Assembly: GCA_037783545.1 (NCBI GenBank)
Contig: JBBELK010000525.1
Location: 1,922,001-1,986,000 of the forward strand
Reading direction: 5' to 3'
Length of the DNA stretch: 64,000 bases
Origin: Henricia sp. BOLD:AAB3569
Lineage: Eukaryota; Echinodermata; Asteroidea; Spinulosida; Echinasteridae
Part shown: positions 1-64,000 of the stretch, in pieces
Layout: every line of letters starts with the position of its first letter
Position numbering within the stretch: position 1 is the first letter of the stretch
Position numbers and translations under genes: made by a program
Notes under the pieces: model-generated
Databases searched by the model: none
Told to the model about the DNA's origin: nothing
The model's input: only the letters and a program-made list of their open reading frames with translations

Positions 1-1856
1 ATCTTTACAAATAATAGTAATTACAGATGTTACTACGGGCAGGAGGCTCAACTATGGATGACGATTCTGCATCATCAAGGGACTCGTACTACCCTTTTTC
101 ATCTTCAGGCTCACTGGTGGTATGTCACAGGACGAGGACCACAGAAAAGCTGCAAAAATAATTGACAAAGAATAATATTACTCAACAAATTATTTGCCTT
201 CATTTGTTAAGTAACAACTAAATATCTTTAATTGGTGTATCTGATATCACGTATTGTCTTTGAATGTTAATAAATTCAATATCAGTTACAAAATTGGCAC
301 ACAATTTTGCACAGATTGACGTAAAACGCAGGTTTTCTAACGCTGCATCATTGCTTGTTTCACGGGAATTACGAGATCATCGCGTATGCAGTGGGCACAC
401 CACCGCCGTACGTCCCGGCCCTACACACGGCGTGGAACTCGGTCGTACGTCGGTGTGGACATTGCACGCGAGCGAAGTCTCGGATTCCTGCTCAACATGC
501 CCTCCTAAAAGTACATTTTTGCGACAAATGGTAGGCCTTACGGACTTTTTGTCAGTATGGTAGGATTGTTTAATGTCTACTTTTGTATACATACCTTGTC
601 GCTTGGTGATTCACGTTGATTATGGATCGCTTTATGGACGAGAAAAAAATGTTTTTGATCGCAAAAGTTGCAACCCGCGGTCGATTTTGTACGCGAATGG
701 ACCCCAGGCTAGCTGGAAGCATACTCTTTTCCGATGATGACGTTTCTAAGCCAACCGGCCAATCAGAACGCGCAAATCTTTACCCGAAGTGTTCCGATCT
801 TATTTAGCCCGATTCGTTTTAGCGTTGAAGTGTGTACCACTGACACGAACTCGCCGGAAGTTGTGTGTGCCCATAGGAATGTGCAGTAACCACGGGGGCT
901 GTGTGTGGAGTATATGGGGCTCTCTGTTTACGATAACAGAAGTAGTCCGTCTGTGGAACAGTATTACGGTTCTTGAGATATGAATTTTGAAAATAATAAC
1001 CTTTGAATTTTTGTAATTTGACACCTGATGACGTCATGATACTATACATGCTGGTGAAAGTCTGCCGTAGGGCCTATGTCTGTATCTAATTTACTAACGA
1101 TTCAGCTTGGTTTGATGGGCATTGTTACTGGTAAGTGTAAAAACTGAGATTTCCGTTTTCGTTGAACTTTGACCTCCAATTGACCCCAGAAGGAAGGGTC
1201 AGATGAAAATGCCCACACAAAGAAAGTTGTAGCACAGAATGTCATCTATAAACCTGCCAAATACGAAGATCCTGGGTCACGTGGTTTTCGAGACGGAAGC
1301 ATTTTAAAATATGCATATTTTGGTTTTTTGGGAGGTGTAATTTGATACTTGATGACGTCACGATGACGTCACGCTTGATGCCATCATAATATTAAACACG
1401 CTGGTGAAAGTCTGCTATAGGACCTATGCCTGTACTAAGTTTCTTAAAGATTCAGCATGGTTTGATGGGCATTGTTGCTCAATAAGTGCAAAAATTGAGA
1501 TTTTCGTTTTCGTTGAACTTTGACCTCAGATTGACCCCAGAAGGAAGGGTCAGATGAAAATGCCCACACGAAGAAAATTGTAGGCCATGATCTGATATAT
1601 AAGCCTGTCAAATACGAAGATCATGGGTCACGTGGTTTTCCAGACGGAAGCATTTTAAAACATGCATATTTTGGTCATTTTTGGTTTGTAATTTGATACC
1701 TAATGACGTCACAATGACGTCACACTTGTATGCACATCTTCACATTGGGGTTGATGTTCCTACCAAGTTTTAAGTTGATAGCTTGAACCGTTTGGAAGAA
1801 AACCTCTGGAAACGTTTGAGTGGAAAAAGAAGAAAAAGAAAAGGGAAAAAAAAAAA
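1..1856 (+). repeat. Left copy of a 1.85 kb direct duplication
   Basis: Nearly base-for-base the same as 4044-5897. The offset is 4043 bp up to about 650, where one A is lost, then 4042 bp. The few other differences are single bases. Both copies share HINE and non-HINE sequence, so this is a segmental duplication of a composite region and not two independent insertions. The left edge of this copy is outside the window. Confidence 0.85.
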
Positions 1857-1864
1857 AAAAAAAA
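1..1864 (-). mobile_element. HINE-like Helitron element, reverse copy, cut by window edge
   Basis: Bases 960-1864 are the reverse complement of the 5' half of the forward units that begin at about 6290, 12480, 15190 and 17795. On the reverse strand the copy starts with a long T tract (seen as A run 1847-1864), then CCACTCAAACGTTTCC, then two tandem ~350 bp repeats containing paired TGACGTCA boxes. Bases 1-960 are not shared with the forward units but recur at 4044-5005. The element abuts the CTAG of the next reverse copy at 1865. The short reading frames (for example 264-563) sit in repeated DNA and show no recognisable domain, so they are not called as genes. Confidence 0.6.
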
Positions 1865-1976
1865 CTAGAGGTATGACGTTTGTTGTTACAAACGCCAGGT
1901 GATCGGGGTAAATGAACATTTTGTGATGAATTTCAGACGTCGTTATCACCTGTGGAATGGCAAAAATGGAAGTTCA

Positions 1977-2097
1977 GCAGCCGATTTCACGAAACTTTAC
2001 TCAATTGCGCAAGTCCACTTACGCCATTACTTGCGCAATAACTTATGGCGTAGGTGGACTTGCGCAATTGCGTAAAGTTTCGTGAAATCGGCTGCTG
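1977..2097. repeat. Perfect-looking internal palindrome of the HINE unit
   Basis: Arms read AGCAGCCGATTTCACGAAAC outward from a centre near 2030, with TTGCGCAAGTCCACTTACGCC inside each arm. The same palindrome is at about 8250-8372 and 19758-19886, in the same place in each unit, so it belongs to the element and is not a later insertion. Confidence 0.75.
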
Positions 2098-2625
2098 TAT
2101 ACACTAATCCGGTAACTAATATCTCCTCCCTGCATATCCGCCATAGCTGGGGGTTGATAGCTTGCACCGTTTTGAGATATGAATTGTTGAAATAATAATC
2201 TTTGAAATCTTGTAATGTGACACCTGTGACGACATCATGACGTCACAATTTTGTGCACAAATTGTTGAACAATATGTTGAACATCAAGTTCTTAAATGTG
2301 GCGAAGGAATCATACCAATATCTGTTGTAGTTTTCAAGATACAGCATTTTAAAACATCTCGGCTCCAAATTTGCGTAATTTGACACCACATTACGTAACC
2401 ACCGTCCATGTCATGACGTCACCAATGGTATAGTCAAAAGGTCCACATGTGTGGAAACATTTCGTTCCGTAGAAATATGGTCAAATTCACTACCACTTTG
2501 AATCTATTTGCATTAAAAATCCTAAAAGTTTGCACATTTTCGAAGAACTTTCGGTTTGGACCGGAAGTAGGCGTCACACAGGGGTCATGACATCGTATGA
2601 TTTGTTCAGTTCATTTAGACTTATC

Positions 2626-3051
2626 GGCTGCGTTCGGAACGGCAAGAATAACAACACTCGGGTCAGTGAGAGTATGCTCTCCCCACTCCCCAACGTGTGC
2701 TCGTACTCCTGTCAAGTGTCATGTGATTTGTACGAAGATGGTGGAATATGGGTGGGATTTTTGGTGAATTTGCCCAACGTGTCAACTCAATAACTGAAAC
2801 AATAACTCACTAAGGTTTGTTTTAGACGGCATCAAAGGTTCTCACGACTTACGGCCTGTATTTCCTCAGTTTCTTGTGAGCAATGAAACGGCATTTTTTT
2901 GTGCAGTGATGGCAAGAGACGGCCGTCTTCACTGATTGCCATTCGCACACGCGGACTGCGCTATGCGGACTTGCTGTTCGCGTGGTGTGACCCGAGTGCA
3001 ATGCGCACGCATTACTCCCGAGTAACGAGAACTGCACGCCCGAACGCAGCC
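2626..3051. mobile_element. MITE with GGCTGCGTTCGG inverted ends, nested in a HINE
   Basis: Ends are GGCTGCGTTCGG at the left and CCGAACGCAGCC-type at the right. The flanks rejoin to the uninterrupted sequence seen at about 7200-7260 in inverse orientation, which shows a clean insertion. Related copies lie at 28630-28971 and 31567-31826. A possible target duplication is not readable. Confidence 0.75.
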
Positions 3052-3080
3052 AGAATGTTGTGAAAGAATTGTTCAAGTAT

Positions 3081-4043
3081 CTATAATTATAATTTAGGCA
3101 GTTTCAACCCTTTTATTTTAAAGCCCACATCGATTTAAAATCAGTGTCAATTGAAAGAGTGGTTATTGACTAGAAGAAATCTGTTTATTTTTTTCAAATC
3201 GGATTTTGCATTGCAAAGCTACAGTCGGTTTGGATAATTGAAAACAGGGTAAAAATTCATCGGCAGGTCAAAGGTTATCCTATGTTTTTCTTTATTTCTA
3301 ATTTGGCACCGACAATGGTCACTGTGGCTTATACTTTTGGTTATATATCTTTGCTCAACTCTATCCTGGATGGCCCAAAGTTGGTACAAACAACAGTTAT
3401 TAATATATGTACAAGGAAAGATAATTAATTTATATTTTAAATACCTCATTTGCATAATAAATTAATAATTTATGCAAAAACGGTCAATTTTCAAGGGAAA
3501 ACTCATTTTTCTCAAATTTATCTTAAGCAGGTTTGATTATTACAATGCATCTTGCATCATTTAATTAAAGTATTTACTTTAATTAAATGATGCAAGACAT
3601 TGTAATAATCAAACCTGCTTAACTACAGATAATTAGTTTATATTGAAATCCCATAATTTGCATAATTTATGCAAAAATGTTGATTGTTAAGGGAACCTTA
3701 TTTTTCCCCAATTAATGTTGAAAAATAGATTGATAAGAGATACTGATATAATCAAATCTGTCTATAGTCAAGATTGGGACTTGCATCAATAATTTAATTG
3801 ACATAATCAATCACTGTATGTGTTAATTACCAAGCCAATACTATTTTGGAGAGGTGTGGATTGAGGGCAGCAAAAAAGAATGACAGGTAGCGCATCCACA
3901 CACAAACTGTACAACTTTCCAAATTGCTTACAAAGTTACATTAAATACAAAACAGAGAAGAGAATGACGTATTATTCTTCAGAGATAAATAATTTATGTT
4001 TTGATCAAAACAAACGGATGTGGAGCCTAGAGGTTATATTTAA
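3081..4043. other. AT-rich non-genic stretch
   Basis: No supported gene. It contains the hairpin at 3529-3621 and short AT-rich simple sequence. The 3880-4104 reading frame has no recognisable features and runs into the duplicated block. Confidence 0.5.
3529..3621. repeat. Short foldback MITE
   Basis: Arms TTAAGCAGGTTTGATTATTA at the left and their inverse at the right pair almost fully, with an inner TTTAATTAAAG centre. The ends form TTAA, but no target duplication can be separated from the palindrome. Confidence 0.7.
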
Positions 4044-6010
4044 ATCTTTACAAATAATAGTAATTACAGATGTTACTACGGGCAGGAGGCTCAACTATGG
4101 ATGACGATTCTGCATCATCAAGGGACTCGTACTACCCTTTTTCATCTTCAGGCTCACTGGTGGTATGTCACAGGACGAGGACCACAGAAAAGCTGCAAAA
4201 ATAATTGACAAAGAATAATATTACTCAACAAATTATTTGCCTTCATTTGTTAAGTAACAACTAAATATCTTTAATTGGTGTATCTGATATCACGTATTGT
4301 CTTTGAATGTTAATAAATTCAATATCAGTTACAAAATTGGCACACAATTTTGCACAGATTGACGTAAAACGCAGGTTTTCTAACGCTGCATCATTGCTTG
4401 TTTCACGGGAATTACGAGATCATCGCGTATGCAGTGGGCACACCACCGCCGTACGTCCCGGCCCTACACACGGCGTGGAACTCGGTCGTACGTCGGTGTG
4501 GACATTGCACGCGAGCGAAGTCTCGGATTCCTGCTCAACATGCCCTCCTAAAAGTACATTTTTGCGACAAATGGTAGGCCTTACGGACTTTTTGTCAGTA
4601 TGGTAGGATTGTTTAATGTCTACTTTTGTATACATACCTTGTCGCTTGGTGATTCACGTTGATTATGGATCGCTTTATGGACGAGAAAAAATGTTTTTGA
4701 TCGCAAATGTTGCAACCCGCGGTCGATTTTGTACGCGAATGGACCCCAGGCTAGCTGGAAACATACTCTTTTCCGATGATGACGTTTCTAAGCCAACCGG
4801 CCAATCAGAACGCGCAAATCTTTACCCGAAGTGTTCCGATCTTATTTAGCCCGATTCGTTTTAGCGTTGAAGTGTGTACCACTGACACGAACTCGCCGGA
4901 AGTTGTGTGTGCCCATAGGAATGTGCAGTAACCACGGGCGCTGTGTGTGGAGTATATGGGGCTCTCTGTTTACGATAACAGAAGTAGTCCGTCTGTGGAA
5001 CAGTATTACGGTTCTTGAGATATGAATTTTGAAAATAATAACCTTTGAATTTTTGTAATTTGACACCTGATGACGTCATGATACTATACATGCTGGTGAA
5101 AGTCTGCCGTAGGGCCTATGTCTGTATCTAATTTACTAACGATTCAGCTTGGTTTGATGGGCATTGTTACTGGTAAGTGTAAAAACTGAGATTTCCGTTT
5201 TCGTTGAACTTTGACCTCCAATTGACCCCAGAAGGAAGGGTCAGATGAAAATGCCCACACAAAGAAAGTTGTAGCACAGAATGTCATCTATAAACCTGCC
5301 AAATACGAAGATCCTGGGTCACGTGGTTTTCGAGACGGAAGCATTTTAAAATATGCATATTTTGGTTTTTTGGGAGGTGTAATTTGATACTTGATGACGT
5401 CACGATGACGTCACGCTTGATGCCATCATAATATTAAACACGCTGGTGAAAGTCTGCTATAGGACCTATGCCTGTACTTAGTTTCTTAAAGATTCAGCTT
5501 GGTTTGATGGGCATTGTTGCTCAATAAGTGCAAAAATTGAGATTTTCGTTTTCGTTGAACTTTGACCTCAGATTGACCCCAGAAGGAAGGGTCAGATGAA
5601 AATGCCCACACGAAGAAAATTGTAGGCCATGATCTGATATATAAGCCTGTCAAATACGAAGATCATGGGTCACGTGGTTTTCCAGACGGAAGCATTTTAA
5701 AACATGCATATTTTGGTCATTTTTGGTTTGTAATTTGATACCTAATGACGTCACAATGACGTCACACTTGTATGCACATCTTCACATTGGGGTTGATGTT
5801 CCTACCAAGTTTTAAGTTGATAGCTTGAACCGTTTTGAAGAAAACCTCTGGAAACGTTTGAGTGGAAAAAGAAAAAAAAAAAAAAAAAAAAAAAAAATAA
5901 AGAAATCGTACGAGAGCAATAGGTGATCGGGCTGTTGGCCCGATCACCTAAAAAGACAAAGAAATCGTACGAGAGCAATAGGTGATCGGGGCTGTTGGCC
6001 CGATCACCTA
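4044..6010 (-). mobile_element. HINE-like element, reverse copy with its 5' end
   Basis: Right copy of the 1.85 kb duplication (4044-5897), but unlike the left copy it continues into a 5' end. This end has the A run 5872-5897 (T run on the minus strand), then two hairpins of AGGTGATCGGGC type at 5920-5950 and 5980-6010, each beside the spacer AAAGAAATCGTACGAGAGCA. These hairpin units match the 5' ends of the forward copies at 6191 and 12346. Confidence 0.65.
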
Positions 6011-6190
6011 ATTACAAAACAAATTTAGAAACAAGAACTGTCGTTGCTTCAGTAAATATATCTCAAAATTTACAGATAATTCTCAAAGTTAGGTGCATGA
6101 GAAAATATTTCAAACAAGTGATTCTTCAGAAATTGGAAATATTCAGCGAGAAATAAAACTAAGACTTATAGCTTCTGGTTTCACTTAATT
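6011..6190. other. Spacer between two head-to-head HINE 5' ends
   Basis: About 180 bp, AT-rich, with no repeat match that I can see in the window. It lies between mirror-image doubled hairpins and may be the original target DNA of the locus. Confidence 0.5.
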
Positions 6191-8481
6191 AGGTGATCGG
6201 GCCAACAGCCCGATCACCTATTACTCTCGTACGATTTCTTTATTAGGTGATCGGGCCAACAGCCCGATCACCTATTACTCTCGTACGATTTCTTTTTTTT
6301 TTTTTTTCTTTTTCCACTCAAACGTTTCCAGAGCTTTTCTTCGAAACGGTTCAAGCTATCAACTTAAAACTTGGTAAGAACATCAACCCCAATGTGAAGA
6401 TGTGCATACAAGTGTGACGTCATTGTGACGTCATCAGGTATCAAATTACAAACCAAAAATGACTAAAATATGCATGTTTTAAAATGCTTCCGTCTGGAAA
6501 ACCACGTGACCCATGATCTTCGTATTTGACAGGCTTATATATCAGATCATGGCCTACAATTTTCTTCGTGTGGGCATTTTCATCTGACCCTTCCTTCTGG
6601 GGTCAATCTGAGGTCAAAGTTCAACGAAAACGAAAATCTCAATTTTTGCACTTATTGAGCAACAATGCCCATCAAACCAAGCTGAATCTTTAAGAAACTA
6701 AGTACAGGCATAGGTCCTATGGCAGACTTTCACCAGCGTGTTTAATATTATGATGGCATCAAGCGTGACGTCATCGTGACGTCATCAAGTATCAAATTAC
6801 ACCTCCCAAAAAACCAAAATATGCATATTTTAAAATGCTTCCGTCTCGAAAACCACGTGACCCAGGATCTTCGTATTTGGCAGGTTTACAGATGACATTC
6901 TGTGCTACAATTTTCTTTGTGTGGGCATTTTCATCTGACCCTTCCTTCTGGGGTCAATTGGAGGTCAAAGTTCAACGAAACTGAGAATCTCAGTTTTTAC
7001 ACTTACCAGCAACAATGCCCATCAAACCAAGCTGAATCGTTAGTAAATTAGATACAGACATAGGCCCTACGGCAGACTTTCACCAGAATGTATAGTATCA
7101 CGATGGCATCAAGTGTGACGTAATCATGACGTCATCAGGTGTCAAATTACAAAAATTTAAAGGTTATTATTTCCAAAATTCATATCTCAAGAACCGTAAT
7201 AGATACTTGAACAATTCTTTCACAACATGATAAGTCCAAATGAACTGAACAAATCATACGATGTCATGACCCCTGTGTGACGCCTACTTCCGGTCCAAAC
7301 CGGAAGTTGTTCGAAAATGTGCATTTTGTAAGCGTTTTGAATGCAAATAGATTCAAAGTGGTAGTGAATTTGACCATATTTCTACGGAACGAAATGTTTC
7401 CACACATGTAGACTTTTTGACTATACCATTTGTGACGTCATCACATGGACGGTGGTTACGTAATGTGGTGTCAAAATACGCAAATTTGGAGCTGAATTGT
7501 TTTAAAATGCTGTATCTTGAGAACTACAGCAGATATTTGCATGATTCTTTCGCCACATTTAAGAACTTGATGTTTATCAAATTGTTGAACAAGTTGTGCA
7601 CAACATTGTGACGTCATGATATCGTCACAGGTGTCAAATTACAAAAATTCAAAGGTTATTATTTTTAAAATTCATATCTCAAGAACCGTAATAGATACTT
7701 GAACAATTCTTTCACAATATGATAAGTCTAAATGAACTGAACAAATCATACGATGTCATGACCCCTGTGTGACGCCTACTTCCGGTCCAAACCGGAAGGG
7801 GTTCGAAAATGTACACTTGTTTAGCACTTTGAATGCAAATAGAGCCAAAGTGGTAGGGAATTTGACCATAGTTCTACGGAACGAAATGTTTTCACACATG
7901 TGGACCTTTTGACTATACCATTGGTGACGTCATTACATGGACGGTGGTTACGTAATGTACGTCAAATTACGCAAATTTGGAGCTGAGATGTTTTTAAATG
8001 CTGTATCTTGAAAACTACAACAGATATTGGTATGATTCCTTCACCACATTTAAGAACTTGATGTTCAACATATTGTTCAACAATTTGTGCACAAAATTGT
8101 GACGTCATGATGTCGTCACAGGTGTCACATTACAAGATTTCAAAGGTTATTATTTCAACAATTCATATCTCAAAACGGTGCAAGCTATCAACCCTCCAGC
8201 TATGGCGGATATGCAGGAAGGAGATATTAGTTACCGGATTAGTGTATACAGCAGCCGATTTCACGAAACTTTACGCAATTGCGCAAGTCCACTTACGCCA
8301 TAAGCTATTGCGCAAGTAATGGCGTAAGTGGACTTGCGCAATTGCGTAAAGTTTCGTGAAATCGGCTGCTGAACTTCCATTTTTGCCATTCCACAGGTGA
8401 TAACAACGTCTGAAATTCATCACAAAATGTTCATTTAGCCCGATCACCTGGCGTTTGTAACAACAAACGTCATACCTCTAG
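6191..8481 (+). mobile_element. HINE-like Helitron element, forward, apparently full length
   Basis: The 5' side has two hairpin units (6191-6219 and 6245-6272), each with AGGTGATCGGGC and its inverse, followed by TTACTCTCGTACGATTTCTT and a T tract. The body has two ~350 bp repeats (from about 6415 and 6768) and then two longer repeats (from about 7118 and 7615). The 3' side has the inverse subterminal repeat AGCCCGATCACCT (8437-8449), the hairpin GCGTTTGT/ACAAACGT (8451-8470) and CTAG at 8478-8481 followed by T. An end-plus-subterminal inverted pair, inner tandem repeats and a 3' hairpin are the known design of Helentron-derived HINEs. No Rep/helicase coding is present. Confidence 0.65.
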
Positions 8482-8612
8482 TTTTATTAGGTGATCGGAA
8501 CTCATTCCGATCACCTATTACTATTGTACGATTTCTTTGTCTTTTTTTTTTGGCTTTTTCGTTTAGGACGAAAAAGCCTTTGTTTTCGTTTTGATTTTTT
8601 TTTTTCCGTTTA

Positions 8613-8638
8613 TTTCTTCTTCTTCTTCTTCTTCTTCT
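8613..8638 (+). repeat. (TTC)n microsatellite
   Basis: Uninterrupted TTC repeat within the polypyrimidine 5' region of the HINE-like element. It explains the arginine/lysine-rich or serine-rich reading frames on both strands here, which are not genes. Confidence 0.9.
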
Positions 8639-9756
8639 GATTTGTTTTCCATAGACAAAGCGCATAGGCGTTGTCGGCGCTTTTTCAGGTTGTTCCCAAA
8701 CATTGATCTTAACCAAACTTGGTCACATCAAAGACATAGTATAAGAGGTGTGCACCCAAGAATGGCTTCATTGTGACGTCATCCGTTACGTCATTATAAC
8801 ACTTTAAAAATGCCTAAAAAGCGGAAAATTGCCGAAATATGTATTTAAAATGGTTCCCTTGCCCAAACCACATGACCCAGGGTTTTCATATTTGGCAAAC
8901 ATTTAGATCAGATCATGAGCTTCAATGTTCTTAGTGTAGGCATTTTCATCTGACCCTTCCTTCCTGGGTCAATCGAAGGTCAAAGTTCAGCCAATTCAAA
9001 AATCACATTTTTTGTATTTGTTTGTACTTATGAAGCAATATTAGCTATTCAACCATGCTTGATTTTCATAAAACTAGGTACAGGCATGGGCCCCATCACA
9101 AACGTCCACCACCATGTAGAACGTCACCATGACGTCAAGGATTACGTAATTATAATTATTTTAAAATGGCACAAAAGTGGATTTTTATCATGAAAATTAC
9201 CAAAATATGCATTTCGTAAAACGCTTCCCTGTATGAACCCACATGACCCAGGGTCTTCATATTTTGCATACATATATATCAGATCATGGGCTACAATGTT
9301 CTTTGTGTAGGCATTTTCATCTGACCCTTCCTTCCTGGGTCAATCGAAGGTCAAAGTTCAGCCATTTCAAAATTCACATTTGTTGTGTTTTTGTGTACTA
9401 CTTATGAAGCAATTTTAGCTATTAAAGTACGCTTGATTTTCATAAAACTAGGTACAGGCATGGGCCCCATCACAAACTTCCACCACCATGTTGAACATCA
9501 CCATGACGTCAATGATTACGTAATTATAATTATTTAAAAATGGCAAAAAAGTGGATTTTCGTCATAAAAATTTGCCAAAAATGCATTTCGTAAAATGTTT
9601 CATTCTATAGAACCACATTACCCAGGGTCTTCATAAATAGCAGACATTATAGATCAGATCCTGCGCTAAAATTTGCTTTGTGTACTCATTTTCATCTGAC
9701 CCTTCCTTCCTGGGTCAATTGAAGGCCAAAGTTTAGCCAAGTCAACATTTCCGTAT

Positions 9757-10540
9757 ATACAGGGTGGATTTTAAAAAACGAAACCGAGATATTATTGCTA
9801 ATTGTAACTAAAGTAGGGCGCGTATGAATGAACGGGAGATATCATCTGTTAGGGTTGAATCTCCTCTTCAAAATGACACCATGATCATGTCATTATGTTT
9901 TTGGTTGACTGAGCAGTGACCAGTGTTATGCAAGGGGCCTAGTTTTAGATTTGACCGTTCTCAATGCGAGCAAACGTCGTACAAATAAATCTTTACCGTA
10001 GCTGTCTATTCCGTGTGCCCTGTGTGACACGGCGTCGACCGAGACGGTGACACGGTAACTTTTAACTGTGTCTACCACGGACGTGTAATTCTACAGAAGA
10101 TGGTTTAACAAAAGGACATGTGAGTAGGATACAATCTTTTATGTTATTTCAGTCTTATTTAAGAGAGTCCACTCTCTACAAGAAAGTAATTGTATGTTAT
10201 TGAGGGAAAGTCGTAGTTTTGCCGTGAAGCATTCATTCCAATGTTTGTTTTCTTCCTTTTAGGTTTAGTAAGGTGCAAAGCTTAATATAGGCCTGATATC
10301 ATTAAGTCATTGTCTGGATTTTATTGAACCATCTTCAACAAATATAATTAAGAAAATGTTCCTTCTTGGCCAAATTCTTTTCAATCTTAACAAATTATGT
10401 GCTCTGATTTCTGCCTTTGATGACTAATATATGTAGGCCTATATAAGTTTTTCGAGTAAACATCGGATTTCCATCCCAAATGTGAACAAAACAAACTAAA
10501 AATTAACAATATTTTTTCGCTGACTACATCGTGAGACAGC
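9757..10540. other. Insertion inside the divergent HINE-like unit
   Basis: The ~360 bp repeat pattern breaks at ATATACAGGGTGG and resumes at about 10540 (GATGAAAATTACCAAAATATG). I see no coding sequence or family match. The ACAGGGTGG start is a common kind of transposon end, but a matching right end was not found. Confidence 0.35.
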
Positions 10541-11436
10541 AGATGAAAATTACCAAAATATGCACTTTTAAAATGTTTCCCTCTATAAAACCACATAATC
10601 CAAGGTCTTCATATTTAGCAGACATTATATGTCAGATCATGGGCTACAATTTGCTTGGTGGAGTCATTTTCATATGATTCCTCCGTCCTGGGTCAATTAA
10701 AGGCCACAGTTCAGCCAAGTCAAAATTTGCGTAAAACAATGCATAAGCCATCAAATGTCGACTTCTGTACGTGACCGGCAGAGGGCGTCATTCATAAATT
10801 ACGGTGATGCACAGACCTATAAACCTATAGACCAACGATCGTGCATTGAAAATCGTGACTTGGAAAAGTATGGGCAAATGACGACACAATGGGCTGCATG
10901 AGCTAACAGCGCGGGTTTAAAGCGCTCATGGCTATTCCAAAACGCGCGTACGCCGTGTGTATTGTACGCGTTCCTATGAAGTATGGGCGATGGACGCACG
11001 ACGCTCGCAAAGCGGACTGACAGCGCGCACGAGGATTAATTGTCATGCTTCCAAACTACTTCTAAAGAAAATAATAAAAATTCATAAACAATTAATATAT
11101 TACACATGCCATTTTAATATACATGTAGGCCTAGCATCTAAAAGCAAATTCAAACCTTGTCTGCATCACCCAGCTGAGCTCCATATTGTACTTTTAATCT
11201 GCTGTTGTAATCCCGTAACTATATAGCCATTCATTATCGCTTTACGGTTACCGTAACTATAGCCACTGCGTAGTAGTTCTGAATCCGTTGCATCACCAAA
11301 TACACACGCAGCGGCACGCACAGTGCACGCGACGTCAACTCAAATTCTCGAAACAATGACGAATCATACCCGACGATTAACGATAACGTCCGGACGTGCA
11401 TTCGGGTAACTTCGGGAACCTTTGCAAAAAGGAGCA

Positions 11437-11800
11437 ATTCCTCCTGTTTCAATGTGGCGGGCAAACGTGTACATCTTACGCGTGTGGTCAGTGGATATGA
11501 GGCGGGACTCCCAATCAGAGGTTGGAGGTTCGAACCCCACTTCGACCAACGTGTCTGTGTCCCTGGGCAAGGCACTTAATCCCAGTTGCCTCGTAAACCC
11601 AAGCGATATATGGGAAGCTGTTAAGGGGAATGCCACAATCTAACTGCTGATAGTGTTGTGCGCCTGACCAGCAGCCACCTAGTTGAAGCGAAATGGTTCT
11701 GGTGATTCCCTGATGGCAGCGGTAATAATGGTAACAGCGCCTTGAGCACCCTGCTGGGTGGATATGTGCGCTATATAAATCTCATCACTATTATTCAGAT
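11437..11800 (+). mobile_element. tRNA-derived SINE with LINE-like tail
   Basis: Has a B-box-like GGTTCGAACCCC (11527-11538) with an A-box-like TGGTCAGTGGATATGAGG about 40 bp upstream. Next come the body GTCCCTGGGCAAGGCACTTA and a 3' part ending in GTGCGCTATATAAATCTCAT with an ATTATT-type tail. This order (tRNA-like head, body, tail shared with an L2-like LINE) is typical of metazoan SINEs. Boundaries are approximate and target duplications were not identified. Confidence 0.75.
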
Positions 11801-12343
11801 GCCCACATGCTTTGACCTTTGACTGTTTGACCTATTGGTCAAACAGACTCTGCTTGTAGTTTGAACGTGTTCAGAGCTAGTCTATTGTTTTATGGTTCAA
11901 CTAGGGTAGGGTATTCAAAACTATGGTGTTGACCTTTGACCTTGCTCTACCGGAAGTGCATTTAAATAAACCTATTTTGTAAAAGTGGTCAACGATGCCG
12001 AGATCGGGTTGGCAGTGTTAGTGTCTAAGGTAAATGCTTTCCAAAAAAATGCGCCCTCTAGCGGCGAAATTAACAAATCTTGAAATTACCCTTTCATAGC
12101 AATGTTTGCGCAAATTAGCCCATAGTGGTGCTTATAGAGTACGTCGACCACCAAACATGTCTGTAGTTAAAACATTGATTACGTCATCAGTCCTTTAAAG
12201 GTAACGCATTAAAGGTTAATATTTTAGGTTAAATAGTTGATATGTTAACAACATCTAATTTTACAAGGTAAGCATGCTAATTTTTCAAGTTAAAAAATGT
12301 GAAAAAGCCCTACGCCCTGTTCATAGAACAGACGTAGCTCTAG

Positions 12344-15188
12344 TTAGGTGATCGGGCTCAACCCGATCACCTATTGATATCGTACGATTTCTTTGTCTTT
12401 TTTTTTAGGTGATCGGGCTCAACCCGATCACCTATTGATATCGTACGATTTCTTTGTCTTTTTTTTTTTTTTTTTTTTTTTTTCTTCTTTTTCCACTCAA
12501 ACGTTTCCAGAGCTTTTCTTCGAAACGGTTCAAGCTATCAACTTGAAACTTGGTAGGAACATCAACCCCAATGTGAAGGTGTGCATACAAGTGTGACGTC
12601 ACCGTGACGTCATCGGGTATCAAATTACAACAAAAAAATGACCAAAATATGCATGTTTTAAAATGCTTCCGTCTAGAAAACCACGTGACTCATGATCTTC
12701 GTATTTTGCAGGCTTATATATCAGATCATGGCCAACAATTTTCTTTGTGTGGGCATTTTCATCTGACCCTTCCTTCTGGGGTCAATCTGAGGTCAAAGTT
12801 CAACGAAAACGAAAATCTCAATTTTTGCACTTATTGAGCAACAATGCCCATCAAACCAAGCTGAATCTTTAAGTAACTAGGTACAGGCATAGGTCCTATG
12901 GCAGACTTTCACCAGCGTGTATAATATTATGATGGCATCAAGCGTGACGTCATCGTGACGTCATCAAGTATCAAATTACACCCTCCAAAAAACCAAAATA
13001 TGCATATTTTAAAATGCTTCCGTCTTGAAAACCACGTGACCCAGGATCTTCGTATTTGGCAGGTTTATAGATGACATTCCGTGCTACAATTTTCTTTGTG
13101 TGGGCATTTTCATCCGACCCTTCCTTCTGGGGTCAATTGGAGGTCAAAGTTCAACGAAACTGAGAATCTCAGTTTTTACACTTACCAGCAACAATGCCTA
13201 TCAAACCAAGCTGAATCGTTAGTAAATTAGATACAGACATAGGCCCTACGGCAGACTTCCACCAGAATGCATAGTATCATGATGGCATCAAGTGTGACGT
13301 AATCATGACGTCATCGGGTGTCAAATTACAAAAAATCAAAGGTTATTATTTCAAAAATTAATATCTCAAGAACCGTAATAGATACTTGAACAATTCTTTC
13401 ACAACATGATAAGTCTAAATGAACTGAACAAATCATACAATGTCATGACCCCTGTGTGACGCCTACTTCCGGTCCAAACCGGAAGTTGTTTGAAAATGTG
13501 CATTTTTGTAAGCGTTTTGAATGCAAATAGATTCAAAGTGGTAGTGAATTTGACCATATTTCTACGGAACGAAATGTTTCCACACATTTGGACTTTTTGA
13601 CTATACCATTGGTGACGTCATCACATGGACGGTAGTTACGTAATGTGGTGTCAAAATACGCAAATTTGGAGCTGAATTGTTTTAAAATGCTGTATCTTGA
13701 GAACTACAGCAGATATTTGCATGATTCTTTCGCCACATTTAAGAACTTGACGTTTATCAAATTGTTGAACAATTTGTGCACAACATTGTGACGTCATGAT
13801 ATCGTCACAGGTGTCAAATTACATAAATTAAATGGTTATTATTTCAAAAATTCATATCTCAAGAATCGTAATAGATACTTAAACAATTCTTTCACAGCAT
13901 GATAGGTCGCAATGAACTGAACAAATCATACAATGGCATGATCCCTGTGTGACCCAAACCTCCGGTCCAAACCGGAAGAGGTTCGAAAATGTACACTTTT
14001 TTAGCATTTTGAATGCAAATAGAGCCAAAGTGGTAGGGAATTTGACCATAGTTCTACGGAACGAAATGTTCCCTCACATGTGGACTTTATGACTACATAT
14101 ATACCACTGATGACGTCATCACGTGCACGGTGGTTACGTAATGTGGAGAAATTATTTGTTGAGTCTCTTGATAATTAAGCTAACTCAGTCGTTTGAGGGC
14201 GCTATGCCAAGCCTCCACTAATCTGACGATTTGCGCCCATATATCACTATGAGCAAAAACATGTACATGTTCATTGTGACCCCATTGTTAGTAACAATGG
14301 TGTGTGCCCAATTTCCATTGTTAGATGTTCATAGTGTATAGTGCTCGACTTCTAATAATAGAACTTGTATCTAGGCAGCCTGTCTCGGGTCAGAGGTCAT
14401 AATGTATCTTTTTAGGGAGGATGTCTGGGCCACACGGCCAATGATATAAACGTACGTGCGCGAGTAGTGAATAAGTCAGACAGACGAGAAACAATAAGCA
14501 GGGATTGATTTACAACCGAGAAAATTGGACTTTTGAAGATATAAAACTGCTAGTTTCCGTGGCATCATCGCCAGGAAAGTTGAATGAACACTTGATAGCA
14601 CAAGGAAATTTACTTTCGGTGACTTAGCTGTTGTATCTTGGGTGTAATCATGGTATGTACGGCTAGCCTTAGTCGGCGAACCAGAGTAAATATGTCTTCT
14701 CCCCGAAAACTGTGAATGTGACATGCTGGAAATCGTTGCTGTGTTGGAAATAAAATGGACATGGTGGACCGCAACTCAAGTTGACTGGAGCGTCAGTTTA
14801 TTCTAGATGCAATTGAACCCCAACTCCCCACACGGCGATATACTACAGTAATATGATCTCAAATGAACAAATCTTTAGAACTGTAATAGATATTGAAAAG
14901 ATTCTTTCACCACATATAGGCCTACATGTCAAAACTTGTTCTTCAGTAGATACTTGAACAATCTATGCACACAATAGTAACGTTATGATGAGATTGACAA
15001 TTATGACGTCATCAGATACACAATTTTAGCGTTGAATAGTCAGAGTCATGTCTTGAGAATTTCAATACTTTTTCAACATCAAACAACTCAAGTTTTCAAA
15101 CAATCTCAAAACTGTGTCGTCATTATCATTTCAATGTTTGTCACCCGATCACCTTGCGTTTGTAAAAAACACAAACGCGAAGCTCTAG
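12344..15188 (+). mobile_element. HINE-like element, forward tandem unit 1
   Basis: Follows the preceding CTAG directly. It has two 5' hairpins (12346-12371 and 12407-12433, AGGTGATCGGGCTCAACCCG type), a T tract, CCACTCAAACGTTTCC, and the same inner repeats as the unit at 6191. From about 14150 it carries about 1 kb not present in the 6191 unit but shared with the next unit. The 3' end is ACCCGATCACCT (15143-15154), the hairpin GCGTTTGT/ACAAACGC, and CTAG 15185-15188 then T. Confidence 0.65.
14245..14336. mobile_element. 92 bp MITE found in one HINE unit only
   Basis: Ends CACTATGA and TCATAGTG are inverted. The paralogous unit reads CCATATATAGTGC at about 16966 without it, so this is an empty/filled site pair. 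Comparison gives a 3 bp TAT duplication, though TA slippage cannot be excluded. It must have inserted after the units duplicated. Confidence 0.75.
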
Positions 15189-17792
15189 TTTTTTTTTTCT
15201 TTTTCTTTTTCTTCTTTTTCCACTCAAACGTTTCCAGAGCTTTTCTTCAAAACTGTTTAAGCTATCAACTTGAAACTTTGTAGGAACATCAACCCCAATG
15301 TGAAGGTGTGCATACAAGTGTGACGTCATTGTGACGTCATCGGGTGTCAAATTACAACCCAAAAATGACTAAAATATGCATGTTTTAAAATGCTTCCGTC
15401 TGGAAAACCACGTGACCCATGATTTTCGTATTTAGCAGGCTTATAGATAGGATCATGGCCTACAATTTTCTTTGTGTGGGCATTTTCATCTGACCCTTCC
15501 TTCTGGGGTCAATCTGAGGTCAAAGTTCAACGAAAACGAAAATCTCAATTTTTGCACTTATTGAGCAACAATGCCCATCAAACCAAGCTGAATCTTTAAG
15601 TAACTAGGTACAGGCATAGGTCCTATGGCAGACTTTCACCAGCGTGTATAATATTATGATGGCATCAAGCGTGACGTCATCGTGACGTCATCAAGTATCA
15701 AATTACACCCCCCAAAAAACCAAAATATGCATATTTTAAAATGCTTCCGTCTTGAAAACCACGTGACCCAGGATCTTCGTATTTGGCAGGTTTATAGATG
15801 ACATTCTATGCTACAATTTTCTTTGTGTGGGCATTTTCATCTGACCCTTCCTTCTGGGGTCAATTGGAGGTCAAAGTTCAACGAAACTGAGAATCTCAGT
15901 TTTTACACTTACCAGCAACAATGCCTATCAAACCAAGCTGAATCGTTAGTAAATTAGATACAGACATAGGCCCTACGGCAGACTTTCACCAGAATGTATA
16001 GTATCATGATGGCATCCAGTGTGACGTAATCATGACGTCATCAGGTGTCAAATTACAAAAATTCAAAGGTTATTATTTCCAAAATTCATATCTCAAGAAC
16101 CGTAATAGATACTTGAACAATTCTTTCACAACATGATAAGTCTAAATGAACTGAACAAATCATACAATGTCATGACCCCTGTGTGACGCCTACTTCCGGT
16201 CCAAACCGGAAGTTGTTCGAAAATGTGCATTTTTTAAAGCGTTTTGAATGCAAATAGATTCAAAGTGGTAGTGAATTTGACCATATTTCTACGGAACGAA
16301 ATGTTTCCACACATGTGGACTTTTTGACTATACCATTGGTGACGTCATCACATGGACGGTGGTTACGTAATGTGGTGTCAAAATACGCAAATTTGGAGCT
16401 GAATTGTTTAAAAATGCTGTATCTTGAGAACTACAACAGATATTTGCATGATTCTTTCGCCACATTTAAGAACTTGATGTTTATCAAATTGTTGAACAAT
16501 TTGTGCACAACATTGTGACGTCATAATATCGTCACAGGTGTCAAATTACAAAAATTAAATGGTTATTATTTCAAAAATTCATATCTCAAGAATCGTAATA
16601 GATACTTGAAAAATTATTTCACAGCATGATAGGTCGCAATGAACTGAACAAATCATACAATGGCATGACCCCTGTGTGACCCAAACCTCCGGTTCAAACC
16701 GGAAGAGGTTCGAAAATGTACACTTTTTTAGCACTTTGAATGCAAATATAGAGCCAAAGTGGTAGGGAATTTGACCATAGTTCTACGGAACGAAATGTTC
16801 CCTCACATGTGGACTTTATGACTACATATATACCACTGATGACGTCATCACGTGTACGGTGGTTACGTAATGTGGAGAAATTATTTGTTGGGTCCCTTGA
16901 TAATTAAGCTAACTCAGTCGTTTGAGGGCGCTATGCCAAGCCTCCACTAATCTGACGATTTGCGCCCATATATAGTGCTCGACTTCTAATAATAGAACTT
17001 GTATCTAGGCGGCCTGTCTCGAGTCAGAGGTCATAATGTATTTTTTTAAGGAGGATGTCTGGGCCACACGGCCAATGATACACGTACGTACGTGCGCGTG
17101 TAGTGAATAAGTCAGACAGACAAGACATAATAAGCAGGGCTTGATTTACAACCGAGAAAATTTGACTTTTGAAGATGTAAAACTGCTAGTTTCCGTGGCA
17201 TCATCGCCAGGAAAGTTGAATGAACACTTGATAGCACAAGGACATTTACTTTTGGTGACTTAGCTGGTGGCTAGCCTTAGTTGGCGGACCAGAGTAAATA
17301 TGTCTTCTCCCCGAAAACTGTGAATGTGACATGCTGGAAATCGTTGCTGTGTTGGAAATAAAATGGACATGGTGGACCGCAACTCAAGTTGACTGGAGCG
17401 TCAGTTTATTCTAGATGCAATTGAACCCCAACTCCCCACACGGCGATATACTACAGTAATATGATCTCAAATGACAACATCTTTAGAACTGTAATAGATA
17501 TTGAAAAGATTCTTTCACCACATATACATGTCAAAACTTGTTCTTCAGTAGATACTTGAACAATCTGTGCACACAATAGTAACGTTATGATGAGATTGAC
17601 AATTATGACGTCATCAGATACACAATTTTAGCGTTGAATAGTCAGAGTCATGTCTTGAGAATTCAAATACTTTTTCAACATCAAACAACTCAAGTTTTCA
17701 AACAATCTCAAAACTGTGTCGTCATCATCATTTCAATGTTTATGTCACCCGATCACCTTGCGTTTGTAAAAAACACAAACGCGAAGCTCTAG
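15189..17792 (+). mobile_element. HINE-like element, forward tandem unit 2
   Basis: Begins at the T tract right after CTAG; the 5' hairpin seen at 12346 is absent. The body matches unit 1 closely, including the ~870 bp block from 16870. It ends ACCCGATCACCT (17747-17758), hairpin GCGTTTGT/ACAAACGC, CTAG 17789-17792, T. Confidence 0.65.
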
Positions 17793-19990
17793 TTTTATTT
17801 TATTTTTTTCTTTTTCCACTCAAACGTTTCCAGAGCTTTTCTTCAAAACGGTTCAAGCTATCAACTTAAAACTTGGTAGGAACATCAACCCCAATGTGAA
17901 GATGTGCATACAAGTGTGACGTCATTGTGACGTCATTAGGTATCAAATTACAAACCAAAAATGACCAAAATATGCATGTTTTAAAATGCTTCCGTCTGGA
18001 AAACCACGTGACCCATGATTTTCGTATTTAGCAGGCTTATAGATAAGATCATGGCCTACGATTTTCTTCGTGTGGGCATTTTCATCTGACCCTTCCTTCT
18101 GGGGTCAATCCGAGGTCAAAGTTCAACGAAAACGAAAATCGCAATTTTTGCACTTATTGAGCAACAATGCCCATCAAACCAAGCTGAATCTTTAAGTAAC
18201 TAAGTACAGGCATAGGTCCTATGGCAGACTTTCACCAACGTGTATAATATTATGATGGCATCAAGCGTGACGTCATCGTGACGTCATCAAGTATCAAATT
18301 ACACCCCCCAAAAAAACAAAATATGCATATTTTAAAATGCTTCCGTCTTGAAAACCACGTGACCCAGGATCTTCGTATTTGGCAGGTTTACAGATGACAT
18401 TCTGTGCTACAATTTTCTTTGTGTGGGCATTTTCATCTGACCCTTCCTTCTGGGGTCAATTGGAGGTCAAAGTTCAACGAAACTGAGAATCTCAGTTTTT
18501 ACACTTACCAGCAACAATGCCCATCAAACCAAGCTGAATCGTTAGTAAATTAGATACAGACATAGGCCCTACGGCAGACTTTCACCAGAATGTATAGTAT
18601 CACGATGGCATCAAGTGTGACGTAATCATGACGTCATCAGGTGTCAAATTACAAAAATTGAAAGGTTATTATTTCCAAAATTCATATCTCAAGAACCGTA
18701 ATAGATACTTGAACAATTCTTTCACAACATGATAAGTCTAAATGAACTGAACAAATCATACGATGTCATGACCCCTGTGTGACGCCTACTTCCGGTCCAA
18801 ACCGGAAGTTGTTCGAAAATGTGCATTTTGTAAGCGTTTTGAATGCAAATAGATTCAAAGTGGTAGTGAATTTGACCATATTTCTACGGAACGAAATGTT
18901 TCCACACATGTAGACTTTTTGACTATACCATTTGTGACGTCATCACATGGACGGTGGTTACGTAATGTGGTGTCAAAATACGCAAATTTGGAGCTGAATT
19001 GTTTTAAAATGCTGTATCTTGAGAACTACAGCAGATATTTGCATGATTCTTTCGCCACATTTAAGAACTTGATGTTTATCAAATTGTTGAACAATTTGTG
19101 CACAACATTGTGACGTCATGATATCGTCACAGGTGTCAAATTACAAAAATTCAAAGGTTATTATTTTTAAAATTCATATCTCAAGAACCGTAATAGATAC
19201 TTGAACAATTCTTTCACAATATGATAAGTCTAAATGAACTGAACAAATCATACGATGTCATGACCCCTGTGTGCTGACGCCTACTTCCGGTCCAAACCGG
19301 AAGGGGTTCGAAAATGTACACTTGTTTAGCACTTTGAATGCAAATAGAGCCAAAGTGGTAGGGAATTTGACCATAGTTCTACGGAACGAAATGTTTTCAC
19401 ACATGTGGACCTTTTGACTATACCATTGGTGACGTCATTACATGGACGGTGGTTACGTAATGTACGTCAAATTACGCAAATTTGGAGCGGAGATGTTTTA
19501 AAATGCTGTATCTTGAAAACTACAACAGATATTAATTGGTATGATTCCTTCGCCACATTTAAGAACTTGATGTTCAACATATTGTTCAACAATTTGTGCA
19601 CAAAATTGTGACGTCATGATGTCGTCACAGGTGTCACATTACAAGATTTCAAAGGTTATTATTTCAACAATTCATATCTCAAAACGGTGCAAGCTATCAA
19701 CCCCCCAGCTATGGCGGATATGCAGGGACGAGATATTAGTTACCGGATTAGTGTATACAGCACCCGATTTCACGAAACTTTATGCAAATGCGCAAGTCCA
19801 CTTACGCCATAAGCTATTGCGCAAGTAATGGCGTAAGTAGACTTGCGCAATTGCGTAAAGTTTCGTGAAATCGGCTGCTGAACTTCCATTTTTGCCATTC
19901 CACAGGTGATAACAACGTCTGAAATTCATCACAAAATGTTCATTTATCCCGATCACCTGGCGTTTGTAAAAACAAACGTCATACCTCTAG
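17793..19990 (+). mobile_element. HINE-like element, forward tandem unit 3 (array end)
   Basis: Starts at the T tract with no 5' hairpin. The second half matches the unit at 6191-8481 and lacks the extra block of units 1 and 2. Its own features are the palindrome 19758-19886, subterminal TCCCGATCACCT (about 19948-19959), hairpin GCGTTTGT/ACAAACGT and CTAG 19987-19990, followed by TT and non-repetitive DNA. This is the right edge of the array. Confidence 0.65.
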
Positions 19991-20438
19991 TTACATGATG
20001 ATATGGTAGTAAATTATTGAGATGTTAAATTTTCAGCCTCTTTGTTACCTTAAATCCAAGATACTAAAAACATCATACAATTAAGCTGTTCTAAGTAGTA
20101 AAACGTACGTTTCATTTCTGGGTACTCATGTCCCTAGCTAGACTCGACTAGTTTAATCTGGTTCTAGGTAGAAACATTTTTAATCAACATCCAAGTACTA
20201 TACAAGTGGGTCTTTCCACAGTAATGGGGCAGATTTCTGTTGCATGCAAGATATTAGGTCGCAGTTCACTTTAAATGTCTTGATTTTATCTTAGTATTAT
20301 CACGTTATACTAAGGAGATAACTTTTGCACCAAAGAGTATCTAAAGATGCCGTAACTGCCCTGGGATAGCCACGCCCCACCCCGTATCACGAAAATGACT
20401 ACGTGGCCCTTATGATAGAGCGACTCTGGCATAAGACA
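19991..20438. other. Probable 3' UTR and flank of the minus-strand gene
   Basis: No gene of its own. It lies just downstream of the stop codon at 20439 (minus strand). The minus strand carries ATTAAA at 20157-20152, a common variant polyadenylation signal, about 280 nt past the stop. The HINE array starts less than 450 bp from the stop codon. Confidence 0.35.
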
Positions 20439-20552
20439 TCAACTTTGTTGCGGTACTTCACTTTCCGAGTACTCTGCTCGTATGCTGTCAAGAAAACTCA
20501 TCCCTGTGGTCTTCATGCGGTCCTGTTGGTCCTCAAAGTATTTCCTCCTCTC
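20439..20552 (-). CDS. PLAT-ankyrin gene exon 18 (stop codon)
   Basis: Encodes ERRKYFEDQQDRMKTTGMSF, then LDSIRAEYSESEVPQQS and TGA. Acceptor GAATGTTAG. Reads as a charged helical tail. Confidence 0.75.
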   Translation of the reverse strand, partial: ERRKYFEDQQDRMKTTGMSFLDSIRAEYSESEVPQQS

Positions 20553-23500
20553 CTAACATTCAAAAACAGCAAAATAAATGGTTGAATTTAAAAAATAAAA
20601 TATGCTACTATTTTTAGCAGGTTCATTTCTTTATCAAAGTGGTACTGCTCTTAAAGGCTCTATGTATCATTTGCAAGATAAAACGTTTTACAGATTTGTG
20701 GAATAAGAGTGTAACATATCTAAGGAAAAATGTTGGTAAACTAGCCTAAAGAAATTTTAGCTACATAGATGCATCAATGCTTCAGAAAACCTTGAAAATC
20801 TATATATGGATTTTGTGTAAATGGTAAAATTTTAGAAAACCACCTTTGGTTGTCAATTTCCAGCATGAAATACCATTTTGGACGGGAATAAATTCATGTG
20901 GTGTTTGTTACCATTGCTATCAACACTTTGAGTAAGGTTATTCTTGTCAACTCATGAACAAAAATTGGGTTATTGCAAATTTTAAAGGTCCAATGTATCA
21001 TTTGCAAGATAATGTTTTTAAACATATTTTTGGAATAAGGACATAACATATCTAAAGAAATATGTTGGTAAACTAGCCTGCAGAAATTTTAGCTGCATAG
21101 ATGCATCGCTGCTTCAGAAAACCTTCAAAATCCATGCATGGATTTTTGTGTCAAGTGAATGGTTAAAAAAATGTAAATGCATACACAAAATGTGAATGCA
21201 TGAACGTTTTCTTAAAACCACCTTCAGTTGTTAATTTCTTACAATGGGCCGTTTATTTTTTAAAAAAATCACAGCATAGAACATTGAAACAAAATTTACC
21301 AAGACTGCATGATCCTGTTCCTCGGGTTTTGTTGAGACACGACCAGATTTTTCTTCTTCGTCAGATGATTGGGCCTCCTGGAGAAATATATAAAAAAAAG
21401 ACAGCAATTATGTAAATTAATTATAAAACACTAGCTCATTTAATAATGAAAGAAAAATGGAACAAATTCAAATCAATACAATGCACCACATTTTAAAATT
21501 CAGATCCTTGGAAATCCCAACTATATGTATATTAGAAAGCATTCAAATGAAACACGATAATGAAAGGAGAAATCCAAACAATATAAGTTTTATAACCATA
21601 AAAGTTAAAAGGGCCTGAAACATGTCTGTATTGACAATATCTTCTCCATACACTGCAAAAACTCTGGTGTTAAATTTCTGGCACCAATCTGGAGTAAAAC
21701 TTGACGTAAATCTTATTGAATATCTTGGTGTAACTTTTTCTGGTGTTAAAAAGTAATGCTAAGTGGGCATGCGCAGAAATCCAGCTATTTGATTGGCTAC
21801 AAGCGTTTCTGAGAATTTTTCCACATTTGCACATACATGTACAAACCATAAGCACTGTGTTGTACTTATGACTAGACTATCTGCACTGGTTTCCCCATCA
21901 GATCATACTTACCCCTCCGGGGGTTGAAAAGAAAGAAAAAAATGATTAAAGGCATTTGGCCGTCTTCTGAAAACATGATGAGGATAATGGCATTTTGCGA
22001 GTCACACGGCTTCGTCCGGATAAATTAAATAAAGATTACTGTAAATTAAAATCAGTAAATCACTGCTCGTCAAACGAACATTTCACAGTGAAACATCTTA
22101 TTTTTTGAAGGAAAGTGTCTTCAGTATTGACACCAGAGGAGAATCAAGTTACACCAATTGTATTAGAAAATAACACCGGCTCCTGGTGTAAAAAGTTCAC
22201 CAGAGTTGGTGTTAAAATATTTTAACACCAAATGCTGGTGTTAATTTACACCATGGGTATTGTCTTATAATAGATAGGGCGCTTTCACAGGGGGTCAAAA
22301 GGTCACTATTGCTTGTCTTCCAGAACGGGAGAGAACAATAGAGCCAAGTGGGGAAACGCACGTGGCTGCAAGCAGAAAAGCACGTGGCTCTATTGTTCTC
22401 TCCTGTTCTGGAAGCAAGCAAATGACCTGTGACCTTTTGACCCCCTGTGAAAGTGTCCCATACCGGGAAATAATCAAATTTAACACCAAGGGTGTTGATT
22501 TTAACACCCAAGTTTTTGCAGTGAATACACGTGTGTAAACTTTACAAAATATATATACAAAATACATTATGAAGTGGAACATCAAATGAGTGAAATGGGA
22601 CAGCGGGTATAAGTGGCAAACTACATGTACACGTTTTAGAAGGTAAATTGGGACAATTTTAATAGAGTAAAGCAGCTTTTCAGAAATGCAGAAGTTTAAA
22701 GATAGTATACATGATTGGTAAACTGTTACAGATAGTTTCATCTCCCTGTGTGATTGAAGATATGCATGATTAAAACCAACCTGAGCAAAAACCAGATCCG
22801 TACTTCGTCTAACTTTTGAGAAAACAGTCAAAAAAGGGTTTGCAGTCATTTCGCTCCAAAACCACTTCGCCCTGAACCATTTCTCCCTGAACCACGGCCT
22901 GTGCACGAAGTGGTTTTGGGGTGAAGTGGCATTTGGGCGATGTAGTGTTTGGACGAAGTGATTTGGGGTGATTTGGGGCGAATTGGCACTCGGGTAAAGT
23001 GGTTTGGGGGCGAAATGGCACTTGGGCAAAATGGTTTGGGGGCGAATTGAATTTTTGTCTCATGAGACGAAAACTAATTATTTTACTCATTTCTCAAAAA
23101 CTAAAACACTTCAGACAAAATCATTTTGGGGGAAGTTTTCTACAGTCATCATGTTTATATTGTGTAAGTTAGGCGTAAATCTGTGAACATTTCTGATTTT
23201 CGAGATACCAATCATACTGCCTTTAAGAAGAGGCCCCTGATAAATGAGCAAAACCACATTTTTATTTTTTTAATATTTTTTGTCCAGCAAAGATTTTGAA
23301 AACTAAGTTGGCAGCAAGGATGAAATGATGAAACTTGAAGAGTGATTGGTCTCTGCACAGACCAATCAAAATTTAGAAAATGTTACCAAATTTAAGTGGA
23401 TGTTTGGATGATGAATGACTTGAAATGAAGTACAGATGAATTGTGATTGGTGCAATGTTAGTTTGTATTACAAGGTGGATGCATACCTTGTTTAGTTCTC

Positions 23501-26500
23501 TGTCACTTTCTGGGTTTGAGGAGGGTAGGGAATGCCGTTTCTGGGAACCAATGCTTGGGGATCTGTGGATTTCATACACCACTTTTTAATATATTCTTTA
23601 AACCTTGTATACAGGATTTGCAATGTCGAAAAATTTGAATCAACCAAAACCTTTGCATCATTTCTTGAAAGTGAGGACAGTTTTTTAAATTATTTTCCGG
23701 AAGAAAATACAGATTGGTTTTTATTATACACGCTTAATCACACAAATAAAATTTCTACACAGAACAGTGTAGTTTTTAAAAAAAAATCTTTTTACATTTT
23801 GCGTGGATTTTTTTTGGTTTACTTTTGTGTATTGTTGAATGTTAAAGCATTAAAAATTATAAACATTTGGGATCTTGTGCATTACACAACACACTCGGCC
23901 TATGGCTTGCATCCTATCCAAAGCAATTGCATAAAACACGGCCGATATTGAACCAGAAACCCACAGCACTGTACATTTTTAAAGATCTCACATCCTTTCA
24001 CAATTCCCCAATCACGAACCTGCTTCGGAGCATGCTCAATGAACTGTCTTGCTTCTTGAGTTCTCGTTGACATGATTTAAGAAAGGTCGCTACCTCACTA
24101 TGCTGGTACTCCTCAGCTAGGTCATATGCCGTCCGACCCATGTTGTCAATGATGTCCAGTGATGCGTTGTTGGCTACCAACCACTTTGTGCAATCAAGGT
24201 GGCCGCTGCCAAAAGAGAAAAATGATTAAAGGTAGAACACATGATTGGTAAACCATTACAAATAGTTTCATCTCCCTGTGTGATTGAAGGTATGCATGAT
24301 TAAAACCAACCTGAGTAAAAATCAGCTCTGTACTTAGTCTAATTTTTGAGAAAACAGTTTAAAAAAAAAAAAAATTGTTAATTTGTTTTAGTCTTTTTAT
24401 TCATTTTTGAAAATTTCTCGGCAGCGATATTTAAAAACTATTTTCCAAAAATATCCTTTTTTTGGGCGGCGGATACATAATCCAACGAATAAAAAAAAAG
24501 GCGTTAATTCCCCTCACCTCATGGCTGCCATATGTAGTGGCGTCTGCTCATCCACCGTGCGACAGTCGACTTCCACACCCATTGCTGCAAGTAACTTGAC
24601 AACAGCAAGATGGCCGTTCATTGCAGCAAGATGCATGGCTGTGTAGCCAGTCGGCGTCAGGCCACCGATGTTGGCATCGCTGGTTGCTAGGTGTTTGATG
24701 ACGTCAAGCTTGCCATTGGCTGAGGCAATGTGGACTGGTGTCCAGCCTCTTTCATCTGGTGAGCTGATAGGTTAATGAACAAAACAGAGTGACATGCTTT
24801 ATGTCAAACTCAAAATCTGAACATAGTCAGATTCTTGAAAATCAATATTCAATCTTCCAATGATATAAAATTCAAGAAAAATTATTTTGCAACAAGAGAG
24901 AAATAGTCAGTCAAACTTGACTTTCCGAACTTTTTTTAAGGAGTTTAGTTATCAAGCTAACCATAAGAAATCTTTGTGGTTTTAAACTTTAAGTTTCGTT
25001 GAAGTTAAGTTTTTCACAAAAGAGTCCACACAAGCAATAACTACAAACTTATCATCAATGACTACGACGTTATCATCGAAATAACAAAGTTATCAACGAT
25101 CATCTGAGCATGCCTTTTGAAAATTGCCATCTCCAAGAAATTCGGAACTAAGATCGGAACTAAGATCTTCAAAGTCCATAAAACCACTTATTAATGAAGT
25201 TTAACTGCAGTCAAAAACTTGGTTTGAAGTCCCAACCGTACTCTCTATATTGAAATATTAAAATCCCACTATTTATTATTAGGGTCATAATGTTTTGCTT
25301 CTCAACTTACTTGATAAGTTGTGGGTTGTGTCGTAGCAGCATTTTAACCCTGTCTAGATCCCCTGTCTTGCAGCTACGGTGAATCGTTGGTCCTGTCAGT
25401 AATGCCGTCTCGGCCTGTCGTCTTCGCTCTTCCTCGGCCGCTCTAGATGCTGACTCTGCCTCCTTCTGATGCTCACTGATCTTGAGGGCATCCTACCAAA
25501 AGATGTACAATAATATTGCAGGATTTTGCAGTGACCCAAAATTTTACTTCATGAGTTGACAAGAAACCCTTGATAGCAATCGTAACAAACGCCACATTAT
25601 TTTTTTTCCCGTGTAAATTGGTACCTTTGTGTGAGAAATTGCCAACTGAAGGTGCTTTGAAAAAAAAAATTCTGCAGACAATTTTGTACCGTTCATTTAA
25701 CACGAAAAACATGCATGGATTCTCCAGGTTTTCTAAAGTATTACTACATCTGTGTGAGAGTTTAATATCAACATTATTCTTTAGTTCTGTAATGCTGTTG
25801 TTCCCATTTTTAAAAGTTTTCCAATCATGTAATCTGTCTTTACCCAAATAGTCCTCAAAGCACCCAAAACCACCCTGCAGCTTTCTCCTCAAAGCGCCTA
25901 AAACCAACCTGTATTTCCTCTATGTATAGGCATACACTCATAGCTTGAGTCATCCTCTTTCAGGCCTTAAGTTCAGTAAGGGTGGCTGCTATTGGATAAC
26001 TTTGGTTATTGATCTTGACAAGTGACTGCTTAAAGGCACAGCTCGTCAGCAATGCGCGCTCGCCAAATTCGTGCCACGAAATATGCAGCTCCACGGCTTT
26101 GCTATGGAGCTGCATATTTCGTAGCATGAAATAATGCTACTATCTTGTATCTAAATGCGACTAGAATGCTTTTTTTCTTTCAATGCTTCTTTTGTTTAAA
26201 TTACTGAACAGAATCAAACATTAAAAAAAAATAACGAAACATTACACAGTAGACTTACCTTAAAGCCAGCCATATACTGATTTCCGTTCATATCCGTTGC
26301 ATTGGATGAAACACCAACATTGGATTCCGTAGAAACACCACCATTGTTCCTGTTCACAGATTTCTTTGATATATCTGATTTAGGCACCCTGTCTTTTGCA
26401 GATCCACTGGCAATATGTTCAGAGTTAGTTTTCGTCCTGTCAGGTTTTGAAGACTTCGTAGGCTTATTTGCATCCGCATGTTCGCGTGGCACAGGTTTGG

Positions 26501-29500
26501 TGTTTCCTGGGCTTGGTTCCTTGCCGCTACGATCGCGATGACGACCACTCCCGATCGAGCCGCTTTTACTATCCCCGTCAGCTTTGCGATTATCGGCCGA
26601 GCTGTCGCTTCCCGACCCACTCCCGCTTTTACTCCCGCTTCCTGAGCTAGATCCGCTAGACCCACTCGAAGAACCGCTCCCAGATCCACTGTCATTATCG
26701 TCACTTCCCGAACCACTCTTGGAAGATTTACCACTCAAATCCAAGTCGGAATCGCTCTCTGAATCCGTATCGGTACCCGTCGTTGTTACCGGTGTCCGAG
26801 CCTTCTTCGATGTACCCTTTCCTCTTTTCTTCTTTTTTCGTCTTTGTTTTCGGCGGCGAGACTGGTCAGAGTAATTTGACTCTCCGCCATGACTGGCATC
26901 ACTTTGAGACGTTTTGGATTGTTTTGGGTTTGTCCGGACGAAGTGACCGTCCATAGCAGTGACCTGGGCTAGGTGTGGGTCGGTGTCGGTATACGCACTG
27001 CTGTCTGTACTCGGCTCAGCTTCGGAGGGGGAGCTGGAAGACACATCTGGAGCAAAATAGGACAAATTCTTGCTGGGTAAACTGCTACAATTGATAGAGC
27101 CTAATCTTATCCAAGTATGCAAACTTAAAAATGAAGAAATATTCACTAAACTGCCATATTGGCTATATTTAAACAGCAGGCTGTGCACGTAACAACAACG
27201 ACTCTCTTGTGTCATTACTATATTTAGATATTGATTTAGCTTGCGTCGGGGAAACTTACCCGACGTAATTATTAACACTGTATACTCAGTGCTTTCCCGA
27301 GACACTATGAAAAACTTCTTCTGACAATTGACTAACCCATGATGATGTTAGTGACTGGTAATGTTCTCACTGTCAGGCCATCTTCGTCTTGAGCTGACAG
27401 CCAACGCTCACACAGGAACTCGTAGGTGATGTCATCGCCGTATTCACGGATCATCACTTTATCAAGGAACCAGCCACAGCCTAGGAATTAAACACAAATA
27501 TCCAATGAAATGACAAATCTTGCTTCTCACAAACCACATTGAAAAGTTGGTCAAGTTACGGCAATGGGCAAGTTCGATTTAAAGGCACAGGCTCGTCAGC
27601 AATGCGCGCGCGCCAAATTCGTGCCATGAAATACGCAGCTCCATAGCAAAGGCATGGAGCTGCATATTTCGTGGCACGAATTTGGCACGCGCGCATTGCT
27701 GACGAGCCTGTGCCTTTAACTATAGTAATGAAATTAATGATGGCATCTTATATCGCACACATATCTATCCTGCGGGATACTCATGGTGCTTTACAATATC
27801 ATTACCCTGGTCATTGGGCACAACTCCCTGGGGAGTATGCAGCCCCAGCAGCCTGACACAAGCACTCAAAGGCTGCAACCCTTGCAGGTACCCATTTACT
27901 CCTGGGTGGAGAGAGGCAACTTATGGCAAAGTGCCTTGCACGAGGGCACACACACCATGGCCGCGGCCGGGAATCGAACCCACAACCGTGGAATTGGACA
28001 CACTCTCGAGTTCACTGCACCGAACCGCTCGACCATATGGTACTCTATAAGATGACAGCATAATTTAACTATAGTTCAACTATTTCCAACTGAACGCTGC
28101 GCAGTCTAGTCAAAGATGGCGAGTCGTGTCTGGTTGACCATTTGGAACCAGCCCACAAGGCATGGTCGCGCTGGTCACTGGTACCTATAACCAAAGGCAT
28201 TCACGCATGTGTGTTGTGAATCAAACTTGCTCCATGTAATATTATGACGAGCAAATGTCAATTTTTTCAATTTGATATTTAATTTATGTGTGGATAAATT
28301 TGTATGGCACAAATTATAAGAAATGGAAATTAATTATTATTTCCTACCAAGTTCCCTCATGTCATGGCCGATACAAATACACTCCATCTTGCCAATGTAG
28401 TATGACTCCACTTTGAACACGTCAATCTGCAAGTAGAAACGGATAACAATTACGGAATACAAAACCAATATAGAGTACCAAAGTGTGAAGTAAGTTGCCA
28501 TGGTACTTGGGTCTTAACATTGGCTGGTAATCTGAAGCGCCCATTGCTACAGTGTGTGGAAATTGTTCACTGGTTTTAGTGTAGACCCAGTAACCTTGGC
28601 AACACACAAAGGGTGATATATTCACTTTAGGGCTGCGTTCGGGCGTGCAGTTCTCGCTACTCTGGAGTAATGCATGCGCATTGCACTTGGGTCACATTAC
28701 GTGAACGGCAAATCCGCAGTCCGCATGCGCGAATGGCCATCAGGCAAGATGGCCGTCCCTAGTAACGACTACACAAAAAACTCTTGTTTCACTGCTCACA
28801 AGAAAATACAGACTGTAAGTCGTGAGAACCTTTGATGCCATCTAAAATTCAACAAAAATCCCACCCATTTGTCAGGGACTATCGAGAGCATACTCTCATT
28901 GACCCGAGTGTCGTTAATCTTGCCATTCGCGCGCGCAAGAGTATACCCGTGTTAACTCCCGAACGCAGCCCAATAGTCAAAAATCAAAACTTTGAAGAGA
29001 TTGTTTAGTAACACTTGTATTTTGATTAATTTCAATGTCAACTTAATTAGCAATTATCAAATTTTAAATAAAACTTGGGTCTGAAGAAAATCTGTTTCTT
29101 TTCTTGCCTGGTATAAAAAGATCTCTATATGAATAATTATTTTGCAATGAAAATTCATGCTTTTCAAAATCGGGTGTTACTGGTTGCCTTTTTGGCAATG
29201 GATTGATATTTTTTATGGAATACCTCAAAACAGCTACTTCAAAAGATTTGTATGACCTTTGACCTACCTGTCCCTTTTGAAATTTAAATTTCTTCCCATC
29301 CTTTGTTTCTTTAGACTGTTTCAGTTTTATCTTGCCCGTGTTGCCCTGTTCACCATACAGCCTGACGTGGACGTCCGCCCTGGTACTCGCTCCTAGCCGG
29401 TTACCGGTGTGGATGGACAGCTCGTAGACGGTGCGCTTGCCTGACTTGAGCCGGGGGCCGTGTTTTAAGAATTCATAGTCTTCTTTGGGTTCAGTTTGAG

Positions 29501-32500
29501 GCAGAGGGGGTGGGGGCGGAGGAGGTGGAGGGGACGGAGGTGGAGGGTCGACCTGGTTAGAAAAATCAGAAATTAGTTAACATGAAAAGAAAAAAAAACA
29601 TTATCTCATTTAGACTTTATGCAGAGGGTGTCTTTTGTCATTTCAGTTTTTGTACAATAAAACGCACAAAATGTGCCCCATTATGGTTTCCTTATGGGGT
29701 GTTTCAAAACAAAATGAAATTTAAATTCGTGACTTTTAATAGGCTGTTTTAGCGATAACTATCGGTTACTTCACTAGTTTTTATGAAATGTCTCATTTGT
29801 TGGGCATTACCAAGCTTAGGCGCACCTACACATTTCATTCTGGAAATATATTTACACATGTGTGCCATGCTTAATGCTTTTCGCGTCGACCAAAGAATGT
29901 CCCATGCAAAACATTAAACTTGCTGATTTTCCACTTTAATATCTGAAATTTATCTTAAAGACATGATTGGTAAACTTTTAAAAACAGTAGCAACAGCATA
30001 TCTAAAAAATAATGTTGAAAAACTGCCTTGTAAAGATTTCAGCCACATACCGTACATGTAGTAATACTTCAGAAAACCTGAAAAATCCATGCATGGTTTT
30101 TGTGTTGAATGGATCATTATGGTAAAATAAAAATAAAAATTCTGCAGAATTGTTTTAAATACAATTTTACACGGGTACCATTTTACACAGGAAAAGAATC
30201 ATGTGGTTTTTGTTACCATTGCTATCAACACTTTTAGTCATTTTTTTTTCTTGTCAACTCGTGAAGTAAAATTTTTTGTAAAACTGCAAATGATGTATTG
30301 GGGCTTGTAACTAACCTGTATGCCAACCTCAAGCGGTGGTTCAACTTGACACCCAACCTCTGGTTGGCTCCCTATGGTCTGCGTTTCCATATTCATAATA
30401 GGCGTGGTCTGACAATACACCTCGGGGAAAGTCTGCGTGCCGATGGTTGGTAGAGGTGGCACTGTTTGGGTTGATGCCTCAGGAGGCGGGGCTACAGTTT
30501 GTGTGCCCAATGAAATCGGAGGCGGGGCAGTCTGTACGGCCATATCGGCCTGGTACGGGTCCGTCATACTTTCCTCCGTGTTAGCGCGTCGTGTTTGCGT
30601 GTCTTTCTCATTTTCTGCGTTCTCGACGGTTTGGCAGCTAGTCTCTCTCCCAGTCTGAGTTGTGTTATCGATGCTGTGTAGGATTTCATCTCCTTGGCTC
30701 ACGCTGTCTTCTGGCTCCTCCTCCTCCTCCTCGTCTCCTACTTCATTTGCATAATCGTCATGATTATTCATATCCACTTTAGACATCTGGATGCTGTATT
30801 AATTAACAACGTTTTCGGTAAATCAAAGATGTTTTGTATTCTGGCTCCTCCTCCTCCTCGTCCCCTACTTCATTTGCATAATCGTCATGATTATTCATAT
30901 CCACTTTAGACATCTGGATGCTGTATTAATTAACAACGTTTTCAGTAAATCAAAGATGTTTTGTATGGATCACACAAAATTTACATTGTTATATAATCAT
31001 CTATAGGGCCTTTAAGCAGAAGGTCTGCTGTTCGAATCCCGGTGGAGCCAAGTTGTTTTTCACTGCGTCCGGATTTCCCAAACTCATTAACATTTGTTCA
31101 TGTTTGTGTCGATTTTTAATTTTATTGGTAATTATGAGAAAGTTTATGGTCATAATTTTCTCCTAGGCAAAGAAACAACATACTTGAGCCATTCTGGGGA
31201 GTGATGCTTGCCAGAACCTTTGACTGGTACCAGGATGTTCATGCTACTGCTGGCGGAATCATCAAAATCATCGTCGTCATAATCATCGGCATCCTGATCA
31301 GATTCTGAAGCCTCGTAGTGTCTTGGTTCCTGGGGTCAAATGTAGTAAAAAAAATTATGAAATTTGCATAAAAGAAATATTAAATTTAAATATGAAAAAA
31401 AATGCAATGAAATTATGAAATGTGTTAAAAGTTAAAAATCTCAAAGCTTACTTCTTTGAAGATAAAAGTGGGAATTTTTTTTAAAATTGGGTAGTGGGTT
31501 CCCAATTTTAGTATTAAACACCAGGGGCACTTTAAAAAATGTCTATAAAGTGAAAAAAAAAACAAATGGTGAGAACCTTCGATGCCATCTAAAACAAACC
31601 TTAGTGGGTTGTTGTTTCAGTTATCCAGTTGACACGTTGGGAAAATTCACCAAAAATCTCACCCATATTCCGCCATCTTCGTACAAATCACATGGCACTC
31701 GTCAGGAGTAAGAGCACACTCCCCATTTGTTGGGGAGTAGTGAGAGCATACTCTCATTGACCCGAGTGTCGTTATTCTTGCTGTTCGCGCGCGCAGGAGT
31801 ATACTCGTGTTAACCCGAACGCAGCCCCTAATTGGTCAACAATGTAAGCACAGAATGTGCAACTATGCATGTCCTCGAGGAACAAAGAAACTGCCCTACA
31901 AGATGGCAGCTATTATAACACAGAATTAAAGGTACCTCTATGTGCAGTTTTATCCTTCTTCCAATTGAGTCATAACCATAACGTGCCGTGCTCGGTGAAG
32001 TCTTCGCAGCCGATTTGGGTCTCATTTCGGCCGCAGACCTCGGACGGGGGCGCTCTCCGAAGGACGACCTTGGCCTCGTCGGCCGGTGTCCGTAAGTGGA
32101 CTTGGGTCTCTCCGGTCGCCTTGGTTGGTGGCGGTAGTCGATGTGGCCATTCTCAATCGTGGGTAAACTTGAGCTGATTCCACTGTCGTTTCTTTTATAC
32201 TGTAACATGAATTTCAAGAATTTTAAATTGTTTCCTTTTTTTTGGAAATCACCCAATACAAGGCTGAAATGGAATATAAAATATAATGCAGGAAAACATG
32301 ATTTAAAATCATTATCAAAATGCTCTACAAATCTACCTTAGTTATATCACTGACTATAGATGTCTTTTTCTAAAAATTACATTTTTCAGAAAAAAATGTA
32401 ATTTTTAAAAAATAGCAGTGAAATAATCGTTTTAAAAGGTGCTTACCTTTCCCGAGTGTGTTCGTCCATTTGTCCTCTGGTCCAGTGGAATAGTTTCCTT

Positions 32501-35500
32501 AAAATAAAAAAAAAAATAAAAAAAATCATAAATACCAGAGACAGTTTACCCATTTCTATTGTTCAAGAGCACATCACATGTTTTTTTTTAAACGGTTGAT
32601 AAAGACCAGTCCTAAACACTTTCTCACAATTTCAAGAAGCGTTTATTTTAGTGAAAGAAAATAAATTGTTTTTCTTAAATGGGGTGAGTTTTAAAGATCC
32701 AGAAAATTTTGTGTATAAAACCCTCCCGGATTTTGCAACAGATTCTTCGGAAAATGACTAATTTTGTGAGTCCTGATATGAATAAAAACCCTCCTGGATT
32801 GTCAATTAACAACCTTGGGGATTTTTAGATGTGTTTGGAGTCACAGAATGAACTTTTTTCCCAGATGTTCTCCCCAAAATCCGGGAGAGTTGGCAGCTCT
32901 ATATTAAGATAGAGTTATCTTCAACATTATCAACTCAATAAAATGTTCCAGACTCACTGTAGCAACCAGGATTTTGGTGGCAGCGTTGACCAGTCTCTCT
33001 TTTTCTCCTTTAGACAGTTGCGGACCGTGCCGTGACCTTAGCAGCAATGGACCTCCATGGAAGTCGTTTCTTCTGATATAACAAAATATGAAATTCAGTT
33101 ATAAGATAAGGGATTTCACAAAATCACACACATCAGCTTTCAACAAGAAGTGAAGCAAATAAAGGAAGCTTAAATAAATGTCACAAAGAAATGAAATATA
33201 TTTATATTTGTTTCTTATGAGAACATACAGCTATTTACAAGGGCACATGCACAAGCTGTGATGTGGAATTGTTTATATGCATCCAGTGATTGAATTAAAG
33301 TAAGAGAAATTTCTGGAAAATTATGTATTTTTAAGACTTATTTTTAGCAGGCCTATAGGCAGGCCTGCTAAAGGGGGAGAGGGGGGAGTACACCCATAAA
33401 CTAGCAAATTTCATTTGTATATGATGTTTGAGGGTTTTCATGGTTAGGTAATTATCAAGCTGAATTTTTCAAAGCTGAATTTTGTCTGAAAATTTTCAGC
33501 TTAGATTTCAGTTTTTTGGGAAGGACAGGGCCCAATTTCATGGAACCTGTTAGTACAAAAATTTGTTTAGCACAGAATTTCTTTGCTCTGTAAAATTGGT
33601 TACCAGCCAAAATTGTACGTCAAATTGTATTTTTAGAAAAAGGAGCAAAATATCAGTAAATACACATCACATACGATTTTGGCTGACAACCCAGTTTTGC
33701 AAAATAAAGCAAATAAATTCTGTGCTAAACAAATTTTTGTGCTAATGGGTTCCATGAAATTGGGCTCTGATCCTCTTTTCCTGGTAGTGTGTATCAAAGT
33801 AGATATGTATCCCTACCATTTTTCATGTGAATGGTACGCAAATTCCATTCTAGGACTGCACCCCAATCAACATTTCTGCCTACAGGACTCTATAACTCTT
33901 TTGTATGATTATTTTGGCCCTGTAGCTATTAAGGCTTCCAATGTGTCAGCTGTGGCCAAGCAGAATTTCAAAGTTTCTACCTTTTCTTTTGAGGTGGTTT
34001 TACTTGGACGACACTGGTATATGGACTCTGTAAACCAAAGGAAAAGCAATCATTGTGAGAATTTTACTGCATCCAAATTCAATGACGTAAATTAAATCAG
34101 TATGAAGACCAAGTACCAAAATGATGTCAAGAATACATACAAATCTATAGACCATTCCCAGGACGCCTTCCCTGTATACATCCACACATGACGTACCCAA
34201 CGCGCTCTTCGCACACACAAATTCACACCGGGCCTCTGTGCGAGTGATTGCCACGCACGTCACTTTAAGAAAAAGCGGTGTGGAAGGAATTTTGAGTGAA
34301 ACACTTTCCGTCCAAGCTAATTCTGTGAAAGGGATTTGGGGTGAAACAATGCACCGGAAACCACAGAATTAGCTCGGACATATTGAACGTAAAGTCTTTT
34401 CATCATTTCACTCAAAATTCCCTCCACATCGCTTTTTCTCAAAGCGACGAGCGTCGCAATTACGCGCGCGCGAAAAGGCTTAGTGTGAATTCACCATTAC
34501 AACAAACGCGCAAATTGTTCGAAGTCTCGACACAATGAGCATCATCACATAACGCATGTAGTTCATGAACTGACCGTGTCCCAGCTATGGTGGACATACA
34601 GGGAAGGATTCCATAGTAATGGGGAACGGTCTATACTACTCAAAATGTTGATGTTTTTCTGAATGCTGGAAATGCATTATGTTAATGTGTTTTTTTATTT
34701 TTTTTAAATTATATTTATTTAACATAAGTGTTATTTTGATCGGAAATTGTTGAATATCATCAAATATTGTTTGTGTCATTGGAATAAAAATACCTAATAT
34801 TTGTTTGCACACAAATAGTTCATGAACCCATTTTGTGTTTCTAGCGGCTTCGAATGAGCAAAAATGGAAAACAATTAGCCACTTTGACATTTTTATTGAA
34901 CTTACTGAAAAATGAGATCTGTCCATGTATTTGTCAACATCTCTCCTGTCGGAATTAAAAAAAAAAAAAATTCAAACACTTTTTGTCTTTTAAAATGAGT
35001 CTACATAAACTGAGCCCAAATTCGGGGTATATATTCTAGATGCCAAGCTCAAGATCAAACTGAAAGTCTTTCGGTTGCCATGCTATCCCAATTTTTAAAT
35101 TTAGCAGAATATAATCCAATTTTCCTATTTCTGTTCTGGACACACACATACACACAATAAAGGCCTGGCCACACAAAGTGTTAAAGGCCCTATGTATCAT
35201 TTGCAAGACAAAATGTTTTACAGATTCGTGGAATAAGAGTGTAACATATCTAAGGAAGAATGTTGGTAAACTAGCCTGAAGAAATTTTAGCTACTTAGAT
35301 GCATCAATGCTTCAGAAAACCTTGAAAATCTATATATGGATTTTGTGGACAAGTGAATGGTGAAAAAGTCCCGTGCACGGGACCTTTTTAGAAAACCACC
35401 TTCGGTTGTCAGTTTCGAGCATGAAATACCATTTTGGACGTAAAATTCATGTGGTGTTTGTTACCATTGCTATCAACACTTTGAGTAAGGTTTTCTGGTC

Positions 35501-38500
35501 AAGTCATGAAAAACAAAATGGGTCATTGCAAATGATACAATGGCCTTTAATGCCCTAATCTCTATTTCTATTAATAGAGATATGATTAAATGTTATTAGT
35601 ACATTCAGATAGGTATCTCTGTTACTCAGCAGTAAATATGAACCTTGCACACCATGTTCTTGACCCTCGACACTTAGTTGACGCTCTACGCATTATACAG
35701 CAAATGTGTGACTAGGCCATTAAAAAAGAATAATTAACTGCTTCTACAAAGACATGCGCAGGAAATCACGCGTACCACACACCTTCCCAAATTACATTTA
35801 AGGATAATCTCGTACCTAACTTTTGATTCCCGTTCGTTTTGGCTGGACCTTGGTTTCATCTGGGCCAGGTGTTTTTTGACCTCCGCATTCCGGAAATAGT
35901 GTTTGAGCGCCCTGTCGTGAAGTCCATCGTACAGAAGTGTTGGCCGCTGTTTAGGACAATAGGGAACAAAAAACAAACAGGAAACTTCAAGTGTTGCCCT
36001 GCATTCGCAAGAGACTAAAATAAACCTGTTTTGTAATATATTGTATGCAAGCTTAGGTCTGCCAACTTCAAGGTCAGAAGGGAAGGGGGGAGGTAGGCAT
36101 GCTTGGTCATTCCCCCTAACAGCCAGGCCATTCCACGCCAAAGTGGACATCACTGCCAACATTTGAAGTTGATTGCACAATTTTAGTATACCTAGATACT
36201 TTAGTTGTTTGAAATACTCCTTACACAAACTGCTCAGATGTTCAATTCATGGGTGAGGTTGGAAGGAAAAAAAAATTTTTCGGAAGGGGAAGGGGTCGGG
36301 GGAGAGACGTAGAGACCACGAAGACTTTAACTTTTGGGATCGTTTTAAACACCACCATCGTGCAAATTGCAATGTCAAAAACATTTTAACCAGGTATCAC
36401 AAGAACCAGTTTTGTTTTAAATATTTACCTTGTACAAATGTGGATAATATTAAAAAGAATCTAGGCAACATCGATCGTTGAAGACGGTGAAGCAAAAGCG
36501 AAGGGTAAAATTGGTCTTTTGCCCCCTGCTTGTCGCATCGCACCAGCCGCGCACTGACCACGTGCACGCATCACACATCACACACCACACGCAACGCACG
36601 ACTGTTTCCAGTTTACGATGCAGGCAAAGATGGCGCTTGCTTAGGGATTAGACTTGTACACGTCTGCTTCGCTACTCGTTGCAGACTCGGTCTGCTCGCC
36701 GAGCGACACAGTACATGTATATATGGTACAGCGCAGGAAGTCATGGCACTTGTGTGGCAACTAGACTTGCACAAGTTTGCTTCGCAAAATTACTGAATCA
36801 TTTGAGGGCGCTCGTTAAAAACAAATGGCCCGCTGGAAGGGCAAAAAAGTGCACACAACGAAAAAGCAGAAATCCGCTAAAAAGCGGAGATTTCACAATG
36901 AAAAACAGAAAACTCTCAAATCAGGACGTGTCGGTAAAATTCTGGGAATCCCGAAAAATCTTACCCCTAGCAATTATAACTGGACGACAACAGCTCTTTA
37001 TTTTCATACGTCCAACATCCATAACATTGAAGTGTAACGTCTGTAACGTTAATTAGTGTAATAGGACAATATAGGATTGCTAAAACTGTAGCTGTAGGAC
37101 ATTGTGTAATACACTTAAAGGAGTGTGTCTAGATAATAGACAAATAGCACAGGAAGAAATCTCTTTCAGTAAGATGTTTAAATGATACAAATTCAGACAA
37201 CTAGGAGAATTAGCTTCAAAGGCAACCAAGGATTTTTACTTTTGTTTTACATCCATATACTGACCGGTTTGAGGGTAGGGTAGTGCCTTTGGGGCTGGTC
37301 AGGTCCTGACAGGTCAAAAGCATCTTCCAATCGCTTCACTTCCATGTAATATTTCCTGAATTGAAAAAATCAATAATAAAAAAATAATAATAAAAAAATC
37401 AATAATAATTAATCAATAATCAATAATAAAATAATAATTTTGATAATTATCACAAAAAATGAAATGTTTTGTTTTAATTGGGGAATTGTAAAAATGTTGT
37501 AAATGATTGTTAAGCCACACACTGACCATGCCTTAATTACACGGCAACGTGAAAAAATAATGCAATGAAAAATTTAGGCAATCGTTCAGACATTGTGTTA
37601 AATTTGCTTAAAAGAGTCGTTGAACCCGTTTCTGTGCTACTTTTTGAAATTACATGAAATTGTACTGACATTTATTTTGGATTTTTAAAGACAGGAACAG
37701 CACTCTGCAGCATTACAAACTGTCTTGTAGAAATTTCAGCCACACAGATGCAGAATTCTTGATGTCCCCTAACGTGGTGCGACCCCTAACGTGGTGCACT
37801 TTAATTTCCGTTCTCTCTTGGCGCAATAAACAATCTGTTGCACTTGACATTAAACATTAAACAGAAATAAAGTTCTCAAGTACCTTCAAAAATTCCAAAA
37901 CTAAAATTGGGAGAAGTATCATTAATTTACTAGAAATTCACCGGAATGTGAAGGTATCGCCGTTCGCTTCAGGTTGACGTGACATCATACACGAGAGCCT
38001 CTATTAGGCATTTCGCGTGAATAAAATCATGCCTAGCGGCATTGTCTCCTGTATGAAGGTGCATGCATGCAAATGGTCATCATAGGCCACCGTAGCATGG
38101 TTCTTAACATTTCGGCCAATCAGCGTCGAGTGCGCCACGTTAGGAAACACTTGGACGATTTTCCGTGAGTAAATTTTTGCGGCACCTGTTGACGTTTTCC
38201 CATTATTTGTGTAATTTGTACTTGGCCAAAAAAAGTGAATGGCTGTTTTTCTGGAAGGCATACACTTCTGCATCAAGTTGTAAAAGCCTGAACCTCATAT
38301 GCTGATGGATTTTGCTGCAATGTGAATGGATTTCCAGTGAGTTGTTGAAGTGCGCCAAGTTAGGGGACATCACCATAATACTTCAGAAAACCTTAAAAAT
38401 CCATTCATGGTTTTTGTGTTAAATGAATGGTAAAAAAAAGAGCAAAATTTAAAACAATTGTTTTTTTTTTTTAAAGCACCTTTAGCAATACAATACTTAG

Positions 38501-39898
38501 CAATACAATACAATACTTATGTATGTCCCACAAAGGTACCATTTTACACAGGAAAAAAATTGTGTGGCGTTTGTTACCATTGCTATCAAGACGTTTAGTC
38601 AGGTTTTTCTTGTCAACTCGTGAAGTAAAATATCGGGTCACTGCAGTGCTTATGATACATTGGGACTTTATGCAATCCTTTTATTTCACGTATATTTTAC
38701 ATTTTATTTCACAATCTGCTTTAACAGAAACCTGTTTACTGTAAATATTCTACACCCAATGATTTTACTGCCATACATAATGTACCATGATCAAAGGTAG
38801 GTAAAACCTTGTGAATACAACAGATGGACAAATAAAGAAAAACACCTGCACTCTGATTGAGCACATTCAAGTGTTGCCAACATGTATGCTGTCAAATAAG
38901 GACTCAAGTTGAATTGATTAGTTGTAATTACAGCCACCTCAAAATATTGTCTATGATTTTGGTTCCTATACATACTTTTTATGGAAACAGCTCATAAGAT
39001 TGTCACACAATGCTTAAAGATTATTGTTCGTGCGTTTCGGGTGTGGCACCTTGAAAAATAATAATTTTTTTGAATTGATGTTTTTTTCTAGAAACATAAA
39101 AGTTATTCATAAAGAGTTGTTATCGAACAATTACTGTCAATATTTTGAATTATTGGCGATCCTCCAATAATTCAACTCACGGCAAGGTGCAATTAAAATG
39201 GGTGTATATAAAAACACAGGCTTGCCGTTGTCTAAAATACAAAGTATGATGTTTTTTCATTAAAATAAAGTAAATGCTTTAAAAATTTGTTCGGAGAAAA
39301 CAAATTGAATTTGCTGAGAACTACAGACAATTAACTTTAACACATTATTCTTTCAGAAAAAAAGGGGGAAAAATGAAATCTGGGAAAGCATTCTCAACAG
39401 CAATGCGCGCGCGCCAAATTCGTGCCACAAAATATGCAGCTCCATGCCTTTGCTATGGAGCTGCGTATTTCGTGGCACGAATTTGGCAAGTGCGCATTGC
39501 TGATGAGCCTGTGCCTTTAAATATTGACGGCACTAATGAGGGCGCTTTACATCACATCACAATTTTCAGCAAGCAGTGCATGATCTGGTGATGCATTCAT
39601 TTTGAATTCATACTGACGATTCCGCACATCCGTTACATATTTAACGAGTAGGCCTATAACAAGTAAATTGCTTGATACATTTTTGCATCCAAAGTAGGCC
39701 TATTTCTGAAATCTGTTGAAAAAATCTGTAGCATGAAAATGATTTTAACTCAAAATTCAACTAGGCCTACTGATAATTACTGAAACCATGCATGCTGGTC
39801 AACTACTCAACCGCCATGACATGATGAGTGACCAAGACATGGGCTCTTTTGACTTACAGCTTTTTGGCCGTACTCTTGATGACGTCTTGTGAAGACAT
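20439..39898 (-). CDS. PLAT (LH2) and ankyrin repeat protein, complete 18-exon gene model
   Basis: Spliced CDS on the minus strand; exons 39898-39858, 37355-37265, 35946-35816, 33072-32958, 32497-32447, 32199-31936, 31329-31184, 30793-30316, 29552-29268, 28426-28348, 27480-27337, 27046-26259, 25492-25311, 24763-24518, 24205-24020, 23562-23487, 21377-21300, 20552-20439. Every junction has AG/GT and matching phase; the sum is 3495 nt (1164 residues plus stop). Order: Lys/Arg-rich N-terminus; acidic stretch; TQT/CQT ladder (about 324-439); poly-Pro linker; PLAT domain (about 480-600); Ser/Gly/Asp-rich region with a basic patch (about 610-870); coiled-coil-like Glu/Arg stretch; five ankyrin repeats (about 908-1061); charged tail. 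PLAT domains bind lipid or protein partners and ankyrin repeats bind proteins, so a scaffold role is inferred. No signal peptide or membrane segment is seen. I know no orthologue by name. Confidence 0.8.
20651..21290. mobile_element. Two joined copies of the TTAAAGGCYCTATGTATC repeat
   Basis: Copies start at 20651 and about 20982 and share the order CATTTGCAAGATAA, TTGGTAAACTAGCCT, GATGCATC.GCTTCAGAAAACC. The best-bounded copy is 35181-35550. Others are at 24230-24350 (part), 25500-25800 (reverse), 29960-30260 and 37620-38680 (interrupted). The second copy here lacks its right end. Confidence 0.65.
21300..21377 (-). CDS. PLAT-ankyrin gene exon 17
   Basis: 26 codons, EAQSSDEEEKSGRVSTKPEE and on to HAVL; acceptor TTTCTCCAG, donor GTAAAT. 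Acidic composition in the chosen phase supports it. Confidence 0.65.
21651..22523. mobile_element. DNA element with CACTGCAAAAACT ends
   Basis: CACTGCAAAAACTCTGGTGT at the left matches the inverse of AACACCCAAGTTTTTGCAGTG at the right. Many GGTGTTAA/TTAACACC motifs lie near both ends. CA..TG ends are seen in hAT-like elements, but I could not find an 8 bp target duplication. It carries a foldback at 22282-22453 and no transposase. Confidence 0.65.
22282..22453. repeat. Foldback nested in the CACTGCAAAAACT element
   Basis: CTTTCACAGGGGGTCAAAAG pairs with CTTTTGACCCCCTGTGAAAG, and AACAATAGAGCCA with its inverse. The long minus-strand frame 22295-23029 runs straight through this palindrome and is not a gene. 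Confidence 0.8.
22855..23049. repeat. Degenerate minisatellite, GTTTGGGGGCGAA type
   Basis: Repeats a ~20-30 bp unit around AAGTGGTTTGGGGGCGAAAT and GGCACTTGGGCAAA, with an inverted part at 22855-22900. Similar units recur in both orientations at about 51898-51945 and 52160-52265. Confidence 0.6.
23487..23562 (-). CDS. PLAT-ankyrin gene exon 16
   Basis: Encodes SPSIGSQKRHSLPSSNPESD and ends ELNK before GTATGC. Accepts phase 2 and leaves phase 0, exactly linking exons 15 and 17. Ser-rich with RHSLPSS, a likely phosphorylation context. Confidence 0.65.
24020..24205 (-). CDS. PLAT-ankyrin gene exon 15, ankyrin repeats 4-5
   Basis: SGHLDCTKWLVANNASLDII completes repeat 4, then GRTAYDLAEEYQHSEVATFL makes repeat 5. 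The reading frame runs on to a TGA at 23998, but the AG|GTTCGT donor joins exon 16 in phase; use of that TGA would make a shorter isoform. Confidence 0.8.
24518..24763 (-). CDS. PLAT-ankyrin gene exon 14, ankyrin repeats 2-4
   Basis: Three canonical starts are seen: GWTPVHIASANGKLDVIKHL, GYTAMHLAAMNGHLAVVKLL and EQTPLHMAAM. The donor AG|GTGAGG splits the fourth repeat. Confidence 0.9.
25311..25492 (-). CDS. PLAT-ankyrin gene exon 13, helical linker and first ankyrin repeat
   Basis: Begins with a Glu/Arg/Ala-rich helix-like stretch (KEAESASRAAEEERRRQAE), then IHRSCKTGDLDRVKMLLR, which opens the ankyrin array. Confidence 0.85.
26030..26139. mobile_element. Palindromic MITE (GGCACAGGCTCGTCAGC family), partial copy
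   Basis: Left arm and centre are present (TTAAAGGCACAGCTCGTCAG, AATGCGCGC, AAATTCGTGCCACGAAATA, AGCTCCA..TGGAGCT); the right arm is cut off after ATTTCGTAGCATGAA. Confidence 0.8.
26259..27046 (-). CDS. PLAT-ankyrin gene exon 12, Ser/Gly/Asp-rich
   Basis: 262 codons of low complexity. A basic cluster (RRRKQRRKKKKRGKG) that could act as a nuclear signal is followed by long Ser-Gly-Ser-Asp runs, then a Lys/Asp/Ser mix ending near DMNGNQYMAGFK. Probably disordered and a phosphorylation target (inference). The opposite-strand open frames at 26302-26874 are its shadows. Confidence 0.85.
27337..27480 (-). CDS. PLAT-ankyrin gene exon 11, PLAT end
   Basis: Encodes CGWFLDKVMIREYGDDITYE, then FLCERWLSAQDEDGL. 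G-W-F-L-D-K-V is the hallmark of PLAT domains, and the following F.C.RWL closes the domain. Confidence 0.9.
27578..27720. mobile_element. Palindromic MITE, near-complete copy
   Basis: About 140 bp, almost perfectly self-complementary: TTTAAAGGCACAGGCTCGTC to GACGAGCCTGTGCCTTTAA with an AGCTCCATAGC/GCATGGAGCT centre. The alternating CGCGCGCG in each arm is notable. Confidence 0.9.
27727..28063 (-). mobile_element. tRNA-derived SINE with perfect target duplication
   Basis: Minus strand: tRNA-like head with GTTGTGGGTTCGATTCCCGG (B box, 27969-27982), body GTGCAAGGCACTTTGCCATA, tail GTGTGCGATATAAGATGCCA. Flanked by a 12 bp direct repeat TTTAACTATAGT (27715-27726 and 28064-28075). The left repeat overlaps the MITE end, so the SINE inserted after and right beside the MITE. 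Confidence 0.88.
28348..28426 (-). CDS. PLAT-ankyrin gene exon 10, PLAT middle
   Basis: Encodes IDVFKVESYYIGKMECICIG, then HDMRELG. This is the PLAT consensus (V)D.F.VE...IG....I.IGHDN..LG. Confidence 0.9.
28630..28971. mobile_element. MITE with GGGCTGCGTTCGGG ends
   Basis: Inverted ends GGGCTGCGTTCGGG and CCCGAACGCAGCCC; internal CTCATTGACCCGAGTGTCGTT. Same family as 2626-3051. Lies in intron 9 of the PLAT-ankyrin gene. Confidence 0.8.
29268..29552 (-). CDS. PLAT-ankyrin gene exon 9, poly-Pro linker and first half of PLAT
   Basis: Starts VDPPPPSPPPPPPPPPLPQ, then a short acidic bridge, then YELSIHTGNRLGASTRADVH and VRLYGEQGNTGKIKL. The latter fits the first beta strands of a PLAT/LH2 domain, where V(R/K)LYGE.G.TG is characteristic. 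Donor GTAGGT. Confidence 0.9.
30316..30793 (-). CDS. PLAT-ankyrin gene exon 8, TQT-motif ladder
   Basis: 159 codons. After an acidic start (GDEEEEEEPEDSV) come eleven QT/QV motifs: TTQT, SCQT, DTQT, AVQT, GTQT, STQT, GTQT, YCQT, ETQT, GCQV and GIQV. Most are 8-12 residues apart, with Pro-rich spacers. TQT is the anchor of LC8 (dynein light chain) binding motifs. The acceptor is AATACAG at 30796-30794; the first seven bases restore the frame. A partial tandem copy of this exon's start lies just upstream. Confidence 0.85.
30711..30967. repeat. Tandem duplication covering the start of exon 8
   Basis: 30711-30840 and 30841-30967 are near-identical and each holds the acceptor and the first ~26 codons of exon 8. 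Read from the upstream copy, translation meets TAA within the repeat, so only the inner copy can be used productively. Differences are a CTC triplet number change and a few substitutions, so the event is fairly recent. Confidence 0.85.
31018..31080 (+). mobile_element. tRNA-like SINE fragment
   Basis: GTTCGAATCCCGGTGGAGCC gives a B box and acceptor-like stem. No A box or tail is found in place, so it is only a fragment, and an old tRNA pseudogene would look the same. Confidence 0.35.
31184..31329 (-). CDS. PLAT-ankyrin gene exon 7, acidic
   Basis: Encodes EPRHYEASESDQDADDYDDD, then NILVPVKGSGKHHSPEWL. Donor AA|GTATGT leaves two bases that join exon 8. The strong acidic run gives a charge switch after the basic exon 6. 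Confidence 0.8.
31567..31826. mobile_element. Truncated MITE, GGCTGCGTTCGG family
   Basis: The right end CCCGAACGCAGCC is intact; the left end is missing. The body matches the reverse of 2640-2850. Confidence 0.75.
31936..32199 (-). CDS. PLAT-ankyrin gene exon 6, Arg/Pro-rich
   Basis: 88 codons rich in Arg, Pro and Ser with repeated RP(R/K)S motifs (PKSTYGHRPTRPRSSF, then RPRPRSAAEMRPKSAA). Likely disordered and basic, and low in hydrophobic residues. Confidence 0.85.
32447..32497 (-). CDS. PLAT-ankyrin gene exon 5
   Basis: A 17-codon exon, ETIPLDQRTNGRTHSGK, bounded by TTTTAAG and GTAAGC. Its short length makes it the least certain of the middle exons, but the phase fits. Confidence 0.65.
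32958..33072 (-). CDS. PLAT-ankyrin gene exon 4
   Basis: Encodes RNDFHGGPLLLRSRHGPQ, then LSKGEKERLVNAATKILVAT. Acceptor TATATCAG and donor GTGAGT are strong. No domain is recognised. Confidence 0.8.
33529..33766. mobile_element. Foldback MITE, GGCCCAATTTCATGGAACC type
   Basis: Ends GGCCCAATTTCATGGAACC and GGTTCCATGAAATTGGGC are inverse. The inner arms with AAATTTGTTTAGCACAGAAT also pair. Confidence 0.85.
34146..34635. mobile_element. Foldback element, TATAGACCATTCCC family, copy 1
   Basis: Left TATAGACCATTCCC and right GGTCTATA are inverse. The inner palindrome holds AGCTAATTCTG/CAGAATTAGCT and GAATTTTGAGTGAAAC/GTTTCACTCAAAATTCC. A second copy is at 56777-57315, and fragments are at about 47990-48060 and 57820-57905. 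Confidence 0.8.
35181..35550. mobile_element. TIR element TTAAAGGCCCTATGTATC, best-bounded copy
   Basis: TTAAAGGCCCTATGTATCAT with TTTGCA at the left, and TGCAAATGATACAATGGCCTTTAA-type ends at the right, are imperfect inverted repeats. TTAA at both ends could be the target duplication of a piggyBac-like MITE (inference). Confidence 0.7.
35816..35946 (-). CDS. PLAT-ankyrin gene exon 3
   Basis: Encodes RPTLLYDGLHDRALKHYF, then a basic stretch ending ESKV with a split Arg codon. The YDGLHD..L..YF..A.V..HL pattern resembles the short N-terminal motif of glutamate-rich protein 3 (ERICH3); this is from memory and weak. Confidence 0.8.
37265..37355 (-). CDS. PLAT-ankyrin gene exon 2
   Basis: Acceptor TTCAATTCAG, donor GTCAGT. 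Encodes KYYMEVKRLEDAFDL and on to PTLKP, ending on a whole codon. The stretch is charged and has no domain that I recognise. Confidence 0.75.
37366..37441 (+). repeat. (AATAAT)n-type microsatellite
   Basis: Irregular AAT-rich simple repeat in intron 1 of the PLAT-ankyrin gene, 11 bp from the acceptor of exon 2. Confidence 0.85.
37761..38371. mobile_element. TIR element GATGTCCCCTAACGTGG nested in another repeat
   Basis: GATGTCCCCTAACGTGG and CCAAGTTAGGGGACATC are inverse ends. The flanks (..CACACAGATGCAG and CATAATACTTCAGAAAACC) are two halves of the TTAAAGGCYCTATG repeat, so it inserted into that repeat. Confidence 0.7.
39390..39520. mobile_element. Palindromic MITE, copy in intron 1
   Basis: AGCAATGCGCGCGCGCC, AAATTCGTGCCAC, AGCTCCATGCC/GGAGCTGCG and the inverse, ending GAGCCTGTGCCTTTAA. 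The outermost left end is degraded. Confidence 0.85.
39858..39898 (-). CDS. PLAT-ankyrin gene exon 1 (start codon)
   Basis: Encodes MSSQDVIKSTAKKL, with the last codon split CT|G. ATG is at 39898-39896 with A at -3; the donor is GTAAGT. I chose it because its phase joins exon 2 exactly; a start at the internal ATG of exon 2 is the alternative. Confidence 0.6.
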
Positions 39899-40337
39899 AT
39901 TCTGCTCAATTAAAGTTTACTGTTCAGTCCGAACTTGGCACAAGAACCGATGATGTACGCTGACTGCAGTTCCTACCTCCATGGTTTAATTGCATATCAA
40001 TATGCCCCAGCAGACAGGTGTGTAGACACACATACACGATCAGTTATGCCCGTAGTCAAGGCCTTGTCACATCCAGTAAACAGGTGTGCCCATCCACTAC
40101 ATTGCAAAATAGCTCCTCTGACTAAAACCGCTATTTTATACTCAACAGATATTTGACACGAATCAAACTAACTAATGATCGGGTGTTTTCAAGGCATACA
40201 TCTTTGTATAGAAAACAGTCAGAATAAATGAAGCATACAGTTTCCATGATTTTTTTCCAATCAATTATGCAAATAGTGAATAGATATAAAGCAGTTTTCG
40301 TTTCTACGATCGGAACTACTTTTTTTCTTTCACTTTA
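39899..40337. other. Part of the head-to-head intergenic interval (5' side of PLAT-ankyrin gene)
   Basis: No gene. It likely holds the 5' UTR and promoter of the minus-strand gene, and possibly an untranslated exon. I see no clear TATA or initiator. Confidence 0.35.
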
Positions 40338-41184
40338 GTACCAAGAGAGGGCGGTATACACTTTTAACGGTGCAGATTTGCCATAGAGTTCCAAATCTCG
40401 ACTTGGGCTCAGGCTCAGGCTCCATGTGGCCATACATCTTTAGATTAGATTAGATTAGATTGCTTTATTCAGCCAATGATTAAAAAACAATCACAGGAAT
40501 TTGTAATGTTGGACTCGTACAACAACAATAATAAACATATAATTACATAAAGTATACAAACAATTTTTTAAAATTAAATGAAAAAAAGCTCCCTCTGTTA
40601 AAGACCTACACAGCCGACGATATAAAATCTATTTCTGAAATGGTTGATTTATACAAACATATTTTAGACATTAAAAAACCCCATTGTTAAAAAAACCCGC
40701 ACGGCCGATGATATAAAAACTATTTTTGAAACTGTTGGTTAATACATGTACATACACATTTTATACATTAAAAGTCCCCATTGTTAAAAACCCGCACGGC
40801 CGATGGTATAAAACTATCTCTGAAACGGTTGGTTTTTGCACCTATTGATCTCATCCTTCTTCCTGAAGGCATCATGTGGAAGAACTCATTAGTTGGGTGA
40901 TGCACATCCTTAACAATGTTTTCGACACGTTTTCTCATTCTCTTATCATAGATTTTCGCAAATACTCCTGCACAATAGCGATCCAACAACCTTCCCACTT
41001 TGCAGCTCTGTCTTTTGTCCAAGTTCACTCAAGCAGTATTTGTGAAAGGTCTAAGTTGAAGCCGGAGACGGAGACGGAGACGAAGTCGAGATTTGGAAAA
41101 GGGCCTAAGCCTCAAAGCCGAATCCAGTGTTTCGAAAACGGCAAATGTCCACCACTAAAATTGTATACCGCCCTCTCTTGGTAC
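40338..41184. mobile_element. DNA element with GTACCAAGAGAGGGCGG ends, split by a LINE
   Basis: Left GTACCAAGAGAGGGCGGTAT and right ATACCGCCCTCTCTTGGTAC are inverse, and CCAAATCTCGACTT pairs with AAGTCGAGATTTGG further in. The middle (about 40430-41045) is a LINE 3' end, leaving ~240 bp of element DNA. Confidence 0.75.
40439..41045 (-). mobile_element. 5'-truncated LINE (non-LTR retrotransposon) 3' end
   Basis: Minus-strand frame 41028-40768 reads NEFFHMMPSGRRMRSIGAKT, then NRFRDSFIPSAVRVFN. This is the usual C-terminal tail after the reverse transcriptase in CR1/L2/Jockey-like LINEs (F..LPSGRR.R....KT.RF.NSFIPSAI..LN). It is followed by a UTR and a (TCTAA)n tail at 40461-40439. Truncated at the 5' side; the reverse transcriptase domain itself is gone. 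Confidence 0.8.
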
Positions 41185-41631
41185 CAAATAGGAAGCCCAT
41201 TTCGAAACAATGGATTAAGCTTTAAGTTTAGTCATCATGAGTTTATTATTTCTCAACTGGCAGTTGATCACTTAATTCCATCTAGTGAAATTAATAAACA
41301 ACAATAAACTATAATTTCAATCGGTGTTGAAGTTCGAAGACAGATGTTAATACTCTGCGTTAATGTTATTCCTGAAGTGTACTAAGCCTAAAGCCCGAGA
41401 TGAAACTGGTGTTTCGAAAACGTTTACATGCAGATGATGTATCTTGCGTTGCTCGAGCTCACGTGCACGGTGTGCGATCATTCAGTCCTTTAGTTCTGTT
41501 CGGTTTGCGGAAGTTAATAGACGTCCTTTGCCACTGGACACATGACTTTACATTTTTTGATATTTCTAACCAGGGAAAGTGGCCTATCAATGGATTATAT
41601 TTGAGACCTGTTGTTTGGCTATTAAAGAACA
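41185..41631. other. Probable promoter and 5' UTR region of the tweety gene
   Basis: Contains CACGTGCACGG (E-box CACGTG near 41460) and an ATG at 41400 that opens a frame overlapping the tweety start in another phase. If transcribed, that would be an overlapping upstream ORF. No core promoter element is clear. Confidence 0.3.
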
Positions 41632-41778
41632 ATGGGGCACTTAGTGGAGAACAAATACGCCGAGGAATTCGTGCCTTCGGGACTAACGGAATTCTTCCAT
41701 AGTTGGCCGCACATTACTTATCAAGGACTGCACAAATACAGCTCCATGTTCGATCCCGACGATGTAAAATACGTACAG
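41632..41778 (+). CDS. TTYH: Tweety exon 1 (start codon)
   Basis: 49 codons ending VKYVQ on a whole codon; donor GTAAAA. The N-terminus precedes TM1 and lies outside the cell in this family. Confidence 0.85.
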
Positions 41779-44700
41779 GTAAAAACAACGATTTTGTTTC
41801 ATTTTGTATGCCTAGTTATTTCTTAGTTGCCTTTCTAAGTTTCAGAAAATTGCATTGTTTATGTTAAATTGGGAAATTGGTAATAATTGTTGACAATTTT
41901 AAATTGTGTAAATCAGACATGAGCAAAATGTGGGAGGGTCAATGTTGGTCTGTCGATGAATCATTATTGATTGAGTAGTATTGTTGGATTTTTTGGTATT
42001 GTTGTACATGTAGTCCTGGGTTGATTCAGTAGGCTCTCTGGCATGGCGATATGTTTGAGTGGGTGGAGTTTCTTTCACTGATTTTTTAATTTCATAGTCA
42101 TTTGATGGGACTACCCAAATAATGACAAATAATTAAAATGAAAGGAATAATTACGGTTGAAGTTAATGCCAACGTACATAGCGTATTTGGATAATTTGAC
42201 CAAATAATTCCCTTCATGATCGTGTTTTACTGTACAGTTCACCATTCATCCTTTGCTTAAAGGCACAGGCTCGTCAGCAATGCGCGCGCGCCAAATTCGG
42301 CGCGCACGCATTGCTGATGAGCCTGTGCCTTTAATAAATGTTTTTGTACTTGATTAAATATTTGTTTCCTAACTAAAATTTCAGCAATCTGAAAAAAATG
42401 TGAAGAAAATATAATTTCTAAACAGTATGTGGTGAGAATCATTTATTAAAATGTAAAGTGTACTTTAGAATTTGTCAATTCTATTTGTTACCTCGTAAAA
42501 ATAATACCATCGTTTTGGAATAATTGTTATTTTTAAATAACAATTTTGCTTTTTGTAGTTCACTTTTCGACATACCAGGCATCTTGTTGACTAGACAGAA
42601 TTAACACAACCTCGTCATATAGTGGCTGTTTGTCATTTTGCCTCGAAATTGGAATCACTCACAAAAATTCCCAACTGGTTTGGTCCTCTAGTGGTTTTAG
42701 ATGTCCATGATTTGAAAATAATTAAAAGGAATACTTACAACACTGTTTTTGAAGCAAAAAGTTTCTCCCACGTGAAATCCCGTCCGCAGATTTTTCTGTA
42801 CGTATTCTGAACTGTGAGGGTGCTATACGTCACAGCCGGCAAGCTGGACCAACTTCGATCAAGCAACTATAGCCGACTAGAGTCCCTCGTATTTATAACA
42901 GAAATGATCTATTATTCAAGGGACTCTAGTCGACTATAGTCGCTTGATCGAAGTTGCTCTAGCTTGCTGGCTGTGATGTATAGCGCCCTCACCGTTTATA
43001 ATACGTACAGAAAAATCTGCGGAGAGAAAGCTTCGTCGGAAATTCACGTAGGAGAAAATATTTGCTTCAAAAACAGTGTTGTAAGTATTCCTTTATAATT
43101 ATTTTCAATCACGGACACCTAAAACCAACCAGCTGGGAGTTTTTGTGTGTAATTCTAATTACGAGGCAAAATGAGAAACGGCCACTATATATGACGAGCT
43201 ATATGTACTTGTTGAATAATGTTGAAAGGCAGTTAAGAAAATTGATTCAATTTTTTATTCTTATAATTTTTCTTTTGCACTGACTCAAGTTGTCCCGGGT
43301 ACAAGACCAACATTTGTTAAAATTCCAAACTTTTGTATTTTTTTAAATTGTAAATTTTGAATAAGATTACCAAATGTTGCAAATAATTTCTTTCTTTTGA
43401 CTACAAGAAAGAATTTACTGAAATAAAAATATATCATTTATTTTGCAGACTCTCATTTTCTGGGGAGCAATACCCATTCTATGGCTGACGGCCACATTAC
43501 TCTTCATTATTATGTATGGAATATGCCAATGTTGCAAGAACAGAAGACGACAAGCGCATCCCGTGCCAAATGGACGTCAAAGGCTGACGTGCTTGACGTG
43601 GGGCGTAACCATGATAGCTCTTTTCAGCGCGTAAGTACTGTACAACGGGATTACAGCACTAATGCGCCTACCAATTAGCATCGTCCTTGGTGATTCAATT
43701 AAGTTGGCATTTCGAATGAAATTGTTTTTGCGAAAGAGTTTTTAATTGTAAATTTGTCTGACTTTTGTCAGACTTTATTTCGAAGTATTGCTGAACCTTT
43801 CATACTTGTTAAAGGGACAGGGAATGCTTGTTTAGAATTATCATCAAATGTAATAAATAAAAAATGTGTATTGCCTGATGCATAAACCCTCATAGGAATC
43901 CGGGACAATTGTTTTCAACGTCGGCAACACAGTTAATTTTGTTGATAAACTTTGAAGCCAGTGTGGCTATGCGCTGCGCCATATTTAAAATTTGAAAGGG
44001 AGGGCGACGTCAACCATGGAACAGTTGCATGGATAATGTCAAAATTGCACACTTGTTTCCTGACTCCAACACACTGTAAAGTACATGTAAAATTTGCTGT
44101 GACCTGACTCCCGGGTCCAAGCGTCGAACTGCACAAAAATGGCGACTTGCATGAAGTGTATTTTGACACAAATTAAATGTGATTTTTCAAATCTTTGGAA
44201 AGGGGTACGGTTTGAAAAATAAACTGTTTTTTGCTACGTTTACATGTACAACAAACTTTGCTCTGCTAGCGATATTCTGGAGAATTAAGCAACCTCATGC
44301 ATGTGTTTCCTCTATGCTTTAAGGTACATGCCAAGGGGATTTTCCCAAATGATTTTCTAAATGCCATTTCAGGAAATATTGGTAAGCACTTGCCTGTTGA
44401 GATTTAAATTGCATACTGTCGAACCACGCTTGGGTCGAAATTAGCACTAGTCCGAGACTAGTAGTTTTAACTGGAGGACTATTATATAAGCTGCACTGTG
44501 CTAGTAGTCCGACGAACTAGTTGGCCAATACATATAGCGCTACATCATACTGTCTTTTATTCAAGAAATAAAAATGTTCCCTGTTGATAATAAACTAGTA
44601 ATAAAGTTTGACAGTTCAACATTGTAAAAACAACAATCGGGCAAAAAGACATGGCACTCGAAGTTTAGTTTCTTGATATTTTTAAAGTTTTTGTGTGTGT

Positions 44701-47700
44701 GTTTTAAAAGTCGTCCTTTATCGATACTAGAATAAACATGCAAATATAATCACGTGTGGTGGCGCGAACTAGTAAAAATTTAGGAGGACTAGTGAAACAT
44801 TTATCTGAAAAATTCAAGATAATTTCGACCCCTGAAGAGGTCTGTGGGACCTTGCAGATTACCTTGTTATAACAGGATTCTTGTATTAACAGGAATGAAA
44901 ACAAGGAGTTGGGACCAAAAACATTCTTTGTTTTTATAAGCAGACTGTTGTTATTAGCAGATATTGTCATATCTAGGTACTGTAAAAACTGAAACGTCAT
45001 GTCAAGTCAACAATATTTTCATAACCCGCTTGAAAATGTCATAAAATGCCAAAGTGTGTAGCCTATCACAAATGTGTTATGTATTGCTAGCTGTCGAATA
45101 TAAAAAAGAAAAAAAGAAAAGAAAATTAATGATAAATATTTGACCTGTGGACCACATGTACTCCCTGGGGTACTTGGCATTATAAATAATCACCATCATT
45201 AGTTTGTGTCTTTCGCATGACAATGTCAAAATTCTGTTTACATTTCAGGGTCAGAAATAGACCCGTCTGCTTCGTCTTTTGTGAAGGTTGACTGGTTTGA
45301 GTGCATTCTTATGCTCAGTGTGCAGACATAGTGTACATGGCCAATATTATAAATATCATACATATGTACAGACAAATTATGAAAATCCATAGAAATGAAT
45401 TTGTGTGATGCATGCGACTGTACAGTACAACTGCCTGTGTATGTTAATGCACAGACCTTTGGTATCTTATTTCACTACCAGTGTTTCAAAATGTCAAGTG
45501 GTGTGAAATCATTTTAACCTTTCTTTGAACATTTTCACCACATGCAGAGAGGAATGTTTATTCGGCCCAAGCTATGCTGCATTGGAAATAACATTTCAAT
45601 GTTTAGGCCTACTGCAAAACTGAAATGTCTGTACATTTTTTGCTACATGTTCCCACAAATCCCACTTTAAGCGGGCCTCCCACTGTGCGATTTTTGCCAC
45701 GAATTTACAACGATTGGGTACGATTTGGTACGATTGTGTATAGAGTCTATATATAGACACTAGACAGTCTCTGGTAATCTCACCAAGTCGTACCTAATCG
45801 TTGGAAATTTGTGGCAAAAATCGCACAGTGTGAGGCCCGCTTAACATGTGCTCTTAAATCCTGTTCACAATCCTGTTCAACTTTGCTAAATGAGGGACCG
45901 ATTTCACAAAGCGCTGAGACGCATCTCATAGGAAGGGTCACTCTTCTTATCTTGGGACGTTGGTATGGGAATTAGGACGCAATGAACTCGTCTTAACTTT
46001 TGTGAAAGCGATCCCAGATCAGACCCAGGTCAGGTCCAGTTATAAAAAAGGTGAGCTGAAGACGATTCTGAGGAAGTATAAATACTCACCGAATTAAGAA
46101 AGAGGCAAATTGGTTTCAGTTCTAATCCATCTTTTTTTTTTGGGGGGGGGGGGGGGAGGGGAGGAGAGGGGGTGGGGGAGGGGGCGGGGTGAGGTGGGGA
46201 GGTGTGGGTTGGTTGAATACAGGAACCATGCATACAAAATAAATACTATTCAAATGAAACATTTGGCAATTTTGGCAAGGGAATTATTTATTATAACATT
46301 GAACTGAAGAATACGGTGCAAGCATTTTCTTTGTACAGCTTGCAAAATTTAACAGTGACTTTTTGTGGTTTTCAAAATGGAATATTTTCCTATCTCCATT
46401 GTGTATACATGGCATGTGTGCAAATTCATGGTCACAATAACAATTCTGAAATCTGTATTGACTTCTGCCATTTCTAGTGTAAATAAGTGGTGGTTAACTT
46501 GTTCTCCAGGTTTCAGAGATAAATCTATTTTGACTAACTCTTGTCTACATCAGTTGGGCAGGACAGTGTTAAGTGACAAGTTCCTTTACAAAAAATCTGA
46601 GGTCAGGGCAAGACCTCCAGTTGACCTCAAAATGCGAAAAATATCAAGATAGGTGTAAATATATTGTGTGCATGTATTTTAGGAAAGGAATTTGCTTCAA
46701 ACTTGCATTGCAACTGTGGGTTTTAAGGGGTACTTCCCATGCTTGCAAAGGACACTTCAATTAGAAAATTAAAATTTCTATTTTCTACACAGGATTGGAA
46801 TGTAGAGTGTACATAATGCCAATTTGTTGGAAATTTGAATCAAAGTGGTCCACATAATAGGGCCCATTGTGTACAAAAATTATGTGTAGGTTTGTGGGCC
46901 TAATTTTCAATTTGAACATGATCAATAAATTCAATATGGCTGGCCCCCAAATTCTTCACTTTCAAGTGGAGTTGCAGTTTAGAAGTCAACATGCTATGCT
47001 ATTTTTGCTACGTGTTACACGCCAGTGCCTGGCTGCTTTATGCCATTCTCTCCTATGGTGAACACAGTATTGATTCTGTGCTTTACACCTGCCGCGTGCA
47101 CTCGGTCACATTACATGGCGACAACATTTCAGTCTGGTCATTTTAAAACTAAGCATGCATGTACACCACACCCTAGTCACGTGAAACATGTGAAAGGCCA
47201 ATTCTTATTTTATTACCTTGCTTCAGTAAGTACTGTGAATATTATGCACCATGTACAGATGTACATTGTACATGTACATGTATGTGGAATGTGGGAACAG
47301 CCAATGGTTTATACAGTATATGAGTCATAACCGGTGCCCATTGGAGTATAAACAGTTCAAAATGAGTTCATGTGCAGCTTGTTACATAGGAAATGAGTTA
47401 CATAAAAGGGGCACTGCAAAAGTAGCTTCAATGACACTGAGTTTAACTTTAAGGGGGCGCCATGAAGGAATTTTAAACAACTTCAAGGGGCACCACAGCA
47501 AAAAGTCAGATTTTTTGAAATGGTGCCCTGCCAAGCCCAAATAATATCACGTTTAGGTTGAATAAAGTCTATGCTGGTATGCAAAAATTGACCATGCACT
47601 GTCATTTCTCCCGATGGTTGAAACTATCATTCACTTACAGGCACAGGCTCATCAGCAATGCGTGCGCGCCAAATTCGTGCCACGAAATACGCAGCTCCAT

Positions 47701-50700
47701 GCCTTTGCTATGGAGCTGTGTATTTCGTGGCACGAATTTGGCGCGTGCACATTGCCGACGAGCTGTGCCTTTTAACCTAAAAATGTAAAATTTCACAAGT
47801 CAACTTTTTGGTAGTTGTAGACATGGTTTAATTGTTGACACATTTTTGTTTTGTTTTATTAGAGCATTTGTAGGCGGTGGTTTCTATGGCAATGAGACAA
47901 CAGCCTCAGGAATGCAGCATTTTATCCAATCTGTCCAGAATGCTAACGATGAGATAGGAAGGACTGAAAATGAGGTAAGAGTTTAGAGGTGGATTCACAC
48001 TGAGACTTTTCACGTGTAATTTTGACACGCGTCACTCTGAGAAAAAACGGCGTGGAGGGAAATTGGAATGAAATAATGAAGTGAAAATCAGAGAATCATG
48101 AAAAATGCTTACCGGTATGTCCAAGTTGATTACGTGGTTTTCATTGCTTTAGTTCACTTTATATACCTCATGCATAAATTCTTGTCATCTGATTTTTTAA
48201 AAGTGGGGTTTTTAAAAACCATTTATTGGAAACTAAAATTTCTTCAGGAAACACGTTGCCTTCAGATTTCACGAAATCTCACGTTTGAGGGTGTTCCTTA
48301 TACTTATTAAGAGTTGTTCTTGCAATAAAACACATTGAATGTGTTATAATTAGTGAATGGTAATTGAAAAAAACAAACACTGACCTCTGACCCCCACTAC
48401 ATGTCCCGCGAAATGTATACGTATTTCAAGCCGTCAATACGATCGTCCGGGTAGTGGGCAAAATGCAGCGACGAACAGGAGTTAGGCTGGCGCCGTAGCC
48501 AGTGGTCAGGTAAACCTATCAGATGAACGCAAGGTACCATACCATTCTCCGCCTCCCGAGACATGTTTGAAATGTAAACACACACACACACCGACTGGCT
48601 GTCAAAAAATGGATCGTCAAGAGAACACAGCAGACGCGTCAAAAAAGAAAAAACAAAAACCTCGCCAATCAGGGTAAGAATATTGTCATGGGACAAACCG
48701 ATAGAAAGGACTTGGATGATTTATACCCAATGGTTATTAAAAAAAACAGGCACATCACACGCAATGGAGGAAGGAAAAATAATTTCTTTCTCCAGGCTGG
48801 AAATAAGACTAATATAATTTCTCCGCCATTTATGGGAGTCAAGATTTTGACTCCCATAAATGGCGGAGCGTGCTGCTTCGAGAAATTACGCAAAATTGAA
48901 GCATTTCTAAGGCACGTTTGTGTGGATCATTATATTCTACTTTTTAAACATCTTTCAGATCGTGCTCATTATACTTCAAACGCTTGTAATAGCCCAAAAA
49001 CGCCCAATAAAGCGCAACCCGAAGGCAACGTGTTCCTTTAAGGAGGAAGTGTAAATGGAAAATTTGTTTCCCACATTCGCACAGCATTTGTAAATATTGG
49101 GCCTGTTTTTCCCAGCCATAAACCACAAACATATTTCCGACATAAACATTGATTCAAACAATGATTAGCTGTTATCCTGGCAGCCAAAGCTGTTTTTGAG
49201 TTAAATTATTTAAAAACCTGTTTTTGGTATTAAATTACCAAAACAGCTGCCAGATGGCAACTTGACATAGGAAAAGGGAGTTTTATAGTTGGGCAAGTGT
49301 TCTTAACCTTGTTTAAATAATTTCCTTTTTGAACATTTTTCATGCATGCATCTAAATCCACATGCAGTCCAGTAGGGTGTGAACTGAATGGTTTCCCAGA
49401 GCAACCTGAATTTTCTGGCAACCCAGTGAACCAAGACATGTTAATATGGGCAGTGTTGATCAACCTCTGTATTATATTGCATGTAACTTGCAACTTCAGG
49501 AAATCAGAAGGGTCTCTGGCCAACCAGCAGTTTTTTCAGTATTTTGCACTATGTCAAGTTAAAGAGAAAATGTTATTTTGAGTGGTGCATTTCTTAATTG
49601 ATGGCTCAACAACCACTTGACGCAGAAAATGTACAGTCACAGGGGTGGTTGACGAGTTAAAACGTCGGCTTTGCCACTGTATTCCACACGTCCATTGTCC
49701 ACCATTCATTTGTACACACCCTGTTTTAAACTTGAACTTGACGGCTGTGGACGGCCTGTCAGTGTAGCAAATCTCCCTCCATGGCGGCCGAAAACTGTTT
49801 CAAAGTATGATCTTTTGATGAGAAGATTCATACAATGAACATGTAGAAATGACTCGCAAGAGTCGGTATTTGTGGTGCTTGACCTGTTCTTAACTTCTGG
49901 CCAATCACATTTTTTTAAATTGGTATTTTTTGCCAAAGTTTAAACATTCGCTCACATTGTGTTGGAACAATACTTTTGTTGGCAATAGAGATATCCTTGA
50001 AATTCATGTACATATGTACCTTTTACATGTACTTAAAACCTGATGCCCAGGTGCAAATCCCCACTCAGTAAAACTCTTTTCCCAAATTAAGAAAACTGTA
50101 CTGTAATTTTTTAAAAATTGACATGCTATTCATTTTGTTTTTCAACAGATTGATGATATAAACACAGGCATCTCAGTTAACCTCGCAGGCGATGTTAATA
50201 AACTTCTTAACATCTTCGAGAATTCGCCGAGTACCAACGAAACCCTAAAACGCATGCTGCTGGAGAAGACCGCTGTACTACAACGAATGTTGCTTTCAGC
50301 CGCTGGAAACATCGACCATATCAATGCAACGTACACTAACAACCTGAATTTCACCACCATCATTGCTGATGTTAAACACTACGAGTTGTTTAGGTAAGTT
50401 TTGCATGTAATCTTTGTTCGCACTTACCGTGACTGAAAACATTAAATATTTGGTAATTCATCCACTAGTTCATCTATTGATTGCTTTCCGGTGACGTCAC
50501 GCCTTCCATCCACCATTTTGGTGGGCATTTTTCATGACCCACGTGGCTCGAGTAATAACCGGCAAACAGAGCAAGAAAAGCGAATTGGTTGCACTTACCT
50601 CCGTTGCTTAACCTTGCTTTATGTTGTGCGCCATGGCTGTTGTATCGATAAAGATAAAAATGTCCTTCTTCAGGCTAAAAATCGCGATCAAGTAGAATCA

Positions 50701-53700
50701 CTTTCGTGTTTTCAAGCTGACTGCATGCTTAACGTATCGCAACGCGCGTGTGTGGCATCTTCGAATGAAAGTACGCTGGTGAGTATTTTTACGCGTGTTC
50801 ATGTGCGTCTATTGGCGCGCGGGTGTACGCGCGTGACTGTTGACCACCACACATTCCCGGATGTTCTACGTCATCGAAAGCAATCAATTGATTGCTTTCC
50901 ATGACATAAACCATCCGGGAATGTTTGGTGGTCAACAACGCGTAAAAAATACTCGCCAGCGTACTTTCATTTCGAAGATGCCGCACACGCGCGTTGCGAT
51001 ACGTTCAAATGATTGAGCATGCACTCAGCTTGTAAAAACAAAAGTGTTTTTACTTGATCACGATTTTTAGCCTGAGGAAATACATTTTTATCTTTATCGA
51101 TACAACAGTCATGGCGCAACAACATAAAGCAAAGTTAAGTAACAGAGGTAAGTGCAAACCAATGCGCTTTTCTTGCTTTTTTGGCCGGTTATAACTCGAT
51201 AATAGTGGATGGAAGGCGTTGGTACGTCACCGGAAAGCAATCAATAGAGATTTATTTTTTAGCCTTGACAATACATGTAGGTTATAAGAATGATGTAAAA
51301 GTGTATTGGTCTAAATTACTGCTATGTCCGAATTACATCGAAATCTGGATTTAGTTAAGACACATACTTTAAAATAGACATCAAACGTTCGAATCTGATA
51401 ATTTTTGACAGAGTTATGTGTGATTTCCCAGGAGAGATGGAATTGACCATGGGACCAAGTTTTATGCAGTGATAATCAGTTTTGTTTCGACAAAAACAAG
51501 TTACCAACCAAAATATCATGTTGTCTGTATCACTTTTGACTGGTACTCTGCCAATTTTTGCTAAGCATGCAAATTTACTAATACCCTTTTCCCACTACAA
51601 ACTGCTTAACCCGGAGATTTGCCGCCCCGGGTTAAGCTTTTCTTACCCCGGGGTTCGTTAACCCCGAGTTCTGTTCCCATTTGTTTCGTTAACCCGGAGT
51701 TTCGGCAAACCCGGGGCGAGCTTGCCCCGGGTTAACGCGGTGCGGTTTCCCACTACACGCGGACTGGAAATGGCGGAGTGCGCGAGCTGGTCCCGCAATT
51801 GTTTTGCACTGGCTTGTCGCCAAGCAACGGGTCCTTTTTCGCTAATTATGATCCCACCATTCGACACATGCGTTCGTTTCGCTGCACTGCCCTTTACAGT
51901 CACTTCGCCCCCAAACCACTTGGGCCACACACCACTCGTGCAAATAACATTTCGTCCAAACATCCATGACCCACGTGGCAAGCAAGACGTGGCAAGCAAG
52001 ATGCATCACGTGTAGGCCTATACCATTAAAATGGGGGTGTATTAAGACGGTATTTTCTCAGCCAGGCCTAATTCTTCTTTGAAAAATTATTTCATCAAAC
52101 GGCATAAAACTAAGTAGCTGCATGTCTGTCAGCCGTGAGCGGGCACGTACGTAGGTTACGTTTGCAGAGTGCCCCTTGGGTAAAGTAGCATTTGGGCGAT
52201 GTATTCCTACCTCCATGATTGGAAAAAGTGGTCCAGCCGAGGGCGAAGTGGTTTGGGGGCAAAGTACTGCTAGTACATCGCTCAAAATGGCGCCAGACAC
52301 GGAAGCAATATCGGTCGCGGTCCTGATGGTAATTTTACAAATATTGCGAAGGAAACGTCAACGCCAACGTTCTCAAAACGGGAAGAAGGCAGATGTTGCT
52401 TGAGGCAATACGCCAGCAGGATTTATAGCGCACTGAACACGCATTTTCGCGCCACGAGTTTAACCTTTGGACACCGTATTGCGCAATGTTTCATGCGTCT
52501 TAACCCCGAGATTGCTTGGGGAACACTTAACCCTGCTTGGTTTCCCACTACAATGCTTACCCCGGAGTTTGGCCGTTAACCCCGAGATTGCCATCCTTAA
52601 CCCTGGTCGCTGGCAGGGTTAACGAGCCCCGGGCTAACGGCCGATTTTTTCGTCTTAACCCGGGCCAGCAAAAGAGTTGTGGGAACGCTCGCGCGATATT
52701 TCGCTGCCCCGGGGTATCTCGGGGTTAAGGATTGCCGTTACCCCCGAGTTAACCCGGAGATTTTGTAGTGGGAAAGGGGTATAAGCAGTACTTTCTACTA
52801 AACAGCATCATGAAATTTGGGCCTAGAGACAAGTTCAAACAAAAAATGCAAGTTAAACTACACAAATTGATTAAAATACACGATTACATCTAGCTACAAA
52901 ATAAGGCACACAACTGCAGTGTTCTGTGCCATGTCTACCTGTACTGTCTAGCCTACGGTAGGTCACCTGGCGTACGATGTCATAGCTATATTTAGAACAT
53001 TCCACGGAACCCAGAACCCTAAATAGGGAAATAGGTAAATTGCATAGGTACAGTCACACATCACGGTGTCCACAGTAAATGCGTCATGTGTACGTACGTC
53101 CATGCGGAATCTAGTACATTTTATGCATGATTAGAAAATACATTGTTTGAAAATGCATTTTGCTTGCTGCAAAAAGAAAGGGAAAATTCTGGTCCAAAAT
53201 GATTAGCTACACATGTTTCTACAAAATGATACCTGCATAATTATGCACTTCTCCAAGGTTCATTTTCATAATGAAAGTTGTAACACCATACAGCATTAAA
53301 CAAGTTTTATGGAAAATGAAAAATGGTTGCCTAAAAAGAGTGGTTGCCAGAAAAAAGTATTATCAGTCAAGTTGACCTAATATATGCTGCACGATATGAG
53401 ACCAAGTGAATTCCCCCTACCACCGCTATACCTCAACACCCCCCACCCCCACCCCCTCCCCTAAAACCTGAAAGGAAATTCCTTGGACGTTTGACACACA
53501 ATACGGAACAATGGAAAGGGGGGGTTGGTGTTCACTCGGTCTAATATCATGCACCAAATGTGACCTAATGTTAGATGAAGCTTTGAACTGATAAAGTGAA
53601 ATTCTACGACAGATATTTCTTGTGCATCCTCCCCATGGAATGAAATATTTGAGCCCAGTGACCAGGGGTAATTATGTGTTCCCTGAGCACCTTGCTTGGT

Positions 53701-53871
53701 GAATTTGTGCACGATATAAGAATCTATCGTTTTAAATCATTGTGAAGTTTTTTTCATTGCTTTATGTTATCTCAGATGGGTTGGACTGATCGCTGTGTTC
53801 TGCTTTGAACTAATTATCTGCCTGATGGTGCTTTTTGGAACGTGTACAAGAAATAGATGTTCTCTTGTCAG
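41632..53871 (+). CDS. TTYH: Tweety homolog (TTYH family) membrane protein, first five coding exons; 3' part not in view
   Basis: Exons 41632-41778, 43449-43630, 47863-47974, 50149-50393 and 53776-53871 join in phase (782 nt, 260 residues). The start AACAATGG fits Kozak. Exon 1 has the family's N-terminal pattern (FFHSWPHI, then FDPDDVKYVQ). Exon 2 gives TM1 (WGAIPILWLTATLLFIIMYG) and a Cys/Arg-rich loop with CQCCKNRRR. TM2 spans exons 2-3 (TWGVTMIALFSA..GGGFYGN). Exons 3-4 form an extracellular helical domain with three N-glycosylation sites (NET, NAT, NFT). Exon 5 is TM3 (VGLIAVFCFELIICLMVLFG). Tweety proteins are five-TM plasma-membrane proteins, once proposed as chloride channels; later structures show no clear pore. 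The remaining TMs, second loop and tail are missing, so the next intron exceeds 10 kb or has an exon I failed to see. Confidence 0.88.
42256..42335. mobile_element. Palindromic MITE, centre-deleted copy
   Basis: Arms TTAAAGGCACAGGCTCGTCA and TGATGAGCCTGTGCCTTTAA are kept, but the AGCTCC centre is lost, leaving ~80 bp. Lies in tweety intron 1. Confidence 0.85.
42611..43200. mobile_element. Large foldback element in tweety intron 1
   Basis: Arms of ~280 bp: CTCGTCATATAGTGGCTGTT at the left, with its diverged inverse ending ATATATGACGAG at the right. The core GACTCTAGTCG and GCTTGATCGAAGTTG pair strongly around an AT-rich centre near 42903. Confidence 0.85.
43449..43630 (+). CDS. TTYH: Tweety exon 2, TM1 and start of TM2
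   Basis: Acceptor TTTTGCAG, donor GTAAGT. Encodes TLIFWGAIPILWLTATLLFI through LTCLTWGVTMIALFS with a split Ala codon. Confidence 0.92.
44431..44831. mobile_element. Candidate TIR element GGGTCGAAATTA
   Basis: GGGTCGAAATTAGCACTAGT at the left; ACTAGTGAAAC and TAATTTCGACCC at the right. Only the ends pair. Confidence 0.5.
45667..45844. mobile_element. Foldback MITE TTAAGCGGGCCTCCCACTG
   Basis: Left TTAAGCGGGCCTCCCACTGT and right ACACTGTG-type AGGCCCGCTTAA pair; GATTTTTGCCACGAATTT pairs with AAATTTGTGGCAAAAATC. Ends form TTAA. Confidence 0.85.
45894..46015. mobile_element. Foldback MITE GGGACCGATTTCACAAAG
   Basis: Left GGGACCGATTTCACAAAG, right CTTTTGTGAAAGCGATCCC; AAGACG/CGTCTTA parts inside also pair. 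Confidence 0.75.
46141..46212 (+). repeat. G-tract, quadruplex-prone
   Basis: A 14-base G run followed by GAGGGG, GAGGGGGTGGGGG and GGGGCGGGG blocks. Many GGG runs with 1-3 base gaps fit the G-quadruplex pattern. It accounts for the Gly-rich and Pro-rich frames here. Confidence 0.9.
47639..47776. mobile_element. Palindromic MITE, tweety intron 2 copy
   Basis: GGCACAGGCTCATCAGCAAT to GACGAGCTGTGCCTTTTAA, with the AAATTCGTGCCACGAAATAC arm and AGCTCC centre. Ends ~90 bp before exon 3. Confidence 0.88.
47863..47974 (+). CDS. TTYH: Tweety exon 3, TM2 end and extracellular start
   Basis: Acceptor TTTTATTAG, donor GTAAGA. Encodes AFVGGGFYGNETTASGMQHF; the GFYGN.ET motif is shared by tweety proteins. 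Confidence 0.92.
48780..49041. mobile_element. MITE with AAGGAACACGTTGCCTTC end and inner hairpin
   Basis: The right end is GAAGGCAACGTGTTCCTTTAA. The hairpin CTCCGCCATTTATGGGAGTC and its inverse lies at 48821-48868. A possible left end GGAAACACGTTGCCTTC is at 48247, which would make the element ~795 bp; I am not sure which is right. Confidence 0.6.
50149..50393 (+). CDS. TTYH: Tweety exon 4, extracellular domain
   Basis: 81 codons from IDDINTGISVNLAGDVNKLL to VKHYELF with a split Arg codon; donor GTAAGT. Predicted glycosylated helical ectodomain. Confidence 0.9.
50473..51248. mobile_element. 776 bp foldback element in tweety intron 4
   Basis: Ends TCTATTGATTGCTTTCCGGT and ACCGGAAAGCAATCAATAGA are inverse. 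Arms of ~370 bp pair throughout with indels, meeting at CAATCAATTGATTG (about 50885). It starts only 80 bp after exon 4. The 50491-50904 frame is a by-product of the arm. Confidence 0.9.
51582..52781. mobile_element. 1.2 kb Harbinger-like non-autonomous element
   Basis: Ends TACCCTTTTCCCACTACAAA and TTTGTAGTGGGAAAGGGGTA are inverse, flanked by TAA on both sides (51579-51581, 52782-52784). TAA fits the TWA target duplication of PIF/Harbinger. Both subterminal regions hold many TTAACCCCGAG/AACCCGGAG repeats in both orientations, and the middle includes GTTTGGGGGC minisatellite units. GC-rich against AT-rich surroundings. No transposase frame. Confidence 0.8.
53437..53462 (+). repeat. C-rich tract (CCCCCAC)n
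   Basis: Short run of CCCCC/ACCCCC, in tweety intron 4, about 315 bp before exon 5. Confidence 0.8.
53776..53871 (+). CDS. TTYH: Tweety exon 5, TM3
   Basis: Acceptor TGTTATCTCAG, donor GTAAAA, phase 2. Encodes WVGLIAVFCFELIICLMVLF, then GTCTRNRCSLV. Confidence 0.9.
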
Positions 53872-53934
53872 GTAAAAAGTTGTCCTTATTTTAATGGCAA
53901 AGATGTACAACTCGGAGGATAATATTGAAATCTA

Positions 53935-54737
53935 CTTAAAGGTACACACCGGCTTCGTTGGGCTATTTTGGGCTCGAAATTGACCCATACAAGATTCTGA
54001 ATGCCCTTCCGAAATAAACTGAACATATCCTGAAAAGAAACCACGGGATTTTGCCGTTTTTGAGCAATTTTCAAAAAACAGAGGTCACGTGACTTTTCGG
54101 AACCAGATTCTGGTTCCGAAAAGTCACAAGGTCTTGCGAGTTAGTTTTGTGTCCAGTCGCATGAAAGTTTCTTACTGCAGAACTGCACCAAATTCAACTC
54201 TGATTTTTCCACAATATTTATAAGTAATTGACAAAAGTATGAAAATTTGAACATAAATGTTTGTTTCTAGAGTCCGGAAAATGGGACTCAGCGAGCGCGT
54301 GCTAGTATGGCAAGCTACGGTGGAGTGTAGTTGCCCCGCGCAGCATGGAAAATATCCCGAGTGCACACACGGCCGGGTTGGTTGGTGTACATGTACGTTC
54401 GTGAAGAAAAAACATGATGCTAACTTCTCCGGAGAAAACGGAAATTCATAATCGGTCGTCCGAGATGCCCAGTGAAATCGTGATCCGAAAATTTGAGATA
54501 TCCCGAGTAGGAAAAGAACGAATTAATCGTTTGTGACAAAGTCGTGAAGCTCGCACGTAGTTGCAACGGCTGGTAAAGCGTATAACCCGTCCTTTGACCG
54601 TGTTTGTTAATTTTGCACTTCTTTAGTAAATTACGGGATATTTTGATGATTTTTTTCACAACGACCATCAAAAAAGTATTGTCAATGCTGCTACATCACT
54701 AAATCATGTAAACAGTAGGCCGGTGTGTCCCTTTAAG
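53935..54737. mobile_element. TIR element CTTAAAGGTACACACCGGC
   Basis: Left CTTAAAGGTACACACCGGC and right GCCGGTGTGTCCCTTTAAG pair. It holds a hairpin GTGACTTTTCGGAACCAGA at 54089-54127. Inserted 64 bp after tweety exon 5. Confidence 0.75.
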
Positions 54738-56776
54738 GGCGTGGCTGCACACCGATGTGCAGTAATTATGTGCAAAGGTCACAGTGTAAAAATCGTCACA
54801 AACTAGTGGTTTTCATTGAGTAGTAACACTGTCCTGGGGATGATTCTGTGACCTGTGATCAGTGAAGCTGACAAGGTTGATATCAGTGTCAACTTGATAG
54901 CTTTGCGAATGCATAGAATAATGAAATTCTACTCTCTAAATGTACAATATAATCTTTTTCACTTACCGGTAACTATACTCTCCAACAAAAGAAACTGTGC
55001 ATGATAAAAATTGCTGTATTTTTTCAGCCATGGCAGATTAACTCGCTGGAATATACTGTTAATGAAAGTCCATGAAATCTTTCAAATGGTTAACCGAACT
55101 TGAAATGTACAAAATGTGTTCTTCGTGTTCTCAGAGGTTGCTGAAAACTGACTTGCCAATATTGAAGTCACAAAGTCAGTATCGAGTGTGTTCCCCCTTG
55201 TGCATTAATCACTGCTGTGCATCTTCGCCTCATGGAGCCAATGACACGCGCATGAAAGAGAATATTGACTTTTGGGTAGTCCTTTTATACGGCTTGCTAA
55301 CGAGACCTGAACTTTATGGAATTCTGTTACATAACAACCTGTAGGACCCCTATTGTGAAATCAACACCCAGGCATGCCTAAGTCCTGCACTATGCCATGA
55401 GCAGGTTTTGAGTGCATAACCTTTTTCTAACAATGTCAGAGAATATTGTCTGTGAATTTGGTGTTTATTTTCCACCTTCTTGAAAAAATACAGCAATTTT
55501 TACCATGCACAGTTTCTTTTGTTGGAGAGTATACATTGAAATCTTGATAAGAAAATTTCAAAAGTTCTGTCGACTCGAAGCAACAACCAATAATGTCAAA
55601 ATTATAACAAACTATGCTTAAAATCTGATTGCAGATCTTGAATCTTAACACTACACAAAATGTAATTACACCACTCGATCAAGCTTATAAAACAAAAACC
55701 ATCTGTTTTACATGTGTAACGGTAATTGCAAGGAACCGACTTTCTGTAACTAGGCTTTAAGACGTGTCAGCATTGGACTTGTTTTTCAAGAGGTTTTACC
55801 GAGACGATGGTAAAATAAAAAATGGCTAAATTTTACTGCTGTCCGCATTTGCACTTTTCGACACGGGAAAATTTTACCGAGACCGTGGGAGAGCATGCGC
55901 AGTGTACCTTCACAGTTTGGCCTTCACTGTCCAGACGTACGCTTCCAGAGCGCTTTTACTGACTCGATGTGTCCGCATAGGACTTATCGTCTTAGGAAAA
56001 GTTACCTGGTCAGCAGTTCCTGGGCAGCAGTTGGCCAGGAAAAGTAACCGCTGGACTCGGGGAAAAGTTACTGAGAGGAAAACGTCCTGGGTTGTCTGCA
56101 TTGGACTTAAAATGGGAAAAGTTGCCATCGTCTTGGTAAGTTTTCCCTCAAAAACAGTTTAGCCAAATGGCTAAAAAAAGGAAGAAAAATATGTGCACAA
56201 AACGAAAGCCGATTCTCTTGATACGGAAGAGCCAAAAACAGAAACAGGGTGTGTTACATGTATTTCCTGAATCGAAATGAAAGTGCATTAAATATTGGCA
56301 AACATTTCTCAAAAAAATTTGATTTTTTTTTCCCCACGTGTTGGAAAAACCTAACAAATTTGTACATGCTACCGTTTATCTGACCTTGAGTTGTTCCGAA
56401 AAAACCTGTGTTTTCTAAACATGTGCATATAAATCCTGGTGTGCGTGTCTATTGTTCATTATGTTTCATTGCACTTGAAAAGTTCACCTGTAGACTGTTT
56501 TTGTTGAGGGTAGCCCACCAGTGTTTTGTGTTGGCTGTGCCTTTGTACTGTAGCAGTATTGCCAATTATCACAACAGACATTGTTAACTCGAGCCTAGCA
56601 TGTGTAAATGTCATTGACAATTGATTTTTATTTACAAGATTGCACCGGACACATGTAACATGTTGTTTTGTTTGTCATGCCTAAAAGCTGAGTACAGGGA
56701 CATGTAAATTTACATGGACATGCACACATGTATGTATGTACGCACGCACTAGAACAATTAATTTACCAATGTACAT
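54738..56776. other. No supported gene
   Basis: Presumed intron of the tweety gene. Frames such as 55902-56162 show no family resemblance. 55980-56115 holds imperfect GGGAAAAGTTACCTGG-type repeats. No TM-like exon in the needed phase was found. Confidence 0.4.
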
Positions 56777-57315
56777 TATAGACCATAACCATGGAAACCT
56801 TCCCTGTGTGTCCGCCACAGCTGGGACGCGGTCAGTTCATGAACTACATGCATTATGTGACGATGCTCATTGTCGTCACTTGTAATGGTGAATTCCCACT
56901 GAGCCTTTTCGCGAGTGCGTAATTGCGACGTGGGTCGCTTTATAAATACCGGTAAAGCGATTTGGAGGGACTTTTGAGTGAAACAATGCACTGAAAATCA
57001 CTGAATTATGAAAAGACTTTCCGTTTAACATGTCCAAGCTAATTATGTGGTTTTCGGTGCGTGGTTTCACCCCAAATTCCTTCCACAGAATTAGCGTGGA
57101 CGGAAAGTGTTTTCATAATTCAGTGATTTTCAGTGCATCGTTTCACTCAAAATTCCTTCAAAAGCGACGCGCGTGGCAATCACGCGCAAAGAGGCTGTGT
57201 GAATTTGTGTGTGTGTGAAGAGTGCGTTGCACGCGTCATGGATGCTCGCTGTTCGATTCAACAACAACGCAAATGGCGGACGTGTACAGGGAAGGCGTCT
57301 TGGGAATGGTCTATA
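56777..57315. mobile_element. Foldback element, TATAGACCAT family, copy 2
   Basis: Ends TATAGACCATAACCATGG and TGGTCTATA; inner AAATTCCTTCCACAGAATTA and TCACTCAAAATTCC arms match copy 1 at 34146-34635. Confidence 0.8.
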
Positions 57316-58348
57316 TAATATGCACATATGGAAATTGCTCTGAATGACATGTGCTTTACCGGTAACATGTTTTCCTTTTGACAAGTTTCACGTTATACCA
57401 TCTGGGGCTTTTGATTGGAAAAAGATGATTCCTGTGAAGATAATTTTGCTCATCGATCGTGGGTCTGATTGCTTTCTGGCCAGAAAAACAAATGCAATTT
57501 AATAATGCACATTTATACAGGTACTAGTGTTTGGTTTGGTTCATACAATGTACGCATTCATGTAAACACAGGTAATTTCATATGAAAAAAACAATTTACA
57601 GAAGACACGAAGTGTATTGAACCCCTTCGAACACGTGCAAATACGCCATTTTGGGAGTCTAATAATGCTGAGTCATTGTGGAAGCGATGTGCGTGCGCGC
57701 TGTGTGTGTCTCTGGTGTTAATTGGTAATATGAAACACTATTTTTTTCTTGGCTTAATCACAAAAAAACTTTCTTCTCCAGAGTTTATTATTTCGTTATG
57801 TGTGCATTATTTGACTCTGAATTTCCTCCACACCGCTTTTTTCTGAAAACGACACACGTCAAATTTACCGTACGCGCGAAAAAGCAGTGTGAATCCACCC
57901 TTGGACCCAATTTCAATGGCAACTGGCGTCGCACTTTTGAAGCCTAGGGCACAGTGTATTAACGGATGCCATAATGCAATACTGTACATGCATGAAATCC
58001 TTTTATACAGTTTTCATCCATTGGCTTTACTCTGTATTTACAATCCTTTATTGTCCCATGTCATATGCATTATGCAGCAATGCAGGGCATGATGTTGTAA
58101 TTATAACTCAAGTAGCGTTCAATCTGTTTGGGAAATACCAGATCAGATTGGACATAATGAAGAATTTCCTGTTTGCGTTACTTGGAGGAAGACTGCATTG
58201 TAAAAGTCTGAAAACTCTTCCCTTATATGTACACATAATACGCATGTATTGGGAATAAGGGCACTCGTGTATTGTTTATGATCTAGCCGGACATTTCGCG
58301 TTACAGTATACCGCACTCGGTGATATAAAAAACAAACTCAGAACTCAC
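57316..58348. other. No supported gene; MITE remnant
   Basis: 57820-57905 matches one arm of the TATAGACCAT foldback family (CTCCACACCGCTTTTTTCTGA, GTGTGAATCCACCC). The rest shows nothing I can name. Confidence 0.4.
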
Positions 58349-58979
58349 TAAAGGCCAATTTACACGATCATACTTTTGTTATAAAAATCTATCCAACAAA
58401 TGTATGACGATGTCCGTGCTTGTTCAATGAATGGATTTTGTAGATTATCATGCGAGCTGAAATACCATGTGACCTAAATCTGTAATCTAATTGGTTTTAG
58501 AGGTCGAACAGTGTCATACATCGTCCAACATTTTCAAGCTTCTTCGCAGATGTTCAAATTTCCATTTACATGATATACAACATTTCCTCCAACATCATCA
58601 TACAAATGTTGGACGTAGTTTGAACAAAAGTATAATCGGGCCAAACAAAATAAATGGTGTGTTTACGGTAACCCGACCTGTACCTGGAATTTTTTAGGCC
58701 AAATTGCAGACCTCAAACATTTTATTGCCAATTTTAAATGAGCACTATTTGCAATAATTTCCAACGAACATAACATTTTCTACACTTGTACATAAACCTG
58801 GTTAATAGTGTTAATAGTGAGTTTCAAACATTGCAAAACAACAGGAAAATGCATGAACTGAAATGTAAAAAAAAATGACGAAATAAAATTATTTTTCTAC
58901 CTACCTACCTGGATTTGTTTTAGGCCGTTACCGCAAACGCACCTTTTATTTTGTTTGGCCTCATGTAAATTGGCCTTTA
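58349..58979. mobile_element. TIR element TAAAGGCCAATTTACA
   Basis: Left TAAAGGCCAATTTACACGAT and right TCATGTAAATTGGCCTTTA pair. In addition GGCCAAACAAAATAAATGGT at 58638 pairs with the inverse at 58935-58960, making a second inner palindrome. Confidence 0.8.
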
Positions 58980-60121
58980 CAGAAGAATATAATTTGCCAA
59001 AGGGCTCTGGGAAAACGGGGAAAAAATTGGAAATGGCGGATCATTACATTGAGAAAATTATGCAATTGCTTTATTTGGAACACCTGAGACTGACATGTTT
59101 TTGCCTTACAGCACAATGTAACAGAGTATGCCTACATCAGTAGTTGTGTTATCTCCTAACCACTGTCTCGTTAGTCATCATCCATGTGCCCTTAGGCAAG
59201 GTACTTTGCCATAATAAGCATCCTAATTATAATTTAGATTGAACAGATGAAAATTAGGCCAAACAAAAGGAATAGGCTTTATTTAGAAAAGTCAACTTGA
59301 TATTAAAAAGGAAGTTTGAATGGAATTTTGAACCTGATCAACAACAGAAATAGCCATGAAACAGATATTGCCATCTTAGGTGAAATTGGGTTAGGCATTT
59401 CAATGGAAAGATATAAATAAAACACATAATACTCTCCACTTCCTGACCATTTGATCAGTGTTGCGTGGCCAATCTCCTCAATAACAGGATTGTTTTTCTA
59501 ACGGGATTCATTCTATCTTAATTTCCCAGTCATTTTCGATAATCCTGCAAATAATGCGAATTTGACTCAGGCACTCAAAAACGACAACAATCCAGCAGCC
59601 AGAAATTATACTAATTTCCTGGGTGATGTTGGCACATGATTTCCATTATTCATGTGTGCACGTACGTATCTTGCGGGCACATTAGTCACCGGGAGAAATG
59701 TGGGCATTCCCCCGTCCTTTCAAGTACGTGCTGTCCTCAGGCCGAGTTTGTGTATCCGCCTCTGAGAAATCCAATGATAGCATTCACAATTCTCTCTAAC
59801 GTGCCTCGTCCAATCTCGTTACGAAGTATCAAGTTTCCGTCACGACGCATATTTGATGAATTCAGCTGCTTTGCTTACGCCATAAGTGTTGACACGTTCG
59901 AGCTGGAAGAAACCCCCACAATGGCACACAATCCCGTCGAGACTTTGCCAATTGCGAAATGACATGCACTAACGAGCTACTGATGAAGAGATTTGTTAGC
60001 GGAAAGAAAACATTAGGGGATTAGATTGTGAAATTAGATGCTCTGTGCGTGTGAATTGCTTGTGCAGAAATGTCTAGTTGATTTACAGGGGTGTGTTGAC
60101 ATAAAGAGCGCCAAATATTTA
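58980..60121. other. No firm gene; weak exon candidate and SINE scrap
   Basis: 59190-59215 (GTGCCCTTAGGCAAGGTACT) matches the SINE body. From 59530, after TTTCCCAG, a frame reads FDNPANNANLTQALKNDNNP, then ARNYTNFLGDV before TGA at 59637; it has no match I can name and does not fit tweety phase directly. The 59636-59962 frame is unsupported. Confidence 0.3.
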
Positions 60122-60262
60122 TTTAAAGTCACAGGCTCGTCATTGCGTGCGTGAGGCCAAATTTATGCCACGAAATACGCAGCTCCATGCCTTTGCTATA
60201 GAGCTGGTATTTCGTGGCACGAATTTGGCTTCACGCGCGCATTGATGTGCCTCTGCCTTTAA
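60122..60262. mobile_element. Palindromic MITE, most diverged copy
   Basis: AAAGTCACAGGCTCGTCATT to GTGCCTCTGCCTTTAA with AAATACGCAGCTCCATGCC and ATTTCGTGGCACGAATTTGG arms. Confidence 0.8.
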
Positions 60263-61316
60263 TGTCTGACTAAAGACAGATTTTGGGAAAATTAAAAGAC
60301 TAAAACAATTGTTGGACTTGCATAAGGGCTATACCGAACAAAAGAAATGCAAATTTTCAGTTTAATCAAAATATTGAAAATTTCTTTTTTAATTATGTTG
60401 ACATCGAAATATTCACATAACAGCTTCATTATGCATGACTGCATAAAGCTTCTGTGTGCTGAAAATTCCCACCCTCAGATTGACTGCCTTTTCAATCATA
60501 AATTTTGTTTTTGTTTTTTTTGCATTTCTTTTGTTGCTCTGTTTAGTTCGAGGTTTTCTGCAAAAATTATTCTTGTACAAAAACCTTAGTTAACCATAAT
60601 GTAATCTAATACTTGTAATACAAAAATGGGATTTGTAGAACTTTACATTTTTGCCTTGGTGTGTTTTTGTAATTATTGGCTTCATACGTACGCTACGTTT
60701 TTGCTGTTAAAGAACTGCCATCTTGTGGGGCAGTTTCTTGATTCTTCGAGGACATACATGGTTGCTTTATTGTTGACCAATTTAAATGTTGTCCACAATT
60801 ATTAGATGGCAGCTATTCTCCAATTTCACACTGTGATGTGTTCCATTATCTGTCTCAAAATGGAAATATATCCAATTAAAAAGAAGCTGAAACCAACACT
60901 TAGCATTTCATAAACAGTCCAATAGTCACATGCTTGCATGTGCCGGGACAAGATGTAAAAGCGGATGTCATTTCTGCCTGTCATACTTACTAGATTCTGA
61001 GCTGTCGAAATGAGTGGGGTGGGTTAGGTCAAACTAAAGGAACTTAGCATTATTCAATTAGCAATTCCCTAATGTGCTGGCCACGGTTGTCAGAGTATTA
61101 AAAAAAGCACATTTCACGAATTATATAGACCAAACTGTACAAGTATGTGCAGTAGTATCACCACAGCCTTTTCACACTAGAGTCGACCAACCCAGGTTAA
61201 AATTAACCATGGGTTTCTCTGGGGCTCTATCTGGTTAGGTTTTTTTGCACTATATATAGAATGCAATGAGTTGTGATTTTCCACTCTTGCATATATATAA
61301 ACTCCTCAAAAAAAAA
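60263..61316. other. No supported gene; short repeat at 60715-60805
   Basis: 60715-60805 is the inverse of a short repeat also at about 31832-31918 and 61725-61805 (GTCAACAATGTAAGCAC, ATGTCCTCGAGG, AAAGAAACTG). Otherwise AT-rich, with nothing recognised. Confidence 0.45.
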
Positions 61317-61524
61317 CAATTGGGGGATGTGCAGCACAGCTGAATACGGGGGCGGGTGTAAAGTGAAATGTCACAAAATGTATTGCTATTGTCAAAAAGT
61401 GCATTGACACATTCCCATCCTCCAAGCAAAAGGGGAATGCACTGCATGACGATAGCAGTGAATTTTGTGACATTTCACTTTCCACCCACCCCTGTATTCC
61501 GCTATACTGCACATCCCCCAATTG
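61317..61524. mobile_element. Foldback MITE CAATTGGGGGATGTGCAG
   Basis: CAATTGGGGGATGTGCAG and CTGCACATCCCCCAATTG are perfect inverses; AGTGAAATGTCACAAAAT pairs further in, around a CCAAGCAAAAGG centre. Confidence 0.9.
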
Positions 61525-61984
61525 ATTAATCATAACAAATGACACATCACTGTAAAGAGGAATAACAGGGCTTTCCAATGATACCAAATCAAGGGAAATG
61601 ATTTAGTAACAAGAGAGAAATCGTCAGTCAAACTTGACTTTCTGAACTTTTTTTTAGGAGTTTATATATAAATTTGATTCGAATAGCTGCATTCTTGTAG
61701 TGCAACTTTAGTCATTTAAATTAGTCAACAATGTAAGCACACAATGTGCTGCTGCATACATGTCCTCGAGGGATAAAGAAACTGTCCCACAACTTGACAG
61801 CTATTCGACAGTCTATAGATAATGCGCCCTCTGACGTCACAACAAACCAAAACATGCCCGTCGTTATGTCCACGCATCATGTTTTACATAAATTTGGTTT
61901 AGGAATGTGGTCGCATGCCAAATTGTCTTTGAATTTTGTGACCTTATATATTTCTGACCATTGTCAAGGGTCGTGGTAAAGATT

Positions 61985-62650
61985 ATACAATCCATAAAAA
62001 CCACTCCCCGGATAAAAACAAATAAAATAAAAAAACTTAAAACGGTAAGTATCACAAAAACTTGATAAAAAGTTAATTATTATTATAAAATCCACAAAAA
62101 AGGGGGATGTTCTAGGACAAACGAAATATATTATACGAGAATAAAGCAGGATTAAAACACTCAGTCAAGCAAATTAACAAACAAATTCACGGACCTAACG
62201 AAAAAAATGAAAGCAATCACAGGCAACAAAATGCAAAAGGATACAAGACAAAAGCAATACAAATTTAAAGGAATTATAAATTATAGGAAACATACAAGAA
62301 TATGTACAATTATAAATAATTCACACCGATAAAACGTAAACCAAAATTATAAACTAACTAAACAGTTAAAAAATCTAAAATTTTAGCCGTTCCACTCGTT
62401 AGCAGTTTGGACGAAGTAAGAGTACTTGTAGCAGTCAGTTCTAGCAAATGGAATATTGAGCTTTTCACTATGGTCATTTCTTCCAATTCTAACAGCAGGA
62501 GTAAATTTTTGAAGAGATTTTGCATTAATGTTTCCTTTAAGAATTTTGAAGCACATGACCAAGCGCAAATACTTTCTTCTAATTTGTAGGTTGACCCAGC
62601 CCAGTTGGTTTAAATGTACATGTATGTCCATTTTAAGTTTCTTGTTTCCA
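61985..62650 (-). mobile_element. 5'-truncated LINE 3' end
   Basis: Minus-strand frame from about 62650 to 62383 reads LGWVNLQIRRKYLRLVMCFK, then PFARTDCYKYSYFVQTANEW. This is the LINE C-terminal pattern L.W..L..RR...RL...YKI, ..R.....Y.YSFF..T...WN. It is followed by a T/AT-rich 3' UTR to about 61985. A different family from the LINE at 40439. The upstream part of the frame (62651-62778) is unrelated. Confidence 0.75.
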
Positions 62651-62950
62651 AAAATAGAAACTTTTCTGACGTGATTATTTGCGTCTGAGGTACGTTGCGC
62701 CAAGGAGTCATGGTTTGTCTGCACAGGAAATATGTCACCATCCTTGAATGTTGGTGGTATGTGAACCACTGACTTCATTTCTGAGAGAGTACGAAATAGG
62801 ACAACTGTGAAAAGATAACATACAGTTAGTGTGTTGAGAACAGTTTAATAGGCCCAAAATTGTCTAGGTTTCACTTAAAATGTACATATTACCGATATGT
62901 CAATGAAAAAATTTTAACCCTAAAATTGTTCCGGTAGTGGTTATTTCTAA

Positions 62951-63338
62951 GGTGATGTTCCCATTGGACTTTTTTTGGTAAATCTCCCGTGGTTGTGCGG
63001 GTGAGTAACAAAATTAAGTCCAATTGGGACGCACAGAGAATTAGCGTCCCTGTAAAGTTACCACGATGTAAAATTTACAGGGCGAGAGAGGCCGCGGAAA
63101 CTTTCTGCTCGGCAGCGGGGTTTTTACAGGGCCCTCTGTAAAAATTAACCTGACTCTGCAGTAAACTATGGGCCTGCACGCAAAAGTTTACTGCAAGGTC
63201 GCGGTAGCTTTCCGCATGGGCACTGAAAGCAATTGCAAATGGGAACGCATGGGAAGATTACACAAAGGAATGTTGTCAAAGGTCGCGGTAATTTTCCGCG
63301 AGGCAGCGGAAAAGAAAGTCCAATGGGAACATGCCATA
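62951..63338. mobile_element. TIR element GTTCCCATTGGACTTT
   Basis: Left ATGTTCCCATTGGACTTTTT and right AAAGTCCAATGGGAACAT pair. Inside are several GGTCGCGGTAG/TTTCCGCG and GTAAAnnTTACA inverted pieces. The 63168-63416 frame reads across it and is not a gene. Confidence 0.75.
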
Positions 63339-64000
63339 GGTAAATTTTTACCTAGTTGGCACATCTGGCAAAACGGTGACAAAATACAATTTTTTTTTGC
63401 GCTATTAATTTTATGATTTATCTATTGACGGGGAGAAATTTCTATTTCATGAGCCCTGCAGTACATGTGTTTATGCGAAAAGCAAAGCTACCATTTGTAC
63501 GAATTTGTCAATTTCCAGAGAAAAATACTTAAAAACTTTGTCCAGTTTCTCTTGTGATAAAATGACATCTGTCATGTAACATCTATTAAAGTTGTTGTGT
63601 CTCCTTGCATACACTCTCTATACTCCCTCGCAATTTTTATGTTTAACAAAAGAAACCTATTTTAAATAACTACCTCATTCACACAAAAAACGTCAACCTT
63701 GGAAAGTGGAATTCTTTCCAACTGAAAGATTCGACCTTTAACTCTTATTCAAACTTGAGCTGTGATTCACGCATTTGTGTGTTATAGAATGCCTTTTATG
63801 GTTAGTGTTTTTCTTGTCGTCACTTATTACAAATGCGGCAAATAGTATTGTTGTGATGACGAAGAATCCCTCTTGTGCAAGTTTCATATTTTTGCCTGGC
63901 TTTATTTATTCTAAATTTAGTTTGTTCGTCAAATATGAAGGCCACATTTGACTCGGTGAAATTTGTTTCAGCATTCAGCCCATGTGGTTGTTTTGCCAAT
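63339..64000. other. No supported gene
   Basis: AT-rich. TTTGTTTCAG at about 63967-63976 could be an acceptor, but what follows does not read as tweety. Confidence 0.4.

Follow-up and report, generated by a model that had tools for sequence, protein, structure and literature searches.

How is a protein segment to be read in which short triplets centred on glutamine recur eleven times in some 120 residues, just ahead of a poly-proline run and a PLAT domain? Such triplets are the core of the strands by which many partners dock onto the dynein light chain LC8 (DYNLL), and the first-pass annotation had proposed a multivalent LC8 binding region. We examined this proposal in the window (the whole stretch of 64,000 nt analysed here), in ten loci from the same genome and against published LC8 partners, together with readings of the segment as a DNA repeat, as kinase sites, as a proline-rich linker and as a handle for the dynein motor.

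The gene and its ladder of anchors

The segment belongs to a gene model of 15 exons on the minus strand, joined through splice consensus and phase, which gives 1072 codons with no stops and with all phases consistent; exon 1, with its start codon, is predicted, as is the end of exon 15, which was placed arbitrarily, and the model is tentative from there on. The model comprises the following parts:

31184..37345, minus strand: exons 1-7 (37265-37345, 35821-35946, 33981-34027, 32958-33072, 32447-32497, 31936-32199, 31184-31329)
30316..30793, minus strand: exon 8 (codons 277-436), an acidic stretch and then the ladder; its phases fit exons 7 and 9
29268..29552, minus strand: exon 9, the end of site 11, a poly-proline linker and the first half of PLAT
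28348..28426, minus strand: exon 10, the middle of PLAT
27337..27480, minus strand: exon 11, the end of PLAT
26259..27046, minus strand: exon 12, a Ser/Lys-rich stretch of disordered type
24021..25492, minus strand: exons 13-15 (25311-25492, 24518-24763, 24021-24205), ankyrin repeats, with consistent phases

Exon 8 lies between the acceptor taatacag/CATCC and the donor CAG/gttagt, within an open frame at 30316-30798 that holds the ladder and displays ten Q[TV] pairs, its final codon being the eleventh Q. Whereas the frame of exon 9 alone covers only positions 1-52 of the Pfam PLAT profile, with 29.2 bits, splicing exons 9-11 raises the match to 55.7 bits (cut-off 23; E 9.9e-15; positions 1-108 of 117), which is independent support for the gene model. 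Exons 14 and 15, in their reading frames, match Pfam Ank families. The order of domains is thus an ERICH3-like N-terminal stretch, basic and acidic stretches of disordered type, the ladder (residues 318-438), poly-proline, PLAT, the Ser/Lys-rich stretch and the ankyrin repeats. No signal peptide or membrane segment was evident by hydropathy (the peak 19-residue value, 1.54, falls within the ankyrin part), no zinc finger was found among the gene parts scanned with Pfam, and a search of solved structures with the ladder exon returned no meaningful match (best E 0.25).

Neither domain type names the protein: polycystin-1 and a coral lipoxygenase are among the 10 sequences matching PLAT at E <=0.01, which confirms the domain only, and many ankyrin genes match the repeats at 30-39% identity, which is not diagnostic. 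In a separate search of the genome, the top PLAT match outside the gene was a segment of locus L014 (contig C40), 54% identical to residues 41-92 of the exon 9 product. A 127-bp tandem duplication at window positions 30718-30966, 98% identical, repeats the exon 8 acceptor together with the ~30 codons that follow it; of the two copies, the one upstream (30833-30925) would run into a stop and so looks like a decoy acceptor. Elsewhere in the window, the open frames 380-1073 and 4423-5115 are repeated ~4.04 kb apart and more repeated frames occur across 2-20 kb, pointing to recent segmental duplication or repeats.

The spliced protein carries [T/C/V/I]-Q-[T/V] anchors at eleven places, their Q residues being 323, 331, 343, 364, 375, 386, 397, 405, 415, 426 and 436. 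Their number and their steps of 8, 12, 21, 11, 11, 11, 8, 10, 11 and 10 residues are exactly those of the first-pass annotation, which had also placed the ladder in an eighth exon, its number in the present model. Its wording of a TQT/CQT ladder fits eight anchors (six TQT, two CQT) and does not fit the remaining VQT, CQV and IQV. The last anchor spans the splice between exons 8 and 9 (GIQ/VD), with its V supplied by exon 9. The ladder and its octamers, numbered from -5 to +2 around Q, are as follows:

30316..30672, minus strand: LC8-type ladder, residues 318-436 in exon 8, ending in exon 9 at residue 438
30649..30672, minus strand: site 1, IDNTTQTG
30625..30648, minus strand: site 2, RETSCQTV
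30589..30612, minus strand: site 3, NEKDTQTR, with the top matrix score
30526..30549, minus strand: site 4, ADMAVQTA
30493..30516, minus strand: site 5, ISLGTQTV
30460..30483, minus strand: site 6, PEASTQTV
30427..30450, minus strand: site 7, PTIGTQTF
30403..30426, minus strand: site 8, PEVYCQTT
30373..30396, minus strand: site 9, MNMETQTI
30340..30363, minus strand: site 10, PEVGCQVE (compare QSVGVQVE of GKAP)
30316..30333 (six residues) plus VD at 29547-29552, minus strand: site 11, LEVGIQ/VD (compare LSIGIQVD of GKAP)

The octamers never overlap and are separated by linkers of 0, 4, 13, 3, 3, 3, 0, 2, 3 and 2 residues, seven of the ten measuring 2-4; the zero-residue linkers lie at sites 1/2 and 7/8, and the 13-residue gap splits the ladder into a group of three sites and a group of eight. 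Only one other [TCVI]Q[TV] triplet occurs among the 1072 residues, a lone VVQV at residue 77. As for the earlier description of a disordered part next to PLAT, the ladder does precede the poly-proline run and PLAT, while disorder is weakly indicated by composition scales only (Uversky value -0.073, barely disordered; weakly disordered overall, with TOP-IDP among the scales).

Chance, DNA repeats and selection on the peptide

The anchor array is not due to chance. When the ladder residues were shuffled, the sequences had 1.02 anchors on average and never more than 7, with eleven reached in 0 of 200,000 trials, and 11 of the 13 ladder Q residues sit in anchors. Six-frame ORFs of 60 aa or more, 487 in total across the window and the ten loci, include the ladder ORF with its 11 anchors, and the other 486 have two or fewer in any 121 residues. 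The spacing is uncommon as well: when anchors were placed at random with their number and ends fixed, all steps reached 8 or more in 108 of 200,000 placements, and nine of the ten steps fell within 8-12 in 5 of 200,000.

Nor is the ladder a minisatellite at the DNA level, since the choice among synonymous codons is random from unit to unit: codon agreement at the anchors equals that of random choice for Q (25 of 55 pairs, 0.50 expected) and is 10/37 at +1 and 4/18 at -1, with ~0.26 expected for Thr. A neutral coding repeat, recently expanded, could be read into the 127-bp tandem duplication at the start of the ladder exon, but this duplication ends before the ladder and is the only one found by a repeat search of 30300-31000. 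Additionally, no array called by a tandem repeat finder covers the ladder, the single call inside it (30577-30603, period 13, 2.1 copies) touching site 3 only, and the 33-nt units are on average 40% identical, with a maximum of 58%. Together with the randomised codons, these observations already contradict a neutral expansion, which is barely conceivable. The sites are either old, with DNA drift under a kept peptide, or of separate origin, and either way they point to selection on the peptide. The suggestion that a QT core kept among varying spacers reflects selection is thus supported, inside this single sequence, by the randomisation of synonymous codons. Besides the duplicated start of exon 8, no second ladder was found in the genome at E <=10 (15 candidates scored).

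Flanks, site scores and competing functions

In PMC6607443, an LC8 site is described as eight residues with -1 and +1 buried, a polar residue at -4 and a large one at -3; a bulky aromatic is absent at -2, there is no internal proline, and P, D or E is favoured and hydrophobic residues are disfavoured at +2 (LC8Pred). The strand breaker at +2 is given there as a preference rather than an absolute requirement, and many TQT peptides are reported to fail to bind LC8. We compared the ladder with these rules by fixing the anchors and shuffling the remaining ladder residues, in tests run after the octamers had been seen. A polar residue occupies -4 in 11 of 11 sites (shuffle mean 4.9, p 4e-5) and a large one occupies -3 in eight (p 0.04), whereas proline is found in none of the 33 places from -4 to -2, though it makes up 15 of the 88 free residues (p 0.0004); jointly, the three upstream rules hold in 7/11 sites (mean 2.3, p 0.0014). 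The ladder prolines gather instead at -7 to -5 and +3 to +6, six of the eleven sites having proline at +3. Once the stretch is widened to 367 residues, which brings in a twelfth anchor, the avoidance by proline is less significant (p 0.015). The +2 rule does not hold, with P, D or E in two of the eleven sites and a hydrophobic residue in five.

A scoring matrix was built from the binders of that source (18, of which 14 are TQT; leave-one-out AUC 0.81 against 27 anchor-bearing non-binders); it hardly covers CQT and IQV anchors. The upstream flanks of the ladder average 0.50 against a null of -4.13 (sd 0.87; 0/5000), five standard deviations above it, and whole octamers average 7.2 against 3.5 (0/5000), while the +2 position scores under the null (p 0.047). 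Conversely, eight of the eleven sites fall under the median of the 27 published non-binders; those above it are NEKDTQTR, PTIGTQTF and PEASTQTV, and the three lowest, PEVYCQTT, PEVGCQVE and LEVGIQVD, do not rise above the 11th percentile. A two-class flank score of binders versus non-binders (leave-one-out AUC 0.72), in which the non-binders had themselves been picked as LC8-like, is positive in 6/11 sites and averages ~-0.1 over the ladder, near the non-binders (-0.04) and far from the binders (2.3). The check by LC8 motif matrix that the first-pass annotation had put forward therefore has a divided outcome, the flanks being LC8-like when compared with random sequence but not when compared with LC8-like non-binders. 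Sites of unusual sequence or low score are known in LC8 partners, however: GKAP is described as binding through LSIGIQVD and QSVGVQVE and nNOS through GIQVD, and SAO-1 is a partner with a listed CQT anchor (PMC12797016); LCA5 binds by VQT and weaker CQS motifs (PMC9481538); and low-scoring sites of ASCIZ and Bassoon are reported to be helped by their neighbours (PMC6607443). Several other functions were weighed as well.

A domain of SQ/TQ clusters is usually defined by three or more S/TQ within about 100 residues, and the ladder, with seven in 121 residues, formally falls under it and could be a target of ATM/ATR-type kinases. Yet five anchors (CQT, CQT, CQV, VQT, IQV) lack S or T before Q and still keep in step, and T or V at +1 in 11/11 sites together with a polar -4 is not known to be required by such kinases, which makes phosphorylation an improbable explanation of the array; kinase-site and LC8 roles could coexist. 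It might also be argued that the segment is a proline-rich linker for SH3, WW or EVH1 domains in which the QT triplets are incidental, given that 15 of its 88 non-anchor residues are proline, that a poly-proline run follows directly and that the sites, taken singly, mostly fail to outscore the published LC8 non-binders. This is very unlikely in view of the excess of QT over the shuffled expectation at fixed composition and of the avoidance of -4 to -2 by proline at every anchor. Finally, the ladder could bind LC8 so as to recruit the dynein motor, as a cargo adaptor, LC8 being a dynein subunit and the N-terminal stretch resembling that of ERICH3, which is ciliary (PMC6848114). We see slim prospects for this role: a client and the dynein intermediate chain occupy the same LC8 grooves, and PMC6607443 sees in LC8 a hub for dimerisation and not an adaptor for cargo. 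Of the earlier alternatives, a protein dimerised or tied to dynein, dimerisation is accordingly the better half.

A predicted LC8 client and the known systems it resembles

The genome holds candidate partners for the ladder. In the 740.7-Mb assembly, five LC8-type open frames cover the Pfam profile completely or lack a single position of it, and a sixth is partial. Compared with human DYNLL1, two DYNLL-like genes are identical at 81/89 and 77/89 positions, with a nearly unchanged C-terminal half, in which the LC8 groove lies, and three more distant LC8-type genes have 57-65 identities over 86-87 positions, two of them being identical copies. These divergent genes (L003, L004 and L005, with L004 and L005 as identical frames on contigs C288 and C761) are perhaps axonemal forms or assembly duplicates. 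In the same assembly, mitochondrial cox1 occurs three times (L009-L011) on contig C955 in steps of 16,221 bases, an apparent assembly concatemer, and once on contig C2104, of 16,221 bases. The gene is well readable under the echinoderm/flatworm code, AAA standing for Asn at conserved places, from which we take the animal to be an echinoderm.

The segment is best explained as a predicted multivalent LC8 (DYNLL) binding region whose sites are each weak to moderate, a reading to which we assign a probability of roughly 0.7. The earlier proposal is supported by the anchors, the -4 and proline rules, the lack of overlap, the LC8 genes and the two sites like those of GKAP and nNOS; against it, single sites mostly score no higher than published non-binders. 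A consistent picture would be that of numerous sites, each weak to moderate, which work jointly. A row of stacked LC8 dimers would probably hold two copies of the protein next to each other, dimerising it in the manner of Nup159 or ASCIZ, with recruitment of dynein less likely.

From the sequence we infer such binding, with its register, stoichiometry and stiffness, in the following way. The free chain would be disordered; each eight-residue site would add a beta-strand to a groove of the LC8 dimer, and the dimer, with its two grooves, would clamp the same site on two parallel chains, successive dimers stacking along them. The touching pairs (sites 1/2 and 7/8) may compete rather than fill together, leaving roughly nine dimers per duplex, and a stiff parallel duplex just before the poly-proline run and PLAT would pair the PLAT and ankyrin modules. 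Linkers of 3 residues are reported to give stable duplexes that are heterogeneous and possibly off-register, those of 6 and 9 residues being homogeneous (PMC10046861), and shorter linkers to give more rigid complexes (cited in PMC12797016). Since its linkers mostly measure 2-4 residues, the ladder may by analogy with these trends be stiff but somewhat heterogeneous, and the heterogeneity described for 3-residue linkers counts against a neat register. If the LC8 reading is true, this dense and regular eleven-site client with mixed anchors would offer a good natural system for learning how cooperativity and rigidity depend on linker length and on weak sites, and LC8 stacking would be tied to an animal protein, with PLAT and ankyrin modules, for which no match to a described one was found. 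In the open-licence papers searched there was no report of the protein as an LC8 client and no paper joining PLAT and ankyrin to LC8 or the axoneme, and among the matches listed no title or start of an abstract links LC8 to an echinoderm protein.

Where such a protein would act can be approached through its N-terminus. Residues 29-54, from exon 2, match L018:4436-4513 (38% over 26 residues, E 4e-4; four loci, 26 kb searched), ~3 kb upstream of the genome's DUF4590 match on contig C250 and on the same strand. We take the L018 stretch and the DUF4590 match to be one gene, suggesting that an N-terminal module is shared by two otherwise different proteins; unlike ERICH3, the ladder protein has PLAT and ankyrin repeats, and the ERICH3 family test gave no match to DUF4590 in exons 2-15 as scanned. 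From the ERICH3-like N-terminus and the ciliary nature of ERICH3 (PMC6848114) we infer a ciliary location, which is plausible and hangs on this thin thread. A more specific and rather doubtful idea is that of an echinoderm ciliary or centriolar scaffold, built like an ERICH3 relative that had acquired PLAT and ankyrin modules, in which about nine LC8 dimers would form a stiff spacer of fixed length. Such a scaffold would present its PLAT and ankyrin domains in pairs and at a defined distance, and its spacer would have a counterpart in the LC8 stack at the base of radial spokes, which is built on an unrelated protein.

Clients with so many LC8 sites seem rare, and Nup159 and LCA5 are not known to have PLAT or ankyrin modules. 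The sites of Nup159 are short-spaced, and ASCIZ carries zinc fingers. Sites 10 and 11 recall the non-canonical sites of GKAP and nNOS, with VG-x-QVE in site 10 and GIQVD in site 11 (PMC12797016), although GKAP, as described there, lacks a TQT array and has just two sites, spaced by 17 residues. A VQT site is also present in LCA5 (lebercilin), which binds LC8 and is a ciliary-centrosomal protein oligomerised by it (PMC9481538); unlike the ladder protein, LCA5 is described with two sites and self-dimerises by a coiled coil. RSP3 of radial spokes, ciliary as well, has several TQT-like sites, and at the base of the spoke LC8 occurs as multimers (PMC12399478); its sites number about three, and it is likened to the ladder by these sites and not by homology. 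Yeast Nup159 shares with the ladder a series of sites for LC8/Dyn2, five in number, and forms rigid stacked complexes (PMC10046861), although it is a nucleoporin with fewer sites. A further parallel is ASCIZ/ATMIN, of human and, with seven sites, of Drosophila, whose number of sites is called unusually high in a 2018 abstract. ASCIZ is a transcription factor that mixes long and short linkers (PMC10046861), whereas nine of the ten linkers of the ladder measure 0-4 residues and the parts of its protein that were scanned have no zinc finger. As in the ladder, TQT-type sites are many in ASCIZ, where they lie on a disordered chain and weak ones are aided by their neighbours (PMC6607443, PMC10046861, PMC12797016), and QT2-3 of Drosophila ASCIZ are separated by the same 3-residue linker that recurs in the ladder (PMC10046861, PMC12797016).
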